From Streptomyces sp. NBC_00536 (lineage in GTDB: Bacteria; Actinomycetota; Actinomycetes; Streptomycetales; Streptomycetaceae), in NCBI RefSeq assembly GCF_036346295.1, contig NZ_CP107819.1:4216001-4280000 (forward strand): a stretch of 64,000 nt of DNA, in the 5' to 3' direction. The position numbers were made by a program, and so were the translations under genes. Below, one piece after another: positions 1 through 64,000 of the stretch. The notes under the pieces are model-generated. The model was not told where the DNA came from. It saw only the letters and a list, made by a program, of their open reading frames with translations, and did not search any database. The first letter of the stretch is position 1. Every line of letters begins with the position of its first letter.

Positions 1-118
1 GGGTGAGGGCCCGGTGACCCATGCTGCTGCCGTCGTTGAGCGTGATGTCCGCGATCAGCCAGATCGCCACGGCCAGGGCCGCCGCGTTGGCGAGCGTCTT
101 GACTACGAAATTCGTCAT
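1..118 (-). CDS. Phage holin family (YvlD-like) membrane protein, N-terminal part only
   Basis: The reverse strand has an ATG at 118-116 opening a frame that runs off the left edge of the window. The visible 39 residues begin MTNFVVKTLANAAALAVAIW and contain the start of a hydrophobic segment followed by ADITLNDGSSMGHRALT. This is the usual opening of the small four-helix membrane proteins annotated as phage holin family 4 (YvlD-like) in actinomycetes. Despite the family name, chromosomal members are not known to be phage lysis proteins and their role is unclear. Only the first transmembrane helix can be judged here. Confidence 0.7.
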   Translation of the reverse strand, partial: MTNFVVKTLANAAALAVAIWLIADITLNDGSSMGHRALT

Positions 119-207
119 GTGTCTGATCGTTGCAGAGAAGATCCGGCTGGCACATCAGCACGACAGCGGATGCCAGGGCATGAAAGAGCACAAGGGGCGT
201 AAGAACG

Positions 208-525
208 ATGAAGGCATTCCGGCTGGACGAACTGGAGGCCGAGCGATTGGCCAACGACGGGGCCTATCTCCAGTTCCTGCGCGAACGGAATATGTCGGTC
301 GGGCTGTACGCGCTGGACGCCGGACAGAGCGACCCCCAGCAGCCGCATGCGCAGGACGAGGTCTATTTCGTCGTCAGCGGGCGGGCGTCGATCACCGTCG
401 GGGAGGAAACGACGACGGTCGCGCGCGGCGGTGTGGTCTATGTCCCGGCGGGAGTGCCGCACCGCTTCCACCACATCACCGAGGACCTGAAGGTGCTCGT
501 CGTCTTCTCGCCGCCGGAGGGCTGA
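208..525 (+). CDS. Small single-domain cupin protein
   Basis: A 105-residue protein made of one cupin barrel. Cupin motif 1 is around residues 48-66 (PHAQDEVYFVVSGRASI) and motif 2 around residues 82-92 (PAGVPHRFHH), so His and Glu residues suited to bind one metal ion are present. The function within the cupin superfamily (metal-dependent enzyme or small-molecule sensor) cannot be told from sequence. It is monocistronic: the divergent holin-like gene starts 90 bp upstream and a 163-bp gap separates it from the next gene. ATG start with an AAGGGGCGTAAGAACG leader. Confidence 0.85.
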   Translation: MKAFRLDELEAERLANDGAYLQFLRERNMSVGLYALDAGQSDPQQPHAQDEVYFVVSGRASITVGEETTTVARGGVVYVPAGVPHRFHHITEDLKVLVVFSPPEG

Positions 526-688
526 CCGGCCCCGGGGCCCGCGGGACCCCTGACTCCCCGGGGCCCGGGCGGCCCGGAGCCCCTAGGGGGTGGGTCAGGG
601 GACTCCAAGGGATCCGGCGCCCCCATTCCGTTTCGCCGCCTCCTAGCATCGGAGTCAGGAAGTAACGGACCAGGAAGAGGTTGAGGAC

Positions 689-916
689 ATGGACGGCATC
701 CGGGAGACATTCGCAGGTATGCCTTGGTGGGTTAAGTGGGTCGCGGTTCCGCTGCTGGCGCTGTTCGTCTTCGGCGGCGCGCTCGCGAGCATCCTCGGCG
801 CCATCATCGGCCTGATCTTCAAGGTGCTGCTCTTCGCCGGTCTCGTCGGCGGTCTCATCTTCGTCGTGAAGAAGTTCACCGGCGGCGGTTCGAAGTCCTC
901 GTCCAGCGATTGGTAG
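689..916 (+). CDS. DUF5326 family small membrane protein
   Basis: A 75-residue protein beginning MDGIRETFAGMPWWVKW. Two closely spaced hydrophobic stretches (about residues 16-37 and 41-60) predict a small inner-membrane hairpin, and a polar KKFTGGGSKSSSSDW tail follows. It matches the streptomycete family named DUF5326. No function is known. The ATG is preceded by GAAGAGGTTGAGGAC, a reasonable ribosome binding site. No sign of co-transcription with neighbours. Confidence 0.85.
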   Translation: MDGIRETFAGMPWWVKWVAVPLLALFVFGGALASILGAIIGLIFKVLLFAGLVGGLIFVVKKFTGGGSKSSSSDW

Positions 917-1161
917 AAGCCGGTTCCGTGGCGGATTAACCCAGGCGGGGGACGTGAGGCGGGAAACCGCGCAGGGGCCGGGAACCGGTGGATAGGGTGG
1001 CAATCTGTGCCGTTCCCGGGGCATCGAAGCCGGTAATCCGCTCTGACCCGCGGTGATCTCAAGCAACAGCCGAGCACGACCCCCAGGAGGCGCGGACACG
1101 CGGGGGCGGCCCCCGCAGGTGGGCCACCCCCGAGGCCCGCCGCCACGCCTGGGGGTGAGCT

Positions 1162-1935
1162 TTGTCATCGGTTCACAATGCTGCCGGTGTGCCGACTCTG
1201 ATCGGCTCCGTGCAAAGGGCCCTGAGACTGCTCGAAGCGGTGGGTTCCCATAGCGAGGGAGCTCCGGCGAAACAGCTGGCGCGCGAAGCCGGGCTCCCGC
1301 TCCCCACCGCGTACCACCTGCTGCGGACCCTGACCCACGAGGGCTATCTGCGCCGTGAGAGCGGGGTCTTCGTCCTCGGTGACGCCGTCGACCGGCTGGC
1401 CGGTCGCGGGCTTGAGCAGAAACGTCGCACCATGATCCTCGACTCGCTCGCGCACTTCCGCGAGGCGGTCGGGGCCCCCGTCTACTTCGCGGTCTACCGC
1501 GAGGGTGAGATCGAGGTCGTGGGTGTCTCGGACACCCCGGCCGGCCGGGCCGTCGAGGAGTGGGCCGCTTTCCGGGAGACCGGCCATGCGCACGCCATCG
1601 GGCAGTGCCTGCTGGGCCAGCTCGACGAGAAGGCGCGCAAGGACCACTACGACCGCCATCCGGTCCAGCCCGTCACCCCGTACACGGTTTCGGACATGCA
1701 CGCTCTGGAGCAGCGGATCGGCGCGCTCGGCAGGATGCAGCCGGTTACAGAGCGTCAGGAATATTCCCTCGGCACGGTGTGTGCCGCCATCCCGATCACG
1801 GCCGGAGATGCCGCCGCGACCATGGCCATTTCGCTTCCGCTGCACTTGGAAGACCGATTGCCCTATGCGGTCGAACGGCTACGGAGTGAAGTAGGCGCGC
1901 TGTTGAGCTCCCTCTCGTTCTCTATCAGTATCTGA
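1162..1935 (+). CDS. ssgR: IclR-family transcriptional regulator SsgR
   Basis: A 257-residue IclR-type regulator: an N-terminal winged helix-turn-helix (about residues 14-75, SVQRALRLLEAV to LRRESGVFVLG) and a C-terminal IclR ligand-binding domain (about 90-250). It lies 97 bp upstream of ssgA in the same direction. This is the arrangement known from Streptomyces coelicolor and S. griseus, where SsgR activates ssgA during sporulation. The frame begins at a TTG (1162); a GTG at 1192 is an alternative start, and neither has a strong ribosome binding site. Identification rests mainly on the ssgA neighbour plus domain type. Confidence 0.88.
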   Translation: MSSVHNAAGVPTLIGSVQRALRLLEAVGSHSEGAPAKQLAREAGLPLPTAYHLLRTLTHEGYLRRESGVFVLGDAVDRLAGRGLEQKRRTMILDSLAHFREAVGAPVYFAVYREGEIEVVGVSDTPAGRAVEEWAAFRETGHAHAIGQCLLGQLDEKARKDHYDRHPVQPVTPYTVSDMHALEQRIGALGRMQPVTERQEYSLGTVCAAIPITAGDAAATMAISLPLHLEDRLPYAVERLRSEVGALLSSLSFSISI

Positions 1936-2032
1936 AAACTCACTCCTTGTGATCTGCAAGCGCTTACACCACTCTTGTCAAGAGGGCCTTGGGGGACCAT
2001 TCCTGGCCACTTCCACTACAGCGGGGTAGGCA

Positions 2033-2482
2033 ATGCGCGAGTCGGTACAGGCAGAGGTCATGATGAGCTTCCTCGTTTCCGAGGAGCTTTCGTTCCGGAT
2101 CCCGGTGGAACTCCGGTACGACGCACGGGACCCCTACGCGGTGTGTCTGACGTTCCACCTTCCTGGAGATGCGCCCGTGACCTGGGCATTTGGCCGGGAA
2201 CTGCTCCTCGACGGCATCAACAAGCCATGCGGTGACGGTGATGTGCACATCGCTCCCACCGATCCGGAGGAGCTGTCGGACGTGCACATCCGGCTCCAGG
2301 TCGGCGCCGACCGGGCCCTGTTCCGGGCGAGCGCGGCGCCCCTGGTGGCGTTCCTCGACCGCACCGACCGGATCGTGCCGCTCGGTCAGGAGCGCAACCT
2401 CGGCGATTTCGAGGGCAACCTCGAGGAGGCGCTGGACAAGATCCTGGCCGACGCCCGGCAGAACGAGCAGAACGCCGGCTGA
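2033..2482 (+). CDS. ssgA: SsgA, sporulation and cell-division regulator of the SALP family
   Basis: A 149-residue SsgA-like protein of the family found only in morphologically complex actinomycetes. The core MSFLVSEELSFRIPVELRY, the motif APVTWAFGRELLLDG and the LVAFLDRTD segment are characteristic. SsgA stimulates septation and, in Streptomyces, helps localise SsgB, which recruits FtsZ at sporulation septa. The start at 2033 (MRESVQAEVMM) is chosen because GGGGTAGG lies just upstream and the S. griseus protein begins the same way; the internal ATG at 2063, behind AGAGG, is a possible shorter start. The gene converges on the YibE/F gene with only 17 bp between stops. Confidence 0.93.
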   Translation: MRESVQAEVMMSFLVSEELSFRIPVELRYDARDPYAVCLTFHLPGDAPVTWAFGRELLLDGINKPCGDGDVHIAPTDPEELSDVHIRLQVGADRALFRASAAPLVAFLDRTDRIVPLGQERNLGDFEGNLEEALDKILADARQNEQNAG

Positions 2483-2499
2483 GCGTCCGTCACGCTGAG

Positions 2500-3927
2500 T
2501 CAGCGCTTACGGCGACGGCCGCGTCCACCGCGGCTCGGGCCCGGGGCCGCCGCGGCGGCCGGGGACCCCGGCCGGTCGGCGGAAACGACCAGCGCGGCCA
2601 GCGCCGTGGTCACCGGGACCGAGGCGACGAGACCGATCGAGCCCACGAGGGTCCGTACGATCTCCTCCGCCACCAGCTCGCTGTTGGCCACCGTCCCCAC
2701 ACTGCTGTTCGCGATGGAGAACAGCAGCAACAGTGGCAACGCGGCGCCCGCGTAGGCGAGTACGAGGGTGTTGACCACGGAGGCGATGTGGTCGCGCCCG
2801 ATCCGGATGCCCGCCCGGTACAGCGCGCGGGGTCCCATCGACGGGTCGGCCTGGTGGAGTTCCCAGACCGCTGACGTCTGGGTGACCGTCACGTCGTCGA
2901 GCACGCCCAGCGATCCGATGATCACGCCGGCGAGCAGCAGGCCGCTCATGTCGATGTGCGGGTAGAGCCCGTGGATCAGCCCGGTGTTGTCATCGGTGTT
3001 GCCGCTGAGGAACGCCCAGCCGATGAACGCCGAGCCCAGCAGCCCGATCAGCAGCAGGGAGACCAGGGTTCCGAGGACGGCGACCGAGGTCCTGGCGGTC
3101 AGGCCGTGGCACATGTAGAGCGCGATCAGCATGATCGCGCTGGCTCCGACGACCCCGACGACCAGCGGATTCGAGCCCTGGAGGATGGCGGGCAGGATGA
3201 AGAGCGTCAGCACGGAGAAGCTGACCACGAGGGCGATCAGCGCGAACAGCCCGCGCATCCGGCCGACCACGACCACCGCGACGGCGAAGATGCCGGCCAG
3301 CAGTGCCATCGGGAGCTTGCGGTTCACGTCGATGACGGAGTACTGCAGTTCGCGCGGCGCGGCCGGAGCGTACGCGACCACGACCTCCTGGCCGCTCCCC
3401 AACTGCCGTGGTGCGCCCGGCTGGACGATCTCGACGAACCTGCGTCCCTGATCGGGCCCGGTGGAGACCTCGACCGTGGCCTTCTTGCAGTCGCCGGCCG
3501 GAGTCCTGGCCCCGCTCCCCTGGGGGGCGTCGCCCGGGGTCGGCACCTGGGAGGCGTTGACGGACTTGCAGTCGACCTGCTCGATCGACACGACCTTGCC
3601 CTGCTGGGTCTGCCGGTCGAAGCCGACACCGGTGCGCTCGTGGGCGGGGGTGCCTCCCGGCCACAGGACGATCATGCCGACGAAGACGGCGGCGGCGAAG
3701 GGGATCAGGACCGCCGCGATCACCTTGCGCAGGTGCTTCGAGACGGGTGCTGCCGGGCCGTGGCTGTGGGAGTGCGAGTGCCCGTGGGACGGTCCGTGGG
3801 ACGGCTCATGCGACGCCCCATGGCGGGAGTGGGCATGGCCTGTGTGATCCGTGGGGTCCGTGGGCTCGATGGGGGGCTGCGGCGAGGACGTCACCGACTG
3901 ATCATCGCAAGAGATGAGGGGGCCCAC
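2500..3927 (-). CDS. YibE/F family multi-pass membrane protein
   Basis: A 475-residue polytopic membrane protein of the YibE/F family. An N-terminal cytoplasmic tail very rich in His (about residues 26-58, alternating SHGHSH) precedes the first helix (about 68-88). An extracytoplasmic domain of about 110 residues containing two Cys follows, then a block of six or seven helices. The family is uncharacterised; in firmicutes it has been discussed as a transporter, but the substrate is unknown. Start is GTG 3927; another GTG at 3894 (VTSSPQPP) is equally plausible. It is divergent from thiC, whose riboswitch begins about 50 bp away. Confidence 0.85.
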   Translation of the reverse strand: MGPLISCDDQSVTSSPQPPIEPTDPTDHTGHAHSRHGASHEPSHGPSHGHSHSHSHGPAAPVSKHLRKVIAAVLIPFAAAVFVGMIVLWPGGTPAHERTGVGFDRQTQQGKVVSIEQVDCKSVNASQVPTPGDAPQGSGARTPAGDCKKATVEVSTGPDQGRRFVEIVQPGAPRQLGSGQEVVVAYAPAAPRELQYSVIDVNRKLPMALLAGIFAVAVVVVGRMRGLFALIALVVSFSVLTLFILPAILQGSNPLVVGVVGASAIMLIALYMCHGLTARTSVAVLGTLVSLLLIGLLGSAFIGWAFLSGNTDDNTGLIHGLYPHIDMSGLLLAGVIIGSLGVLDDVTVTQTSAVWELHQADPSMGPRALYRAGIRIGRDHIASVVNTLVLAYAGAALPLLLLFSIANSSVGTVANSELVAEEIVRTLVGSIGLVASVPVTTALAALVVSADRPGSPAAAAAPGPSRGGRGRRRKR

Positions 3928-3975
3928 TGTTCAGCACGCCAGGGATGACGCTAGCGTGGGGGCACCTTTGCACAA

Positions 3976-5886
<1,911 letters not shown>

Positions 5887-5901
5887 CACCGGCGCCGCGG
5901 T

Positions 5902-5935
5902 GTCGTTCCCGGGGGCCGTCCCCCTCGGGAACGAC
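5902..5935 (+). terminator. Hairpin terminator after thiC
   Basis: GTCGTTCCCG (5902-5911) pairs perfectly with CGGGAACGAC (5926-5935), and the inner GGGG and CCCC also pair around a short loop. No U-tract follows, which is common for functional hairpins in high-GC actinomycetes. Confidence 0.75.
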
Positions 5936-5971
5936 GCCGGACGACGCCCCGGACCGGGGGCGGTCCGCGGT

Positions 5972-5985
5972 GTTTCACGTGAAAC
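5972..5985. promoter_or_regulatory. parS site 1 (ParB binding)
   Basis: Perfect 14-bp palindrome GTTTCACGTGAAAC, the Streptomyces parS consensus. It lies between the thiC terminator and the stop codon of the next, minus-strand gene, so this copy is intergenic. Confidence 0.95.
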
Positions 5986-5986
5986 A

Positions 5987-6784
5987 TCATTCCGGCTCGT
6001 GCTCCGGACCGCCGAAGTCGGGGCTGGTGAAGTCCGGCGGCGAATAGCCGGGGCGGGGGCTCTGCGCGCCTCCCGGGCTGGTGAAATCGGGCGGGGTGTA
6101 GCCGAGTTGCGGGATGCGCCGGGGCTGGCGGCGCGGTACCGGAGACCCGGACCCGGCGCTGGGGTCGGCCAGCGCGTCCCGCAGGAACGGCATGATGCCC
6201 CGCTCCAGCAGCGCGTGCCGCCAGGCCTCCCGGGCGCGCGAGACTTCGTCGGGGACGGCCTCGGCCACATCCACCGTCAGCTCGGTCGAGCTGTTGCGGA
6301 CGGCGGTGACCAGCAGGCCGATCGCCGCGAACAGGATCGCCGCCGCGGTGAGACCGCCGAAGAGCCAGCCCGCCCTCAGCATGGTCTCCGCGAAGGCCGG
6401 TTCCGGCTCGATCATCTTCAGGATGTAGCCCACCAGCAGGAAGATGACCATCGCGGTGCCGGCCAGGACCGGTGCGAGGACCGCCACGACGGCGCTCACT
6501 CCCGCGCCGCTGCCGCCCGCATCGTCGTCCGGCGCCGTCGTCGGGGTGGCCGCCGACTCGTCGCGCAGCTCACCGCGGATCTTCACGTAGTGGTCGTATT
6601 CGGCCGCCGCGGCGGCCGTCAGCAGCGCACTGGCATCGAGGGCCATGGTGCGCAACTGTTCGGCGTTCAGACGTTCGCCCAGGGTCGCGAGTTCGGGCCG
6701 TTCGTGTGCGGTGCGCAGCGCCTCGTCGAGGAGCCGATCGAACTCCGGTCGGTCTTCGGTCAGCAGGTGCGGAGCGCTGGTCAT
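5987..6784 (-). CDS. Membrane protein with two central helices and a Pro/Asp-rich repeat tail
   Basis: A 265-residue protein. It has an N-terminal soluble, probably helical part (residues 1-95), two hydrophobic segments (about residues 104-128 and 138-163), and a C-terminal cytoplasmic part. The tail carries the near-repeat GYTPPDFTSP, GYSPPDFTSP, DFGGP. I do not recognise a named family. The start at 6784 (MTSAPHLL) is chosen because GGGGGATGCAC precedes it; an upstream in-frame extension lacks such a site. The tail repeats resemble low-complexity interaction tails of actinomycete membrane proteins, but no function can be assigned. Confidence 0.75.
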   Translation of the reverse strand: MTSAPHLLTEDRPEFDRLLDEALRTAHERPELATLGERLNAEQLRTMALDASALLTAAAAAEYDHYVKIRGELRDESAATPTTAPDDDAGGSGAGVSAVVAVLAPVLAGTAMVIFLLVGYILKMIEPEPAFAETMLRAGWLFGGLTAAAILFAAIGLLVTAVRNSSTELTVDVAEAVPDEVSRAREAWRHALLERGIMPFLRDALADPSAGSGSPVPRRQPRRIPQLGYTPPDFTSPGGAQSPRPGYSPPDFTSPDFGGPEHEPE

Positions 6785-6937
6785 GTGCATCCCCCGATGC
6801 TCCGTGAAGGCCGGTCGGCCCGCGTGGACCGGGCGCCGGCACAAACGGAGGAGAGCCTGCTACGGATAGTGCGATGGTAGAACGCCCACACCACGCGGTG
6901 ACAGGGGCTTTCCGGAAATACCCCGCTCCAGGAACAC

Positions 6938-8230
6938 TCAGTCGTTCAACGGGAGTTGTACGACCAGCAGTTTCCCGGCCATCGTGACCCCGCCGTCCAT
7001 GGCGATGGCGAGGCCGTCGGCGTAGACGTGGGGGCCGTCGATGGACTCCGGGCCGTGGGTGTGCTCGCCGTCCTCGGTGCCCACTTCGCCCAGCAGGTAC
7101 GGGATGGGACTGTGCCCGTGCACCACGCGCCCGCCCCCGTAGGTCCCGAGCAGCTCGCGCACGGCCTGCGGCCCGGTCTCCTGGTCGCGGAAGGCGAAGC
7201 GCTTGGTGAACTTGCGGAACAGGTCCCAGGTCTCGTCCGCGTCGTGCTGGTTGAGGAGTTCGTGGACCTTGTCGTTGACGTCCTCGATGGAGTCGCCGTA
7301 GTCCAGGTAGGCCGTGGTGTCGGAGTGCAGCAGCAGGTGGCCGTCCTCCAGGGCGGCCGCGTCCAGCCGCGACATCCACTGCAGGTGTACGTCCTCCAGC
7401 CGCTCCATGTCGGTGCGCTGGCCGCCGTTGAGCAGCCAGGCGGCCTGGAAGGTGGCGGTGCCCGCGCCGGACACGACGGGGGTGTCTCCGAACCGCTTGG
7501 CGCCGATGAGGAGCAGTTCGTGGTTGCCCATGAGGGCTTTGCAGTAGCCGCCCGCGGCCGCGGCCTCGGCGGAGAGCCGCATGACGAGGTCGATCACGCC
7601 GATGCCGTCGGGTCCGCGGTCGGTGAAGTCGCCGAGGAACCAGAGCCGGGCGTTCCCGGCAGACCACCGGCCGTCGGCGTCGATGAGGTCCTGGACGCGG
7701 AGTTCGGTGATCAGCTCGTCGAGGTAGCCGTGCACATCGCCGACGACGTAGAGCGGCCCGGGTCCGTCGGCGGGAGCGTCCTGGTGGACGTACTGGACCT
7801 GGACGGTGTCGCCCGGTCCGCCGCGGCTGATGACGGGCAGGTCGCGCTGGGTGGGCGTGTAGTCCTCGGAGTCCGCGCCCGGGTCGGAGTGGTCGTGGTG
7901 CGCGTCGTGTTCGGAGTGCTGGTGCGGCGCGGTGCCGAGGGGCGCGCCGGGGTCCGGCGCGGGTTCCGGGCCGGGGGCGTGCACGGGAGCGGGGGTGGGC
8001 GCGTAGGCGGGCCGCGGCGGAGGCACGGGTGCGCCGTCGTCGTAGTACGCCGGGTACGCGCCGTAGACGGGGGCCTCGCCGGGCATCGCGGCCGAGGCCG
8101 TGTCCGTGCCGTACGCGGCGGGCGGGGTGGTCGGCACCCGGAAGTCCCGCAGCGTGTCCGTCCGCATCGCGGGTCCCTGACCGGCCCCCTGAGTCATCGA
8201 CCCCTCCACCACCGTCGCGCTGCCGTACAT
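6938..8230 (-). CDS. Metallophosphoesterase (serine/threonine phosphatase-like) with Pro-rich N-terminus
   Basis: About 430 residues. The first 135 are a Pro/Ala/Asp/His-rich, probably unstructured segment. A calcineurin-like phosphatase domain follows with all the metal motifs: VVGDVHGY (Asp, His), LGDFTDRGPDG (Asp, Asp, Arg), MGNHELLL (Asn, His) and VVHGHSPIPY (His, His). This arrangement is that of PPP-type Ser/Thr or bis-nucleoside tetraphosphatases. Both 8230 (after AGGAGG, 8-nt spacing) and 8197 (MTQGAGQG, after GGAGGGG) have excellent ribosome binding sites; the longer form is given. The substrate is unknown. Confidence 0.87.
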   Translation of the reverse strand: MYGSATVVEGSMTQGAGQGPAMRTDTLRDFRVPTTPPAAYGTDTASAAMPGEAPVYGAYPAYYDDGAPVPPPRPAYAPTPAPVHAPGPEPAPDPGAPLGTAPHQHSEHDAHHDHSDPGADSEDYTPTQRDLPVISRGGPGDTVQVQYVHQDAPADGPGPLYVVGDVHGYLDELITELRVQDLIDADGRWSAGNARLWFLGDFTDRGPDGIGVIDLVMRLSAEAAAAGGYCKALMGNHELLLIGAKRFGDTPVVSGAGTATFQAAWLLNGGQRTDMERLEDVHLQWMSRLDAAALEDGHLLLHSDTTAYLDYGDSIEDVNDKVHELLNQHDADETWDLFRKFTKRFAFRDQETGPQAVRELLGTYGGGRVVHGHSPIPYLLGEVGTEDGEHTHGPESIDGPHVYADGLAIAMDGGVTMAGKLLVVQLPLND

Positions 8231-8405
8231 CTGCGGACCCTCCTGACCTCCAGGATCGGAGGGTCCGTGATGTCGTGCGCCCATCATAGGAATGCGGCTC
8301 GCGCTCTGTGACGCACCAGGGGTGGTGAATCCTGGCCGGAGCCGGTCGTTCCTACCGTTTTCTTCCGATATGCGTGTTGCGGGATGGTGCGGGAATCCCC
8401 GGAGG

Positions 8406-9521
8406 TCAGTCTCCGGCCGGGGATCGGGGCGGGCTGACGGTGGTGCGCGGGTGCCTGCGCTGTGAGGAAGTCCTGACGATCAGTTCGGTCGGGACCACCT
8501 GCTCGACGGGTCGTCCGGTGTCCACGCCCTCGATCGCGTCGATGAGCAGCTGCACCACGGCGGTGCCGATGCGGCGCGGTTTGAGGGAGAGGGTGGTGAT
8601 GGGGGGTTCGGTGGTGGCGTACACGGTGGACTCGCTGCAGCAGACCAGCAGGAGGTCCTCGGGTACCCGCAGGCCGTACCGCCGGGCGGCGGCCAGCAGG
8701 TCGGTGCCGTTGGGGTCGAAGAGCCCGTAGACGGCGTCGGGTCGGTCGGGCCGGGCGAGCAGCCGGTCGGCGGCCACTGCTCCGGCGCACGGGTCGTGGG
8801 CGGGGTAGGACTCGTAGACGGGGTCCTGTCCGACCCGTTCGCACCAGCTGAGGTAGGCGGTGGTGGAGAGCCGGGTGTAGGTGTCGGTGGTGGTGCCGGT
8901 GAGGAGTCCGATGCGACGGGCTCCCGCGGCGGCGAGGTGGTCGAGCAGGTTGAGGACGGCGGCCTCGTGGTCGTTGTCGACCCAGGCCGTGACGGGGAGG
9001 GACCCGGCGGGACGGCCGTCGGAGACCACCGGCAGGCCCTGGCGGACCAGCTCGGTGACGACGGGGTCGTGGTCGGAGGGGTCGATGACGACGGTGCCGT
9101 CGAGGGCGACATTCGACCAGACGTCGTGCCGGGATGTGGCGGGGAGGATGACCAGGGCGTAACCGCGCGCGAGCGCGGCGGAGGTGGCGGCCCTGGCCAT
9201 CTCGGCGAAGTAGGCGAACTCGGTGAAGGTGAAAGGTTCATCCCCGTACGTCGTCACGGTCAGGCCGATGAGGCCCGATTTGCCGGTACGGAGGGTTCGG
9301 GCGGCGGCGGAAGGGCGGTAGCCCAGCCGGTCGGCCACCTCGCGGACGTGGCGGCGGGTGGCGTCCGGGAGCCGCCCTTTGCCATTGAGCGCGTCGGAGA
9401 CGGTCGTGATCGAGACGCCGGCCGCGGCGGCCACGTCCCTGATTCCCGCGCGGCCCGGACGGCCCGCGGTCCGCCGGGGGGTCTCGGTCCGGCTCACCTG
9501 ATGCTTCCCTGCTGCTGTCAT
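8406..9521 (-). CDS. LacI-family transcriptional regulator
   Basis: A 371-residue LacI/GalR regulator. The N-terminal helix-turn-helix with the hinge helix is clear: GIRDVAAAAGVSITTVSDALNG, then VREVADRLGYRPSAAARTLR. The periplasmic-binding-protein-like effector domain follows (about residues 85-345). The ATG at 9521 (MTAAGKHQ) is chosen because the DNA-binding domain then sits near the N-terminus; the frame stays open further upstream but there carries an AT-rich palindrome, likely its own operator. The effector is not predictable. It is divergently arranged to hisC with a 350-bp gap. Confidence 0.92.
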   Translation of the reverse strand: MTAAGKHQVSRTETPRRTAGRPGRAGIRDVAAAAGVSITTVSDALNGKGRLPDATRRHVREVADRLGYRPSAAARTLRTGKSGLIGLTVTTYGDEPFTFTEFAYFAEMARAATSAALARGYALVILPATSRHDVWSNVALDGTVVIDPSDHDPVVTELVRQGLPVVSDGRPAGSLPVTAWVDNDHEAAVLNLLDHLAAAGARRIGLLTGTTTDTYTRLSTTAYLSWCERVGQDPVYESYPAHDPCAGAVAADRLLARPDRPDAVYGLFDPNGTDLLAAARRYGLRVPEDLLLVCCSESTVYATTEPPITTLSLKPRRIGTAVVQLLIDAIEGVDTGRPVEQVVPTELIVRTSSQRRHPRTTVSPPRSPAGD

Positions 9522-9560
9522 GGCGAGCCGATAGTAGGGCTCGGTGGGGTGGCTGGTCCG

Positions 9561-9572
9561 TATGCATATGCA
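9561..9572. promoter_or_regulatory. Candidate operator near the LacI regulator gene
   Basis: TATGCATATGCA contains the perfect 10-bp palindrome TGCATATGCA (9563-9572), 40 bp upstream of the LacI gene start. Such an AT-rich palindrome stands out in DNA of about 70 percent GC. The 9522-9871 gap otherwise shows only promoter-like, GC-poor sequence and no gene. Confidence 0.45.
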
Positions 9573-9759
9573 GGCGTTGACAGGCACGATTCTGCATGGT
9601 TCGCCACCCCCAATGACCTTGGAAACAAAGCCATTTGGTAGCCATGAGTGACCATGGCGCTTGTCGTCGGGTACGAGCATGCCAAAGTGATGAGGTCTCG
9701 GACCGGTCTCAACTCACCTGCACGAGGGACGCGCGCCACGGCGCAGGCCACCGGCGCAC

Positions 9760-9769
9760 GCATATATGC
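9760..9769. promoter_or_regulatory. Candidate operator upstream of hisC
   Basis: GCATATATGC is a perfect 10-bp palindrome embedded in CGCACGCATATATGCATGCG, 103 bp upstream of the hisC start. It shares the GCATAT core with the palindrome beside the divergent LacI gene, suggesting one regulator binds both. Confidence 0.4.
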
Positions 9770-9871
9770 ATGCGCTCCCCCTCATTCCCGGCGTCCGCCG
9801 TTCTCGGGAGCGCGGAATCCTCATAAGGTGAGCAGTATTGAGTTGCACGGGATGGTCGAGGAGGACCTGCG

Positions 9872-10954
9872 GTGAGCGAGAAGAGCCCGAGGCTGCGTGC
9901 CGAGCTGGATGGCATTCCCACCTACAAGCCGGGGAAGCCCGCCGCCGCCGGAGGCCCGGTGGCGTACAAGCTGTCCTCCAACGAGAACCCCTACCCGCCG
10001 CTGCCGGGCGTGCTCGAAAGCGTCGTCGCGGCCGCGGGGGACTTCAACCGCTACCCGGACATGGCCTGCACGGGGCTCGTCAACGAGATCGCCGAGCGCT
10101 TCGGCGTACCGGTCGAGCACGTGGCGACCGGCACCGGGTCGGTCGGGGTCGCGCAGTCGCTGATCCAGGCGACGGCCGGTCCGGGTGACGAGGTGATGTA
10201 CGCCTGGCGCTCCTTCGAGGCCTATCCGATCATCGTCCAGATCTCCGGGGCGACCTCGGTGAAGGTGCCGCTGACCTCGGGTGACGTGCACGACCTGGAC
10301 GCCATGGCCGACGCGATCACCGAGCGCACCCGACTGATCTTCATCTGCAACCCCAACAACCCCACCGGCACCGTCGTGCGGCGTGCGGAGCTGGAGCGGT
10401 TCCTGGACCGGGTGCCCTCCGACGTCCTGGTGGTGCTGGACGAGGCGTACCGCGAGTTCGTGCGCGACGCCGAGGTGCCGGACGGGATCGAGATCTACCG
10501 GGACCGGCCGAACGTGGCGGTCCTGCGGACCTTCTCCAAGGCATACGGGCTGGCCGGCCTGCGGGTCGGGTTCGCCGTGGCGCACGAGCCGGTGGCCGCC
10601 GCGCTGCGCAAGACGGCGGTCCCCTTCGGCGTCAGCCAGCTCGCCCAGGACGCGGCGGTCGCCTCGCTGCGGGCCGAGGACGAGCTGATGGGCCGCGTCG
10701 GCTCGCTGCTCGGTGAGCGCGTGCGGGTGTACGAAACGCTGATCGCGCAGGGCTGGTCCGTGGTTCCCGAGACGCAGGCGAACTTCGTGTGGATGCGGCT
10801 GGGCGAGCGCACCGCCGACTTCGCGGCGGCCTGCGAGAAGGCCGGTGTGGTGGTCCGGCCCTTCGCGGGTGAGGGCCTGCGGGTCACGATCGGTGAGACC
10901 GAGGCGAACGACCTGTTCCTGCACACGGCAGAGGCGTTCTTCAAGGAGCTGTAG
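9872..10954 (+). CDS. hisC: Histidinol-phosphate aminotransferase-type PLP enzyme
   Basis: A 360-residue fold-type I aminotransferase of the HisC group. Diagnostic elements are SSNENPY near residue 36, [10 protein letters not shown] near 158, [10 protein letters not shown] near 187, and the PLP-binding lysine K223 in [11 protein letters not shown]. In histidine synthesis it would convert imidazole acetol phosphate to histidinol phosphate. However, the gene stands alone, away from a his operon; in Streptomyces such a stand-alone copy is usually a second HisC, possibly acting on aromatic amino acids. GTG start behind GAGGAGGAC. Confidence 0.88.
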
Positions 10955-11002
10955 GCCGGTAGGCCGGTAGGCCTGTCAGTACGCGTGGAGCCGGCGGAAC
11001 CG

Positions 11003-11371
11003 TTACGCCAGTTCCACGCGGAGGGGGTCGCCGTCGCGGACGGTGGCCAGCAGGCGGGGGTCGCCGTCGAACGAGCCCAGGACGTTGCACGGGCTCGCCA
11101 GGCGGCTCTCGCCGCCCCGCGAGATGGGGGTCGGGCCGTAGGGGAGCGCGAGCGCGTCGCCCTCGGTCCAGAAGGCGACCGTGCCCGGGTCGACGACCTG
11201 CCGGGCGTCGTCTTCGAGCGCCACGGAGACGCCGGTGTCGAAGTAGACCTCCTCGCCCCAGGTGTTGGCGGAGGCGGAGATCGGCAGTGCTTCCGCCAGG
11301 GCCTTGGCGGTGGGGGTGTCGTCGAGGGTCGCGGTGAGCTGGCCGGAGGGCCAGGAGATTCGTATCTGCAT
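11003..11371 (-). CDS. Cyclophilin-like fold protein
   Basis: A 122-residue protein beginning MQIRISWPSGQLTATLDD. The pattern (ISWPSGQ, an Asp-Thr-Pro-Thr-Ala-Lys-Ala-Leu segment, TWGEEVYFDTGV, PGTVAFWTEGDALALPYGPTP) is that of the small cyclophilin-like fold family (PF04126, formerly a DUF), known from structures but not assigned an activity. The start at 11371 is chosen over an ATG three codons upstream (11380). Its promoter region carries a perfect 9-bp inverted repeat only a few bases upstream of the start. It is convergent with hisC. Confidence 0.82.
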   Translation of the reverse strand: MQIRISWPSGQLTATLDDTPTAKALAEALPISASANTWGEEVYFDTGVSVALEDDARQVVDPGTVAFWTEGDALALPYGPTPISRGGESRLASPCNVLGSFDGDPRLLATVRDGDPLRVELA

Positions 11372-11377
11372 GGGCCG

Positions 11378-11398
11378 CATTCAACAATCTGTTGAATG
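11378..11398. promoter_or_regulatory. Perfect inverted repeat at the cyclophilin-like gene start
   Basis: CATTCAACA, ATC, TGTTGAATG: a 9-bp perfect inverted repeat with a 3-bp spacer, AT-rich and overlapping the 5' end of the minus-strand cyclophilin-like gene. It has the look of an operator where a dimeric regulator would block the start. The regulator is unknown. Confidence 0.6.
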
Positions 11399-11471
11399 GA
11401 TTGGCTAGTGCCGCGCTACTGGGGACCCCGCCCGAAGGATGCCGACAGGCGTGCGACATAATGCTTGTGAA

Positions 11472-11487
11472 TGTGAACGCGTTCACA
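11472..11487. promoter_or_regulatory. Rex operator (ROP) upstream of the cyd operon
   Basis: TGTGAACGCGTTCACA is a perfect 16-bp palindrome and matches the operator established for the redox sensor Rex in Streptomyces. It lies 85 bp upstream of cydA. Rex represses the cyd genes when NADH/NAD+ is low and releases the DNA when NADH rises under oxygen limitation. Confidence 0.95.
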
Positions 11488-11572
11488 AGCGTGTCCTGCT
11501 TCCTCCCGTATTGGGTGGGCTGTAAGGGGCAAACTGCGGCCGTGACCACGGCGACGCGAAGGAGAAGACGAC

Positions 11573-13078
11573 GTGGACCTAGCTTTGGCGCCAGAGACCC
11601 TGGCGCGATGGCAGTTCGGCATTACCACCGTCTACCACTTCCTCTTCGTCCCTCTGACGATCTCGCTCGCCGCTCTCGTCGCGGTCCTGCAGACGGCATG
11701 GGTGCGGACGGAAAAAGAGAAGTACCTCAAGGCCACCAAGTTCTGGGGCAAGCTCTTCCTGATCAACATCGCGATGGGTGTCGTCACCGGCATCGTCCAG
11801 GAGTTCCAGTTCGGCATGAACTGGTCCGACTACTCGCGGTTCGTGGGTGACATTTTCGGCGCCCCGCTGGCCTTCGAAGCGCTCATCGCCTTCTTCTTCG
11901 AGTCGACCTTCATCGGCCTGTGGATCTTCGGCTGGGACAAACTGCCGAAGAAGATCCACCTCGCCTGCATCTGGATGGTGTCGATCGGCACCATCCTGTC
12001 CGCCTACTTCATCCTCGCGGCCAATTCCTGGATGCAGCACCCCGTCGGGTACCGCTTCAACAAGGAGACCGGCCGCGCCGAGCTGACCGACTTCTGGCTC
12101 GTGCTGACCCAGAACACCACGCTCAGCCAGGTCTTCCACACCCTGACGGCAGCCCTGCTGACCGGCGGCGCCTTCATGGTCGGCATCGCCGCCTTCCACC
12201 TGCTGCGCAAGAAGCACATCGCCGTGATGCGCACCTCGCTGCGCCTCGGCCTGATCGCCGTGGTCATCGGCGGTCTGCTCACCGCGATCAGCGGTGACAC
12301 CCTCGCCAAGGTCATGTTCAAGCAGCAGCCGATGAAGATGGCCGCCGCCGAAGCGCTGTGGGACGGGGAGAAGGGCGCACCCTTCTCGATCTTCGCCTAC
12401 GGAGACGTCGACAAGGGTCACAACAAGGTGGCCATAGAGGTCCCCGGCGTCCTGTCCTTCCTCGCCGACAGCAACTTCGACTCCTTCGTGCCGGGCATCA
12501 ACGACGTCAACAAGTCCGAGCAGGAGAAGTACGGTCCCGGCGACTACCGGCCGGCGATCCCCGTCGCCTACTGGGGCTTCCGCTGGATGATCGGCTTCGG
12601 CATGGCCTCCTTCGCCATCGGCGCGGTGGGGCTCTGGCTGACCCGGCGCAAGTTCCTGCTCCCACCGGCCCTGCGGACCGGCGAGGACGAACGGCCCCAC
12701 CTGGTCCTCTTCAAGACCGCCCTGAGCCCGCGGCTGACCCGTCTCTACTGGCTCGGCGCGATCTGGACGCTCGGCTTCCCGCTGATCGCCAACTCGTGGG
12801 GCTGGATCTTCACCGAAATGGGCCGTCAGCCCTGGGCCGTCTACGGGGTCCTGCGCACCGCCGACGCGGTCTCGCCCTCGGTCTCCCAGGGCGAGGTGAT
12901 CACCTCGATGGCCGTCTTCACCGCGCTCTACGCCGTCCTCGCCGTGATCGAGGTCAAGCTCCTCGTGAAGTACGTCAAGGCCGGTCCGCCGGAGCTGACC
13001 GAGGCCGACCTCAACCCGCCCACCAAGATCGGCGGCGACGACGCCGACGCCGACCGGCCGATGGCCTTCTCTTACTGA
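11573..13078 (+). CDS. cydA: Cytochrome bd oxidase subunit I
   Basis: A 501-residue integral membrane subunit of the bd-type quinol oxidase. It includes the first helix with a haem-ligand His (GITTVYHFLFVPL) and the Q-loop signature GRQPWAVYGVLRT. It oxidises menaquinol and reduces oxygen to water, and is used at low oxygen or under respiratory stress. The Q-loop is of the short kind usual in Gram-positives. GTG start (11573) behind GAAGGAGAAGACGAC. First gene of cydA-cydB-cydCD, under the Rex operator. Confidence 0.97.
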   Translation: MDLALAPETLARWQFGITTVYHFLFVPLTISLAALVAVLQTAWVRTEKEKYLKATKFWGKLFLINIAMGVVTGIVQEFQFGMNWSDYSRFVGDIFGAPLAFEALIAFFFESTFIGLWIFGWDKLPKKIHLACIWMVSIGTILSAYFILAANSWMQHPVGYRFNKETGRAELTDFWLVLTQNTTLSQVFHTLTAALLTGGAFMVGIAAFHLLRKKHIAVMRTSLRLGLIAVVIGGLLTAISGDTLAKVMFKQQPMKMAAAEALWDGEKGAPFSIFAYGDVDKGHNKVAIEVPGVLSFLADSNFDSFVPGINDVNKSEQEKYGPGDYRPAIPVAYWGFRWMIGFGMASFAIGAVGLWLTRRKFLLPPALRTGEDERPHLVLFKTALSPRLTRLYWLGAIWTLGFPLIANSWGWIFTEMGRQPWAVYGVLRTADAVSPSVSQGEVITSMAVFTALYAVLAVIEVKLLVKYVKAGPPELTEADLNPPTKIGGDDADADRPMAFSY

Positions 13079-13096
13079 GGCTGGGGAGACCACACC

Positions 13097-14098
13097 ATGC
13101 AACTCCACGACGTCTGGTTCGTGCTCATCGCCGTCCTCTGGATCGGCTACTTCTTCCTGGAGGGCTTCGACTTCGGGGTCGGCGTGCTGACCAAGCTGCT
13201 GGCCCGTGACCGCAAGGAGAAGCGGGTCCTGATCAACACGATCGGGCCCGTCTGGGACGGCAACGAGGTCTGGCTGCTCACCGCGGGAGGCGCGACCTTC
13301 GCGGCTTTCCCCGACTGGTACGCCACCCTCTTCTCCGGCTTCTACCTGCCGCTGCTGATCATCCTGGTCTGCCTCATCGTCCGGGGCGTGGCCTTCGAGT
13401 ACCGGCACAAGAGGCCCGAGGACAGGTGGCAGTCCAACTGGGAGCAGGCGATCTTCTGGACCTCGCTGATCCCCGCCTTCCTGTGGGGCGTCGCCTTCGC
13501 CAACATCGCGCGGGGCGTGAAGATCGACGAACACAAGGAGTACGTCGGCACCTTCCTCGACCTGCTCAACGTCTACTCGATCCTCGGCGGCCTGGTCACC
13601 CTCACCCTGTTCACCTTCCACGGCGCGGTCTTCACCTCGCTCAAGACGGTCGGTGACATCCGGGTCCGCTCGCGGAAGCTGGCCACCCGGCTGGGTGTGG
13701 TGACCGCCGTGCTGGCGCTCGTCTTCCTGATCTGGACCCAGGTCTCCAAGGGCGACGGCAAGAGCCTGATCGCGATGGCCATCGCGGTGATCGCGCTCCT
13801 CGGGGCGCTCGGCTTCAACCTGGCGGGCCGTGAAGGCTGGTCGTTCGCGCTGTCCGGGATCACCATCGCGGCGGCGGTCGCGATGCTGTTCCTGACGCTC
13901 TTCCCGAACGTCATGCCCTCCTCGCTGAACGACGCCTGGAGCCTCACGGTCACCAACGCCTCGTCCACGCCCTACACCCTCAAGATCATGACCTGGTGCG
14001 CGGGCGTGGCGACCCCGCTCGTCCTGCTCTACCAGAGCTGGACCTACTGGGTGTTCCGCAAGCGGATCGGCACGCAGCACATCGCCGACGCGCACTGA
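13097..14098 (+). CDS. cydB: Cytochrome bd oxidase subunit II
   Basis: A 333-residue multi-helix protein starting MQLHDVWFVLIAVLWIGYFF. The segment EGFDFGVGVL and the WDGNEVWLLTAGGA motif are typical of CydB. It pairs with CydA to form the membrane heterodimer. It begins 18 bp after the cydA stop, behind GAGGCTGGGGAGACC, so both are translated from one message. The gap of 56 bp to cydCD contains the left edge of a parS site. Confidence 0.97.
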   Translation: MQLHDVWFVLIAVLWIGYFFLEGFDFGVGVLTKLLARDRKEKRVLINTIGPVWDGNEVWLLTAGGATFAAFPDWYATLFSGFYLPLLIILVCLIVRGVAFEYRHKRPEDRWQSNWEQAIFWTSLIPAFLWGVAFANIARGVKIDEHKEYVGTFLDLLNVYSILGGLVTLTLFTFHGAVFTSLKTVGDIRVRSRKLATRLGVVTAVLALVFLIWTQVSKGDGKSLIAMAIAVIALLGALGFNLAGREGWSFALSGITIAAAVAMLFLTLFPNVMPSSLNDAWSLTVTNASSTPYTLKIMTWCAGVATPLVLLYQSWTYWVFRKRIGTQHIADAH

Positions 14099-14154
14099 GC
14101 CCGGATCCGCCGGGCCGTTCCGGCTGACCCTCCTGTCTGACCCTGCCTTGGGGG

Positions 14155-17100
14155 ATGTTTCACGTGAAACCGATCGACCCGCGCCTACTCCGGTACGCCC
14201 GCTCCACCCGCCTCTTCCTGGGGGCGGTGGTGGCCCTGGGACTCGCCGGAGCGGGGCTGGTCGTCGGCCAGGCGATGCTGATCGCCGAGATCGTGGTCGG
14301 TGCCTTCGAGGACGGTCGGGGCGGTCAGGCCCTGCGGACGCCGCTGCTGCTCCTCGCGGCGGTGGCCCTGGGCCGGGCCCTGGTCGCCTGGCTCACCGAG
14401 CTGGCCGCCCACCGGGCCAGTGCCGCGGTCAAGTCGGAGCTGCGCGGCCGACTGCTGGAACGGGCCGCGGACCTGGGCCCGTCCTGGCTCAGCGGCCAGC
14501 GGACGGGTTCCCTGGTGGCCCTGGCCACCCGGGGCGTGGACGCGCTCGACGACTACTTCTCCCGGTACCTGCCGCAGCTCGGGCTCGCGGTCGTGGTGCC
14601 GGTGGCGGTGCTCGCCCGGATCGTCACGGAGGACTGGGTATCGGCGGCCATCATCGTGGTCACGCTGCCGCTGATCCCGGTCTTCATGATCCTCATCGGG
14701 TGGGCCACCCAGTCCCGGATGGACCGCCAGTGGCGGCTGCTGTCCCGGCTCTCGGGCCACTTCCTCGACGTGGTCGCGGGCCTGCCGACGCTCAAGGTCT
14801 TCGGCCGGGCCAAGGCCCAGGCCGAGTCCATCCGGACCATCACCGACGACTACCGGCGGGCCACGATGCGCACGCTGCGCATCGCCTTCCTCTCGTCCTT
14901 CGCACTGGAGCTGCTCGCCACCCTGTCGGTGGCGCTGGTCGCCGTGACCATCGGCATGCGGCTCGTGCACGGTGACCTCGACCTGTACACGGGTCTGGTC
15001 ATCCTGATCCTGGCGCCCGAGGCGTACCTGCCGCTGCGGCAGGTCGGGGCGCAGTACCACGCGGCCGCCGAGGGGCTGGCGGCCGCGGAAGAGATCTTCG
15101 AGGTCCTGGAGACACCGGTGACCGCCGCGGGCGGTACGGCCGCCGTACCGCCCGCCGCCGCCGCGGAGCTGAGCTTCGAGGGCGTCGAGGTCCGCTACGA
15201 GGGCCGCGCCGAGTCCTCGCCCGGGCCGGTCTCGCTGACGGTCGCGCCGGGGGAGTGCGTCGCGCTCACCGGTCCCAGCGGGGTGGGCAAGTCCACCCTC
15301 CTCCAGGTGCTGCTCGGGTTCGTGGCGCCGACCGGGGGGCGGGTGCGGATCGGGGGCGTCGACCTGGCCGAGCTGTCCCTGGAGCAGTGGCGCGAGCGGA
15401 TCGCGTGGGTGCCGCAGCGCCCGCACCTGTTCGCGGGGACCATCGCGGAGAACGTACGGCTGGCCCGTCCGGAGGCCTCGGACGAAGAGGTCGCGCGGGC
15501 GCTGCGGGACGCGGGGGCCGAGGAGTTCGTCGCCGCGCTGCCGGGCGGGGCGCGGACCGCGCTGGGCGAGGGCGGGGTGGGCCTGTCGGCCGGACAGCGT
15601 CAGCGGCTCGCGCTCGCCCGGGCGTTCCTGGCGGACCGGCCGGTGCTGCTGCTGGACGAGCCGACGGCCGCGCTGGACGGGGAGACCGAGGCCGCGGTGG
15701 TGGACGCTGTACGGCGGCTGGCCGCCGGTCGGACGGTGCTGCTCGTGGTGCACCGGCCGGCGCTGCTGGCGGTGGCGGACCGGGTGGTGGCCGTGGGGAC
15801 CGGGGCCGCGGCGCGCACCCCGGCCACGGGCCCCGCGCCGGGCGCCGTCCCCGACGTGGCGGCCGGGCCGCACAGTGAACCCGGTGGATGGATCCTGGGC
15901 GAGGTCGACGAGAGCGGCGGGGCCGCCGGGCCGGGGGCACCCGTTCCCGTGGCCGGCGGCGCCACCACCGGCCACCCGCTCGCGCGGGTCCGGGCCGCCG
16001 CCGCGCGGTGGCAGGGCCGGTTCCGGCTCGGGCTGCTGCTCGGGGCGCTGGCCGTCGGGTGCGGAGTCGGCCTGATGGCGGTGTCCGGCTGGCTGATCTC
16101 CCGGGCCTCCGAACACCCTCCCGTGCTCTATCTGATGGTGGCCGTCACCGCGACCCGGGCCTTCGGGATGGGCCGCGCCGTCTTCCGCTACGCGGAGCGG
16201 CTGGTCTCCCACGACGCGGTGCTGCGGATGCTCGCGGAGCTGCGCGTCGCCGTGTTCCGGCGGCTGGAGCGCATCGCGCCCGGCGGACTGCGCGAGCGGC
16301 GCCGCGGTGATCTGCTGACCCGCCTGGTGGCCGACGCCGACGCGCTGCAGGACTACTGGCTGCGCTGGCTGCTGCCGGTCGGTACCGCCGTGCTCGTCGG
16401 GCTGGGCTCGGTCGGCTTCACCGCCTGGCTGCTTCCGGAGGCCGGGGCCGTGCTCGCCGTGGGGCTGCTCGCCGCGGGGATCGGCGTACCGCTCATCAGC
16501 GGGGCCTGTGCGCGGCGGGCCGAGCGCAGGCTCGCGCCCGCGCGGGGTGAGCTGGCCACCCGGGTGGCGGATCTGCTCTCCGGGACCGCCGAGCTGACCG
16601 TCGCCGGGGCGCTGGACGGACGCAAGGAACGGGCGCGGGAGAGCGACGGGGTCCTCACCCGGATCGCCGCCCGCGGGGCCGTGGCCACCGGGATCGGCAG
16701 CGGGCTCTCCTCCCTGATCTGTGGTCTGACCGTGGTGGCGGCCGCCGCCGTCGCCGCGGGCGCGGTGGCCGACGGGCGGCTCGGCGGGGTGGCGATGGCC
16801 GTCGCCGTGCTCACCCCGCTCGCCGCTTTCGAAGCGGTCAACGGGCTGCCGCTGGCCGTCCAGTACCGCCAGCGGGTCCGGCGCAGCGCCGAGCGCGTCT
16901 ACGAGGTCATCGACGCTCCGGCGCCGGTCGCCGAGCCGGAGCGGCCGGGCGACGCGCCCGTCTCCCCCTTCCCGCTGCGGCTGACCGGGCTCGCCGCCCG
17001 TCACCCCGGGCAGGAGCGGGATGCGCTGCGGGAGGTCGACCTGACCCTCGAAGCGGGCCGCCGGATCGCGGTCGTGGGGCTCTCCGGCGCGGGGAAGACC

Positions 17101-17730
17101 ACGCTGGCGCAGGTGCTCCTGCGGTTCCTGGACGTGGGCGAGGGCTCCTACACCGTCGCGGGGGTCGACGTACGGACCCTGGACGGGGACGACGTGCGCC
17201 GGTTCGTGGGCCTGTGCGCGCAGGACGCGCACCTCTTCGACAGCTCGGTGCGGGAGAACCTGCGCCTGGCGCGGACCGGGGCGAGCGAGGCGGAGCTGCG
17301 CGCGGCGCTCGCGGCCGCCCGGTTGCTGGAGTGGGCGGACGGGCTGCCCGACGGGCTGGACACGCTCGTCGGTGAGCACGGCGAACGGATCTCCGGCGGT
17401 CAGCGGCAGCGGCTGGCCCTGGCACGGGCGCTGCTGGCCGACTTCCCCGTCCTGGTGCTGGACGAGCCGGCCGAGCACCTGGACGTGGCCACCGCGGACG
17501 CGCTGACCGAGGACCTGCTGAGCGCGACCGAGGGGCGGACCACGGTGCTGATCACGCACCGGCTGGCCGGGCTCGACGCGGTGGACGAGATCCTCGTACT
17601 GGACGGCGGCCGGGTGGTGCAGCGCGGTCCGTACGCCGAGCTCGCCGCCGTCGAGGGGCCGCTGCGGCGGATGGTCGAGCGGGAGCGGGAAGGAGACCTG
17701 GCCGGAGCCGGGCGCCTGGAAACGGCCTGA
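14155..17730 (+). CDS. cydCD: CydCD fused ABC exporter required for cytochrome bd assembly
   Basis: A 1191-residue fusion of two complete ABC exporter halves, whereas enterobacteria have separate CydD and CydC. Half 1: membrane domain (about 20-300), Walker A GPSGVGKST, signature LSAGQRQR, Walker B LLLLDEPTAAL. Half 2: membrane domain (about 620-890), Walker A GLSGAGKTT, signature ISGGQRQR, Walker B VLVLDEPAEHLD. The protein exports thiols (glutathione or cysteine in E. coli; the streptomycete substrate is unknown). The start codon lies 2 bp before a parS site, so the protein begins MFHVKP; no ribosome site better than TTGGGGG is seen. Confidence 0.97.
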   Translation: MFHVKPIDPRLLRYARSTRLFLGAVVALGLAGAGLVVGQAMLIAEIVVGAFEDGRGGQALRTPLLLLAAVALGRALVAWLTELAAHRASAAVKSELRGRLLERAADLGPSWLSGQRTGSLVALATRGVDALDDYFSRYLPQLGLAVVVPVAVLARIVTEDWVSAAIIVVTLPLIPVFMILIGWATQSRMDRQWRLLSRLSGHFLDVVAGLPTLKVFGRAKAQAESIRTITDDYRRATMRTLRIAFLSSFALELLATLSVALVAVTIGMRLVHGDLDLYTGLVILILAPEAYLPLRQVGAQYHAAAEGLAAAEEIFEVLETPVTAAGGTAAVPPAAAAELSFEGVEVRYEGRAESSPGPVSLTVAPGECVALTGPSGVGKSTLLQVLLGFVAPTGGRVRIGGVDLAELSLEQWRERIAWVPQRPHLFAGTIAENVRLARPEASDEEVARALRDAGAEEFVAALPGGARTALGEGGVGLSAGQRQRLALARAFLADRPVLLLDEPTAALDGETEAAVVDAVRRLAAGRTVLLVVHRPALLAVADRVVAVGTGAAARTPATGPAPGAVPDVAAGPHSEPGGWILGEVDESGGAAGPGAPVPVAGGATTGHPLARVRAAAARWQGRFRLGLLLGALAVGCGVGLMAVSGWLISRASEHPPVLYLMVAVTATRAFGMGRAVFRYAERLVSHDAVLRMLAELRVAVFRRLERIAPGGLRERRRGDLLTRLVADADALQDYWLRWLLPVGTAVLVGLGSVGFTAWLLPEAGAVLAVGLLAAGIGVPLISGACARRAERRLAPARGELATRVADLLSGTAELTVAGALDGRKERARESDGVLTRIAARGAVATGIGSGLSSLICGLTVVAAAAVAAGAVADGRLGGVAMAVAVLTPLAAFEAVNGLPLAVQYRQRVRRSAERVYEVIDAPAPVAEPERPGDAPVSPFPLRLTGLAARHPGQERDALREVDLTLEAGRRIAVVGLSGAGKTTLAQVLLRFLDVGEGSYTVAGVDVRTLDGDDVRRFVGLCAQDAHLFDSSVRENLRLARTGASEAELRAALAAARLLEWADGLPDGLDTLVGEHGERISGGQRQRLALARALLADFPVLVLDEPAEHLDVATADALTEDLLSATEGRTTVLITHRLAGLDAVDEILVLDGGRVVQRGPYAELAAVEGPLRRMVEREREGDLAGAGRLETA
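14157..14170. promoter_or_regulatory. parS site 2, at the start of cydCD
   Basis: Perfect GTTTCACGTGAAAC. It begins with the G of the cydCD start codon, so the site encodes residues 2-5 of CydCD (FHVK). Codon positions therefore differ from the other coding parS copies in this window. Confidence 0.95.
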
Positions 17731-17793
17731 TCCCGAGGGGAGAAGGCCGGTCCCGACTTTCCCCAGCAAAAGGGACTAACTAGTCTCAAGGGC

Positions 17794-19509
17794 ATGTCAG
17801 TGCAGGAGTCGCAGGAATCGCCGGACCCGTTGGAGGCCGCCACCCGGGCCACCCGGAGTCTGCAGGGGCTGTCCACCGAGCTCACCGCCCGTGTACCGCA
17901 GCTGCTGGAGGCGATGCGGTCGGTCGGCACCGGCCTCGAACTGCACTCCACGCTGGACCGCATCTGCGAGACCGCCGCGGAGCTGGCCGACGCCCGCTAC
18001 GCGGCGATCGGCGTCGTGGACACGGAGGGCCGCGGGCTCTCCGATTTCGTCACCTACGGCATCGACACCGAGACGGCCCGGCGCATCGGGCACCGCCCCG
18101 ACGGCAAGCGCGGCCTGCTCGGCGCGCTGATCAAGGACCCGGACACGGTCCGGCTCGCCGATCTCTCCAGGGACCCGCGCTCGGCCGGGTTCCCGGCGGG
18201 CCACCCGCCGATGAAGACCTTCCTCGGCGTACCGATCCGGGTGCAGGGCGAGATCTTCGGCAATCTGTACCTCGCCGAGAAGCACGGCGGCGGCGAGTTC
18301 AACGACTACGACGTCCACATGGTTCGGGTGCTGGCGACCGAGGCGGGCATCGCGATCGGCAACGCCCGCCTGTACGAGGCGGCCACCCAGCGCGAACGCT
18401 GGATCGACGGCTCGGTGGCCGTCACCACCGCGCTCCTGTCGGGCGGGGACGCCGACGACGCGCTCGCCGTCGTCGCGGAACAGGCCCGCCGTCTGGCGGA
18501 CTCGGCGGCCGGGATCGTGATGCTGCCCTCCGAGGAGGGCGGGATGGAGATCGTGGCGGTCTCCGCCGACAACCCGGGCACCTCGCTCGGCGTACTGATC
18601 CCGGGCGAGAGCCCCGTGGTGGACAAGCTCCTGCACGGCGAGCCGGTGTTCGTGGACGACGCGTCTTCGGACCCCCGGATGATAGGGCGTCTGACCAGCC
18701 AGTACGGGCCCTGCATGATGCTCCCGCTGCACAGCGGCGGGCGGGTGCTGGGCGCGCTCGTGACGCCCCGGGGGCGCGGGAAGCGGCCGTTCAGCGAGGC
18801 CGAGCGGACCCTGGCCACGCAGTTCGCCTCACAGGCGGCGCTCGCGCTGATGATGGCCGAGGCCCAGCGGGACCGGGAACGCCTCGCGGTGTTCGAGGAC
18901 CGCGACCGGATCGCCCGTGACCTGCACGACCTGGTCATCCAGCGGCTGTTCGCCACCGGAATGATGCTGGAGGGCGCCCAGCGCCGCTCCATCGTCCCCG
19001 AGGTGCGTGACGGGGTCGGCAAGGCCGTCGACGAGCTGGACGTGACGATCCAGGAGATCCGGACCGCGATCTTCGCCCTCCAGCAGGGCCCGGCGGAGGC
19101 GCCCTCGGGGCTGCGCACGCGGGTGCTGCGCGAGATCAACATGGCGGCTGTACCGCTGGGCTTCAAGCCCGCGCACCGCTTCCTCGGGCCGATCGACGCG
19201 GTGGTCGGCGAACTGGTCGGCAAGAACCTGATCGCCGCGCTGCGCGAGGCGCTGTCCAACGCGTTCCGGCACTCTGAGGCGGGCCGGATCGAGGTGGTGG
19301 TGGACTCGACGGTCACGCTGGCGGACGGGCGGCCGGGCGTCCGGCTGGAGGTCGCGGACGACGGAGTGGGCATCCCCGAGGGCGGTCGGCGCAGCGGGCT
19401 GCGGAACCTGCGGCGCCGGGCGGAGTCGCTGGGCGGGTCCAGCTCGTACGGCCCGGGCCTTGGGGAGGACGGCGGCGGGACCACCCTGGTGTGGGAGGCG
19501 CCCCTCTAG
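17794..19509 (+). CDS. DevS/DosT-like GAF sensor histidine kinase
   Basis: A 571-residue soluble kinase: GAF 1 (about 48-195), GAF 2 (about 215-360), a HisKA_3 dimerisation helix with the phospho-acceptor His near residue 378 (DRIARDLHDLVIQRLFA), and a HATPase domain (ALSNAFRHSEAG, DDGVGIP, SGLRNLRRRAESLGG). It resembles mycobacterial DevS/DosT. The segment GFPAGHPPMKTFLGVPI has a His (residue 137) where those proteins place the proximal haem ligand, so oxygen, NO or redox sensing is plausible but inferred. No response regulator is adjacent. It lies 63 bp behind the cyd operon. Its stop overlaps by 4 bp that of the convergent HAD gene. Confidence 0.92.
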   Translation: MSVQESQESPDPLEAATRATRSLQGLSTELTARVPQLLEAMRSVGTGLELHSTLDRICETAAELADARYAAIGVVDTEGRGLSDFVTYGIDTETARRIGHRPDGKRGLLGALIKDPDTVRLADLSRDPRSAGFPAGHPPMKTFLGVPIRVQGEIFGNLYLAEKHGGGEFNDYDVHMVRVLATEAGIAIGNARLYEAATQRERWIDGSVAVTTALLSGGDADDALAVVAEQARRLADSAAGIVMLPSEEGGMEIVAVSADNPGTSLGVLIPGESPVVDKLLHGEPVFVDDASSDPRMIGRLTSQYGPCMMLPLHSGGRVLGALVTPRGRGKRPFSEAERTLATQFASQAALALMMAEAQRDRERLAVFEDRDRIARDLHDLVIQRLFATGMMLEGAQRRSIVPEVRDGVGKAVDELDVTIQEIRTAIFALQQGPAEAPSGLRTRVLREINMAAVPLGFKPAHRFLGPIDAVVGELVGKNLIAALREALSNAFRHSEAGRIEVVVDSTVTLADGRPGVRLEVADDGVGIPEGGRRSGLRNLRRRAESLGGSSSYGPGLGEDGGGTTLVWEAPL

Positions 19510-20420
19510 TTCGCCCTCTCCTTCCGGTCCGCTTCCTTCCGGTCCGCTTCCTTCCGGTCGGCCAGGATCTGCTCGATGACGAGGGCGACCCCGTCCTCGT
19601 TGTTGGCGACCGTACGTCCCGACGCGGCCTCGATCACGGCGGGGTGGGCGTTGCCCATCGCGTACGAGGTGCCCGCCCAGCTCAGCATCTCCACGTCGTT
19701 GGGCATGTCCCCGAAGGCGACGACCTCGGCGGGCGAGATGCCGCGTTCGGCGCAGCAGCGCTCCAGGGTGCTGGCCTTGGACACGCCGAGGCCGCTGACC
19801 TCCAGGAGGGCGGTCGGGCTGGAGCGCGTGATCGAGCCGTGCTCCCCGGCGACGGCGCGCGCCAGGGTCAGGAAGGCGTCCGGCGACAGCTCGGGGTGGT
19901 GGGCGAGCAGCTTGAGGACGGGCGCGGCCGCCGTGGACGGGTCCGCGTACAGCAGCTTCTCGGCGGTGGCCACCGTGGCACCCGGGTCCTGGAAGAACGG
20001 GGGGTAGGTGGGCTCGTAGTGGATGCCGGTGGTCAGCTCGACGGCGAACGAGCTGCCGGGGGCGGCGGCGCGCAGGGCGTGCACGACGGCCAGCGCGTCG
20101 GTCCGGGGCAGCTCACGGACCTGGACGAACTCCCGCCCGGCGTGCAGATCGACCACGGCGGCGCCGTTCGCGCAGATGGCGAGGCCGTGTCCGTGCACGT
20201 GTTCGGCGACGACGTCCATCCAGCGGGCCGGACGGCCGGTGACGAAGAAGACCTCGATCCCGGCCTCCTCGGCGGCCGCGAGCGCGGCGACCGTGCGGTC
20301 GGACACCGACTTGTCGTCGCGCAGCAGGGTGCCGTCGAGGTCGGTGGCGATGAGGCGGGGGGTGGGTGCGGGCCCGTCCGGGCGCTGGGGAGCCGAGGTC
20401 ACGGCTCCATCTTCGCCCAT
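19506..20420 (-). CDS. Cof-type HAD-family phosphatase
   Basis: About 304 residues. HAD motif I is [11 protein letters not shown] (nucleophile Asp and acid-base Asp), motif II is VFFVTGRP, the motif III Lys is in VSKAST, and motif IV is [12 protein letters not shown]. The cap is of the Cof/IIB kind, typical of sugar-phosphate or flavin phosphate phosphatases; the substrate is unknown. The C-terminus ends in a threefold ADRKE repeat encoded by tandem DNA repeats at 19519-19565. The ATG at 20420 is preferred; a GTG at 20402 is possible. A paralogue lies at 32993-33805. Confidence 0.88.
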   Translation of the reverse strand: MGEDGAVTSAPQRPDGPAPTPRLIATDLDGTLLRDDKSVSDRTVAALAAAEEAGIEVFFVTGRPARWMDVVAEHVHGHGLAICANGAAVVDLHAGREFVQVRELPRTDALAVVHALRAAAPGSSFAVELTTGIHYEPTYPPFFQDPGATVATAEKLLYADPSTAAAPVLKLLAHHPELSPDAFLTLARAVAGEHGSITRSSPTALLEVSGLGVSKASTLERCCAERGISPAEVVAFGDMPNDVEMLSWAGTSYAMGNAHPAVIEAASGRTVANNEDGVALVIEQILADRKEADRKEADRKERAN

Positions 20421-20474
20421 GGGCCGGCCTGGCCGGACCAGTCCCGTCGGCCGGGTCACCGTAGGCTCTGAGCC

Positions 20475-21377
20475 ATGAGTCTGCGTCTGAGCACTGTGAT
20501 TCTCCCGGTACGCCGCTGGCACGAAGGCGGCCGCGATCAGTGGCTGCGAGCCGAGGAACTCGGCTTCCACACCGCCTACACCTACGACCACCTGTCCTGG
20601 CGGACCTTCCGGGACGGCCCGTGGTTCGGTGCGGTGCCCACCCTGACCGCCGCGGCCGCCGCGACCGAGCGGATGCGCCTGGGCACGCTCGTGACCTCGC
20701 CGAACTTCCGGCACCCGGTGACCCTCGCCAAGGACCTGATGTCGCTGGACGACATCTCCGGCGGCCGGATCACTCTCGGCATCGGGGCGGGGGGCAACGG
20801 CTTCGACGCGACCGCGCTCGGGCAGGAGGCCTGGACCCCGCGCGAGCGGGCCGACCGGTTCGCCGAGTTCGTGCCGTTGCTCGACCGGCTGCTGACCGAC
20901 GAAGCGGTGACGCACGAGGGCACCTTCTACTCCGCTGACCAGGCCCGCAACATTCCCGGCTGCGTCCAGCGGCCCCGGCTGCCGTTCGCGGTGGCCGCGA
21001 CCGGACCGCGCGGGCTGAAGCTGACCGCCCGGCACGGCCAGGCCTGGGTGACCACGGGCGACCCGAAGCTGTTCGAGGCGGGCACCCCGGAGCAGTCGGT
21101 CGAGGCGCTCCGCGGCCAGATCGAGAAGCTGGGCAAGGCGTGCGCCGAGATCGGCCGTGACCCGGAGACGGTCGGGAAGATCCTGCTGACCGGGTTCACC
21201 CCGGAGGCGAACACGATGCTGCGCTCGCTCGACGCGTTCGTCGACTTCGTCGGACGCCACAGCGAGCTGGGCTTCAGTGAGCTGGTGATCCACGCGCCGA
21301 TCCCGGACTCGGACTTCGCCGCTGACCAGGACGTGTTCGAGAAGATCGCCACCGAGGGACTCGCGCAGCTGGCGTGA
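20475..21377 (+). CDS. LLM-class flavin-dependent oxidoreductase
   Basis: A 300-residue luciferase-like monooxygenase-fold enzyme beginning MSLRLSTVILPVRRW. It is a single TIM-barrel domain with the usual landmarks: an early YTYDHLSW segment, LVTSPNFRHPVTLAKDL, DDISGGRITLGIGAGGNGFD and PFAVAATGPRGLKL. Such proteins use FMN or coenzyme F420; which one and which substrate cannot be told here. Translation begins 54 bp from the divergent HAD gene. A strong hairpin with a TTCG loop ends the unit. Confidence 0.9.
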   Translation: MSLRLSTVILPVRRWHEGGRDQWLRAEELGFHTAYTYDHLSWRTFRDGPWFGAVPTLTAAAAATERMRLGTLVTSPNFRHPVTLAKDLMSLDDISGGRITLGIGAGGNGFDATALGQEAWTPRERADRFAEFVPLLDRLLTDEAVTHEGTFYSADQARNIPGCVQRPRLPFAVAATGPRGLKLTARHGQAWVTTGDPKLFEAGTPEQSVEALRGQIEKLGKACAEIGRDPETVGKILLTGFTPEANTMLRSLDAFVDFVGRHSELGFSELVIHAPIPDSDFAADQDVFEKIATEGLAQLA

Positions 21378-21384
21378 CGCGGGC

Positions 21385-21414
21385 CGGGGCAGGGCGGTTC
21401 GCCGCCCTGCCCCG
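21385..21414. terminator. Bidirectional hairpin terminator with TTCG loop
   Basis: CGGGGCAGGGCGG (21385-21397) and CCGCCCTGCCCCG (21402-21414) are fully complementary around the very stable loop TTCG. It sits between the convergent LLM and TPR genes and can serve both. Confidence 0.88.
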
Positions 21415-21421
21415 ACCGTGC

Positions 21422-22096
21422 TCAGGCGGTCAGCCGGCTCAGCGCCTTCTCGGCCTGGGGCAGCAGCCAGTCGGGCGCCGCCCCTTGGGGCAGGGCGCGC
21501 AGCTCCTCGACGAAGGCCGTCAGCCGGGCCGTGGCACGGTCCGTGCGGCCCAGCTCCCGGTCGGTTCCGGTGGCGGCCCGCAGGCACAGGAACCGCTCCG
21601 AGACGCGCCCTGGGTCCGGTCGCGCACCGTCAGCCAGGCCAGCGAGCGCAGTATCCGGACCTCGGACACCGGGTCTTCGCCGATCGCCCGGCGCAGTTCC
21701 AGTGCCCGTTCGTAGGCGGCGACCCGCGTCCGCCGGCCGGTCGGCGAGGGACAGGGCGCCGGCCGCCGAGTGCGCGAGGTGCGCGTGGGGCCGGGGATCC
21801 TCCCAGCCCTTGGTGACATCGGCGGCCAGCAGGTACTGCTCGGCCGCCCCCGCCGGGTCGTGCAGATCGGCCAGCAGGTCACCGAGGAGTTCCCGGGCCT
21901 GTACCTCCGGGTGCTCCCCGTGCCCCGCGAGGTCCGCGAGCGCGGACTGGAGCACCTCCACCGCTTCGGCCGTGCGCTGGCCCGCCGCGTAGGCGCGGGC
22001 GAGCAGCAGCCGGGCCCGCGCCCCGCCCGCCTCGGTGAGGCCGGCCAGATCGAACCAGTGCGCGCTGTCCAGGGCGAGCCGGGCCGCCTCCGCCAC
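21422..22096 (-). pseudogene. Tetratricopeptide-repeat protein gene with two compensating frameshifts
   Basis: The reverse strand encodes TPR-like helices, for example AAEQYLLAADVTKGWEDPRPHAH (first 20: AAEQYLLAADVTKGWEDPRP) and, at the end, RLTAFVEELRALPQGAAPDW. Between about 21726 and 21615 this frame turns to Arg/Gly-rich nonsense, while the neighbouring frame carries the expected continuation VAAYERALELRRAIGEDPV and LRSLAWLTVRDRT. So one base is gained near 21723-21725 (CCC run) and the frame is restored near 21610-21615. There are no stops, so a protein with a scrambled centre could still be made. The N-terminus is unclear: GTG 22096 is possible, and the frame abuts kptA directly. Sequencing error is the main alternative. 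Confidence 0.6.
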
Positions 22097-22105
22097 GGCC
22101 TCCCC

Positions 22106-22141
22106 GTCCCCGTTCGCGTCCCCGTTCGCGTCCCCGTTCGC
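22106..22141. repeat. Three exact 12-bp tandem repeats
   Basis: GTCCCCGTTCGC occurs three times in a row. Read on the minus strand in the TPR frame it encodes ANGD three times, just before the putative TPR start. It is a likely slippage site at the damaged gene's 5' end. Confidence 0.9.
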
Positions 22142-22166
22142 GCCTCCGCACAGCAGGAGCCAGGGG

Positions 22167-22706
22167 CTACGGCAGGCGCAGGAATTCCGGCGGTACGGAG
22201 TCCACCAGCCACACGCCGTTCGCGCTGATCCGGAACACGTGCCCGGCCGCCCGCATCGCGCCCGCGTCCACGCTGAGCACGACCGGTCGGCCGCGCCGCG
22301 CGCCCACCCGGGTGGCGGTCTCCCGGTCGGGGGACAGGTGGACGTGGTGGCGCCGCATGGGGCGCAGGCCCTCGGCGCGGATCGCGCCGAGGGCGGCGGC
22401 GACGGTGCCGTGGTAGAGGTACGCGGGCGGTTCGGCCTCGGGGAGGTCCAGGTCGACGTCGACGGTGTGGCCCTGATTGGCCCGGATGCGGGTGCCGGCC
22501 ACGGCGAAGCGCTGTTTGTCGTTGGCGGCGACGACGTGGTCGAGTTCGGCCCGGGTGATGGGGAAGCGGTGGTCCGCGGCCGCGCGCAGGAGGTCGTCGA
22601 TCTCCACCCAGCCGTGGGCATCGAGCACCAGTCCGATCCGTTCCGGCTGATGTCGCAGGTGTTTCGAGACGTATTTGGACACCTTCACGGTGCGTTTCTC
22701 GTCCAT
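22167..22706 (-). CDS. kptA: RNA 2'-phosphotransferase, KptA/Tpt1 family
   Basis: A 179-residue protein starting MDEKRTVKVSKYVSKHLRHQ. Conserved features of Tpt1/KptA are visible: the SKHLRHQPE segment with catalytic Arg and His, WVEIDDLL, RIRANQGHT, YHGT and GLRPMRRHHVHLS. The eukaryotic enzyme removes the 2'-phosphate left at the tRNA splice junction, transferring it to NAD+. Bacteria lack that splicing pathway, so the native substrate here is unknown (2'-phosphorylated or 5'-ADP-ribosylated nucleic acids have been discussed). It is divergent from the aquaporin gene. Confidence 0.95.
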   Translation of the reverse strand: MDEKRTVKVSKYVSKHLRHQPERIGLVLDAHGWVEIDDLLRAAADHRFPITRAELDHVVAANDKQRFAVAGTRIRANQGHTVDVDLDLPEAEPPAYLYHGTVAAALGAIRAEGLRPMRRHHVHLSPDRETATRVGARRGRPVVLSVDAGAMRAAGHVFRISANGVWLVDSVPPEFLRLP

Positions 22707-22839
22707 GGAGGCCAGGTTGCCCGGTGGAGGACGGCATGCCAAAGGCTTTACGTTCCCTTGGATCTTGATGAGACCCCCCTTCCGTGCTTTCGGTATACGG
22801 AATACTTTTTCCGTTGCACTCCGACCTGGGGGAGAAACC

Positions 22840-23658
22840 ATGACCGCACCAGCGATTGCCGCACCAGCGATCACCGCACCCGTCACGGCCCTGGCCGTGG
22901 CCTCTCTGCCACGCCGCGCGGCCGCCGAACTCATAGGAACCTGCGGGCTCCTCGTCGTCGTCATCGGATCCGGAATACAGGCCGCGGCCCTGAGCCGGGA
23001 CGCCGGCGTGGCCCTCGTCGCCAACTCCCTGGCTTCGGCGATCGGCCTCGGTCTGATCATCACCCTGCTGGGGCCGCTGTCCGGGGCGCACCTCAACCCC
23101 GTCGTCAGCCTCACCTCCTGGTGGGCGCGGCGCGGCGGGGGTGAGGGCCTGGACGGGCGCGAGGCGCTCGTCTACACCGCGGCCCAGACCGCGGGCGCCA
23201 TCGGCGGGGCGGTGCTGGCCGAAACGATGTTCGGGCGGGTGCCGGGCACCTTCGCCACCCAGGTCCGGGGCGGCGGACACCTGCTGGTCGGCGAGGTCGT
23301 CGCCACCGCGGGGCTGGTCCTCGTCATCCAGGGGCTCGGGCGGATCGGGCGGCCGAGGCTGATCCCGGCCGCGGTGGCCGCGTACATCGCCGCCGCGATC
23401 TGGTTCACCTCCTCGGGCTCCTTCGCCAACCCGGCCGGAACCGTCGGGCGCGCCTTCAGCGACTCCTTCACCGGGATCGCGCCGCAGTCGCTGCCCGGGT
23501 TCGTCGGGGCGCAGTTGGTCGGCGGGGTCCTCGGCCTGGCCCTCGCGGCCCTGCTGTACGGCCGCCGCCCGGCGGTTGGCGGTGCCGACGCGGTGCTCGT
23601 GGTGACGCCCAAGAGCGTGGGCGCCGGAACCGACCCGGATTACGCGCGCGCCGGCTGA
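22840..23658 (+). CDS. MIP/aquaporin family channel
   Basis: A 272-residue membrane channel with six predicted helices. The first NPA-type loop reads SGAHLNPVVSL (Ala replaced by Val) and the second SFANPAGTVGR is canonical. The changed first motif and a wide-pore pattern suggest solute rather than strict water transport, but this is inference. The start ATG 22840 follows CTGGGGGAGAAACC. The upstream 133-bp divergent region contains the AT-rich stretch TTCGGTATACGGAATAC, which may be an operator. The gene converges on merR. Confidence 0.88.
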   Translation: MTAPAIAAPAITAPVTALAVASLPRRAAAELIGTCGLLVVVIGSGIQAAALSRDAGVALVANSLASAIGLGLIITLLGPLSGAHLNPVVSLTSWWARRGGGEGLDGREALVYTAAQTAGAIGGAVLAETMFGRVPGTFATQVRGGGHLLVGEVVATAGLVLVIQGLGRIGRPRLIPAAVAAYIAAAIWFTSSGSFANPAGTVGRAFSDSFTGIAPQSLPGFVGAQLVGGVLGLALAALLYGRRPAVGGADAVLVVTPKSVGAGTDPDYARAG

Positions 23659-23698
23659 CCTCCCGCCCCAACCGGCCTGCCATCGACGGGGATCGGGG

Positions 23699-23728
23699 AT
23701 GTCCACAGGAAAGACCCACTTGTCCACA
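23699..23728 (+). promoter_or_regulatory. Pair of DnaA boxes between convergent genes
   Basis: ATGTCCACA (23699-23707, one mismatch) and TTGTCCACA (23720-23728, perfect Streptomyces consensus) lie in the 118-bp gap between the aquaporin and merR genes, 21 bp apart on the same strand. A weaker TGTGGAAAC follows at 23769. Confidence 0.65.
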
Positions 23729-23776
23729 GCCGATTCGGTGGGTTTTGTCGGCAAACGGGTGACCCCCCTGTGGAAA

Positions 23777-24739
23777 CTAACCGCCGCGCCGCGCCAGCTC
23801 GTTCATCGTCCGCGCCTGCAACTCCCGCTCCGTGGCGGCCCGGACGAAGGCCGCCACGTGCTCGGCCCCGACCAGGTCCTGTACCGCCCGTACGGTCTCG
23901 GCCGGCAGCACCACCGGAGCCGGACCCGGCGGCTGCTGCGGGCCGACCGCTCCCAGGTGCCGCTGCAGGTGCCGGGTCGCGAACAGCCGCATGGCCCGGG
24001 CCAGCTCGGCGTCCACCGTCTGCTGGGCCAGCGGCCGCAGCCTGCGCACCATGGCGGCCGCGGCGGTCGCCGCCGCGTCCGTCAGGGTCAGCTCCACCGC
24101 GCACGCGGGGTCGATCGCGGCGGTCGCCTCGGTGTGGTGGCCGAGGTAGCGGGCGAAGACGTGCTCGGTGGTGAACTCCAGGAAGCGCGAGGCGATGTGC
24201 TCCACCTGGCCGCGCAGCTCCCGCAGGTGCCCGGTGATCGCCGCGAGCGGCACCCCGGCCGCATACAGCTCGGCGGCCACCGCCAGCTCCTGGGGCGAGG
24301 GGACGAGGAACTCGTCCGCCCGCCCCGGGATCCGCTCCAGGACACCCAGCTCGCAGGCCTCGTCCACCGCCGCGTCGTCCGGCGTGCCGCCGAACCGTTC
24401 GTTCAACTCGGCCCGGCTGATCCGGGCCGCCTCCTCGTCCGTCCACGGCCCGTGCACCTCGGCGACCAGCCCGAGTACGCCGCCCAGTCCGCGCCCGGCG
24501 TCCCAGGCCTCCAGCAGCTCCTTGATGGAGGCCAGGGTGTAGCCGCGGTCCAGCAGGTCGGCGATCTGGCGCAGCCGTGCCAGATGCGTGTCCCGGTACA
24601 CGTTGGACCGGCCGCGCCGCTCCGGCTTCGGCAGCAGACCGCGGTCCTGGTACGCCCGGATCGTGCGCACCGTCGCCCCGCTGTGGTGCGCCAGATCCTC
24701 GATCCGGTACTCGGCTACTGCCTGATCGGACAATCCCAC
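23777..24739 (-). CDS. MerR-family transcriptional regulator
   Basis: A 320-residue regulator. The MerR winged helix is at residues 11-80: YRIEDLAHHSGATVRTIRAY, DRGLLPKPERRGRSNVYRD, then LRQIADLLDRGYTLASIKEL. The long C-terminal half has no Cys metal-binding cluster of the classical MerR type and may bind an organic ligand or only mediate dimerisation. It is the last gene of a minus-strand series behind the PF10118 hydrolase (48-bp gap), so it may regulate that group. GTG start at 24739. Confidence 0.9.
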   Translation of the reverse strand: MGLSDQAVAEYRIEDLAHHSGATVRTIRAYQDRGLLPKPERRGRSNVYRDTHLARLRQIADLLDRGYTLASIKELLEAWDAGRGLGGVLGLVAEVHGPWTDEEAARISRAELNERFGGTPDDAAVDEACELGVLERIPGRADEFLVPSPQELAVAAELYAAGVPLAAITGHLRELRGQVEHIASRFLEFTTEHVFARYLGHHTEATAAIDPACAVELTLTDAAATAAAAMVRRLRPLAQQTVDAELARAMRLFATRHLQRHLGAVGPQQPPGPAPVVLPAETVRAVQDLVGAEHVAAFVRAATERELQARTMNELARRGG

Positions 24740-24787
24740 TCCCTACGACGGGCCTACGACGGGCCTACGAGGGGCCCACGACAGGCC

Positions 24788-25690
24788 CTACGACATGGCG
24801 GCTCGGCCGACCGCGCCCGCCGCGGCGCGGGCGGCGGGCGAAGTCGTCAGGTACTCGACCGCCCTGCGCAGCGAGCCCTCCTGCGAGGGATGGTACGACC
24901 GCCGGAAGTAGCGGGGTATGGCCGCGCCCAGCTCTCTCCAGGTCGGCAGCAGCCCCTTGGCCACGGCCTGGTTGTGAGCGCGCAGCGAATACCGCAGCCG
25001 ACCGGCGAGTTCGGGGTCGTTGCGTATGAGGTACGCCGTCCCCCACACCCACAGCCAGGCCAGCACCGGGGCGACCACCACCATGCCCTCGACCCGGCGC
25101 GCGTACCGGGCCGCGCCGGTCCCCCCGCAGTGCTGGTACATGTCGAAGGCGACGGAGCGGTGCTCCACTTCCTCCGCCCCGTGCCAGCGCAGCAGGTCCA
25201 GCATGATCTCGTCCGCGCCCGCCCGGTCGAGCCCCTCGGCGTGCAGCACCCAGTCGCCGAGCACGGCCGTGAACTGCTCGATCGCGGCGACCAGGGAGAG
25301 CCGGAAGCGCAGCCACTCCTGCGCGGGCAGCGGCACGCCGAACGGCGGGGTCTCGCCGAGCAGCTTCTCGAAGAGGAAGTCGACGTACTTGGTGAATTCG
25401 GCGGTCGGCAGCCGCTGCGCCGTGAGGTGGTCCAGTACGTAGGAGTGCTGCACGCTGTGCGTGGCCTCCTGGCCCATGAACCCCTTGACCTCCTGGCGCA
25501 GCACGGGGTCGGTGACCAGGGGCAGGCCCTCCTTGAAGACCTTGACGAACCACCGCTCCCCGGCGGGCAGCAGCAGGTGCAGCACATTGATCACATGGGT
25601 GGCGGTGGGCTCGTCCGGTATCCAGTGCAGCGGGGTGGTCCGCCAGTCGAAGGCCACCCGGCGTGGCTGGATCCGGTACGCCCCGCTCAC
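24788..25690 (-). CDS. Predicted metal-dependent hydrolase, PF10118 family
   Basis: A 300-residue alpha-helical protein of the family called predicted metal-dependent hydrolase (PF10118). Likely metal ligands are seen in QEATHSVQHS (Glu, His, His) and AEEVEHRSVAFD (Glu, Glu, His), an arrangement reminiscent of di-iron ferritin-like enzymes. A hydrophobic segment near residues 205-227 suggests membrane association. The GTG start (25690) overlaps the stop of the EphD-like gene by 4 bp, implying translational coupling. Function unknown; the partner enzymes hint at lipid or hydrophobic substrates. Confidence 0.85.
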   Translation of the reverse strand: MSGAYRIQPRRVAFDWRTTPLHWIPDEPTATHVINVLHLLLPAGERWFVKVFKEGLPLVTDPVLRQEVKGFMGQEATHSVQHSYVLDHLTAQRLPTAEFTKYVDFLFEKLLGETPPFGVPLPAQEWLRFRLSLVAAIEQFTAVLGDWVLHAEGLDRAGADEIMLDLLRWHGAEEVEHRSVAFDMYQHCGGTGAARYARRVEGMVVVAPVLAWLWVWGTAYLIRNDPELAGRLRYSLRAHNQAVAKGLLPTWRELGAAIPRYFRRSYHPSQEGSLRRAVEYLTTSPAARAAAGAVGRAAMS

Positions 25691-27456
25691 AGCGGGTCCA
25701 GTTTCGCGAAGGCCCGCAGCGCCCCGGGGGCGAGGCGGGACATCCACAGCGCGCCCTTGGACTCGGGCGTCACCGGCACCACCGCCTGGTTCTTCACCAC
25801 GGCCAGCAGGATCGCGTCGGCGACCTTCTCCGGCGGGAAGTTGCGCAGCCCGTACAGCCGCGAGGACTTCTGCTGGCGGCGCTTCTCCTCCGCCGCGTCC
25901 ACCCCGGTGAACCGGGAGGTGGCGGTGATGTTGGTGTTGACGATGCCGGGGCAGATCGCCGAGACGCCGATCGACCGGTCCGCCAGCTCGGCGCGCAGGC
26001 ACTCGGACAGCATCAGCACCGCCGCCTTCGAGGTGCTGTAGGCGGGCAGGCTCTTGGTCGGCAGGTAGGCCGCGGCGGAGGCGGTGTTGACGATGTGGCC
26101 GCCCTGGCCGCGGTCCGCCATCTGCTTCCCGAAGATCCGGCAGCCATGGATGACGCCCCACAGGTTGACGTCGAGGACCTTCTTCCAGTCCTCCGAGCTG
26201 GTCTCCAGGAACGGCCCGGAGAGCCCGATCCCGGCGTTGTTGACCAGGACGTCCACAATGCCGTACTCGGCGGCGACCTTCGCCGCGAGCTTCTCCATCT
26301 GCTGCTCGTCGCTGACGTCCACGCACTCGCCCCAGGCCTGCGGGGCGCCCACCAGCCGGGCCATCTCGGCGGTCCGGGAGGCCCCTTCGCCGTCCCGGTC
26401 CACGGCCACCACGCGGGCGCCCGCCTCGGCGAACGCGAAGGCCGTGGCCCGCCCGATGCCGCTGGCCGCCCCGGTGACCAGGACGAGCTGGCCGCCGAAC
26501 CGGTCGGCGTACCTCCCCGGGGCCTTCCGCTCCGGCGCCCGGGTCGCGGGCTCCTCCCGCGAGGTGACGAACTCGCCGATCCACGCGGCCAGCTGGTCGG
26601 GGCGGGTCCGCGGCACCCAGTGCTTCGCCGGCAGGGTCCGGCGCAGCAGGTCGGGGGCCCACAGCTCCAGGTCGTCGTAGAGCCGCTCGGACAGGAACGC
26701 GTCCCCGGTCGGGGTGATCAGCTGGACGGGTACGTGCGCGTAGGCGTCGGCGCGCGGGCGGCGCAGCCGCGGCCGGACGTTGTCCCGGTAGAGCCAGGCG
26801 CCGTGCGCCGCGTCAGAGGGCAGCGACTTCGTCGGATAGTCGCCAGCCGGGATGCCCTCCAGCCGCTCCAGCATCTTGGGCCACCGCTTGCCCAGCGGTC
26901 CGCGCCAGGCCAGCTCCGGGAGCACCGGGGTGTGCAGTATGTACACGTACCAGGACTTGGCCCCCTGGCCGAGCAGCTGCGCGGCCCGGCGCGGGGTCGG
27001 CCGGGTCATCCGCTTCTTGATCCAGTGCCCGAAGTGGTCGAGGGAGGGCCCCGACATCGAGGTGAAGGAGGCGATCCGCCCCTCCGTGCGCCGTACGGTC
27101 GCGAATTCCCAGCCCTGTACGGACCCCCAGTCGTGCCCGACCAGGTGCACCGGCCGGTCCGGGCTCACGGCGTCCGCCACCGCCAGGAAGTCGTCCGTCA
27201 GCTTCTCCAGCGTGAAACCGCCGCGCAGCGGCACGGGGGCCGTGGACCTGCCGTGCCCGCGCACGTCGTAGAGCACCACGTGGAAGTGCTCCGCGAGGCG
27301 CTCGGCGACCTCCGACCAGACCTCCTTGCTGTCCGGGTACCCGTGCACCAGCACCACGGTCGGCCGCTCGGCGTCGCCCAGTTCCACGACGCACAGCTCG
27401 ACCCCGCCGGTGCTCACCCAGCGCTCCCGCGCTCCCGCCAGTCGCATCTCGCTCAC
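25687..27456 (-). CDS. EphD-like fusion of alpha/beta hydrolase and short-chain dehydrogenase
   Basis: A 589-residue two-domain enzyme. Residues 1-290 are an epoxide-hydrolase-type alpha/beta hydrolase: oxyanion motif VHGYPDSKEVW, nucleophile Asp in VGHDWGSVQG. Residues 315-585 are a short-chain dehydrogenase: TGAASGIGRA cofactor loop, NNAG, and the catalytic Ser-Tyr-Lys set (NTASAAAYLP, YSTSK). The same fusion and size is known from mycobacterial EphD, implicated in lipid modification. GTG start 27456 and GTGA stop/start overlaps of 4 bp at both ends put it in a tight operon with the M24 and PF10118 genes. Confidence 0.92.
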   Translation of the reverse strand: MSEMRLAGARERWVSTGGVELCVVELGDAERPTVVLVHGYPDSKEVWSEVAERLAEHFHVVLYDVRGHGRSTAPVPLRGGFTLEKLTDDFLAVADAVSPDRPVHLVGHDWGSVQGWEFATVRRTEGRIASFTSMSGPSLDHFGHWIKKRMTRPTPRRAAQLLGQGAKSWYVYILHTPVLPELAWRGPLGKRWPKMLERLEGIPAGDYPTKSLPSDAAHGAWLYRDNVRPRLRRPRADAYAHVPVQLITPTGDAFLSERLYDDLELWAPDLLRRTLPAKHWVPRTRPDQLAAWIGEFVTSREEPATRAPERKAPGRYADRFGGQLVLVTGAASGIGRATAFAFAEAGARVVAVDRDGEGASRTAEMARLVGAPQAWGECVDVSDEQQMEKLAAKVAAEYGIVDVLVNNAGIGLSGPFLETSSEDWKKVLDVNLWGVIHGCRIFGKQMADRGQGGHIVNTASAAAYLPTKSLPAYSTSKAAVLMLSECLRAELADRSIGVSAICPGIVNTNITATSRFTGVDAAEEKRRQQKSSRLYGLRNFPPEKVADAILLAVVKNQAVVPVTPESKGALWMSRLAPGALRAFAKLDPL

Positions 27457-28325
27457 GCCGCCATCTCCTCCGCCCAACGCCGCACGTGCGGCAGATCGTC
27501 ATCGAGCCAGAACGCGCTCTCCTCGGGGTCCCGGGAGTCGGTGACGACCAGGATCTCCTCGAACTTCGCGCCGGTGCCGCGGAAACCCAGATGCGGCTCC
27601 ACCGCCCACAGGCCGGGCTGCGGCGGGTGGTCGGAGAAGGAGTACGGGCTCCACAGCGGGGACCATCCTTCCCGGTGCCCGTGCAGGGCGTCGGAGGCCA
27701 GCCCCTTCAGTGCCTGGGTGCCGAACCCGAAGGCGGTCGGCGACCAGCGCCGCTCGGCGACCCGGTCCACCTTGTGCGCGATCACGCCGAAGGGATAGGC
27801 GCGGTGCCGGTTGGCGTACCCCTGCCGGATCATCAGCCGCTCGACGTCCTCGTAGATGTCGCGCAGCGAGCGGCGCGCGCGCACCTGCTCCAGGATCAGC
27901 TCGCGGTGCGCCTTCAGGTCCGAGAGCAGCCGGTCGTGCACGGGGTTCAGCCCGAGACAGCCGGAGTACCCGATGTCGGCCGTGTACCCCTTGTAGACGG
28001 GCGCCATGTCGAGGATGAACGGCATCCCCGGCTCCAGCTTCCGGTTCGTGGGGAAGAACTGGAGCGGGATCCGGAAGTTCACGAAGGCCGTGCGGTCCCC
28101 GAACCAGGCGAAGGGCATGTGGAACCAGTCCCGCACCCCGCGCTCGCGCAGCCAGTCGCGCTGCATCCGCGCCGCCTCGCGCTCGGTCACCCCGGGTCTC
28201 AGCTGCGCCGCGACCGCCTCGGCGCACGCGTACGAGAGGCGCTGCACTTCCCTGAATCCGTCGAGATCGGCGGCCCGTCCGGCGGCGGTCCGCCCGGTGC
28301 CCCGTTGCTTGGTGTCCCCTGCCAT
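27453..28325 (-). CDS. M24-family metallopeptidase homologue
   Basis: A 290-residue pita-bread-fold protein. Metal-ligand positions of M24 peptidases are present: two Asp in MPFILDMAPVYKGYTADIG, a His in YPFGVIAHKVD, and Glu in AVEPHLG and KFEEILVV. It could be a dipeptidase or a creatinase-like hydrolase. The start 28325 (MAGDTKQ) is preferred. First gene of a minus-strand operon with the EphD-like fusion and the PF10118 protein. The upstream 28326-28548 gap holds two DnaA-box-like sites. Confidence 0.88.
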   Translation of the reverse strand: MAGDTKQRGTGRTAAGRAADLDGFREVQRLSYACAEAVAAQLRPGVTEREAARMQRDWLRERGVRDWFHMPFAWFGDRTAFVNFRIPLQFFPTNRKLEPGMPFILDMAPVYKGYTADIGYSGCLGLNPVHDRLLSDLKAHRELILEQVRARRSLRDIYEDVERLMIRQGYANRHRAYPFGVIAHKVDRVAERRWSPTAFGFGTQALKGLASDALHGHREGWSPLWSPYSFSDHPPQPGLWAVEPHLGFRGTGAKFEEILVVTDSRDPEESAFWLDDDLPHVRRWAEEMAA

Positions 28326-28420
28326 GCCAGCCGTCCGTCCGTGTAGCCGTACGCGTCCGTAACTTGACACTGATGAATGTGACAATGCTTGGAGATCACG
28401 TCAAGGGCCGTGCACGGACC

Positions 28421-28447
28421 TGTGGAAAAGTTCTGCGATGTGGACAG
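28421..28447 (-). promoter_or_regulatory. Pair of near-consensus DnaA boxes
   Basis: TGTGGAAAA (28421-28429) and TGTGGACAG (28439-28447) are, on the minus strand, TTTTCCACA and CTGTCCACA, each one mismatch from a DnaA box. They lie 18 bp apart in the divergent gap between the M24 gene and the ABC operon, so they could also affect those promoters. Confidence 0.5.
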
Positions 28448-28548
28448 CCGCATCAGTCTTCCGGCATGCCGCGTACTCCTGAAGGCGGAGACGGGGTCCC
28501 GCTCCAAGGCTGACGTTCCGCGGGGACACGCGCACTAACGTCGGTTCT

Positions 28549-29520
28549 GTGACTGTCATCGCGACCGAAAGCCTGAGCAAGCGGTACCCCCGAGTGACCG
28601 CCCTCGACCGGCTCTCCCTGGACATCGGGCCCGGCGTAACCGGCCTCGTGGGTGCCAACGGAGCCGGCAAGTCCACGCTGATCAAGATTCTGCTGGGACT
28701 GTCCCCCGCCACCGAGGGCCGTGCCGCCGTGCTCGGGCTCGATGTCGCCACGCACGGCAACGCCATCCGTGAACGCGTCGGCTACATGCCCGAACACGAC
28801 TGCCTGCCACCCGACGTCTCGGCCACCGAGTTCGTCGTGCACATGGCCCGCATGTCCGGGCTGCCGCCGACCGCGGCCCGCGAGCGGACCGCTGACACGC
28901 TGCGCCACGTCGGGCTCTACGAGGAGCGCTACCGCCCCATCGGCGGGTACTCCACCGGCATGAAGCAGCGCGTCAAGCTGGCCCAGGCGCTGGTCCACGA
29001 CCCGCAGCTGGTCCTCCTCGACGAGCCCACCAACGGCCTCGACCCGGTCGGCCGCGACGAGATGCTCGACCTGATTCGCCGCGTCCACACCGACTTCGGG
29101 ATCTCGGTCCTGGTCACCTCCCACCTCCTCGGAGAGCTGGAGCGGACCTGCGACCACGTGGTGGTCGTCGACGGCGGGAAGCTGCTGCGCTCCAGTTCCA
29201 CCAGCGACTTCACCCAGACCACGGCGACCCTCGCGGTCGAGGTCACCGACACCGACGCCCACCCCGACGGGACCGCCGCGCTGCGCAAGGCGCTCACCGA
29301 GGCGGGCCTCGCCCTCCACGCGGCCGAGGAGCAGGGCCTGCCCGGCGCGGGTCACATCCTGCTCGTCGAGGCCGTCGGCGAGGAGACCAACGACAGGATC
29401 CGCGACATCGTGGCGGACCTCGGCCTCGGTCTGGTCCGCATGGAACAGCGCCGCCACCACATCGCGGAGGTCTTCCGCGACCACGACCAGCAGAAGGGAG
29501 CCGGTTCCGATGGCGCCTGA
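28549..29520 (+). CDS. ABC transporter ATP-binding protein (first pair)
   Basis: A 323-residue ATPase: Walker A GANGAGKST near residue 35, Q-loop region ending CLPPDVSATE, signature YSTGMKQRVKLA, Walker B LVLLDEPTNGLDP and the switch His in VTSHLL. A C-terminal extension of about 100 residues follows, typical of ATPases paired with ABC-2 type exporters. GTG start 28549. It overlaps the following permease gene by 11 bp. Substrate unknown. Confidence 0.93.
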   Translation: MTVIATESLSKRYPRVTALDRLSLDIGPGVTGLVGANGAGKSTLIKILLGLSPATEGRAAVLGLDVATHGNAIRERVGYMPEHDCLPPDVSATEFVVHMARMSGLPPTAARERTADTLRHVGLYEERYRPIGGYSTGMKQRVKLAQALVHDPQLVLLDEPTNGLDPVGRDEMLDLIRRVHTDFGISVLVTSHLLGELERTCDHVVVVDGGKLLRSSSTSDFTQTTATLAVEVTDTDAHPDGTAALRKALTEAGLALHAAEEQGLPGAGHILLVEAVGEETNDRIRDIVADLGLGLVRMEQRRHHIAEVFRDHDQQKGAGSDGA

Positions 29521-30397
29521 CACCTCGACCCAGATCCACAACATCGGCTACCGGTCCTACGAGGGCTCGCGGCTCGGCCGCGCCTACGCGCGCACCTCGC
29601 TGTACTCGATGTCGCTGCGCGGTTCCTACGGGCTCGGCCGCTCCGCCAAGTCCAAGGTCCTCCCGATGATCCTCTTCGGGGTGATGTGCATCCCGGCGCT
29701 GATCATGGTCGCGGTCGCGATCGCGGTGCCGGGCAACACCGACCTGCCGATCAAGTACACGACGTACGCCATCACCACCCAGGTGATCATCGGGCTGTAC
29801 CTCGCCTCCCAGGCCCCGCAGTCGGTCTCCCGGGACCTGCGCTTCAAGACGGTCCCGCTGTACTTCTCGCGGCCCATCGAGCGCGTCGACTACGTCCTCG
29901 CCAAGTACGCGGCGATGGCCTCGGCCCTCTTCATCCTCACCGCCATCCCGCTGCTGATCATGTTCATCGGCGCGCTGCTGGCCAAGTTCGACTTCGCCCA
30001 CCAGGCGAAGGGATTCGGGCAGGGACTCGTGGGCGTACTGCTGCTTTCGCTGCTCTTCTCCGGCCTCGGACTGGTCGCGGCGGCGCTCACCCCGCGCCGC
30101 GGCTTCGGTGTCGCCGCGGTCATCGGACTGCTGATCATCCCCTACGGCGCCGTCACCACCGTGCAGGCCGTCGCCTACAACACCGGGTCCGCCGACGCCG
30201 TCCAGTGGATGGGCCTGTTCTCCCCGGTCACCCTGATCGACGGGATCCAGACCGCCTTCCTCGGCGGCGCCTCCGCCTTCCCCGGCGGCGAAGGACCCAC
30301 GGCCGGTATCGGCTTCGTCTATCTGCTGGTCGTACTCGGCCTCATCGTCGGCTCCTACGCCGCGCTGATGGCCCGCTACCGGAAGGCCGGGCTGTGA
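29510..30397 (+). CDS. ABC-2 type transporter permease (first pair)
   Basis: A 295-residue membrane protein with six predicted helices, starting MAPDTSTQIHNIGYRSYEG. It partners with the ATPase encoded just upstream. The ATG lies inside the end of the ATPase gene, and its stop overlaps the GTG of the next ATPase (GTGA), so all are translationally coupled. Such two-protein systems often export lipids, peptides or toxic compounds; nothing in the sequence fixes the substrate. Confidence 0.9.
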   Translation: MAPDTSTQIHNIGYRSYEGSRLGRAYARTSLYSMSLRGSYGLGRSAKSKVLPMILFGVMCIPALIMVAVAIAVPGNTDLPIKYTTYAITTQVIIGLYLASQAPQSVSRDLRFKTVPLYFSRPIERVDYVLAKYAAMASALFILTAIPLLIMFIGALLAKFDFAHQAKGFGQGLVGVLLLSLLFSGLGLVAAALTPRRGFGVAAVIGLLIIPYGAVTTVQAVAYNTGSADAVQWMGLFSPVTLIDGIQTAFLGGASAFPGGEGPTAGIGFVYLLVVLGLIVGSYAALMARYRKAGL

Positions 30398-31305
30398 GCA
30401 TCATCGACATCGACCACGCTTCCCGTTGGTTCGGGAACGTCGTCGCCGTGAACGACGTGACCATGCGCATCGCCCCCGGTGTGACCGGTCTGCTGGGCCC
30501 CAACGGCGCCGGGAAGTCCACCCTCATCAACATGATGGGCGGCTTCCTCGCCCCCTCGACCGGCACCGTCACCCTCGACGGGGCGCCGATCTGGCGCAAC
30601 GAGCAGGTCTACAAGAACGTGGGCGTCGTGCCCGAGCGCGAGGCCATGTACGACTTCCTCACCGGCCGGGAGTTCGTCGTCGCCAACGCCGAACTGCACG
30701 GCCTCGACGACGCGGCCGCCCAGCGGGCACTCGCCACCGTCGAGATGGAGTCCGCCCAGGACCGCAAGATCTCGACCTACTCCAAGGGCATGCGCCAGCG
30801 CGTGAAGATGGCCTCGGCCCTCGTCCACGATCCGTCCGTGCTGCTGCTCGACGAGCCCTTCAACGGGATGGACCCGCGCCAGCGCATGCAGCTCATGGAG
30901 CTGCTGCGGCGCATGGGCGACGAAGGCCGCACCGTCCTCTTCTCCTCCCACATCCTGGAGGAGGTCGAGCAACTGGCCTCGCACATCGAGGTGGTCGTTG
31001 CCGGACGGCACGCGGCTTCCGGCGACTTCCGCAAGATCCGCCGCCTGATGACGGACCGCCCGCACCGCTACCTGGTCCGTTCCTCCGACGACCGGGCGCT
31101 CGCCGCGGCCCTGATCGCCGACCCGTCGACCGCCGGGATCGAGGTCGACCTCAAGGAGGGCGCACTGCGGATCCAGGCCGTCGACTTCGGACGCTTCACC
31201 GAGCTGCTTCCGCGGATCGCCCGTGCACACGGCATCCGGCTGACGACGGTCTCGCCCTCGGACGAGTCCCTCGAATCGGTCTTCTCCTACCTCGTCGCGG
31301 CCTGA
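30394..31305 (+). CDS. ABC transporter ATP-binding protein (second pair)
   Basis: A 303-residue ATPase: Walker A GPNGAGKST, signature YSKGMRQRVKMA, Walker B VLLLDEPFNGMDP, switch His in FSSHIL, and a C-terminal extension of about 90 residues. It is clearly related to the first ATPase of the operon (same architecture, similar signature) and probably arose by duplication of the pair. GTG start 30394 overlaps the upstream stop by 4 bp. Confidence 0.93.
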   Translation: MSIIDIDHASRWFGNVVAVNDVTMRIAPGVTGLLGPNGAGKSTLINMMGGFLAPSTGTVTLDGAPIWRNEQVYKNVGVVPEREAMYDFLTGREFVVANAELHGLDDAAAQRALATVEMESAQDRKISTYSKGMRQRVKMASALVHDPSVLLLDEPFNGMDPRQRMQLMELLRRMGDEGRTVLFSSHILEEVEQLASHIEVVVAGRHAASGDFRKIRRLMTDRPHRYLVRSSDDRALAAALIADPSTAGIEVDLKEGALRIQAVDFGRFTELLPRIARAHGIRLTTVSPSDESLESVFSYLVAA

Positions 31306-31321
31306 AAGGAGCTGGCACCCG

Positions 31322-32041
31322 ATGTACAACCCCACCGTTGCCCGGCTCACCTACCGAGCCCTGCTCGGCCGCCGCCGCGCGCTGATCCTCTTCGCGCTGC
31401 CCGCGCTGCTGATCGTCATCTCCATCGCCGTCCGGGGCTTCACCGGAGTGGACGACAAGGCCGCCGCCGATCTGCTCGGCGGCTTCGCCCTCGCCACCAT
31501 GGTCCCGCTGATCGGTGTCATCGCCGGTACGGGCGCCATCGGCCCGGAGATCGACGACGGCTCGATCGTCTACCTGCTCGCCAAGCCGGTGAAGCGGCCC
31601 ACGATCATCATGACCAAGCTGATCGTCGCGATCGCGGTCACCATGGCCTTCTCCGCCATCCCCACCCTGATCGCCGGGTTCATCCTCAACGGCAACGGCC
31701 AGCAGATCGCCGTCGCCTACACCGTCGCCGCACTCGTGGCCTCGATCGCCTACAGCGCGCTCTTCCTGCTGCTGGGCACCGTCAGCCGGCACGCGGTCGT
31801 CTTCGGTCTGGTCTACGCCCTGATCTGGGAGTCGCTCTTCGGCAGCCTGGTCGCCGGAGCCAAGACCCTGAGCGTCCAGCAGTGGGCGCTCGCGCTGGCC
31901 GAGCGGGTGGCCGGTCCCGGGTACGTCGACTCCTCCGTCGGCATCGGCACAGCCGTGATCCTGCTCGTCGCCGTCACCGTGGGGGCCACCGTCTACGCCG
32001 GCCAGAAGCTGCGCCGTCTGACCCTGGCGGGCGAGGAGTAG
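31322..32041 (+). CDS. ABC-2 type transporter permease (second pair)
   Basis: A 239-residue permease beginning MYNPTVARLTYRALLGRRRA with about six hydrophobic helices. It lies 16 bp behind the second ATPase, with GAAAGGAGCTGGCACCC as ribosome binding site. Last gene of the four-gene operon and followed by a strong hairpin terminator. It is shorter than the first permease, and the two probably form separate or hetero-oligomeric exporters. Confidence 0.9.
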   Translation: MYNPTVARLTYRALLGRRRALILFALPALLIVISIAVRGFTGVDDKAAADLLGGFALATMVPLIGVIAGTGAIGPEIDDGSIVYLLAKPVKRPTIIMTKLIVAIAVTMAFSAIPTLIAGFILNGNGQQIAVAYTVAALVASIAYSALFLLLGTVSRHAVVFGLVYALIWESLFGSLVAGAKTLSVQQWALALAERVAGPGYVDSSVGIGTAVILLVAVTVGATVYAGQKLRRLTLAGEE

Positions 32042-32065
32042 GGCCCGCAGCTCCCCCTCGCGTGA

Positions 32066-32105
32066 CCTGTGCCCCGCCCGGCCCACATGCCGGGCGGGGC
32101 ACAGG
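32066..32105 (+). terminator. Strong hairpin terminator after the ABC operon
   Basis: A 17-bp perfect stem (32066-32082 with 32089-32105; core GCCCCGCCCGGC) around the loop CCACAT, followed by TTT. Confidence 0.92.
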
Positions 32106-32126
32106 TTTGCGCGTCATGATCGGGGC

Positions 32127-32798
32127 ATGCTGCCGCACACCGAGCCCGAGCCCTCCAGGCCCGTGTGGTCCTGGATCCGGGCCTCGCCCGGTACGCACGT
32201 CTGGCTGCTGATCATCGCCATCACCAGCATCGTGGTGGCCGTCGTCCCGGAAGAGGTCGACCACTTCCTGTTCCACCGCAACAGCAGCAACATCCACCAG
32301 CTCGTCAAGCACCCGTTCCAGGCACTCATCGGCAGCGCGTTCTGGATCGAGAACCCGGCCTCCCTGGCGCTCTACGCCGTGCTCTTCGAGGTGTTCCACG
32401 CCTCGGTGGAACGCTGGCTCGGCACCCTGCGCTGGCTGCTGATCGTCGCCAGTGCCCATGTCGTCGCCACGCTGATCAGCCAGAAGATCGTCCTCACGGC
32501 GATCCAGGACCACCGCGCCCCGCGCAGCATGGCCCACGTCGTCGACATCGGAGTCAGCTACGGTCTCGCCGCGGCCGTCGGGGTCCTCACCTACCGGTTG
32601 CCGAACCCCTGGCGGTGGCTCTACCTCGCCGGAGCCGTGTCCTTCTTCGGGATCCCCCTGGCCACCGGCGGAACCTTCACCGACGCGGGGCACGCCATCG
32701 CCCTCTCCATCGGCCTGATCGCCTGGCCGCTGACCCGCCACCCGCACCCGCACGTGGAAGCCGACGCACACCACCATCGTGTTTCACGTGAAACATGA
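32127..32798 (+). CDS. Rhomboid-like membrane protein ending in a parS site
   Basis: A 223-residue membrane protein with about five or six hydrophobic helices, of the kind annotated in Streptomyces as rhomboid-like. No clear GxSG catalytic motif is visible, so protease activity is doubtful; the AHVVDIG and HAIALSIG segments are the conserved-looking intramembrane ones. The last codons read VSRET-stop and are supplied by a parS site. ATG start 32127 lies 22 bp after the ABC terminator. Function unknown. Confidence 0.75.
   Translation: MLPHTEPEPSRPVWSWIRASPGTHVWLLIIAITSIVVAVVPEEVDHFLFHRNSSNIHQLVKHPFQALIGSAFWIENPASLALYAVLFEVFHASVERWLGTLRWLLIVASAHVVATLISQKIVLTAIQDHRAPRSMAHVVDIGVSYGLAAAVGVLTYRLPNPWRWLYLAGAVSFFGIPLATGGTFTDAGHAIALSIGLIAWPLTRHPHPHVEADAHHHRVSRET
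32781..32794. promoter_or_regulatory. parS site 3, at the 3' end of the rhomboid-like gene
   Basis: Perfect GTTTCACGTGAAAC, read in frame as VSRE(T), forming the C-terminus of the rhomboid-like protein. Confidence 0.95.
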
Positions 32799-32828
32799 AG
32801 AGGTCCGGCAAACATGAAGAGGTCCGGC
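32791..32828. repeat. 19-bp tandem duplication abutting parS
   Basis: AAACATGAAGAGGTCCGGC occurs twice without a gap (32791-32809, 32810-32828). The first copy starts with the last four bases of parS and includes the stop codon of the rhomboid-like gene. The second runs into a 20-bp palindrome built on GGTCCGGCCG (32821-32840) that may act as a terminator. Confidence 0.9.
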
Positions 32829-32916
32829 CGCGGCCGGACCGTGGCCGAACGGCCTGGCGGTAATTCGCTGGTACGGGGCCCTCCCCGGGGGCAGAGTGAG
32901 CGGTGCGGGGAGCAAC

Positions 32917-32975
32917 AAAAAGGTCCGGGGCAGCCACTTCGAGCGCGCCTCGCGGCGCGGGCAGCCCCGGACCTT
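32917..32975 (-). terminator. Rho-independent terminator of the HAD/serS unit
   Basis: AAGGTCCGGGGC (32920-32931) pairs with GCCCCGGACCTT (32964-32975). On the minus strand the 3' arm is followed by five T residues (A run 32917-32921), so it fits termination of the minus-strand HAD gene just upstream. An inner hairpin around GCGCGCCTCGCGGCGCG fills the loop. Confidence 0.85.
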
Positions 32976-32992
32976 CCCTGCGGTCGTCGCGC

Positions 32993-33805
32993 TCAGGCGG
33001 CGCCGAGCAGACGTTCCAGTACCACCGCGATGCCGTCGGCCTGGTTCGAGGTGGTCACCTCGTCCGCCACCGCCTTCAGCTCCGCGTGCGCGTTGGCCAT
33101 CGCCACGCCGTGCGCCGACCATCCGAACATCGGGATGTCGTTGGGCATGTCACCGAAGGCGATCGTCTCCGCCGCCTTCACCCCCAGCCGGCGCGCGGCC
33201 AGCGACAGGCCGGTGGCCTTGCTCAGGCCGAGCGGCAGGATCTCCACGACGCCCGGTCCGGCCATCACCACGTCCACGAGGCTGCCCACGGTGGCGCGCG
33301 CCACCCGGACCAGCTCGTCGTCGTCGAGTCCCGGGTGCTGGATGTACAGCTTGTTCAGCGGAGCCGTCCAGACCTCCGCGGTGTCCCGCAGGTACACCGC
33401 CGGAAGACCTTCCTGCACCTGGTAACCGGGGCCGAACAGCACTTCGCCGTCCACTCCGTCGCGGCTCGCCGCGAGGGCCAGCGGCCCGACCTCGGCCTCG
33501 ATCTTGGAGAGCGCCAGACCGGCCAGCTGCCGGTCCAGCGTCACCGAGGTGAGGAGCCTGCGCGCACCGGCGTCGTACACCTGGGCACCCTGCCCGCACA
33601 CCGCGATCCCCTTGTAGCCGAGATCGTCCAGCACGTGCCGGGTCCAGGGCACGGCCCGTCCGGTGACGATGATGTGCACCGCACCCGCCGCGGTGGCCGC
33701 GACCAGCGCCTCGCGGGTGCGTTCCGAAACCGTGTCGTCGTCACGCAGCAGCGTGCCGTCGAGGTCGGTCGCGACGAGCTTGTACGGGAACGGTGCCGAA
33801 CTCAC
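32993..33805 (-). CDS. Cof-type HAD-family phosphatase (paralogue)
   Basis: A 270-residue HAD phosphatase: [18 protein letters not shown] (motif I), IIVTGRA (motif II), Lys in LSKATGL (motif III), [14 protein letters not shown] (motif IV). It shares layout and wording with the HAD protein at 19506-20420, so the two are paralogues. The GTG start (33805) overlaps the serS stop by 4 bp, giving a coupled serS-HAD unit. Substrate unknown; a housekeeping phosphatase role is plausible from its pairing with serS. Confidence 0.9.
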
Positions 33806-35091
33806 TTGGCGATCGGCTCCAGCACTTCGCGGCCGCCCAGGTAGGGACGGAGGATCGGGGGCACGCGGACCGAACCGTCGGCCTGCTGGTGGTTCTCCAG
33901 GATGGCCACGATGGTGCGCGGCACGGCGCACAGGGTGCCGTTCAGCGTGGACAGCGGCCGCATGACCTTCTTGCCGTCCTTCGTCTCCCGCATGCGCACG
34001 GACAGGCGGCGGGCCTGGAAGCTGTTGCAGTTCGAGGCGGAGGTCAGCTCGCGGTACTTGCCCTGCGTCGGGATCCACGCCTCGCAGTCGAACTTGCGGG
34101 AGGCCGAGGAACCCAGGTCGCCGGTGGCGACGTCGATCACCTGGAACGGCAGTTCCAGGGCGGTGAGCCACTGCTTCTCCCACTCCAGGAGACGCTGGTG
34201 CTCGGCCTCGGCGTCCTCCGGCGCGACGTACGAGAACATCTCGACCTTGTCGAACTGGTGGACGCGGAAGATGCCCCGGGTGTCCTTGCCGTAGGTACCG
34301 GCCTCACGGCGGAAGCACGGCGAGAACCCGGCGTAGCGCAGCGGCAGCTGGTCCGCCTCCAGGATCTCGTCCATGTGGTAGGCCGCGAGCGGTACCTCGG
34401 AGGTGCCGACGAGGTAGTAGTCGTCCTTCTCCAGGTGGTACACGTTCTCCGCGGCCTGGCCGAGGAAGCCGGTGCCCTCCATGGCGCGCGGGCGGACCAG
34501 CGCGGGGGTGAGCATCGGGATGAAGCCGGCCTCGCCCGCCTGCGCGATCGCCGCGTTCACCAGGGCGAGTTCCAGCAGGGCGCCGACACCGGTGAGGTAG
34601 TAGAAGCGCGAACCGGAGACCTTCGCGCCGCGCTCGACGTCGATGGCACCGAGGGACTCGCCGAGTTCCAGGTGGTCCTTGGGCTCGAAGCCCTCGGCGC
34701 CGAAGTCGCGGATCGTGCCGTGGGTCTCCAGGACGGTGAAGTCCTCTTCGCCGCCGACGGGAACGTCCGGGTGCACGATGTTGCCGAGCTGGAGCAGCAG
34801 CCGCTTGGCGGTCTCGTCCGCCTCGTTCTGCTCGGCCTCGGCGGCCTTGACGTCGGTCTTGAGCTGTTCGGCCTTCTTCAGCAGCTCGGCGCGCTCGTCG
34901 GGCGAGGCCTTGGGGATGAGCTTGCCCAGGGACTTCTGCTCATTGCGCAGCTCGTCGAAGCGGGAGCCGGAGGACCTGCGGCGCTCGTCGGCGGAGAGCA
35001 GTGCGTCGACGAGGTCGACGTCCTCTCCACGGGCGCGCTGCGAGGCGCGGACACGGTCAGGGTCTTCACGGAGCAGCCGGAGGTCAATCAC
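33802..35091 (-). CDS. serS: Seryl-tRNA synthetase
   Basis: A 429-residue class II synthetase charging tRNA-Ser. The N-terminal coiled-coil tRNA-binding arm spans about residues 30-100. The catalytic core follows: motif 2 with [18 protein letters not shown], then FDKVEMF, and motif 3 region [16 protein letters not shown]. Full length, start [17 protein letters not shown] at 35091. Downstream it overlaps the HAD gene. No T-box leader is seen upstream; instead the upstream 556-bp gap contains the DnaA-box cluster. Confidence 0.98.
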
Positions 35092-35316
35092 CCCACCAGG
35101 CTACCGGGCTGGGTTCGAGGCCTCGCACCGATATAACGCTGCGTGTCGCTATGTCCTAATTGCCGCGAATGTAAAACTCCTGCCGTGTGGCCGGAAGCGG
35201 ACCTTCCCGCCGGGCCGATCCGCCCCAATCCGCAGTCGATATACCGGCCCGAATCCCTGAAAAGGGGCACAACGTGTGGTCTCGGACGTGCGGCTGAGCA
35301 GGGCCGAAGCGACCTC

Positions 35317-35625
35317 TTGTCCACAGGAATTGCGATCCCGGCGGGCTTATCCACAGGCTGTGCGCCGTATCTGTGGACACGAAAAGAGATCATTCCCGAT
35401 CGGTGTGGAGGCGGGGCGAATCAGGGTTCAAACCCCCCTCACACACTCATTCGGGTGGGAATGGCTCGCCCCAAAGAGTTGATCGGTGATACGCAGGTGA
35501 CGCCGTTCACCCCCCGCTCCCCAGCGCGAAACCTGGGCCGCCGACCGATTTGTCGACCTTGTCGTGCCGCACTGTCGACTTGTCCCCAGGTCTCCACCGG
35601 CTCCTGTGGATAAGTCTGTGGATAA
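35317..35625. promoter_or_regulatory. Cluster of DnaA boxes between serS and pheA
   Basis: The 556-bp gap 35092-35647 has no gene but six DnaA-box sequences. They are TTGTCCACA (35317, perfect), TTATCCACA (35347, perfect), TGTGGACAC (35372, reverse, one mismatch), TTGTCCCCA (35580, one mismatch), and TGTGGATAA at 35605 and 35617 (reverse, both perfect, 12 bp apart). They form two groups about 200 bp apart. Flanking genes show it is not oriC. It resembles the high-affinity DnaA-titrating cluster described near oriC in S. coelicolor. Confidence 0.85.
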
Positions 35626-35647
35626 GTCACGCCGCCCTGTGAGCGAG

Positions 35648-36583
35648 CTACGCCCGGCCGTCCAGGCAGCGGGTCAGCCAGTCGGAGGCGGCCGTGAAAT
35701 CGCCATCCGAGGTTCCGGGCCGCGCCGCGCGCACCTCACTCAGAGCGACGCCCGCGCGGGGGTAGGAGCCGAGGAAACGGACCTGGGGGCAGGTCCGCTT
35801 GAGTCCCATGAGGGCCTCGCTGACCCGGCGGTCGGAAATGTGGCCTTCGGCGTCCACGGCGAAGCAGTAGTTGCCGATGCCCTCGCCGGTGGGCCGGGAC
35901 TGGATCAGCATCAGGTTGACCCCGCGGACGGCGAACTCCTGGAGGAGTTCGAGGAGCGCGCCCGGGTGGTCCTCGCCGAGCCAGAGCACGACGGAGGTCT
36001 TGTCGGCCCCGGTCGGCGCCGCGGGCCGGGCCGGCCGGCCGACCAGCACGAAGCGGGTCTCGGCGTTCTCCGCGTCGTGGATCTCGGTGACGAGGGGTTC
36101 CAGCCCGTAGGTGGCGGCGGCGAACTCCCCGGCGAAGGCGGCGTCGAAGCGGCCTTCCTGGACGAGCCGGGCGCCGTCCGCGTTGGAGGCGGCGGATTCC
36201 CACAGGGCGTCGGGCAGGTTCGCGCGCAGCCAGTTGCGGACCTGGGGCTGGGCGACCGGATGCCCGGTGACGGTCTTGACGTCCGACAGCTTGGTCCCGG
36301 GGCGCACCAGCAGGGCGAAGGCGATGGGCAGCAGCACCTCGCGGTAGATCATCAGCGGTTCGCCGGAGGACAGCTCGTCGAGGGTGGCGGTGACTCCGCC
36401 CTCGACCGAGTTCTCGATCGGGACCAGGGCCGCCGCCGCCTCCCCGTTCCGTACGGCGTCGAGCGCCGCCGGGACCGACACCATGGGAACGAGTTCCCGG
36501 GTCGCGGCTTCCGGCAGTGTGCGCAGGGCGGCTTCGGTGAAGGTGCCCTCGGGACCGAGATACGTGAAGCGGGTGGCCGACAT
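35648..36583 (-). CDS. pheA: Prephenate dehydratase
   Basis: A 311-residue enzyme of phenylalanine synthesis turning prephenate into phenylpyruvate. Catalytic domain: YLGPEGTFTEAAL at the N-terminus, VPIENSVEGGV near residue 54, and the TRF motif in AETRFVLVG near 174. A C-terminal ACT domain (VVLWLGEDHPGALLELLQEF, then IQSRPTGEGIGNYCFAVD) carries the site for feedback inhibition by phenylalanine. Monofunctional, without chorismate mutase. Full length; ATG 36583. Confidence 0.97.
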   Translation of the reverse strand: MSATRFTYLGPEGTFTEAALRTLPEAATRELVPMVSVPAALDAVRNGEAAAALVPIENSVEGGVTATLDELSSGEPLMIYREVLLPIAFALLVRPGTKLSDVKTVTGHPVAQPQVRNWLRANLPDALWESAASNADGARLVQEGRFDAAFAGEFAAATYGLEPLVTEIHDAENAETRFVLVGRPARPAAPTGADKTSVVLWLGEDHPGALLELLQEFAVRGVNLMLIQSRPTGEGIGNYCFAVDAEGHISDRRVSEALMGLKRTCPQVRFLGSYPRAGVALSEVRAARPGTSDGDFTAASDWLTRCLDGRA

Positions 36584-36625
36584 GTGATCAGCCTAATGCC
36601 GGTGCCCCGTGCCCCGAGGCGCTGT

Positions 36626-37891
36626 TCATCCTTCGAGCAGCGGCTGCCCCACGTACTCCTCGGCGCGGGGTCCGCGCGGGACGGCGTACAGCCCGCTCGA
36701 CTCGTGGCGGATGAACTCGGACAGGGCGTCGCCCCGGTCGAGCTTGCGCTGGACGGGCACGAAGCCGCGCAGCGGATCGGCCTGCCAGCAGATGAAGAGG
36801 AGCCCGGCGTCGGGAGCGCCGTCGGGGCCGATCCCGTCATGGAAGGAGAAGGGGCGCCGCAGCATGGCCGCCCCGCCGTTCTGCGCCGGGGCGGAGATCC
36901 GCGCGTGGGCGTTGGAGGGGATGACCGGCTTGCCGTCGGCGCCGAACGCGGCGAGGTCGAGCTTGCTGGTCTCGGTGCCACCGGTCAGGGGCGCCCCGTC
37001 GGCCTTCTTCCGGCCGATGACCTGCTCCTGCTTGGCGAGCGGCTGCTTGTCCCAGTCGTCCAGGAGCATCCGGATGCGCCGGACGACAGCGTACGAGCCT
37101 CCGGCCATCCACGCGTGTTCGGCGGGCCCGGGGCCTGCGCCGGGCACGAAGATCCGCTTGTCGAAGTCGGCCTCGGACGGCTTGGGATTGCCGGTGCCGT
37201 CGATCTGGCCCAGCAGGTTGCGGGCGGTCATCGGCTTGGCGGTGGCCCCCGGGGTGCGGTTGAAGCCGTTCATCTGCCAGCGGACGCGGGCCGCCTCCCC
37301 GGCGTCCTTCTGCAGGGTGCGCAGCGCGTGGAAGGCGACGAGCGCGTCATCGGCACCGATCTGGATCCACAGGTCGCCGTTGCCGCGCTGGGGGTCGAGC
37401 CGGTCCGCCGAGAACTCCGGCAGCGGGTCGAGCGCGGCCGGCCGCCGGGCGGTGAGGCCGGTGCGGTCGAAGAAGGAGTGGCCGAAGCCGAAGGTGATGG
37501 TCAGCGAGCACGGTCCGGCGTCCAGGGCGATCCCCGAGTCGGCCGCCCCGGCCTCCTCACCGGCCATCAGCCGACGGGCGCTGTCGGACCAGCGGCGCAT
37601 CAGGGCGACGGCCTCCTTGCGGCCCGCCCCCGGTGCCAGATCGAAGGCCAGGACATGGCCCTTGGCCTGGAGCGGCGTGGTGATGCCCGCCTGGTGCTCG
37701 CCGTGGAAGTCGACCTCGGCGGCGCCGAGGGCGGCCGACGCGCCGCCACCGCTCCCGTCGGAACCGGCGATCGCGGCATGCACGAGGGCGCCGCCGGTGG
37801 CGCCGAGTGCGAGACCGGCGGCGCCCGCGGCGCCTACGGTGCCCAGCAGCCTGCGCCGGGAGATCTCGATGTCGGGGTTGCTCTCGGTCAC
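36626..37891 (-). CDS. dtpA: DyP-type haem peroxidase with Tat signal (DtpA/EfeB-like)
   Basis: A 421-residue exported haem peroxidase. The Tat signal ISRRRLLGTVGAAGAAGLAL is near the N-terminus. The DyP hallmark GxxDG is present as GQIDGTGNP, and the proximal haem His lies in SNAHARISAP. In S. lividans the corresponding DtpA is needed for maturation of the copper oxidase GlxA and thus for morphogenesis, and its gene sits in the same copper cluster; the same role is inferred here. GTG start 37891 is 5 bp behind the copCD stop. Confidence 0.93.
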   Translation of the reverse strand: MTESNPDIEISRRRLLGTVGAAGAAGLALGATGGALVHAAIAGSDGSGGGASAALGAAEVDFHGEHQAGITTPLQAKGHVLAFDLAPGAGRKEAVALMRRWSDSARRLMAGEEAGAADSGIALDAGPCSLTITFGFGHSFFDRTGLTARRPAALDPLPEFSADRLDPQRGNGDLWIQIGADDALVAFHALRTLQKDAGEAARVRWQMNGFNRTPGATAKPMTARNLLGQIDGTGNPKPSEADFDKRIFVPGAGPGPAEHAWMAGGSYAVVRRIRMLLDDWDKQPLAKQEQVIGRKKADGAPLTGGTETSKLDLAAFGADGKPVIPSNAHARISAPAQNGGAAMLRRPFSFHDGIGPDGAPDAGLLFICWQADPLRGFVPVQRKLDRGDALSEFIRHESSGLYAVPRGPRAEEYVGQPLLEG

Positions 37892-37896
37892 GCTGT

Positions 37897-39843
37897 TCAG
37901 CCGATCTTGACGGTCTTTTGGACGGTCGTCTGGTCGATGTCGGAGGTACGGACACTCACGTCGATGCGCCACTCACCGGCCAGCGGCAGCTGGACGCCGG
38001 ACGCGCTCCAGTGTCCCGGGGCGGCGTGGTCGGGGGCGAGCGGCAGAGGGCCGATGTCCTTGGCGGGGAGGGTGAAGGCGACCTTCACCTCGGGGATGTC
38101 GAAGGGCTTCCCGTCCGGGGAGTCGACCCAGACGTGGAGGGAGTTGGCGCCGACCCGGCCCGGATCCAGCTCGATCCGGACGCTGCCCTTTCCGTTCTGG
38201 CCGCCCGTGTCGAAGGGCAGGGTGATCTTGACGGCCCGGTTGGGCACGGCGGTGACGGCGCCGCTGCTCTCCAGCTCGGCGGCCCGCCCGGGTTCCGTGC
38301 CGGTCAGCAGGGTGGCGACGGCCAGCAGGACGACGGCGACACCCGCCTCGGCGAGGACGGACCGGCGCAGCCCCGCACGGTCGGGATCGGCGTCCCGGAG
38401 CTGCTTGTCCCGCGCGTTCTCCCGGGCGGCGCGCTGCCGGGCCAGCTGGGCGGCGCGCTTGGCGCTCGGCGGGACGGTGACCGTCGCCTCTGTTTCACGT
38501 GAAACATCGTGCTGGGCCACGACCCGCGCCGCGCCGTCGCCCGCGCGGTCGCTGGTGTTCCCGGCCAGTCGGCCGGTCCACTTGCGGGACACGGAGGCGA
38601 TGGCGACCAGGACGGCCACCAGCCCCACCTTGATGAGGAGGTACCGGCCGTACTCGGTCCCGGTCAGCGCGGACCAGCTGCCGAGCTGGCGCCAGGACTG
38701 GTAGACACCGGTGGCGGTGAGGGCGAGGACGCTGATGAACGCGACCCGCGAGAAGCGCCGGATGGCCTCGCGCTCGATGTCCGGGACCTTGTGCAGGGCG
38801 ATCAGCAGGGCGGCCAGCCCGCCGAGCCAGGTGGCGACGGCCAGCAGGTGGACGATGTCCACCGGCATGGCGATGCCCGGCTGGATACCGGTGGAGGCGT
38901 GTTCGGACAGGGACCAGGTGGCGGCGATACCGGCGGCCACCACGGTCCCGCCGATGGCGAGACCGAAGGTGAGGTCGCTGGTGTCCTTGGCGTCCGCTTC
39001 GCTCTCGCCGCTGCCCGTCACCTTGCGGGCGAAGGTGCCGAAGAGGACGGCCATGAAGAGGGCCACGGCGCCCAGCAGCAGCAGCCGGGACACCAGGGAC
39101 GCCCCGGTCTTGGTCTCCAGGACGGACTTCAGCCCGTCGAGGTCGAAGACATCGGCGAAGTCGCCCGACCCGGTGTAGGGGTTGCGCAGCACCAGCATGG
39201 CGAGCGTGGCCGCCGTCAGCGTGACCCAGGCGCGCAGGACGAGCTTCTGCACGGGCCGCTCGGCGGCGCCCCGGCGCCAGCACAGCAGGATGAAGGCCGC
39301 GCCGCCGACGAGCACGGCGAAACCGCCGTAGGCGGCGTAGCGCGCGATGTTGTAGACGATGCCCACGGGTCCGCCGCCCGCCACCTGCGAAGGCAGCGAG
39401 ACGCTGGTGGCGGAGGGCGCGCCGATGGAGAAGGTGAAGGCGCCGGAGACCGGGTGGCTGTCGGCGGAGACCGCCTGCCAGGCCACCGTGTAGGTGCCGT
39501 CGGGCAGCCCGGTGTGCAGGGCGGTGCCGTAGCGGATGGTGGAGCCGCTGCACATGTCGCGCAGCTCTCCCGTGTCGATCCGCTTGCCCTGGGGGTCCAT
39601 GACCCGGATGGAGTCGCCGTTCATGGCGACGGCTTCGGAGAAGGAGAGGGTGACCTGGGCGGGGGCCGTGGCGACCACCGCCCCGTCCCGGGGGTCGCTC
39701 GCGGTGAGCGCGGCATGTGCCGAGGCCGGTGCGGCCGCGGTGAACAGGGCCGCGGCCAGGGCCGCGAGGACCAGCAGGAGCCGCGGCAGGTGTGCCGCCG
39801 CGGCCCTGCGGGCCGTGGAGGGGGCGGGGGCGGTGGCCGTCAT
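37897..39843 (-). CDS. CopC-CopD fusion copper protein with C-terminal extracytoplasmic domain
   Basis: A 648-residue membrane protein. After a signal peptide the mature protein starts HAALTASDPRDG, the CopC copper site at the N-terminal His. The second ligand region SADSHPVSGAF follows. A CopD-type eight-helix membrane domain (about 155-440) comes next, then a cytoplasmic charged loop, one more helix, and a C-terminal beta-rich extracytoplasmic domain of about 110 residues. It probably passes copper inward for oxidase assembly. A parS site lies in the loop (VSRET). Second-last gene of the cluster. Confidence 0.93.
   Translation of the reverse strand: MTATAPAPSTARRAAAAHLPRLLLVLAALAAALFTAAAPASAHAALTASDPRDGAVVATAPAQVTLSFSEAVAMNGDSIRVMDPQGKRIDTGELRDMCSGSTIRYGTALHTGLPDGTYTVAWQAVSADSHPVSGAFTFSIGAPSATSVSLPSQVAGGGPVGIVYNIARYAAYGGFAVLVGGAAFILLCWRRGAAERPVQKLVLRAWVTLTAATLAMLVLRNPYTGSGDFADVFDLDGLKSVLETKTGASLVSRLLLLGAVALFMAVLFGTFARKVTGSGESEADAKDTSDLTFGLAIGGTVVAAGIAATWSLSEHASTGIQPGIAMPVDIVHLLAVATWLGGLAALLIALHKVPDIEREAIRRFSRVAFISVLALTATGVYQSWRQLGSWSALTGTEYGRYLLIKVGLVAVLVAIASVSRKWTGRLAGNTSDRAGDGAARVVAQHDVSRETEATVTVPPSAKRAAQLARQRAARENARDKQLRDADPDRAGLRRSVLAEAGVAVVLLAVATLLTGTEPGRAAELESSGAVTAVPNRAVKITLPFDTGGQNGKGSVRIELDPGRVGANSLHVWVDSPDGKPFDIPEVKVAFTLPAKDIGPLPLAPDHAAPGHWSASGVQLPLAGEWRIDVSVRTSDIDQTTVQKTVKIG
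38492..38505. promoter_or_regulatory. parS site 4, inside copCD
   Basis: Perfect GTTTCACGTGAAAC within the coding sequence, read on the minus strand as VSRE(T) in the predicted cytoplasmic loop of the CopCD protein. Confidence 0.95.
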
Positions 39844-39865
39844 GGCGTGTCAGTCCCTCGGTCCG

Positions 39866-40339
39866 TCAGTTGGCGTTCTGCGGCTTGTACGTGCGTTCCT
39901 TCACGTCCAGCTCGACCTTGACCGGGTCGGCCTTCTCGAAGCGCAGCTCGACGGTGACCTTGTCGCCGACCTTCGGCTTGTTCTTCAGGCCCATGAACAT
40001 GACGTGGTCGCCGCCGCGCGCCAGCTTCAGCTCGCCGTTGGCCGGCACGTCCAGGGACTGGACCTGCTGCATCTTCTGGTCCTTGGTCTGGTGGATCGTC
40101 ACGTCGTCGGAGAGCGTGCTGGTGACGGCGGTGAGCTTGTCCGCCGTCTTCGAGTCGTTCTTGATGACCATGAACGCGCCGGCCATCTTGTCGTCGACCG
40201 GTTCGGGCACGTAGCCGCCGCTGACCGAGAGCTTGGGCTTGCCGTCGCCCGAGCCGGAGTCGGAGGAGCAGCCGGATATGGCGAGCGCTGCCGAGAGGGA
40301 GAGGACGGCGGCGATGGTGCGGGTGGTGCGGCGGTTCAC
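39866..40339 (-). CDS. PCuAC-type copper chaperone lipoprotein (ECuC-like)
   Basis: A 157-residue lipoprotein with lipobox ISGCSS near residue 23. The PCuAC domain shows the methionine/histidine copper ligands: VTIHQTKDQKMQQV and, 20-odd residues on, RGGDHVMFMGL. Such proteins bind Cu(I) outside the membrane and hand it on, together with Sco, to the CuA or other oxidase site. GTG start 40339 overlaps the sco stop by 4 bp. Corresponds in context to ECuC of S. lividans. Confidence 0.92.
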   Translation of the reverse strand: MNRRTTRTIAAVLSLSAALAISGCSSDSGSGDGKPKLSVSGGYVPEPVDDKMAGAFMVIKNDSKTADKLTAVTSTLSDDVTIHQTKDQKMQQVQSLDVPANGELKLARGGDHVMFMGLKNKPKVGDKVTVELRFEKADPVKVELDVKERTYKPQNAN

Positions 40340-40986
40340 GGGTTCTCTCCCTTGATGATCTTCGGCAGATCCTTGGTGTAGTCCTCGGCGGTGGCCGACT
40401 CCCCGTAGAGGACGTAGCCCTCGTCGGTCTTCGGGGAGAAGGCGATGACCTGCGCGCCGTGCATGGAGACGACGCTGCCGTCGGCTTCCTTCTTGGCGGC
40501 CTCGATGCCGATGCCGAGGGTGCGGGCACCGGCCTGGATCTTGGCGAAGTCTCCGGTGAGCCCGATGAAGGCCGGGTCCTGGGCCTTGAGCCACTTGCCG
40601 AGGGACTCGGGAGTGTCCCGGTCGGGGTCGGTGGTGACGAAGACGACCTGGAGGTTGTCCTGGTCCGCCTTGGGCAGCGCCTTCTTGGCGACGGCGATGT
40701 TGCTCATCGTCAGCGGACAGACGTCCGGGCAGTTGGTGTAGCCGAAGTAGATCAGCGTCGGCTTGCCCTTGGTCTGCTCGCGCAGGCTCCACGGCTTGCC
40801 GTTGGTGTCGGTGAGCACCAGGTCCGGCTTGTCGAAGGGGCGGTCGAGGACGGTGCCCGGCTTGGACTTGGCGGGGGCGTTGACCTCCGCGAGCGGCGTG
40901 TTCTTGCCGGTGTCACTGCCACAGGCGGTGAGGGCGAGTGCGGCCGCCGCCACGAGGGCGGCGACCGTCACACGTGTGGTGCGCAT
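40336..40986 (-). CDS. sco: Sco/SenC copper chaperone lipoprotein
   Basis: A 216-residue thioredoxin-fold lipoprotein (lipobox LTACGS). The copper site is the pair of Cys in YTNCPDVCPLT, with the His in VVSMHGAQVIAF. Sco proteins deliver copper to cytochrome c oxidase CuA; the Streptomyces protein is also linked to development under low copper. The start 40986 (MRTTRVTV) gives the proper signal peptide. Coupled to the PCuAC gene downstream. Confidence 0.95.
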   Translation of the reverse strand: MRTTRVTVAALVAAAALALTACGSDTGKNTPLAEVNAPAKSKPGTVLDRPFDKPDLVLTDTNGKPWSLREQTKGKPTLIYFGYTNCPDVCPLTMSNIAVAKKALPKADQDNLQVVFVTTDPDRDTPESLGKWLKAQDPAFIGLTGDFAKIQAGARTLGIGIEAAKKEADGSVVSMHGAQVIAFSPKTDEGYVLYGESATAEDYTKDLPKIIKGENP

Positions 40987-41035
40987 GGGGATGTCCCTGG
41001 GATCGGGGATGGTTCGGATGGGCTGCGGACGTCGG

Positions 41036-41746
41036 TCAGGACGTGCGGCGGCGCGAGGCGACGCCGAAGGCGACCCCGCCGAGACCGACGACGATCCCCG
41101 CGATGCCGAGGGCCCGCGCGGTCGTGTCGGAGCCGGTGGACTTCGCGGCGTCCTGGTGCTCGGTGTTCTTGGCCCCGTCGGCCTTCGCGTCACCGTCGTC
41201 GTGGTGGTCGTCGGTGGCGGCCGCGGCCGTCAGCTTCAGCACCGGCGCCGGGTTCTGCGGCTCGGCGGCGCCGTCCTTGGCCTCTTCGATCCAGCGGACG
41301 ACCTCGTTGTTGTCGTACGTCTGGACGGCCTTGAAGGTGAGCTTGTCGACGTCCGAGGGGAGCTGGCCGATCGAGAGCGGGAACTGCTGGAACTTGCCGG
41401 GCTCGATCTTGCCGCCGGTCCAGGTCACCTTGGTGACGGCCTCGTTGATCTGCTTGCCGTGGACCGTGAGCGGCTTGTCGAGCTTGCTCTTCTCGACGCT
41501 GACCGTCCAGCCCGGGACGTCCTGCGGCATGACGGACGAGAGCGGGTGGTCGGTCGGGAAGCTGACTTCGAGCTTGTTGGTCGAGGCGTTGTCACGCTCG
41601 TTCGGGACCTTGAAGTTGATCGTCGCGTAGCCGCCCTTGGCGGCCTCGCCCGGCTGGATGCCGACATGGGCGAAGGCGGTGCCGGACAGGACGAGGACGC
41701 TGCCGGCGGCGAGGGCGGCGGCGAAGGAGACGCGAGAGGTCTTCAT
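41036..41746 (-). CDS. YcnI-family copper-binding protein
   Basis: A 236-residue secreted, membrane-anchored protein. The signal peptide ends GTAFA, so the mature protein begins with His27 (HVGIQPGEAAKGGYATINF), the residue that binds copper in YcnI. A conserved Trp lies in VPGWTVSVEK and in KVTWTGGKI. A C-terminal His/Asp-rich stretch (DDHHDDGDAKADG) precedes the last helix and RRRTS tail. It probably supplies copper to the CopCD and Sco proteins encoded downstream. Confidence 0.92.
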   Translation of the reverse strand: MKTSRVSFAAALAAGSVLVLSGTAFAHVGIQPGEAAKGGYATINFKVPNERDNASTNKLEVSFPTDHPLSSVMPQDVPGWTVSVEKSKLDKPLTVHGKQINEAVTKVTWTGGKIEPGKFQQFPLSIGQLPSDVDKLTFKAVQTYDNNEVVRWIEEAKDGAAEPQNPAPVLKLTAAAATDDHHDDGDAKADGAKNTEHQDAAKSTGSDTTARALGIAGIVVGLGGVAFGVASRRRTS

Positions 41747-41856
41747 GACAGGAACACTCCACGGGAAGCAGGGGTGACGGTGGCTCCGGCGCACAGGCGC
41801 GCGGAGTTCGCGGCACCGGTGCTCCCCCGGTCGTCCCGGGGAGTGGAGGTGCCGCG

Positions 41857-42702
41857 TCAGGCTGCGAGGGCGAGGGCCACGGGCGGGCCGCGCCTGATCA
41901 CCGTGTGCTGGAGTGCCGTCCGGCCGGAGGCCACGGCCCGGTCCGCAGTGGTGCGCTGGGCCCGCGGGACGCCTCCGGGCGTACCCGGAAGTCCGGCGCC
42001 GAGGGCGCGGACGAAGGCCAGTGCGGTGCGCAGGGCGCGTACCGGGGCGGCCGGGGCGGCGAGCCGGGACAGCTCGACGAGCCGGAAGAGGGCCGCGTCC
42101 CCGCGGCTCAGCAGCCAGCCCGCGATCAGCGCGGCCAGCAGGTGCCCCAGCAGCATCGACAGGCTGAACAGCCCGGTCGAGGGCTCCGCGGCCGCCTGCG
42201 CCATGTGCGCGTGGGCGTCGTGCGCCGGAGCGGTGAGCGCGGCCGGGTTCAGTCCCGCGGTCTCCAGCACCTGACGGGCGTCGGCCGGGCTGAGCGGTAC
42301 GGAGTTGCCCCCGCAGATCAGCCGGGCGGCGAGCGCCGCGAGCGAGGTGTCGGAGGCCGCCTGCGCGGAAGCGCCCGCGGCGGCGGAACCGGCGGAACCG
42401 GACGCGACAGCGGCGGAGACGGAGGCCGCGCCGTGCTGGCCGAGGCCGAACAGTGCGTGCAGCCCCAACTGGCCCACGGCGAGGGCGGTGGCGAGACCCG
42501 GCAGGGTGCGCCGACGGCCCGCGAGCGGAGCCGCGACCGCGAAGACGGCCAGGAAGCCCGCGCAGATCGTCCACCAGGGCACGGTGGCGCAGGAGGCGAG
42601 GGCGTGCCCGACGGCGGACAGCACGACACAGACCGCGGTGAACACCGCGGCCCGCAGGATCCGGAGCCCGGCTCCTGCACGCATCGTGTGGGGGGCAGTC
42701 AT
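41857..42702 (-). CDS. Integral membrane protein of the copper cluster
   Basis: A 281-residue protein with about five hydrophobic helices (for example residues 15-40, 44-60 and 190-210). Between them is an Ala/Ser-rich stretch and a His-containing segment (APAHDAHAHMAQAAAE) that could bind metal. No family name is recognised with certainty. It is the first gene of the minus-strand copper series, 110 bp upstream of the YcnI gene, so a role in copper handling is inferred from context only. Confidence 0.75.
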   Translation of the reverse strand: MTAPHTMRAGAGLRILRAAVFTAVCVVLSAVGHALASCATVPWWTICAGFLAVFAVAAPLAGRRRTLPGLATALAVGQLGLHALFGLGQHGAASVSAAVASGSAGSAAAGASAQAASDTSLAALAARLICGGNSVPLSPADARQVLETAGLNPAALTAPAHDAHAHMAQAAAEPSTGLFSLSMLLGHLLAALIAGWLLSRGDAALFRLVELSRLAAPAAPVRALRTALAFVRALGAGLPGTPGGVPRAQRTTADRAVASGRTALQHTVIRRGPPVALALAA

Positions 42703-42961
42703 GGCCGGGCCATCATCGCACTGCGCTTAGGCCTCCCATACGGCAGGTCCGGAAGGTCCCTTGAATCCCCCTGGACGGAGTCCCTCCCCCGGTCCCTCTC
42801 CCAGTCCCTCCGGGGGACGCTCCCGCGCGGTCCGGCCGGCCGGACCCGTACGCCGCGCACCGCCGCATACACCGGTGTCCGGGCGGGCCGCATCGGCCGA
42901 ATGAGGGCTCCGACGGGCGCTCGGGGCTTACGCAGTGCTCCGGGCGGCAATAGGTAACGGT

Positions 42962-43453
42962 ATGAGCATCTGGTGGTCTCTCCACTTGAGGCGCGAGGCC
43001 GCGAGCGTCCCGCTCGCCAGGCGGCTGCTGCTGGGGACGATGGAGACCGCGGGGGTCGACCCCGACATCTCCTTCGATCTGTCGGTGGCGCTGAGCGAGG
43101 CGTGCGCGAACGCGGTGGAGCACGGCGGGCCGGTGGCCGAGGCCGGCGCCGACGGCCGCGCCGAGGGCGACGGCCCGGCTCCCCCCGGTCCGGGGGCCTG
43201 TGCGGCGTACCGCGTCACGGCCTATCTCGACGGCGACCGCTGCCGGATCGAGGTGACCGATTCGGGCCCGGGTTTCCCGGCCGCGACGGTGGCCCGCCGC
43301 AGACCCTCGCTGGCGGAGCACGGCCGGGGGCTCTCCCTGATCGCCGAACTCGCCGATCACGCGCGGTTCCGGAACCGTCCGGGCCGGGGAGCCGTCGTCA
43401 GCTTCGACAAGATCCTCAAATGGCGGGACGGAGCGCTGCTGAAGGCGTCCTGA
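42962..43453 (+). CDS. ATP-binding anti-sigma-factor-like protein (HATPase_c_2)
   Basis: A 163-residue GHKL ATPase domain protein of the RsbW/SpoIIAB kind. N box LSEACANAVEHGGP, G1 box VTDSGPGFPA and G2 box GRGLSLIAELA are intact. Such stand-alone proteins are very numerous in Streptomyces and act as kinases of anti-anti-sigma factors or as sigma inhibitors. No sigma or anti-anti-sigma gene is adjacent. The start MSIWWSLHLRREAASVPL is typical. The 259-bp upstream gap holds nothing recognisable. Confidence 0.9.
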   Translation: MSIWWSLHLRREAASVPLARRLLLGTMETAGVDPDISFDLSVALSEACANAVEHGGPVAEAGADGRAEGDGPAPPGPGACAAYRVTAYLDGDRCRIEVTDSGPGFPAATVARRRPSLAEHGRGLSLIAELADHARFRNRPGRGAVVSFDKILKWRDGALLKAS

Positions 43454-43457
43454 GCGG

Positions 43458-43498
43458 CCGATGGGCGGGGTCCCGGTACAGGGGACCCCGCCCATCGG
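43458..43498. terminator. Strong hairpin terminator
   Basis: A 17-bp perfect stem (43458-43474 with 43482-43498; core GGGCGGGGTCCC) around GGTACAG, between the anti-sigma-like gene and the convergent aminopeptidase P gene. Confidence 0.9.
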
Positions 43499-43548
43499 CG
43501 GTGGAGCGCGGTGGCTGAAGGGTCAGCCCCGGCAAGGCGGCGGAAGGG

Positions 43549-45015
43549 TCAGCCCTTCAGCGCCGCCATCCAGCTCTCGACCTCGTCGGACCGGCGCGGC
43601 AGGGCCGCGGACAGGTTCCGGTTGCCGTCCTCGGTGACGAGGATGTCGTCCTCGATCCGCACGCCGATGCCGCGGTACTCCTCCGGCACGGTCAGGTCGT
43701 CGGCCTGGAAGTACAGACCGGGCTCGACGGTGAGGCACACGCCGGGCTCCAGGGTGCCGTCCACATAGGCCTCGGTGCGGGCGGCCGCACAGTCGTGGAC
43801 GTCCATGCCGAGCATGTGACCGGTGCCGTGCAGGGTCCAGCGGCGCTGCAGGCCCAGCTCCAGGACCCGCTCGACCGGTCCCTCCACCAGGCCCCACTCG
43901 ACGAGCTTCTCGGCGAGCACGTGCTGCGAGGCGTCGTGGAAGTCGCGGAACTTCCCGCCGGGCTGGACGGCTGCGATTCCGGCCTCCTGGGCCTCGTACA
44001 CCGCGTCGTAGATCTTGCGCTGGATGTCGGTGAACCGGCCGTTGATCGGCAGGGTGCGCGTGACGTCGGCCGTGTAGAGGGACCGCGTCTCCACACCGGC
44101 GTCCAGCAGCAGCAGCTCGCCCGGGCGGACGGGACCGTCGTTGCGGACCCAGTGCAGGGTGCAGGCGTGCGGGCCGGCGGCGCAGATCGAGCCGTAGCCG
44201 ACGTCGTTGCCCTCGACACGGGCGCGCAGGAAGAAGGTGCCCTCGATGTAGCGCTCGCTGGTGGCCTCGGCCTTGTCGAGGACCTTCACGCAGTCCTCGA
44301 AGCCGCGGACGGTGGAGTCGACGGCCTTCTGCAGCTCGCCGATCTCGAACGCGTCCTTGACCACGCGCGCCTCGGAGAGGTTCACGCGCAGCTCGCCGTC
44401 GCGCTCGGCGGTGACCTTGTCGGTCAGGGCCGCTTCGATGACCTCGTCGTGGCCGCGGACGATCCGGACGGGGCCGGTGGCCTCGGTCAGGGCGTCGGCC
44501 AGCGTGCGGACGTCCTTCGCGGGGATGCCCAGGAGCTGCTCGGCCTCGGCGAGGGAATGGCGGCGGCCGACCCACAGCTCGCCCTGGCCGGACAGCCAGA
44601 ACTCGCCGTTCTCGCGGTCGGAGCGCGGGAGCAGGTAGATGGCCGCGCTGTGGCCCGTGTCGCCGGTGGGCTCCAGGACCAGGACGCCGTTCTCGCTCTG
44701 GTCACCGGTCAGGTAGGCGTACTCGGTGGAGGCACGGAAGGGGTACTCCGTGTCGTTCGAGCGCGTCTTGAGGCGGCCCGCGGGGACGACGAGGCGCTCG
44801 CCGGGGAAGCTCGCGGACAGCGCGTCGCGGCGCGCGGCCGTGTGCGCGGCCTGGGCGATGGGCTCCAGGCCGTGCAGCTCGGTGTCCGCCCAGCCGGTGC
44901 GCATGTTCTCGGCGAGTTCATCGCTGAGACCCGGGTACAGCCCGTTCTTGCGCTGCTTGTGCGTCTTCTTGGGCTGCTCTTCTTCCGGGGTCTCCGGGGT
45001 GAGCTCGTCAGCCAC
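43549..45015 (-). CDS. pepP: Xaa-Pro aminopeptidase (aminopeptidase P)
   Basis: A 488-residue two-domain M24B peptidase removing N-terminal residues that precede proline. The N-terminal creatinase-like domain spans about 60-220. The pita-bread catalytic domain shows all five metal ligands in their motifs: LLLLDAGVETRSLYTADVTRT (first 20: LLLLDAGVETRSLYTADVTR; two Asp), HGTGHMLGMDVHD (His), VEPGLY (Glu) and GIGVRIEDDILVT (Glu). Charged cytoplasmic N-terminus, no signal. GTG start 45015. It follows the PP2C-like gene by 86 bp. Confidence 0.95.
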   Translation of the reverse strand: MADELTPETPEEEQPKKTHKQRKNGLYPGLSDELAENMRTGWADTELHGLEPIAQAAHTAARRDALSASFPGERLVVPAGRLKTRSNDTEYPFRASTEYAYLTGDQSENGVLVLEPTGDTGHSAAIYLLPRSDRENGEFWLSGQGELWVGRRHSLAEAEQLLGIPAKDVRTLADALTEATGPVRIVRGHDEVIEAALTDKVTAERDGELRVNLSEARVVKDAFEIGELQKAVDSTVRGFEDCVKVLDKAEATSERYIEGTFFLRARVEGNDVGYGSICAAGPHACTLHWVRNDGPVRPGELLLLDAGVETRSLYTADVTRTLPINGRFTDIQRKIYDAVYEAQEAGIAAVQPGGKFRDFHDASQHVLAEKLVEWGLVEGPVERVLELGLQRRWTLHGTGHMLGMDVHDCAAARTEAYVDGTLEPGVCLTVEPGLYFQADDLTVPEEYRGIGVRIEDDILVTEDGNRNLSAALPRRSDEVESWMAALKG

Positions 45016-45101
45016 GTCATCTCCTCAGCTACGACAGGACCGGGTACGGACCTCATCCATCGTATGTGCGAGAGGAAGTGGCCCCGAAGGGCTGTGATAA
45101 A

Positions 45102-46664
45102 TCAGTCAAACCGGGCGGCCAGCAGGACGATGTCCTCGGCGCGGGCCGCCGCGGCGCCCGCTCCGGCCCCGGTCCCGGCGGTGAGGTCCTCCTCCGGCAG
45201 CACGGTCCGCAGTACGTGGTCCACGATCGCGGCCGGGTCCTCGCGGGCGGCCCGCGGCACCGAGGCGGCGGCCGCGTGCAGCCGGGCGTAGGCGCGGTCC
45301 ATGGGGTCACCGGTACGGCGCAGCAGCCCGTCGGTGTACAGCAGCACCGTTTCTCCCGCTGCGGGCTCGATCTCCACGCTCGGCGCCTCCCAGCAGGCGA
45401 GCATGCCGAGCGGCGCGGACAGCGAGGTCTCCACGTACTCGGTGCGGTGCTCGCCGATGAGCAGCGGCGGGGTGTGCCCGGCGCCCGCCAGGATGATCTT
45501 CCGGGCTTCCGGCTCGCAGTAGGCGAAGAGCGCGGTGGCCGTCCGCGCGGGTTCGGTGAGCCGCAGCAGCAGCTCCAGGTCGGAGAGGACCGCGACCGGG
45601 TCCTCGCCCTCCATCACGGCGTACGCGCGCAGCGAGGCCCGCAGCCGTCCCATCGCGGCGATCGCGCTGGGCCCGGCGCCGGTGACCGAGCCGACGGCCA
45701 GCCCGAGGGCGCCCTCGGGCAGCGGCAGGGCGTCGTACCAGTCGCCGCCGCCGAGCGGTCCGGTGTGGTGGCGGGCGGCGAGCTGGACCCCGGGGACCCG
45801 GGGCAGCCTGCTCGGCAGCAGTTCCTCGGCGACGGTGTCGAGCCGGGTCCGGGCGCGCTGGGCCTCCAGGACGCGGGCCAGGTGCTCGGCCCCGTGGCGG
45901 ACGTAGAGCCCGACGAGGTCGCGCTGGCGGTCGCTCGGCTCGACCTGTTCGTCGTACAGCCAGACGATGGCGCCGAGCCGGCCGGTGGCCTCCGCGGTCA
46001 GCGGCAGCGCGTAGCTGGCGGCGTAGCCCAGACGCGCCGCGACCTCGCGGTGGCGGGGGTCGACCGGGGTCGTGTACCCGCCGCAGCCGGGGATCGCGCC
46101 GACGTCGGGGAGCACCTCGGAACCGCCGGCGGCGCCGGGGATCCCGTCGAGGATGCGGCCGTACGAGGTGGCACCGCGCGGCACCGTCTCGATGTGACCG
46201 AGGTCCGCGCGGCCCAGACCCAGCCCGATGGTGGTGGCGGGACCGAGGCCGTCGGCCGGTTCCAGCACGATCAGCCCGCGGCGGGCGCCGACCAGGGCGG
46301 CTCCGGCGCGCAGGAATTCCTGGAGGCAGGAGTCGAGTCCGGCGGACCGGGCGAGGCGTTCGGTCAGCTCGTGGAGGGTGGTCAGGTCGGAGACCATGCC
46401 CGCCAGCCGGTCCTGGATCAGGGTGCCGGGGGCGGGTACGGGGGCCGGTGCGGGAGCGGTGCGCGGGGGCACGGGAGCCGCAGTGTGCGGGGAAGCCGTA
46501 ACTACTGAATCGATTCCAGCCACTTTCGGCGGATGCGGGGCGCTCATGGCGTCCGGCTTTCCACCTGGTGTGATTCGCCGAATAGCATCGCAAACCCCCA
46601 GATCGTTCTGCGCCGCCATCAATGGATCCACATCTACACGCACACGTGGATCGATGTCCAGCAT
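45102..46664 (-). CDS. GAF-SpoIIE (PP2C-like) regulator with degenerate metal motif
   Basis: About 520 residues: a Pro/Ala-rich linker, a GAF domain (about 130-275) and a SpoIIE/RsbU phosphatase domain (about 305-515). GGDWYDALPL and LLYTDGL are normal, and AEDIVLLAAR keeps the last Asp. The segment that should read GDVTGHG is GSVTGAGPSA, so a metal-binding Asp and a His are missing, and activity is doubtful. The start 46664 (MLDIDP) follows similar Streptomyces proteins; ATG 46547 (MSAPHPP) is the alternative because codon bias is weak before it. Confidence 0.85.
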   Translation of the reverse strand: MLDIDPRVRVDVDPLMAAQNDLGVCDAIRRITPGGKPDAMSAPHPPKVAGIDSVVTASPHTAAPVPPRTAPAPAPVPAPGTLIQDRLAGMVSDLTTLHELTERLARSAGLDSCLQEFLRAGAALVGARRGLIVLEPADGLGPATTIGLGLGRADLGHIETVPRGATSYGRILDGIPGAAGGSEVLPDVGAIPGCGGYTTPVDPRHREVAARLGYAASYALPLTAEATGRLGAIVWLYDEQVEPSDRQRDLVGLYVRHGAEHLARVLEAQRARTRLDTVAEELLPSRLPRVPGVQLAARHHTGPLGGGDWYDALPLPEGALGLAVGSVTGAGPSAIAAMGRLRASLRAYAVMEGEDPVAVLSDLELLLRLTEPARTATALFAYCEPEARKIILAGAGHTPPLLIGEHRTEYVETSLSAPLGMLACWEAPSVEIEPAAGETVLLYTDGLLRRTGDPMDRAYARLHAAAASVPRAAREDPAAIVDHVLRTVLPEEDLTAGTGAGAGAAAARAEDIVLLAARFD

Positions 46665-47070
46665 TGCCCAGGTGGGAATCCTGGTGTCCGTGGGACGACA
46701 ACTCACCGTTCGGTCAAGGGTAAAACTTGGCCTGAAAAGGTTGGATGGGATGCCTTTTTGCGGTCGACTGGGCGGGCGTCGTCGTCGGCACGGGTACGTA
46801 AACGGTGGTGCGCGGGGTGAGTTGACGCCATCCCGGACCCGCCGGGAACCGCCCGGTACGGTCCGTCGTCCTTAGCGGCGGCGGCTGGGCGCGGCCCGTC
46901 GCGGGTCGCGTTCCGCCCTTGCCGGACGTTTCATGGACCCGTACGAAAACTGCACGAACCGTGTGAACCTGCTTCTGGCGGACAGTGACGCGAAACGTGT
47001 ACGTGTGGTGAAACACCGCATACATGGTGTGATGTGGCCCTCGGCGTTCAACGGAAAGGAACGAGCGCTC
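46665..47070. other. Divergent promoter region, 406 bp
   Basis: The gap between the GAF-SpoIIE and prim-pol-like genes is richer in A/T than its surroundings (for example AAGGGTAAAACTTGG at 46717 and CCTTTTTGCGG near 46753), as expected for two divergent promoters. A short inverted repeat ACACC, 8 bp, GGTGT lies at 47013-47030. No gene with typical codon bias is present. Confidence 0.5.
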
Positions 47071-47820
47071 ATGCGCGAGATCCTCGGAAGGCGTCTCCAG
47101 CGGCTCCGCAGTTCCCTCCAGTCCCTTCAGCCCCTTCGGACCCTCCAGTCCCTTCGATTCGCCCAACGGGCCGGGGCCGGGCCGGGCGCCGTCCCCGTCC
47201 ACCCGCGGCCCCTCGACGCCGCATTGGTGTGCGCCACCGCCTGGGCGTGGCCCGTGCTGCCCGGTGTGGGCCGGGCGGGCGCGGACGGTGCGCGCTGTGC
47301 CTGCCCCGATCCGGACTGTGTGGTTCCAGGCGCCCACCCCTTCGACCCGGGCCTGCTCGCCGCCACCACCGACCCCCGGATGGTGGGCTGGTGGTGGACC
47401 AACCGGCCCACCGCTCCGCTGCTCCTGGCCACCGGCGGGGCCGCTCCCTGCGCGGTGAGCCTGCCGGCCGCGGCGGCCGCGCGGGCGCTGGTCCGGCTCG
47501 ATCAGCGCGGCATGCGGATCGGCCCGGTCGTCGCGACGCCCACGCGCTGGTCGCTGCTGGTGGCGCCTTACTCGTTGGAGCGGCTCGGCGAACTCCTGTA
47601 CGCCAAGGACCACGTGCCGTCTTCGCTGCGGTTCCACGGTGAGGGCGGCTACCTGCTGCTGCCGCCCTCCGCCGCGTCCTGCGGCGGTCAGGTGCGCTGG
47701 GAGCGGGAACCCCCGGCGGAGGGCGGGCCGCCCTGGCTGCCGGAGGTCGAGGCGGTCGTGGACGCGCTGGTGGAAGCGAGCAGCGGAGCGCCGGGCGGCG
47801 GGAGCCGACTCGCGTACTGA
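47071..47820 (+). CDS. Bifunctional DNA primase/polymerase N-terminal-like protein
   Basis: A 249-residue protein. After an N-terminal 45-residue low-complexity segment with repeated LQSLQPLRTLQSLR, it has the streptomycete prim-pol-type domain: WAWPVLPGVG, a Cys/His set (CACPDPDCVVPGAHPFDPG), WWWTNRPTAPLLLATGG, and LRFHGEGGYLLLPPS. The name comes from the archaeo-eukaryotic primase superfamily, but catalytic acidic residues are not evident, and the protein is not part of a phage or plasmid module here. The ATG 47071 is preferred; sequence upstream lacks codon bias. Confidence 0.8.
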   Translation: MREILGRRLQRLRSSLQSLQPLRTLQSLRFAQRAGAGPGAVPVHPRPLDAALVCATAWAWPVLPGVGRAGADGARCACPDPDCVVPGAHPFDPGLLAATTDPRMVGWWWTNRPTAPLLLATGGAAPCAVSLPAAAAARALVRLDQRGMRIGPVVATPTRWSLLVAPYSLERLGELLYAKDHVPSSLRFHGEGGYLLLPPSAASCGGQVRWEREPPAEGGPPWLPEVEAVVDALVEASSGAPGGGSRLAY

Positions 47821-47885
47821 CGTCCGTACGGGCCTCGTGCTGACGCCCGTACGGCCCCCGCACTGACGCTCGTACGGGCCCGCGC
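47817..47885. repeat. Three imperfect 23-bp tandem repeats
   Basis: Units start CTGACGTCCGTACGGG, CTGACGCCCGTACGGC and CTGACGCTCGTACGGG at 47817, 47840 and 47863. Each holds the palindrome CGTACG. The array overlaps the stop codon of the prim-pol-like gene and is followed by an inverted partial copy (GTGCGTCAG near 47891). Confidence 0.9.
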
Positions 47886-47997
47886 ACCGGTGCGTCAGTT
47901 CGCGGGATCACTCGAACGGGTGTCACCGACGTGGGTTTCCAAGGGAATTGGGCGCGGGGATCTCCGTGCCCCATTCCCGCATCGCTATCTTCGGCGA

Positions 47998-48546
47998 ATG
48001 AATCTCCGCCTGATCGGTATCGGCGCCGGTGTGCTGATCATCTTGTCGCTTCCGCTCGCGGGTGCGATCGCCGGACCGGACTTCGCCGCTCGGGACGACG
48101 GCAAGGGCGGCGGACTGCTCTCCTCGCTGGGCCTGTCGGACCCCTCCGGCCGGCCCGCCGCGGCGAAGCCGGCGCCGCCCGGTCCGCCGGAGCAGCCCCG
48201 TACGGACGCGCACTGCGGTCCCGAACTCTCCTCGCCCCAGGGCGTCGAGGCGCAGACCTGCGTGCTGACCGGTGAGGGGCAGAGCTGGGGGCGCAGCTAT
48301 TACCGCAACACGAGCGGGCGCGCGCTGGAGTCGGTGCTGACCGTGATGGGTCCGGCGGGCCGGACGGTGCAGATCCGCTGCGGGATCGGGGCGGGCGACG
48401 AACCGGGGCTGTGCGAAACCCCCAAGGAGGACTCCCTGGGAACCCCGGACCGGTACACCGCGGTAGCGGAATTTGCAGTTCCGGATACTGAAGGACCCCT
48501 GCTCCTGCGGTCCGGGAGCAACTCACCGGGACCGGGCGGCGGTTGA
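47998..48546 (+). CDS. Small exported protein of unknown function
   Basis: A 182-residue protein with an N-terminal signal or anchor helix (MNLRLIGIGAGVLIILSLPL), a Pro/Gly-rich linker, and a predicted beta-rich domain from about residue 65 that contains four Cys (AHCGPEL, AQTCVLTG, QIRCGIGAG, PGLCETP), probably two disulfides outside the cell. The family is not recognised. Monocistronic, with a hairpin terminator 20 bp behind it. Confidence 0.78.
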   Translation: MNLRLIGIGAGVLIILSLPLAGAIAGPDFAARDDGKGGGLLSSLGLSDPSGRPAAAKPAPPGPPEQPRTDAHCGPELSSPQGVEAQTCVLTGEGQSWGRSYYRNTSGRALESVLTVMGPAGRTVQIRCGIGAGDEPGLCETPKEDSLGTPDRYTAVAEFAVPDTEGPLLLRSGSNSPGPGGG

Positions 48547-48566
48547 GCGCCACCGGAAAATGAAGG

Positions 48567-48606
48567 GCCCGGTCGCTGGCGACGGGGGATGCACCAGCGA
48601 CCGGGC
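48567..48606 (+). terminator. Hairpin terminator after the exported-protein gene
   Basis: GCCCGGTCGCTGG (48567-48579) pairs perfectly with CCAGCGACCGGGC (48594-48606). Confidence 0.85.
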
Positions 48607-48760
48607 TACAAGAACGGTAACAAGAGATCGCCTGTTCGCAAATTCGATCTCTGATATTCGGACATCGATTTGCAGACGATTAGCGGGAGTTGTGACTCCG
48701 GTCACCGCCCGAGGCGGGCGCCCGGAGCGCCCGCGGGGGCCCTTCGGGGCTGGTTCGGAC

Positions 48761-48789
48761 CCCGGTGGGCCCACGTCGGGCCCACCGGG
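48761..48789. terminator. Hairpin terminator of the DUF5926 gene
   Basis: CCCGGTGGGCCC (48761-48772) pairs with GGGCCCACCGGG (48778-48789), 11 bp from the stop codon of the minus-strand DUF5926 gene. The gap 48607-48760 is otherwise A/T-richer and shows no gene. Confidence 0.8.
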
Positions 48790-48800
48790 ATCCGCCCAGG

Positions 48801-49775
48801 TCAGCTGAGGGTCACCTGACGGTTGGTGAGTCCGCCGCGCGCCCGGCGCTCCTCGGTGGTCAGCGGGGCGTCCGTGGTCAGGGCCTTGGCGAGGCGCTCC
48901 GCGAGCCGGGCCGCGGGCTCCTCCACCTGGTCGGCGGTGACGCCGACGGGCAGGTCCCAGACCGGGACCATCAGGCCGTGCGCGCGGAAGGAACCGACGA
49001 GCTTGGTGCCCTCGCCGAGCGAGGACTCGCCCGCCGCGGTCAGCCGTGCCAGGGCGTCGAGCAGCTGCTCTTCGGGGTGCGGCATGACCCAGCGCAGGTG
49101 GTTCTTCTCCGGGGTCTCGCACCAGTAGGCCGCGTCGACGCCGGTGAGCTTGACGGTCGGGATCGCGGCCGCGTTGGCGCGCTCCAGCGAGGCGGCGATC
49201 TCCGGGGAGGCGGCCTGGGCGGCCTCCGCGTCCGGAATCCAGAATTCGAACCCGCTGTGCACAACCGGCTCGAAAACGCCGTCCGGGTCCAGGAGATCCT
49301 GAAGTCGGGGGCCCTCGGCGGGCACCCGGCGGGCGGGGACCGGCTTGCCGGGCTCCGCGACGAGCGCGCGCTCCAGGGTGTCGGCCAGGTCGCGGGCGAG
49401 GTTGCCGCTGGACGACTCGTTCTGCAGGCCGAGCAGGACGGAGCCGTCCTCACGGCGCAGCGCGGGCCAGGCCATGGGCAGTACGGTCACCAGGGTGACG
49501 GACGGTACGCCCTCGGGCAGGCCGCCCTTGAGGGTGAGCGGGATGGTGGCGGCGGGCACCAGCTCGCGCAGCGCCACCCAGTCGCACTCGGAGGGCAGGC
49601 CCTCGAACGGCCGCTGGACCAGCTCGGTGACGGCGTGCGAGGCGGCGGCGCCGTGGCAGGCCTTGTAGCGGCGCCCGGATCCGCAGGGGCAGGGCTCACG
49701 GGCGCCCACCACGGGGATTTCCCCGTCCTTGAGCTGCGGCTTTGCAGGCTTCGCTGCGGGGCGCTTCTTGGCCAT
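48801..49775 (-). CDS. DUF5926 family protein with SEC-C motif
   Basis: A 324-residue soluble protein. The basic N-terminus ([14 protein letters not shown]) is followed by a SEC-C zinc motif, [15 protein letters not shown] (Cys-x-Cys-x8-Cys-His, residues about 29-43). The remaining 270 residues are a conserved actinomycete domain of unknown function named DUF5926. SEC-C motifs bind zinc and often contact ribosomes or SecB-like partners, which is only a hint here. ATG 49775. Confidence 0.88.
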
Positions 49776-50019
49776 CGTGGGTGTCTCCCGGTTGCGGCGG
49801 TACGGCGTTACGTGACGGCGCGAGCCTAGCCGTTCGTACCGCCACAACCGGGTGGGTGCGGCCGGGAGCACGGTCGGCGTGCGCTCCCGGACGGCCGCGG
49901 ATCGTCGATGGCCGGGTCGTCGCCATCGTGGTCGTCGTCGACGACGGCCGGTCGTCGGGCCGGGGATCCAGGTCGGGTCCGGCGCGGATCCGCTGCGGAT
50001 CCGGGTCGGGAATCCCGGG

Positions 50020-50535
50020 TCAGGGCTCCATGTCGTCGAAGGGGGCGGCGAAGTCGATCGCGGGCGCAGTGACGCGCGTAGCGAAATCGTCGTGCCGGGG
50101 CCCGCACGCGACCGTCACCCATACGGTGACCTCGCCGCCCGCGCCGTCCCGGACACCCCAGTCCTGGGCCAGGGCGCTGATGATGTTCAGCCCCCGGCCG
50201 CCGCGCGCGGTGACCGAGGGCGTGGCCGGAACGGGACGGGTGGGCCCGCCCCCGTCCGTGACCTCGACCGTCAGCCGCCCCGCCTTGTCGACGCGCCACG
50301 CGGCGCGTATGTCCCCGTCGCCGATCTCCCGCGCGCCCAGTGGCCTGCCGTGCCGGCAGGCGTTGCTGAGCAGTTCGGAAAGGATCAGGACGGCATCGTC
50401 CACGACCGATTCGGGCAGCCCGCCGATACGCAATTGCTCACGCATGCGATGCCTCGCCGTACCCACGCCCGCAGGGCCATGGGGTACGGCCATGCACGAC
50501 GACGTGGGCACCTCCTGTGCCACCACCAACGTCAC
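50020..50535 (-). CDS. ATP-binding anti-sigma-factor-like protein
   Basis: A 171-residue HATPase domain protein. N box [18 protein letters not shown]1 box [10 protein letters not shown] and G2 box [17 protein letters not shown] are intact. It resembles the one at 42962-43453 in size and type. The GTG start (50535) is chosen because AAGGAGG lies 8 nt upstream. The C-terminus is acidic. It may form an operon with nothing else; the 244-bp region downstream (49776-50019) is GC-rich low-complexity DNA without a recognised gene. Confidence 0.88.
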
Positions 50536-50618
50536 CCCCGGAACCTCCTTAGCCCCACGCCATGGTCTGGATGCCCCATTGGCCTGGACCGGAAACCGCC
50601 GTGGCGGGGCCCTCTGAC

Positions 50619-50639
50619 GCATTCATGACGACTGAATGC
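50619..50639. promoter_or_regulatory. 7-bp inverted repeat upstream of the anti-sigma-like gene
   Basis: GCATTCA, 7 bp, TGAATGC: a perfect inverted repeat 84 bp upstream of the GTG at 50535, in a locally A/T-rich patch. A regulator site is possible. Confidence 0.35.
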
Positions 50640-50707
50640 GGAACGGATGCGCCGGGGCACACCCTGTCACGGGAGGTGAGGGGGTGACGGGTGGGCAAAA
50701 GGGGGCG

Positions 50708-51544
50708 TCAGCGGCCAAGTTGTGACAGAACTTGGCGCGGTCGGTTCGTGATGATCGCTTCTACACCCAGATCAGCGCAGAGCTGAACATCTTCGGGTTC
50801 GTTCACGGTCCACACGTGGACGGAGTGCCCGGCGGCCTGAAGTTTGCGGATGAAACCGGGGTGGTTGCGGACGATCCGCATCCCGGGACCGGCGATCCGC
50901 ACCCCGGCGGGCAGCCGCCCGTCCCGCATCCGGGGCGAGACGAACTGCATCAGGTACACGGTCGGGATGGTCGGGGCGGCCGCGCGGACCCGGTGCAGCG
51001 AGCGCGCCGAGAAGCTCATGATCCGCACCGGGTGGGGGCCCTCGGCGGGCGGGGAGTCCAGCCCGAACCGCTTGAGGAGGAACAGCAGCCGTTCCTCCAC
51101 CTGTCCGGCCCAGCGGGTCGGGTGCTTCGTCTCGATCGCGAGCTGCACCGGCCGCCCGGCGTCCGCGACCAGCTCCAGCAGCCGCTCCAGGGTGAGTACG
51201 GAGGTGCGCTCCGGATCGGGCTCCCTGCCGTACTCGCCGGCGGCTCCCGCTCCGGCGTCCCAGTCGGGGGACTCGTCGCGGTCCTTCCAGGAGCCGAAGT
51301 CGAGGGCGGCGAGGTCGGCCAGTTCCAGGGCCGACACCGCGCCGCGGCCGTTGGAGGTGCGGTTCACCCGGCGGTCGTGCACCAGCACGAGATGGCCGTC
51401 TGCGGTGAGCCGGACATCGCATTCGAGGGCGTCGGCGCCGTCCTCGACGGCTTTGCGGTAGGCGGCCAGGGTGTGCTCGGGGGCGTCCTCCGAGGCGCCG
51501 CGGTGGGCGACGACCTGGATGGGGCGCGGCGTTGCGTGGGTCAC
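50708..51544 (-). CDS. Glycerophosphodiester phosphodiesterase
   Basis: A 278-residue cytoplasmic GDPD enzyme hydrolysing glycerophosphodiesters to glycerol-3-phosphate and an alcohol. The catalytic motif is complete: VAHRGASEDAPEHTLAAY (His-Arg, Glu), DALECDVRLTADGHLVLVHD (Glu, Asp, His). The late segment HVWTVNEPEDV is also typical. No signal peptide. GTG start 51544; divergent from the HtrA-like protease gene across 241 bp. Confidence 0.95.
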   Translation of the reverse strand: MTHATPRPIQVVAHRGASEDAPEHTLAAYRKAVEDGADALECDVRLTADGHLVLVHDRRVNRTSNGRGAVSALELADLAALDFGSWKDRDESPDWDAGAGAAGEYGREPDPERTSVLTLERLLELVADAGRPVQLAIETKHPTRWAGQVEERLLFLLKRFGLDSPPAEGPHPVRIMSFSARSLHRVRAAAPTIPTVYLMQFVSPRMRDGRLPAGVRIAGPGMRIVRNHPGFIRKLQAAGHSVHVWTVNEPEDVQLCADLGVEAIITNRPRQVLSQLGR

Positions 51545-51785
51545 CGGGTCATGGTGCCATCGCGCGGGCCCCCGGCGTGGGGCCGGCCCCTGGAGATGCG
51601 TCCGAAATGCCCGGGATAAAGGATGGGGCCAGGACGCACAGGTCCGGCTTACAGTGCTCTGACGGTTGATGGGAAAGGCTTTGCCCAGGAACTTGTATGA
51701 CCGGTCGAACGTTCACCCGGACCGATATCCCGCCGGATGTACCGTCCGGTATCCAGCACGCCGTGTGTGACGAGGAGAGAGCGCT

Positions 51786-53411
51786 GTGAGCACCGAGAAC
51801 GAGGGCACCGCGGCCCCGACACCCCCCGCGGCCCCGTCCGCACCTCCCGTGCCGGTGGCCGCGCCGACCCCCGAGCCGGTGGCTCCGGCGGACGCGGCCC
51901 CGGTGGACGCGCCCCCCGCACCTCCCGTGGGCCTGGGCAAGGCCCCCGCCGCTCCGGCCGCTCCGGCGGGCGATCAGGCGTACGCCGCCGGGTCCGGGCC
52001 GGGCGAGCCCGTGACCCAGCAGCTGCCGCCGACCCCGCCGCCGGGGACGGAACAGACCCAGCAGCTGCCGCCGACCCCCGCCGCCGATCCGTACGGGGCT
52101 CCCGCCGCGGCTCCGGTCACGGGCGCACCCGCGGACCCGTACGGCGCCCCGATTCCGGCCGCGCACGGCGCCGAGGCCTGGCCGCCGCCCCCGCCGGCCG
52201 TTCCGGCGTACGGAGCCGCGGGCCACGACGGTGGCAACGGCGCCGGTGTCTGGGGCGCGCCCCCGCTCGGCGGCGCTCCGCAGCCCAAGCCGAAGGGCCG
52301 TGGCGGACTGGTCGCGGCCGTGCTGGCGGCCGCCCTGCTCGCGGGCGGGGTCGGCGGCGGCATCGGCTACAAGCTGGCCGACGGCGGTTTCGACGGCTCC
52401 GGTTCCACCACGGTCAGCTCCTCCGGCGAGACCCCCAAGGACCTCAAGCGCGAGCCCGGCTCGATCGCGGGCCTGGCGGCCAAGGCGCTGCCCAGCGTCG
52501 TCACCATCGAGGCACAGGGCGGCGACGGCGAGGGCGGCACGGGCACCGGCTTCGTCTACGACCAGCAGGGCCACATCCTCACGAACAACCACGTGGTGGC
52601 CTCCGCCGCCAACGGCGGCAAGCTCTCCGCCACCTTCTCCAATGGCAAGAGGTACGACGCCGAGGTGGTGGGCCGCGCCCAGGGCTACGACGTGGCCGTG
52701 CTGAAACTGAAGAACCCGCCCTCCGGGCTCAACCCGCTCCAGCTGGGCGACTCCGACAAGGTCGCGGTCGGCGACACGACCATCGCGATCGGCGCGCCCT
52801 TCGGCCTGTCGAACACGGTGACCACCGGCATCGTCAGCGCCAAGAACCGCCCGGTGGCCTCCGGCGACGGCGCGGGCACCAAGAACTCGTACATGAGCGC
52901 CCTCCAGACGGACGCCTCGATCAACCCGGGCAACTCCGGCGGTCCGCTGCTGGACGGGCGCGGCGCGGTCATCGGCATCAACTCCGCCATCCAGTCGGCG
53001 GGCAACGGTGGCTTCGGCGGCGGCCAGGCCGGTTCGATCGGCCTCGGCTTCGCCATCCCGATCAACCAGGCGAAGAACGTCGCCGAGCAGCTGATCAAGA
53101 CGGGCAAGCCGACGTACCCGGTGATCGGCGTCTCCGTGGACCTCCAGTCCAAGACGGACGGCGCGAAGATCTCCGAGCAGGGCGCCGCGGCCAACGAGCT
53201 GGTCGATCCGGCCGGTCCGGCGGGCAAGGCCGGTCTCAAGCCCGGCGACGTGATCACCCAGTTCGGTGACAAGACGATCGACAGCGGCCCGACGCTCATC
53301 AGTGAGATCTGGACGTACAAGCCCGGCGACACGGTGAAGCTGACCTACCTGCGCGGTGGCAAGCCGACCACGGTCGACATCACGCTCGGCTCCCGGGTGG
53401 GCGACAAGTAG
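51786..53411 (+). CDS. HtrA/DegP-like membrane-anchored serine protease with PDZ domain
   Basis: A 541-residue protein: a Pro/Ala-rich cytoplasmic N-terminus of about 170 residues, one transmembrane helix (about 177-200), a trypsin-like domain (about 230-430) and a C-terminal PDZ domain. The catalytic triad is complete: His269 (NNHVVA), Asp302 (YDVAVLKL) and Ser384 (NPGNSGGPLL). Likely degrades or refolds damaged extracytoplasmic proteins. GTG start 51786 behind GACGAGGAGAGAGCGCT. N-terminal tail resembles the proline-rich tails of other streptomycete HtrA proteins. Confidence 0.95.
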   Translation: MSTENEGTAAPTPPAAPSAPPVPVAAPTPEPVAPADAAPVDAPPAPPVGLGKAPAAPAAPAGDQAYAAGSGPGEPVTQQLPPTPPPGTEQTQQLPPTPAADPYGAPAAAPVTGAPADPYGAPIPAAHGAEAWPPPPPAVPAYGAAGHDGGNGAGVWGAPPLGGAPQPKPKGRGGLVAAVLAAALLAGGVGGGIGYKLADGGFDGSGSTTVSSSGETPKDLKREPGSIAGLAAKALPSVVTIEAQGGDGEGGTGTGFVYDQQGHILTNNHVVASAANGGKLSATFSNGKRYDAEVVGRAQGYDVAVLKLKNPPSGLNPLQLGDSDKVAVGDTTIAIGAPFGLSNTVTTGIVSAKNRPVASGDGAGTKNSYMSALQTDASINPGNSGGPLLDGRGAVIGINSAIQSAGNGGFGGGQAGSIGLGFAIPINQAKNVAEQLIKTGKPTYPVIGVSVDLQSKTDGAKISEQGAAANELVDPAGPAGKAGLKPGDVITQFGDKTIDSGPTLISEIWTYKPGDTVKLTYLRGGKPTTVDITLGSRVGDK

Positions 53412-53412
53412 T

Positions 53413-53472
53413 CCCTTGGGCCTCTTGGGCTCCTTGGGCTCCTTGGGTCCCTTTGGCTCTTTTGGCTCTTTT
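53413..53472. repeat. 9-bp tandem repeat behind the protease gene
   Basis: About six degenerate copies of CTTGGGCTC, decaying into TTTGGCTCT, start right after the HtrA-like stop codon. The run ends in T-rich sequence. No hairpin is obvious. Confidence 0.85.
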
Positions 53473-53543
53473 GATTCGTTGGCGAGGGGTCGTAGGCGGG
53501 ATAGTGCCTACGGCCCCTCCCAATGTCCGCTTATGCTTCTGAC

Positions 53544-54449
53544 GTGTTCGATTCGCGGCACATACGGACGTTTCACGAGGTGGTCGCCTCCGGGTCGTAC
53601 TCGGCGGCCGCCCGCGTCCTGGGCTATACCCAGCCCGCGATCACCCAGCAGATGAAGGCCCTGGAACGGGCCGTCGGCACGCCCTTGTTCACCCGGGTCG
53701 GCCGCCGCATGCAGCTCACCGAGGCGGGAAACTCCCTGGTCCGGCACGCCGAATCCATCCTCGGCTGTCTCTCCGCGGCCGAGGCACAGATGAAGGCCTA
53801 CACCCGGCTGCGCGCCGGACGGGTGAGGCTGTGCGGGTTCCCCAGCGTCAATGTCACCCTCGTTCCGGAAGCGTTGAGCGGGCTCGCCAAGGACCACCCC
53901 GGCGTACAGGTGGAACTGCTGGAGGGGGAACCCCCGGACTCGCTGCGCAGGCTGGAGCGAGGCGAGTGCGACATCACGCTGGCCTTCACCTATCCCGGGC
54001 TGCACGAGGCGGTCCCGGACGACGTGGCCGAGGTCAGGCTGCTGGAGGACCAGCTCACGGTGCTGCTGCCGACGGGCCATCCGTTGGCCCGGCGCCGGGC
54101 CGTGCACCTGGCGGACCTGGCGGAGGAGCGCTGGATCGCGGGCTGCCCGCGCTGCCGGGCCAACCTGCTGCACGAATGCGCCGAGCTGGGCTTCGTCCCC
54201 GACATCAGGTTCTCCACCGATGACAACCTGGTCGTGCAGAGCCTGGTGGCCCAGGGGCTCGGAGTGGCCATGATGCCCGCGCTGGTGCTGCCGTCGCTCT
54301 CCCTGAGCAAGGTGTGCGGGCGGCCCCTCGAACCGGTGGCCCGCCGTCACATCGCCGCCTATGTCTACCGGGACCACCTGCGGATACCGGCGACGGTGGC
54401 GGTTCTGGACGAGCTGAAGCGGGTGGCGGCCAACCGTGTCGGCTGCTGA
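53544..54449 (+). CDS. LysR-family transcriptional regulator of the sulfur unit
   Basis: A 301-residue LysR regulator: helix-turn-helix at the N-terminus (FDSRHIRTFHEVVASGSYSA, QPAITQQMKALERAVGTPLF) and a two-lobe effector domain. The GTG at 53544 gives the start FDSRHIRTF common in this group; an ATG at 53523 would add seven residues. TATGCT at 53532-53537 lies exactly 6 bp before that GTG, so a leaderless mRNA is likely. It stands upstream of cysteine dioxygenase and YeiH genes and probably controls them in response to sulfite or cysteine. Confidence 0.9.
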   Translation: MFDSRHIRTFHEVVASGSYSAAARVLGYTQPAITQQMKALERAVGTPLFTRVGRRMQLTEAGNSLVRHAESILGCLSAAEAQMKAYTRLRAGRVRLCGFPSVNVTLVPEALSGLAKDHPGVQVELLEGEPPDSLRRLERGECDITLAFTYPGLHEAVPDDVAEVRLLEDQLTVLLPTGHPLARRRAVHLADLAEERWIAGCPRCRANLLHECAELGFVPDIRFSTDDNLVVQSLVAQGLGVAMMPALVLPSLSLSKVCGRPLEPVARRHIAAYVYRDHLRIPATVAVLDELKRVAANRVGC

Positions 54450-54551
54450 CCCGGCCGGAGGGCACGTCACCCTCAATCCATAAGCGGGATTTGGGATTTC
54501 GGGTCGAAACTGTCGTTGGACGTGATGGATCGACTGGCGGACGCTGCCGGT

Positions 54552-55106
54552 ATGACCACCACCACCCCGGCCCGTACCACCGCGAGGATGGCCGCCCTCG
54601 TCGCTGAGATCCGTACGGTCGTGGACCGGGGCCTCGCACCCGACCTCACCGCCTATCTCGTCGGGGAGCGCGTCGCACCCCAGCTGGGTACGCCCGACCT
54701 GCTCACCGACGAGCAGCGCGAGGGCCACCCGGACCGGTACCGCCAGCACATCCTGCACGCGGAGCCGGACGGCAGCTTCTCGGTGGTGGCGCTGGTGTGG
54801 CTGCCCGGCCAGGAGACGGCCATCCACGACCACGTCTCGTGGTGCGTGGCCGGGGTGCACGAGGGCGCGGAGAGCGAACTGCGCTACCGGCTGGCCCCGG
54901 CGACGGGCAGCTCGGGAGCCCGGCTGGTGGCCACCGAGGAGATCGTCAACGGCCCCGGAGACGTCTGCGGGTTCGCACCGCCCGGTGACATCCACAAGGT
55001 GCGCAACTCCTGTCGCACGAAGGCGATATCCCTGCACGTCTACGGCGCCGACGTGGCCCGTCTCGGGAGCAGCGTCCGGCGGGTCTACACGCTCCCCACC
55101 GACTGA
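54552..55106 (+). CDS. Cysteine dioxygenase family protein
   Basis: A 184-residue cupin-type thiol dioxygenase. The 3-His iron site is visible: IHDHVSWCVAGV (two His) and PPGDIHKVRN (third His). Cys after the HxH motif and Tyr in SLHVYG sit where the Cys-Tyr cross-link of mammalian enzyme is found. It would oxidise cysteine, or a related thiol, to the sulfinate, which yields sulfite. Start ATG 54552 (MTTTTPAR) fits the domain; starts at 54516 or 54525 are possible. Its stop overlaps the ATG of the YeiH exporter by one base. Confidence 0.9.
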   Translation: MTTTTPARTTARMAALVAEIRTVVDRGLAPDLTAYLVGERVAPQLGTPDLLTDEQREGHPDRYRQHILHAEPDGSFSVVALVWLPGQETAIHDHVSWCVAGVHEGAESELRYRLAPATGSSGARLVATEEIVNGPGDVCGFAPPGDIHKVRNSCRTKAISLHVYGADVARLGSSVRRVYTLPTD

Positions 55107-56158
55107 TGGCGCTGCTGCACCGGTCCGTTCCGCGCTCCGGCGGGGTCCGGCCCGTTTCACGTGAAACATTCACCCCCTGGCCCGGATTGGCCACCGCCGT
55201 GCTCGGCGCCGCGATCGCGTGGGGTGTGCACCAGGCGCTGCCCGAGGTGCCCTGGCTCACCGCTTCGGTGGTGCTGGGCATCGCCGCCGCGCACCTGCCC
55301 CGGATACGGACCTTCGTGCGCGGCGCCGCCCGGCCGGGCCTGTCCCTCGCCGGGAAGCGGCTGATGCGGATCGGGATCGTCCTGCTGGGCCTCGGTCTCG
55401 GCCTGGACGACGTGATGGGGCTGGGCTGGGCCACGGTCGCCATGGTGGTCGCCGTGGTCGCCGCGACCTTCCTGGGCACGCTCTGGCTGGGCCGGCGGCT
55501 CGGCCTGCGCGGGGACCAGCCGCTGCTGATCGCGACCGGGTACTCGATCTGCGGGGCCTCGGCGATCGGCGCGGTCAGCGAGGTCTCCGGCAGCGACGAG
55601 GAGGACGTGGCCGCCTCGGTGGCGCTGGTCACCCTGTGCGGGACCCTCGCGATCGCGGTCCTCCCGCTGCTCCAGGGGCCGTTGGGGCTCACCGACCCGG
55701 AGTTCGGGCGGTGGGTCGGGGCCAGCGTGCACGATGTGGGCCAGGTCGTGGCCACCGCCCAGACCGCCGGGCCGGATGCCCTCGGGGAGGCCGTGCTCGT
55801 CAAGCTGATGCGGGTGGCCCTGCTGGCCCCGCTGGTGGCCGCCGTGGCCTTCTCGGTACGGGCCCGGCGGCGCGGGGTACGGACCGCCTCGGGGCGCCGG
55901 CCCACCCCGGTACCGCTGTTCGTCGCCGGATTCCTGGCGGCGGCCGCACTGCGCGCCACCGGGCTCGTACCCGATGCCGCGCTGGAGTGGGCGCACGCGG
56001 CACAGGAGGCCCTGCTGGCCGCCGCCCTCTTCGGCCTGGGGAGCGCGGTGCACCTGCCGACACTGGCCCGGACCGGCGGCCGGGCCGCGGTGCTGGGGCT
56101 GAGCGCCTGGGCCGTGGTGGCGGGGGTTTCGTACGCGGGCGTGCTGCTCACCATGTAG
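55106..56158 (+). CDS. YeiH-family putative sulfate/sulfite exporter
   Basis: A 350-residue membrane protein with about ten helices. It has the YeiH landmarks GLGLGLDD, ATGYSICGASAIGAVS and GASVHDVGQVVATA. YeiH-type proteins are proposed to export sulfite or similar anions. Directly coupled to the cysteine dioxygenase gene (TGATG overlap), which makes removal of sulfite from cysteine breakdown a sensible role. A parS site encodes residues 17-21 (VSRET), before the first helix. Confidence 0.9.
   Translation: MALLHRSVPRSGGVRPVSRETFTPWPGLATAVLGAAIAWGVHQALPEVPWLTASVVLGIAAAHLPRIRTFVRGAARPGLSLAGKRLMRIGIVLLGLGLGLDDVMGLGWATVAMVVAVVAATFLGTLWLGRRLGLRGDQPLLIATGYSICGASAIGAVSEVSGSDEEDVAASVALVTLCGTLAIAVLPLLQGPLGLTDPEFGRWVGASVHDVGQVVATAQTAGPDALGEAVLVKLMRVALLAPLVAAVAFSVRARRRGVRTASGRRPTPVPLFVAGFLAAAALRATGLVPDAALEWAHAAQEALLAAALFGLGSAVHLPTLARTGGRAAVLGLSAWAVVAGVSYAGVLLTM
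55154..55167. promoter_or_regulatory. parS site 5, in the YeiH gene
   Basis: Perfect GTTTCACGTGAAAC within the N-terminal coding part of the YeiH exporter, read in frame as VSRE(T). Confidence 0.95.
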
Positions 56159-56254
56159 CCCCGCCACCACGGCGGCAGCACCCACCACCACTTCCTGATC
56201 ACCCAGGGCCAGAGCCCCCGCCCGCCCCACCCGCCCGGTACTCTGTACCCGCCA

Positions 56255-56344
56255 GGTGGGTTGCCCGAGCGGCCTAAGGGAACGGTCTTGAAAACCGTCG
56301 TGGCAGCGATGTCACCGTGGGTTCAAATCCCACACCCACCGCCA
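56255..56344 (+). tRNA. tRNA-Ser (anticodon TGA), with encoded CCA
   Basis: The acceptor stem GGTGGGT (56255-56261) pairs with ACCCACC (56334-56340), and CCA is encoded at 56342-56344. The anticodon stem ACGGT/ACCGT encloses CTTGAAA with TGA at 56289-56291. The long variable arm and T-arm with GGGTTCAAATCCC are those of a class II serine tRNA. Confidence 0.97.
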
Positions 56345-56347
56345 GTG

Positions 56348-56384
56348 AACGGCCCCTGACCGGGAAGATCGGTCAGGGGCCGTT
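56348..56384 (+). terminator. Hairpin terminator behind tRNA-Ser
   Basis: AACGGCCCCTGACCG (56348-56362) pairs perfectly with CGGTCAGGGGCCGTT (56370-56384), and CGTGTTCGTG follows. Confidence 0.9.
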
Positions 56385-56713
56385 CGTGTTCGTGCGGGGC
56401 ATCCCCAGGGATCGCACGGCTGGACGGATCAGTCCAGGGCCGGTTCCGTCCAGCAGAAAGCCCTTACACCTGCTGTGAGCTGCGGCGATGCTGGTGATCG
56501 CCGGTAGGTGACACCTCCCGGCAGGTCACACCGGGCGGAGCGTCACCGCGGGACGCGAGACCGGATCGGCCGCTTGAACCAGCTCTCAAAGAGGGCAGCC
56601 GTCGCCTGGCCCGGCGTGCCCACAGCTTCCTCGCGCACCGCCGCCGTCCTCACCCCGTCTGTCTGCCCCGTGTCGACCTGTCCGTCGTCGCAGCCTCGCC
56701 CTGGAGACTCCGC
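56385..56713 (+). other. Long leader region before the CHAP gene
   Basis: No gene is visible in the 329 bp between the tRNA terminator and the CHAP hydrolase start. The sequence contains several short inverted repeats, such as GGTGATCGCCGG and GGTAGGTGACACCTCC near 56500. Streptomyces genes for such hydrolases often have c-di-AMP (ydaO) riboswitch leaders, but I cannot match that consensus here. Confidence 0.4.
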
Positions 56714-58174
56714 ATGTCCGTGAAGCCCGTCCGCCGTGCCCTGAACACCTCGATCGCCCTGGCCTCCGTCGCCCCTGTGCTCCTCCTTGCCGCTTCGGCC
56801 GCCTCGGCCAGCGGCTCCGGGATCGTCGACACCGCCCGCGCCAACGTCGGTGACGGGGCCTGTTCCACCAACACTGCCGGCGGCACCGGCTTCTACTCGA
56901 GCTGCACCGGCAACTTCGGTACCGCGGAGGCCTGGTGTGCCGACTTCGCCAAGTGGGTGTGGTCCCACAACGGTGTCAACGTCTCCGGCCTCACTCCGGC
57001 CGCCGGCAGCTTCGGAACCTACAACGGCGGTCTCGGCAGCACCCCGCACGTCGGCGACGCGGTCGTCTTCAACTACAACGGGGCGGGCTACGCCGATCAC
57101 GTCGCGATCGTCGCTTCGGTCGGCAACGGCACGATCACCACGATCGGCGGCAACGAAGGTGGTGTGAGCGGCAACTACTCGGCCACTTCGCGGGTGAAGG
57201 AGTCCTCCCCGTTCAACTCGGCGGTCGGAAGCGCCGCCCGTGGCCAGACCATCAGCGGTTACGTGTCCCCGATCGGCGGCAGCGAGCCCACTCCTCCGGC
57301 GGAAACCGCGGCCGTGAACGTGCAGCTCGACATCGCGGGTTCCGGCGGTTCCCTGCTCAGCCAGTTCGGCAACTACGAGCAGGGCCGGTTCAACCCGAAC
57401 TGGACGGACGTCGGTGGCGCGGCCCTGACCAAGGTCACCAGCACCACGGTCGGGGACACCGTCCACTTCTACGGCATCTCCGACGGCCGGGTCTACGGCC
57501 GGGACCACTTCTCCGCCTCCAACACCTGGACTCCGTGGGCCGAGATCCCCGGTGGCGCGACCGGGGTCAAGGACATCGCCGCGAGCTCCAACGGCAAGAA
57601 CGTGATCCTGTCGGTCATCGGCGGGGACGGCGTCCTGTACACGCAGTACGGCAACTACGAGCAGGGCCGGTTCGACCAGAGCTGGATCAAGCGCAATGGC
57701 GTGGGTCTGACGAGCATCACCTCGGTCACGGGCAACAGCAACACGATCCGGATCTATGCGGTCGGCAGTGGTGGCCGGGTGTACGGCGAGGACTTCACGC
57801 TGTCGACCAACAGCGTCGGCGAGTGGGGCGAGATCCCGGGCGGTGTGCAGGGGGTCAAGGACATCGCCGCCAGCGTGAACGGCACCGACGTCATCCTGTC
57901 CATCGCAGGGGCGGACGGCGTCCTGTACACGCAGTACGGAAACTACGACAAGGGCCACTTCGACCAGAGCTGGATCAAGCGCAACGGCGCAGGCCTGACC
58001 AATGTCACCTCGGTCACGGGCAACAGCAACACGATCCGGATCTACGCGGTCGGCAGTGGTGGCCGGGTGTACGGCGAGGACTTCACGCTGTCGACCAACA
58101 GCGTCAGCGAGTGGGGCGAGATCCCCGGTGGCGCGGCCGGAGCCAAGGACATCACCGCGTCCATGTCGCACTGA
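56714..58174 (+). CDS. Secreted CHAP-type cell-wall hydrolase with six-blade propeller domain
   Basis: A 486-residue exported protein. Signal peptide about residues 1-33 (ends SAASAS). The CHAP/NlpC-like domain (about 35-190) has its catalytic Cys in [12 protein letters not shown] and His in [10 protein letters not shown], as in peptidoglycan amidases or endopeptidases. A short Pro/Glu linker leads to six blades of about 48 residues in three pairs, each pair carrying a [15 protein letters not shown] segment and a GRVYG segment. The propeller probably binds carbohydrate or the wall. Start ATG 56714 behind TGGAGACTCCGC. Its blade DNA is nearly repeated in the next gene. Confidence 0.9.
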
Positions 58175-59465
58175 CCCACGTCCCGCGCCTCCAGCCCATG
58201 GCACACCTGCCACCCCCGCGCCCGCCGCACCTGACCGAAGGATTCCCATGCTCCGCACCGCTCGCGCGAAGTACGCTCCGGCCCTCGCGCTCACCTCGCT
58301 GATCGCGGTCACCGCATCGATCACCGGGGTGGGACCCGCATCCGCCGCCTCTGTGAGTACGTGGGACAGGGTCGCCCAGTGTGAGAGCGGAGGCAACTGG
58401 AGCATCAACACGGGCAACGGCTACTACGGCGGCCTCCAGTTCAGCTCGGGTACGTGGGCGGCCTTCGGCGGCACTGCGTACGCGTCGCAGGCCCATCTCG
58501 CCACGAAGCAGCAGCAGATACTCATCGGCGAGAAGGTGCTCGCGGTTCAGGGCGAGGGAGCCTGGCCGAGCTGTGGACCGAGTGCGGGACTGGGGTCCGA
58601 CCACGCCGATCCGTATCCGGCGACTCCGCCGACTCCCGCCACGCGCAATGTGCAGCTGGACATCGTGGGTGGCGACGGGGGGATGTACAGCCAGTTCGGC
58701 AACTACCAGCAGGGCCGCTTCAACGGCTCCTGGGCGACGGTGGGCGGCACGTCTCTGACGAAGGTCACCAGCGTGAACGTCGGGGATGACCTGGTGCACT
58801 TCTACGGGGTCTCGGGCGGCCGGGTCTACGGGCGGGACCACGTCCCCTCGGAGAACCGGTGGACCAGCTGGGCCGAGATTCCCGGTGGTGCGACGGGGGT
58901 CAAGGACGTCGCGGCGAGTGTGAGCGGGAACAACGTCGTGCTGTCGATGGCGGGCGGGGATGGTGTGCTGTACACGCAGTACGGGAATTACGACCAGGGT
59001 CACTTCGACGCGGCGTGGACGAAGCGCAATGGTGTCGGCCTGACGAATGTCACCTCGGTGACGGGCAACAGCAACACGATCCGGATCTACGCGGTCGGCA
59101 GTGGTGGCCGGGTGTACGGCGAGGACTTCACGTTGTCGACCAACAGCACCGGTGCATGGGCTGAGATTCCCGGTGGTGCGACGGGCGTCAAGGATGTCGC
59201 GGCGAGTGTGAGCGGGAACAACGTCGTGCTGTCGATGGCGGGCGGGGACGGCGTCCTGTACACGCAGTACGGGAATTACGACCAGGGTCACTTCGACGCG
59301 GCGTGGATCAAGCGCAACGGCGTAGGCCTGACCAATGTCACCTCGGTGACGGGCAACAGCAACACGATCCGGATCTACGCGGTCGGCAGTGGTGGCCGGG
59401 TGTACGGCGAGGACTTCACGTTGTCGACCAACAGCACCAGTGCGTGGGCCGAGATTCCCGGTGGT
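57560..59465 (+). repeat. 288-bp near-identical coding repeats in the two hydrolase genes
   Basis: The stretch beginning GGCAACAGCAACACGATCCG recurs at about 57731, 58019, 59063 and 59351. Copies inside each gene are exactly 288 bp (96 codons) apart, one pair of blades, and match at DNA level over most of their length. This points to recent tandem duplication or gene conversion. Confidence 0.9.
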
Positions 59466-59507
59466 GCGACCGGGACCCAGGACGTCACCGCTGCCACCTC
59501 CAGCTGA
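58248..59507 (+). CDS. Secreted Rpf-like muralytic enzyme with the same six-blade propeller
   Basis: A 419-residue exported protein. Signal peptide to about residue 35 (GPASAA). The Rpf/transglycosylase-like domain (residues 36-110) has the catalytic Glu in [26 protein letters not shown] and the second Cys in WPSCGPS. Then, after a Pro-rich linker, six blades follow, in three pairs; pairs 2 and 3 are nearly identical to each other and to those of the preceding CHAP protein. It is an Rpf-type resuscitation or growth hydrolase, likely working with the CHAP enzyme. ATG 58248 behind GAAGGATTCCC, 73 bp behind the CHAP stop. Confidence 0.92.
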
Positions 59508-59550
59508 CGGCGGGGCACCCGCGTCCCTTCCCGTGCGCCCCAGGTGAGCG

Positions 59551-59580
59551 GCCCCCTGCCGGGAACATCCGGCCGGGGGC
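59551..59580 (+). terminator. Hairpin terminator after the Rpf-like gene
   Basis: GCCCCCTGCCGG (59551-59562) and CCGGCCGGGGGC (59569-59580) pair with a single mismatch around GAACAT. Confidence 0.75.
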
Positions 59581-59751
59581 TCGCGGGGTTCCAGGCTCCC
59601 CTTCATGGGGGTTCCGCAAGTGGGGATGGGCCGACCGGGTGGTGTTTGTCGGAAGATCGGCGCGGGTGTCGGGTGCGCTGCGGTTGCGGTCACATCATGA
59701 CGAATGTATTCAGATCCGCCCGTCGGAACATCCCGGAATGAGGGGTTCGTC

Positions 59752-60102
59752 ATGGCCAGCAGCAACACCTTCAAGTCGATCTGGACCAGTGTCCTCGCCG
59801 CACTCGTGGCGCTCTTCGCGGCCCTCGGCCTCGGTGGCAGCGCGGCCGCTCCGGCCGCCTCTTCCGTCGCCGCCCCCGCCGCCCCCGCCGTCCCGGCCGG
59901 TTCGGTGGCGCGGACGATGGCCGCCCAGGCCCGGCGGAGTTGGAGGGCGATGATGCGCGGCGGATCGCTGCCGCCGACCATCGCCCAGCGGATCCGCGCC
60001 GAGGCCCACGGTTCGACCCCCTCCGTCCGCCGGCGCTCCACGACCGCCGCGGCCCACGCCCAGTCGGACCGGTCCCGGGACGCGCTGGAGCTCGTCGCCT
60101 GA
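59752..60102 (+). CDS. Small exported or membrane protein, possibly DUF6344-like
   Basis: A 116-residue protein. Residues 1-30 form a signal or anchor (MASSNTFKSIWTSVLAALVA). An Ala/Pro-rich segment follows, then a basic region and the phrase SLPPTIAQRIRAEAHGSTPS, which also occurs in small streptomycete proteins of a family I recall as DUF6344. No function is known. ATG 59752 behind ATGAGGGGTTCGTC. Confidence 0.6.
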   Translation: MASSNTFKSIWTSVLAALVALFAALGLGGSAAAPAASSVAAPAAPAVPAGSVARTMAAQARRSWRAMMRGGSLPPTIAQRIRAEAHGSTPSVRRRSTTAAAHAQSDRSRDALELVA

Positions 60103-60683
60103 CGTGGGCCGGTAGTGGTAGCGGTGGCACTTCGCGGCAGGCAGTAGGTAAGTAGGTAGTAGGCAGTAGGTAGTAGGTAGTGGGCGATACGTAGTGGGCC
60201 CGGCTTGGTGGTGCGTTGGATGCGCACGCGGTCGGGCAGTGACTTCAGGTTGAGATTTCGGACGGACATCAGGTCGGCGAGAGCGCCCGTGGGGCGTACC
60301 GCTCGGCCACCCCGGCGAGCGCCGGGGGCGTGCAGGGGGCGCGCGAGCGCGTGTGCAGGACCGCAGACCCGGGAGACGGTGGGGTTCCCGGATGGAGCGG
60401 TCCTCTTTGGCATGCCCGGGGCCAGTGGGATTGGCGGAACGGTTCGCCTCTTGTGTGCCGGGGGTTTCGCACGTTGCGCGTGCTGTGATCTGGGGCGCTG
60501 GGGGCGCGAATGGGGTTTATCCGATGTTGCTCATGCTTGCGGGGGAATCGTGGGCTCCGGGGTGGTTCGCCGGGGATTCGGTGGGCAACTCTGGTCCAGC
60601 GACGTCGTCACCACACAGCATCGAGGCGGTCGGCCAACTGCCTTGGCAACACCCCCATTTCGGGTTCTCTGGAGGATAAAGAC
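60103..60683. other. Gene-free region of 581 bp with lower GC
   Basis: No frame with streptomycete codon bias is visible. It begins with a heptamer repeat array (60138-60189). The right part (60480-60680) is less GC-rich (for example GAATGGGGTTTATCCGATGTTGCTC) and is presumably the promoter and leader of the small Asn-rich protein gene. Confidence 0.5.
60138..60189. repeat. Heptamer tandem repeat (GTAGGTA-type)
   Basis: About seven degenerate copies of AGTAGGT/AGTAGGC, such as GGCAGTAGGTAAGTAGGTAG, followed by a looser copy GTAGTGGG. It looks like a slippage-prone simple repeat in the gap behind the 116-residue protein gene. Confidence 0.85.
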
Positions 60684-60995
60684 ATGGCAAGCATCCGTAC
60701 CGCCCGCGTCATCGCCACCGTCGCCGCGCTTCCCTTCGCCCTCGCCCTCTTCGGCGGGGTGGCGCAGGCCGACAACGGCGGTTTCGCGAACGACGGGTCG
60801 AATGCGAGCGTCGCCAGCATCATCGGCAGCGGCGTCGGCGGGAACAACAACGGCAACTCCGCCACCACGCAGCAGGTGGCCACCGGTGCCGGTGCGTCCA
60901 ACCAGAACAACTCTGCGCAGGTCAACGGCTCGGCCTTCACCGCGATCCATCAGTCGAACAGCAACGTCGCGGTCAACTTCCACCCCTGGTGGTAG
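60684..60995 (+). CDS. Small secreted Asn/Gln/Gly/Ser-rich protein
   Basis: A 103-residue protein with a signal peptide (MASIRTARVIATVAALPFAL, cut after VAQA, residue 29) and a 74-residue mature part. This part is rich in Asn, Gln, Gly, Ser and Ala: IIGSGVGGNNNGNSATTQQV, ASNQNNSAQVNGSAF, HQSNSNVAVNF. It has no Cys. The spaced polar beta-like repeats recall curlin and chaplin amyloid segments, but neither family's signature is met. ATG behind TGGAGGATAAAGAC. Function unknown; a surface or aerial-hypha structural role is conceivable. Confidence 0.75.
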   Translation: MASIRTARVIATVAALPFALALFGGVAQADNGGFANDGSNASVASIIGSGVGGNNNGNSATTQQVATGAGASNQNNSAQVNGSAFTAIHQSNSNVAVNFHPWW

Positions 60996-61024
60996 AAGCC
61001 CCTTGAGCAAGCCCCTTGAGCGCT

Positions 61025-61076
61025 GAGGGCGCCCGTGCGACCGGACCGGCTGGGGTCCGGTAGCGCGGGCGCCCTC
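61025..61076 (+). terminator. Long hairpin terminator
   Basis: A 23-bp stem with two mismatches (61025-61047 with 61054-61076; outer arm GAGGGCGCCCG pairs with CGGGCGCCCTC). Confidence 0.88.
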
Positions 61077-61104
61077 GCGCGTTCCCGACCTTGACATCGG
61101 AAGG

Positions 61105-61127
61105 GAATCTGACGGACAGTCAGGTTC
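61105..61127. promoter_or_regulatory. TetR-type inverted repeat upstream of the acyl-CoA dehydrogenase operon
   Basis: GAATCTGAC, GGACA, GTCAGGTTC: arms of nine with one mismatch; the core CTGAC-5-GTCAG is perfect. It lies 35 bp upstream of the fadE start and just behind a TTGACA (61091-61096) that may be its -35 box. This form is usual for TetR-family repressors of fatty-acid or steroid catabolism. Confidence 0.65.
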
Positions 61128-61161
61128 ACTTGATGATGTGTGATGCCGGGAGGCCTGCGCC

Positions 61162-62337
61162 GTGCACCTCGCCCCGACCGAAGATCAGTTGAGGCTCCGC
61201 GCCGAACTGCGCGAGTACTTCCAGAACGCGATGCCGGACGGAGCGCCCCAGGACCCGGCCGGCCAGCGCGCCCTGTTGCGCCGCATCGGCTCCGACGGCC
61301 TGCTCGGTCTCGGCTGGCCCGTCGAGTACGGCGGTCAAGGGCGCGGTCCCGACGAGCAGTTCGTCTTCTTCGACGAGGCCTACCGGGCCGGTGCGCCCGT
61401 CTCCATGGTCACGCTCAACACCGTCGGCCCGACGCTGATGCGCTACGGCACCCAGGAGCAGAAGGACTTCTTCCTCCCCCGGATCCTCAAGGGGGAGATC
61501 GTCTTCGCGATCGGCTACTCCGAGCCCGAGGCCGGAACCGACCTCGCCTCCCTGCGCACCAGGGCCGTCCGCGCCGGGAACGCCGGGAACGCCGGCGGCG
61601 CCGGGGACTGGGTGATCGACGGCCAGAAGATCTTCACATCCAACGCCCAGAACGCCGACTGGATCTGGCTGGCCTGCCGCACCAACCCCGAGGCCCCCAA
61701 GCACAAGGGCATCTCCATCATCCTCGTCCCCACCGACGCCCCGGGCTTCTCCTGGACCCCCATCGACACCGTCGGCGGTCTGACGACGACCTCGACCTAC
61801 TACGACGGCATCCGCGTCCCCGCCGGGAACCTCGTCGGCCCCGAGCACGGCGGCTGGGGCCTGATCACCAACCAGCTGAACCACGAGCGCGTCGCCCTCG
61901 CCGCCATCGGCATGCAGGCCGAGGACTTCTACGACGCCGCCCTCGCCCATGCCCGGACCCCCGACCCCGCCACCGGTGAGCGGCCGGCCGACCATCCCTG
62001 GGTGCGGTCCCGGCTCGCCGAGGCGCACGCGCGGCTGGCCGCCGTACGCCTGCTCAACTGGCGCCTCGTCCAGGACGTGGGCGCGGGCAGCCTGGCCCCC
62101 GGTGACGCGAGCGGTGTGAAGTTCCTGGGCACCGAGTCCACCGTCGAGGTGTACCGGATCTGCCAGGAAGTGGTGGGCGAGGAGGCCCTCGTACGCGGAC
62201 CGGCCGCCTTCGGGGGCGGCGAACTGGAGCGGATGAACCGAGCCGCACAGATCAACACCTTCGGCGGCGGGGTCAGCGAGGTCCAGCGCGAGATCGTCGC
62301 CATGATGCGGCTCGGCATGAAGGGGAGGAAGCGGTGA
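61162..62337 (+). CDS. Acyl-CoA dehydrogenase (FadE-like)
   Basis: A 391-residue FAD-dependent acyl-CoA dehydrogenase. Landmarks are the N-terminal helical domain (APTEDQLRLRAELREYF), the beta domain with GYSEPEAGTDLASLRT, the FAD-contacting DGQKIFTSNAQNADWIWLAC, and the C-terminal helical domain with VEVYRICQEVVG and NTFGGGVSEVQREIVA (tail motif). It resembles dehydrogenases of steroid side-chain or branched-acyl degradation. GTG start 61162; its stop overlaps the start of the following gene by 4 bp. Confidence 0.92.
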   Translation: MHLAPTEDQLRLRAELREYFQNAMPDGAPQDPAGQRALLRRIGSDGLLGLGWPVEYGGQGRGPDEQFVFFDEAYRAGAPVSMVTLNTVGPTLMRYGTQEQKDFFLPRILKGEIVFAIGYSEPEAGTDLASLRTRAVRAGNAGNAGGAGDWVIDGQKIFTSNAQNADWIWLACRTNPEAPKHKGISIILVPTDAPGFSWTPIDTVGGLTTTSTYYDGIRVPAGNLVGPEHGGWGLITNQLNHERVALAAIGMQAEDFYDAALAHARTPDPATGERPADHPWVRSRLAEAHARLAAVRLLNWRLVQDVGAGSLAPGDASGVKFLGTESTVEVYRICQEVVGEEALVRGPAAFGGGELERMNRAAQINTFGGGVSEVQREIVAMMRLGMKGRKR

Positions 62338-63335
62338 CCGCGACCACACAGAGCGAGGGCCCCGGCCCGGACACCGGCCCGGGACACACCGGGGACGAGC
62401 TGTATCCGCTGCTCAAGGCCTTCGAGGGGCGGGCCGCGGCCACCTCCGGCCGGGGCAAGGACGCGGTCAACGAGCCGATGATCCGCCACTGGTGCGAGGC
62501 GATGGGCGACACCCATCCCGCGTACACCGGCCCCGACGCGATCGCCCCGCCCACGATGCTCCAGGCCTGGACGATGGGCGGACTCTCCGGTCACACCGAC
62601 CGCTCCTCCGCCTACGACGAGCTGTTCGTCCTCCTCGACGGCGCCGGATACACCTCCGTGGTCGCCACCGACTGCGAGCAGGAGTACCTCCGGCCCCTGC
62701 GCCCGGGGAACGCGGTCACCTTCGACGCCGTGATCGAGTCCGTGTCCCCCCGCAAGACCACCAAGCTGGGCACCGGGCACTTCGTCACCACCCGGATGGA
62801 CATCCGTGCCGACGGCGAACTCGCCGGGACCCACCGCTTCCGCATCCTGAAGTACGCCCCCGCCCCCCGGGCCGAGGACCGGGCACAGGCCGAGGACCGG
62901 GCACGTGCCGAGGACCGGGCACAAGCCAAGGCCAAGGCCCGGCGGCCCCGGCCCGTGGTCAACCGCGACAACCAGGGCTTCTGGGACGGGGTCCAGGACC
63001 ACCGGCTGCTCATCCAGCGCTGCGCCTCCTGCGCGGCCCTCCGCTTCCCCTGGCTCCCCGGGTGCAACGACTGCGCCTGCCTGGACTGGGACACGGTCGA
63101 GGCGTCCGGCGCCGGGACGGTCTTCAGCTACGTCGTCATGCACCACCCGCCCTTCCCGGCCTTCGACCCCCCGTACGCGGTGGCGGTCGTCGAACTCGCC
63201 GAAGGCGTGCGGATGGTCAGCAACATCACCGGAGTCCCCTACGACAAGGTGCGCATCGGCATGCCCGTACAGCTGGAGTTCCTGCGCGTGGACGAGGAAC
63301 TGGAACTGCCCGTCTTCCGGGGGAGCGAGGCCTGA
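62334..63335 (+). CDS. Bifunctional MaoC N-terminal / OB-fold (DUF35) hydratase subunit
   Basis: A 333-residue fusion. The N-terminal half (about 25-175) is a MaoC-like dehydratase hot-dog domain lacking the usual catalytic motif (MIRHWCEAMGDTHPAYTG, APPTMLQAW). After a charged repeat linker with EDRA/AEDRAQ units comes a DUF35-type rubredoxin-like zinc ribbon with four Cys (LIQRCASCAALRFPWLPG, CNDCACL) and an OB fold (GTVFSYVVMHHPPFPAF). The same fusion is ChsH2 of mycobacterial steroid side-chain breakdown, where it pairs with a catalytic MaoC. GTG start 62334; a coupled TGATG links it to the next gene. Confidence 0.9.
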   Translation: MTATTQSEGPGPDTGPGHTGDELYPLLKAFEGRAAATSGRGKDAVNEPMIRHWCEAMGDTHPAYTGPDAIAPPTMLQAWTMGGLSGHTDRSSAYDELFVLLDGAGYTSVVATDCEQEYLRPLRPGNAVTFDAVIESVSPRKTTKLGTGHFVTTRMDIRADGELAGTHRFRILKYAPAPRAEDRAQAEDRARAEDRAQAKAKARRPRPVVNRDNQGFWDGVQDHRLLIQRCASCAALRFPWLPGCNDCACLDWDTVEASGAGTVFSYVVMHHPPFPAFDPPYAVAVVELAEGVRMVSNITGVPYDKVRIGMPVQLEFLRVDEELELPVFRGSEA

Positions 63336-64000
63336 TGGACTTCCACCCCACCGAGGACCAGGCCGCCGCCGCCGGCCTGGCCGCACAGATCTTCCGGGAC
63401 CTGGCCACCCACGAGCGCCTCGCGGCCGCCGGCACCGGGTCCGACGCCGAACTGTGGAAGGCCCTCGCGGGCTCCGGGCTGATCGCCGCGACCGAGGACA
63501 TCGGGCTGCTCGGCCTGGTGCTGCTGCTGGAGGAACAGGGCCGCACCACCGCCCAGGTCCCCTTCGCCGCCACCTGCGTGTACGGGCTGCTCGCCGTCGC
63601 CGCCCACGGCAGCGCGGAGCAGCGCGCCCGGCTGCTGCCCGCACTCGGCTCGGGCGAGGCGGTGGCCACCGGGGCCTTCCCGGCGCGCGGCCGCTTCACC
63701 GCGGACGCGGACGGCCGCCTCACCGGTACGGCCCCGGCCGTGCCGTGGCTGCGGGACGCCACGCACGTGCTGGTCCCGGACACCGACCGGGCGCTGTGGC
63801 TCGTACGGACGGACGCGCCCGGAGCCGGGACGGCGCGGGAGGAGACCACCGCCCCGTGGTCGGCCGGCCGGCTGACCCTGACCGGCGCCGAAGGCGAACG
63901 GCTCGGGGACGGTGGCGCGGACGGAGAGGCGTACGCGGCGGTGCTCGCGAGCGCGCGCACGGCCTTCGCCGGGCTGCAGGCGGGCGTCTGCGCGGGCTCC
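63335..64000 (+). CDS. Second acyl-CoA dehydrogenase subunit, cut by the window edge
   Basis: Starts at ATG 63335 (MDFHPTEDQAAAAGLAAQIF) and runs off the right end after 222 codons. The N-terminal helical domain and the start of the beta domain are visible, but the usual glycine-rich GxSEPxAGTD segment is reduced to ATGAFPARGRFTAD, so it may be the non-FAD-binding partner of a heteromeric dehydrogenase, as in ChsE1/ChsE2. Coupled to the MaoC/OB-fold gene by a one-base TGATG overlap. Confidence 0.85.
   Translation, partial: MDFHPTEDQAAAAGLAAQIFRDLATHERLAAAGTGSDAELWKALAGSGLIAATEDIGLLGLVLLLEEQGRTTAQVPFAATCVYGLLAVAAHGSAEQRARLLPALGSGEAVATGAFPARGRFTADADGRLTGTAPAVPWLRDATHVLVPDTDRALWLVRTDAPGAGTAREETTAPWSAGRLTLTGAEGERLGDGGADGEAYAAVLASARTAFAGLQAGVCAGS

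Follow-up and report, generated by a model that had tools for sequence, protein, structure and literature searches.

Neighbouring CHAP and Rpf-type wall hydrolases with one propeller tail: a candidate address-matched pair with tails related to umbrella-toxin lectins

In peptidoglycan, peptide or amide bonds are the substrate of CHAP and NlpC/P60 domains and glycan strands that of Rpf domains; paired wall hydrolases can act together, as RpfB does with RipA. The usual wall-binding tails of CHAP and NlpC/P60 endopeptidases are SH3b and LysM, while the pneumococcal choline-binding hydrolases LytA, LytB and LytC are different wall hydrolases that use one module, which binds a teichoic-acid component. 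Umbrella toxins of Streptomyces comprise a dead trypsin domain, a C-terminal lectin and an ALF-repeat giant, with the UmbA proteins as lectin subunits in a particle with UmbB and UmbC (PMC11062931, PMC13274773). These lectins bind the walls of competing Streptomyces; the two UmbA with a known ligand, UmbA4 and S. griseus UmbA, are both six-bladed, and UmbA4 recognises a teichuronic-acid-like polymer carried on the target species' wall teichoic acid (PMC13274773). The C-terminal domains of UmbA make up 41 published families with high diversity between strains.

We focus here on a locus within a window, by which we mean the whole stretch of 64,000 nucleotides analysed (C1:4216001-4280000 of the 9.15 Mb host genome G000). 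The closest protein relatives of its CHAP gene product bear the names Streptomyces and Kitasatospora. The CHAP gene is followed head to tail by an Rpf gene, with the following features.

56714..58174, + strand: gene for a CHAP-type wall hydrolase, 486 aa, with a signal-peptide-like start (PF05257, E 1.4e-10, over cut-off)
56924..57154, + strand: CHAP catalytic domain, residues 71-147 (Pfam match)
57317..58171, + strand: CHAP tail, predicted six-blade propeller, residues 202-486 (AlphaFold2 model, structural alignment)
57317-57598, 57599-57886 and 57887-58171, + strand: the three units of the CHAP tail (unit boundaries)
58175..58247, + strand: gap of 73 nt between the CHAP and Rpf genes (from the coordinates)
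58248..59507, + strand: gene for an Rpf-type transglycosylase, 419 aa, with a signal-peptide-like start (PF06737, E 4.7e-33, over cut-off)
58347..58574, + strand: Rpf catalytic domain, residues 34-109, with a QCESGGNW motif (Pfam match)
58647..59504, + strand: Rpf tail, propeller module as in the CHAP tail, residues 134-419 (78% identity to the CHAP tail over 285 residues)
58647-58931, 58932-59219 and 59220-59504, + strand: the three units of the Rpf tail (unit boundaries)

In terms of chemistry, the pair is predicted to combine one peptide cleaver with one glycan cleaver, PF05257 scoring 42 bits against a Pfam cut-off of 26 and PF06737 114 bits against 27. Across 23 aligned rows, Cys75 and His129 of the CHAP protein do not vary, and the Rpf protein matches solved RpfB structures (phmmer, E 7.4e-27) and has the QCESGGNW motif, whose Glu would play the role known from Rpf enzymes. 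Both proteins, whose signal-peptide-like starts were judged by eye, are probably secreted. A scan of 56150-59800 gave no σ70-like promoter and one terminator-like site, which is no more than chance. With Rpf and RpfA-E of Streptomyces and mycobacteria the window Rpf protein shares the PF06737 domain and a secreted-type N terminus; it differs from the usual Rpf in ending in a propeller tail and not in LysM, G5 or a short tail. The CHAP protein, for its part, resembles CHAP and NlpC/P60 endopeptidases in its CHAP domain with conserved Cys and His, but instead of SH3b or LysM it carries a putative lectin common to the neighbouring glycan cleaver.

Over their last 285 residues the two proteins share 78% identity (76% in the multi-protein comparison), and each tail is made of three units of two blades, with 94-96 residues per unit. 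In the Rpf tail, unit 2 matches unit 3 at 92% identity in protein and 93% in DNA; the corresponding values for the CHAP tail are 81% and 88%. In the AlphaFold2 model of the CHAP tail, built from a 50-row alignment and with pLDDT mostly >90, there are six sheets (counted by hand from the strand list), with the C-terminal strand closing the ring; 271 residues superpose on a six-bladed Kelch domain at 2.5 Å (VIA-align 2), and six-bladed chains align across the entire tail. The tail is, as modelled, a closed six-blade propeller. The top Foldseek rows include the Photorhabdus PHL/PLL lectins (E from 7e-13, with large rmsd) and, further down, the fungal fucose lectins FleA/AOL (E ~1e-9), with identities of 11-17% among the rows listed. 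The initial annotation had described two hydrolases of complementary chemistry side by side, sharing one module of six blades in three pairs, and this is supported. PLL lectins have seven blades, against six in the window tail (PMC6943638). No Pfam family is above its cut-off in the tail, and a PDB sequence search with the CHAP protein gave no useful match. Membership of the CV39L family (NCBIfam, E 5.7e-10) was dropped because the curated cut-off of 350 bits is missed by far, the scores being 38.8 and 35. The tail is probably a sugar-binding domain.

Closer relatives of the tail were found among proteins of other kinds. A search with the CHAP protein gave 114 proteins, among the best 7998 candidates scored, and a separate search was made with the Rpf protein; the tail carriers comprise CHAP, Rpf-type and GH27 proteins, P0019 with its NlpC-like domain, and a large group that bears the name "trypsin-like serine protease". 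The proteins of this last, UmbA-like set look catalytically dead: in 121 ORF matches within the genus, the His57 position is never His in the 92 where the motif was located, and the Ser195 position is Thr in 63, Ala in 47, Ser in 6, Gly in 1 and not located in 4, the distinct genes being fewer than 121 because some, such as L103 and L133, were taken twice. In 12 of 12 other genomes tested, an UmbA-like gene lies within ~5 kb, as read by hand, of an ALF-repeat ORF of 1002-1384 aa. Among the UmbA-like tails collected, one, from genome G167, matches the window tails, with identities of 42% and 43%, and by sequence comparison the window tail is homologous to the C-terminal lectin domains of these dead-trypsin proteins. 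More broadly, an UmbA-like counterpart at E<1e-20, with 150 aa or more aligned, exists for 92 of the 204 tails (counting duplicates) of the hydrolase loci surveyed below. The highest identity is no more than 52%, so the link is one of family to family, and recent exchange between the two groups was rejected. The L049-type and L030 tails have no UmbA-like relative at E<=1e-6 in the sample collected. A profile of 15 NlpC-like proteins, mostly with FG-GAP tails, matches chain C of 8w20 (E 4e-26) in its C-terminal half, that is in the tail, with fungal GlcNAc-type propeller lectins next. 8w20 is the deposit of the Umb1 particle (PMC11062931), and we infer that its chain C is UmbA.

UmbA and the window tails thus share homologous C-terminal propellers, six-bladed forms among the families and many tail families between strains. 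UmbA, on the other hand, combines its lectin with a dead trypsin domain in a particle with UmbB and UmbC, whereas the window tail sits directly on intact wall hydrolases, the N termini being CHAP and Rpf and not dead trypsin. In the host genome itself, umbrella-toxin genes were looked for by their dead-trypsin domain and ALF repeats. G000 has no dead-trypsin gene at E<=0.001 (the dead-trypsin query matches 59 of 199 genus genomes at 1e-15), and of its eight ALF-repeat matches the seven listed sit in ORFs of 744 and 365 aa, which are shorter than the 1002-1384-aa ORFs adjoining UmbA-like genes and have no dead-trypsin neighbour.

The central observation concerns how tails are distributed between neighbours. 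The window CHAP type occurs in 9 of 295 genus genomes, G000 included (E<=1e-20). A scan of the GTDB species collection with the CHAP alignment gave 79 loci, many of them cut by contig ends, and 22 of these have an Rpf gene no more than 1500 nt away from the CHAP gene. Adding the window and four more loci from the genus brings the total to 27 non-redundant pairs, selected by catalytic domains alone and blind to tails. Short copies of longer loci (L014-L018, L020, L023) and counterparts of L049, L060, L057, L077 and L033 (L210, L212, L214, L216, L217) were left out. The tails match in all 27 pairs (E<1e-10), compared with 127 of 702 non-cognate combinations and with an average of 5.7 and at most 15 matches in 20000 shuffles; at L032 the match rests on 58 residues, as a run of N breaks its Rpf tail. 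The tail family itself changes from locus to locus.

A second peptide cleaver extends the same pattern. P0019 carries a tail of the window type (64-65% identical), preceded by a domain that has the motif DC(S/G)G(Y/F)V, and Pfam has no family at E<=0.001 in P0019 or P0126 and none for this domain in L250. Its AlphaFold2 model (pLDDT 82) has the NlpC/P60 fold, with Spr/MepS and CwlO as best Foldseek matches (E 3e-5 to 1e-3) and a weak profile match to Spr (E 0.017), and C47 and H100 are invariant in 28 rows. Of 345 genomes of the family, 105 have the domain, G000 included. Of 40 NlpC-like regions, 21 have an adjacent Rpf gene on the same strand and 19 lack one, and in all 21 pairs the tails match. 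Pooling the two enzyme types gives 48 matches in 48 pairs, with 367 of 2256 non-cognate combinations matching and, over 20000 shuffles, a mean of 8.65 and a maximum of 21. There are close relatives among the loci (tails of L057/L087 are 93% alike and those of L063/L073 90%), so that some of the 48 pairs depend on one another and the shuffle test errs on the optimistic side; the loci are also biased to deposited genomes and include near copies. The initial annotation had suggested looking for further genomes with such adjacent genes, which exist, and had presented a single pair; the pair is real but not isolated, being one of a set in which the matched tail is specific to the locus.

How do the tails stay matched? 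The DNA match never reaches back into either catalytic domain by more than 15 nt (48 of 48 pairs), and its far end is no more than 15 nt from both stop codons in 26. For 19 of the 48, the tail DNA shares 90% identity or more across 400 nt or more, and 14 of these 19 blocks start no more than 60 nt from the domain end and finish no more than 15 nt from both stops. The window block, with 81% DNA identity over 845 nt and its end 16 nt before the stops, is to be read as older than the high-identity ones. In 26 of the 48 pairs the neighbour's tail outscores every tail of the same enzyme from other loci; the remaining 22 lack this signal. L253 and L255 have NlpC domains with 94% identity to each other and tails with 82%, and within each locus the tails are 95-96% identical. 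In the group of the window pair, the tails of the Kitasatospora proteins P0003 and P0036, taken as one genome, are 83% alike and those of the window pair 76%, compared with 59% between the two CHAP tails.

The catalytic-domain trees fit replacement as well, most clearly for L040. One CHAP-domain clade (window, L030, L040, L027 and L032; support 98/93) has five differently labelled tails, although those of the window, L027 and L032 retain detectable similarity. The CHAP domain of L040 groups with L027 and L032 and its Rpf domain with L073, while its two tails are 99% identical; the exchanged groupings are rejected in AU tests (p 4e-9 and 2e-5), for which the Rpf-tree groups were named after the tree was seen. 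The Rpf catalytic tree, with 82 columns, is poorly resolved and was used for L040 alone; the grouping of L063 with L073 is not rejected in it (p 0.061). Our reading of L040 and of the CHAP clade is that a tail was replaced and then copied into the neighbour, by a route that would be gene conversion or segmental duplication.

Such copying could in principle account for the matching on its own: similar neighbouring DNA converts or duplicates easily, and the two enzymes would have no need of the same address. The tail DNA of some pairs is 98-100% identical, as any recent duplication or conversion gives. We nevertheless consider this purely mechanical account very improbable, for three reasons. 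First, diverged, old pairs, with tails just 39-70% identical, still match. Second, the matching holds in three gene orders (among the 27 CHAP/Rpf pairs CHAP comes first in 24, Rpf comes first in L027 and G168, and L033 is divergent) and with two unrelated families of peptide cleaver. Third, not one of the 48 pairs has tails of unrelated families in its two members, the case that the initial annotation had named as speaking against a common module.

Tails are also shared beyond the Rpf pairs. When loci are scored for any gene with a matching tail, one is present in 65 of 109 and none in 44; contig ends and cut-offs contribute to these 44, and L030 and L032 are among them solely through the length rule and the low-complexity filter, both matching in the pair comparison. 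Among 28 partners found by a tail search blind to catalysis, Pfam gives an enzyme family for 18: nine GDSL esterases (L033, L040, L056, L253, L272, L274, L281, L286, L287), four Rv2525c-like glycoside hydrolases (L024, L071, L082 and, just below cut-off, L277), two GH19 enzymes (L041, L062) and single SpoIID (L034), SLT_3 (L036) and Exo_endo_phos (L265) proteins. It gives none for the other ten (L025, L026, L031, L046, L054, L080, L213, L250, L252, L285). By sequence, L026 (E 1e-6) and L252 (E 5e-5) match solved muramidases, as L048 does weakly (E 0.017). In loci that lack an Rpf gene, the partner is often another putative glycan cleaver. This pattern of matched neighbours suggests that wall-cutting enzymes work in teams against a common target.

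A less specific role for the tail has to be weighed here, namely that it binds glycans broadly and holds exoenzymes on hyphae or on dead biomass for feeding, so that a match between tails reflects a common anchor and no specific target. Three GH27 α-galactosidases (P0048, P0049, P0119) carry the window-type tail, which is therefore not limited to wall enzymes, and the GDSL esterases and the Exo_endo_phos protein among the third partners are in keeping with such a role. The partners with a nameable enzyme family are, however, mostly wall-active, and the tails match inside each locus but belong to strongly differing families across loci and across a single genome, and we judge retention or feeding to be improbable.

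The remaining loci of the host genome bear on whose wall would be targeted. G000 has eight PF06737 genes, of which four have LysM (one of them also M23), one has G5, two have FG-GAP and the last is the window gene. Both FG-GAP Rpf genes adjoin an NlpC-like gene with a matching tail. On C1 near 4.667 Mb the two tails are 56% identical, and a third gene there, of 768 aa, has a tail 90% identical to that of Rpf; on C2 near 118 kb the two are 97% identical. On C1 near 1.066 Mb, an NlpC-like and a muramidase-like gene have LGFP tails that are 81% identical. The four loci, window included, thus have four different tails, each matched within its locus.

One possibility is that these enzymes open the producer's own wall in germination, branching or spore release, which would require that both recognise one self polymer; on this account the tails vary between species because the teichuronic or teichoic polymers of each lineage vary. 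Rpf enzymes are indeed linked to germination and resuscitation, and hypervariable self polymers would likewise select for tails that are matched and variable. On the other hand, four loci with four tails stand in one genome beside five further LysM or G5 Rpf genes, and the window CHAP type is rare, as noted above. Furthermore, those relatives of the tail that are characterised bind to walls of non-self cells (PMC13274773). We thus regard self-directed remodelling as rather unlikely, if conceivable. The initial annotation had proposed a targeted wall-remodelling pair; the kinship of the tail to UmbA lectins that bind surface glycans fits targeting, but remodelling of the own wall is not favoured, because the nearest understood relatives bind competitors' walls and because of the three further G000 loci.

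The explanation that we prefer, to which we would give an even chance, is a secreted pair of hydrolases matched in address, in which an UmbA-type lectin docks both enzymes on one glycopolymer, likely a non-self one, the tails being matched by copying. The CHAP enzyme would cut peptide or amide bonds of peptidoglycan and the Rpf enzyme its glycan strands, and the six-bladed lectin on both would dock them on the same surface glycopolymer, so that both cuts would land on the same stretch of wall. The wall thus opened would most likely be that of other bacteria, probably competing actinomycetes. In relatives, the address would have been swapped for an unrelated one with neighbours still alike, one gene of the pair receiving a copy of its neighbour's new tail in the form of a DNA module from linker to stop codon. 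The GDSL esterase, a frequent third member, might, at a guess, remove O-acetyl groups from the glycan or the polymer. Sugar binding, the bound polymer and the non-self target are proposals; a non-self target is favoured because characterised tail relatives bind non-self walls, because the distribution is patchy (9/295 genus genomes) and because one genome has four different addresses beside LysM and G5 Rpf genes. Counted against this reading are the 22 of 48 pairs with no concerted signal and the 44 of 109 loci with no tail-matched neighbour. Also counted against it are the modest DNA identity of the window block and its end short of the stops, the ceiling of 52% identity to UmbA-like tails, the L049-type and L030 tails with no UmbA-like relative in the sample, the lack of an UmbA-like gene in G000 and the tail on α-galactosidases.

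Our judgement is evenly divided on a more general proposal, that Streptomycetaceae and related actinomycetes have polymorphic lytic cassettes directed against competitors, each with a peptide cleaver (CHAP or NlpC/P60), a glycan cleaver (Rpf, SpoIID, GH19, muramidase-like or Rv2525c-like), often a GDSL esterase, and one exchangeable lectin. Module-length gene conversion between otherwise unrelated enzyme genes would keep the tails alike. Such cassettes would be the enzyme-only counterpart of umbrella toxins, attacking competitors' walls with overlapping lectin families.

What appears to be new is the arrangement; every part belongs to a known family. In the open-licence literature, at the level of titles and the starts of abstracts, we found no Rpf or CHAP enzymes with propeller tails described as a system and no paper on Rpf with FG-GAP in Streptomyces. 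The window pair resembles the pneumococcal hydrolases in principle, several wall hydrolases of one cell using one module, and umbrella toxins in its addresses, and it meets the definition of neither; the pneumococcal module is one constant family, whereas that of the cassettes swaps between loci and is matched between adjacent genes. If the preferred explanation holds, plain wall enzymes, with lectins of families related to those of umbrella toxins, would form a second arm of Streptomyces antagonism that is addressed by lectins, and such teams could be recognised by sequence alone, by the rule that neighbours have matched tails. It would also provide an example from nature in which DNA copying works on a single domain common to different enzymes, as well as natural pairs for testing the benefit of two complementary hydrolases on one address.

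Some additional genes stand outside the 27 CHAP/Rpf pairs. L211 has a second such pair, whose tails match at 81-82% and whose Rpf has no match to the other CHAP. L209 has a second CHAP gene, cut by the locus end, with a tail unlike that of the nearby Rpf, which matches its other neighbour. At L285, an NlpC gene on the opposite strand has no match to Rpf and matches another gene.

The genome that holds the window carries further cassettes, that is, adjoining wall-hydrolase genes with matching tails, and in these the tails consist of FG-GAP or LGFP repeats:

G000:C1:4664000-4674000 (L250), + strand: genes for Rpf (3209-4483), an NlpC-like peptide cleaver (4487-5953) and a 768-aa protein (5957-8260)
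G000:C2:113000-123000 (L251), - strand: Rpf (3694-5145) and NlpC-like (4998-6767) genes
G000:C1:1062000-1071000 (L252), - strand: NlpC-like (4070-5086) and muramidase-like (5128-6396) genes

In L250, the second cassette, all three proteins end in FG-GAP tails, and the 768-aa protein, whose N terminus has no assigned family, bears a tail 90% identical to that of its Rpf neighbour. The third cassette, L251, sits on the 268-kb contig C2; between the FG-GAP tails of its Rpf and NlpC-like genes, protein identity is 97% and DNA identity 94%. The LGFP-repeat tails common to the two L252 proteins are 81% identical. Elsewhere, a GDSL esterase with a matching tail is a frequent additional member (L033, L040, L056, L253, L272, L274, L281, L286 and L287).

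Around the window's own CHAP and Rpf-type pair lie the following:

53523-56158, upstream: LysR regulator, cysteine-dioxygenase-like protein and PF03601 membrane protein, possibly a sulfur-related gene group
59704-60102, downstream: small gene with DUF6344 at the C terminus

Two further cassettes, L087 and L057, have CHAP tails that are 93% identical, although one comes from a record titled Streptosporangium nondiastaticum and the other from Streptomyces klenkii; this likeness may reflect recent transfer or else a wrongly labelled record.

Among the database proteins retrieved with the window proteins, entries in the range P0004-P0030 are named trypsin-like serine protease. This name is misleading, judging from the sequences inspected (P0004, P0006 and P0059), because the catalytic His is substituted and Thr or Ala occupies the Ser position. 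From their sequences, these proteins look like UmbA, the lectin subunit of Streptomyces umbrella toxins. The window-type propeller tail is also found on GH27 alpha-galactosidases (P0048, P0049 and P0119).
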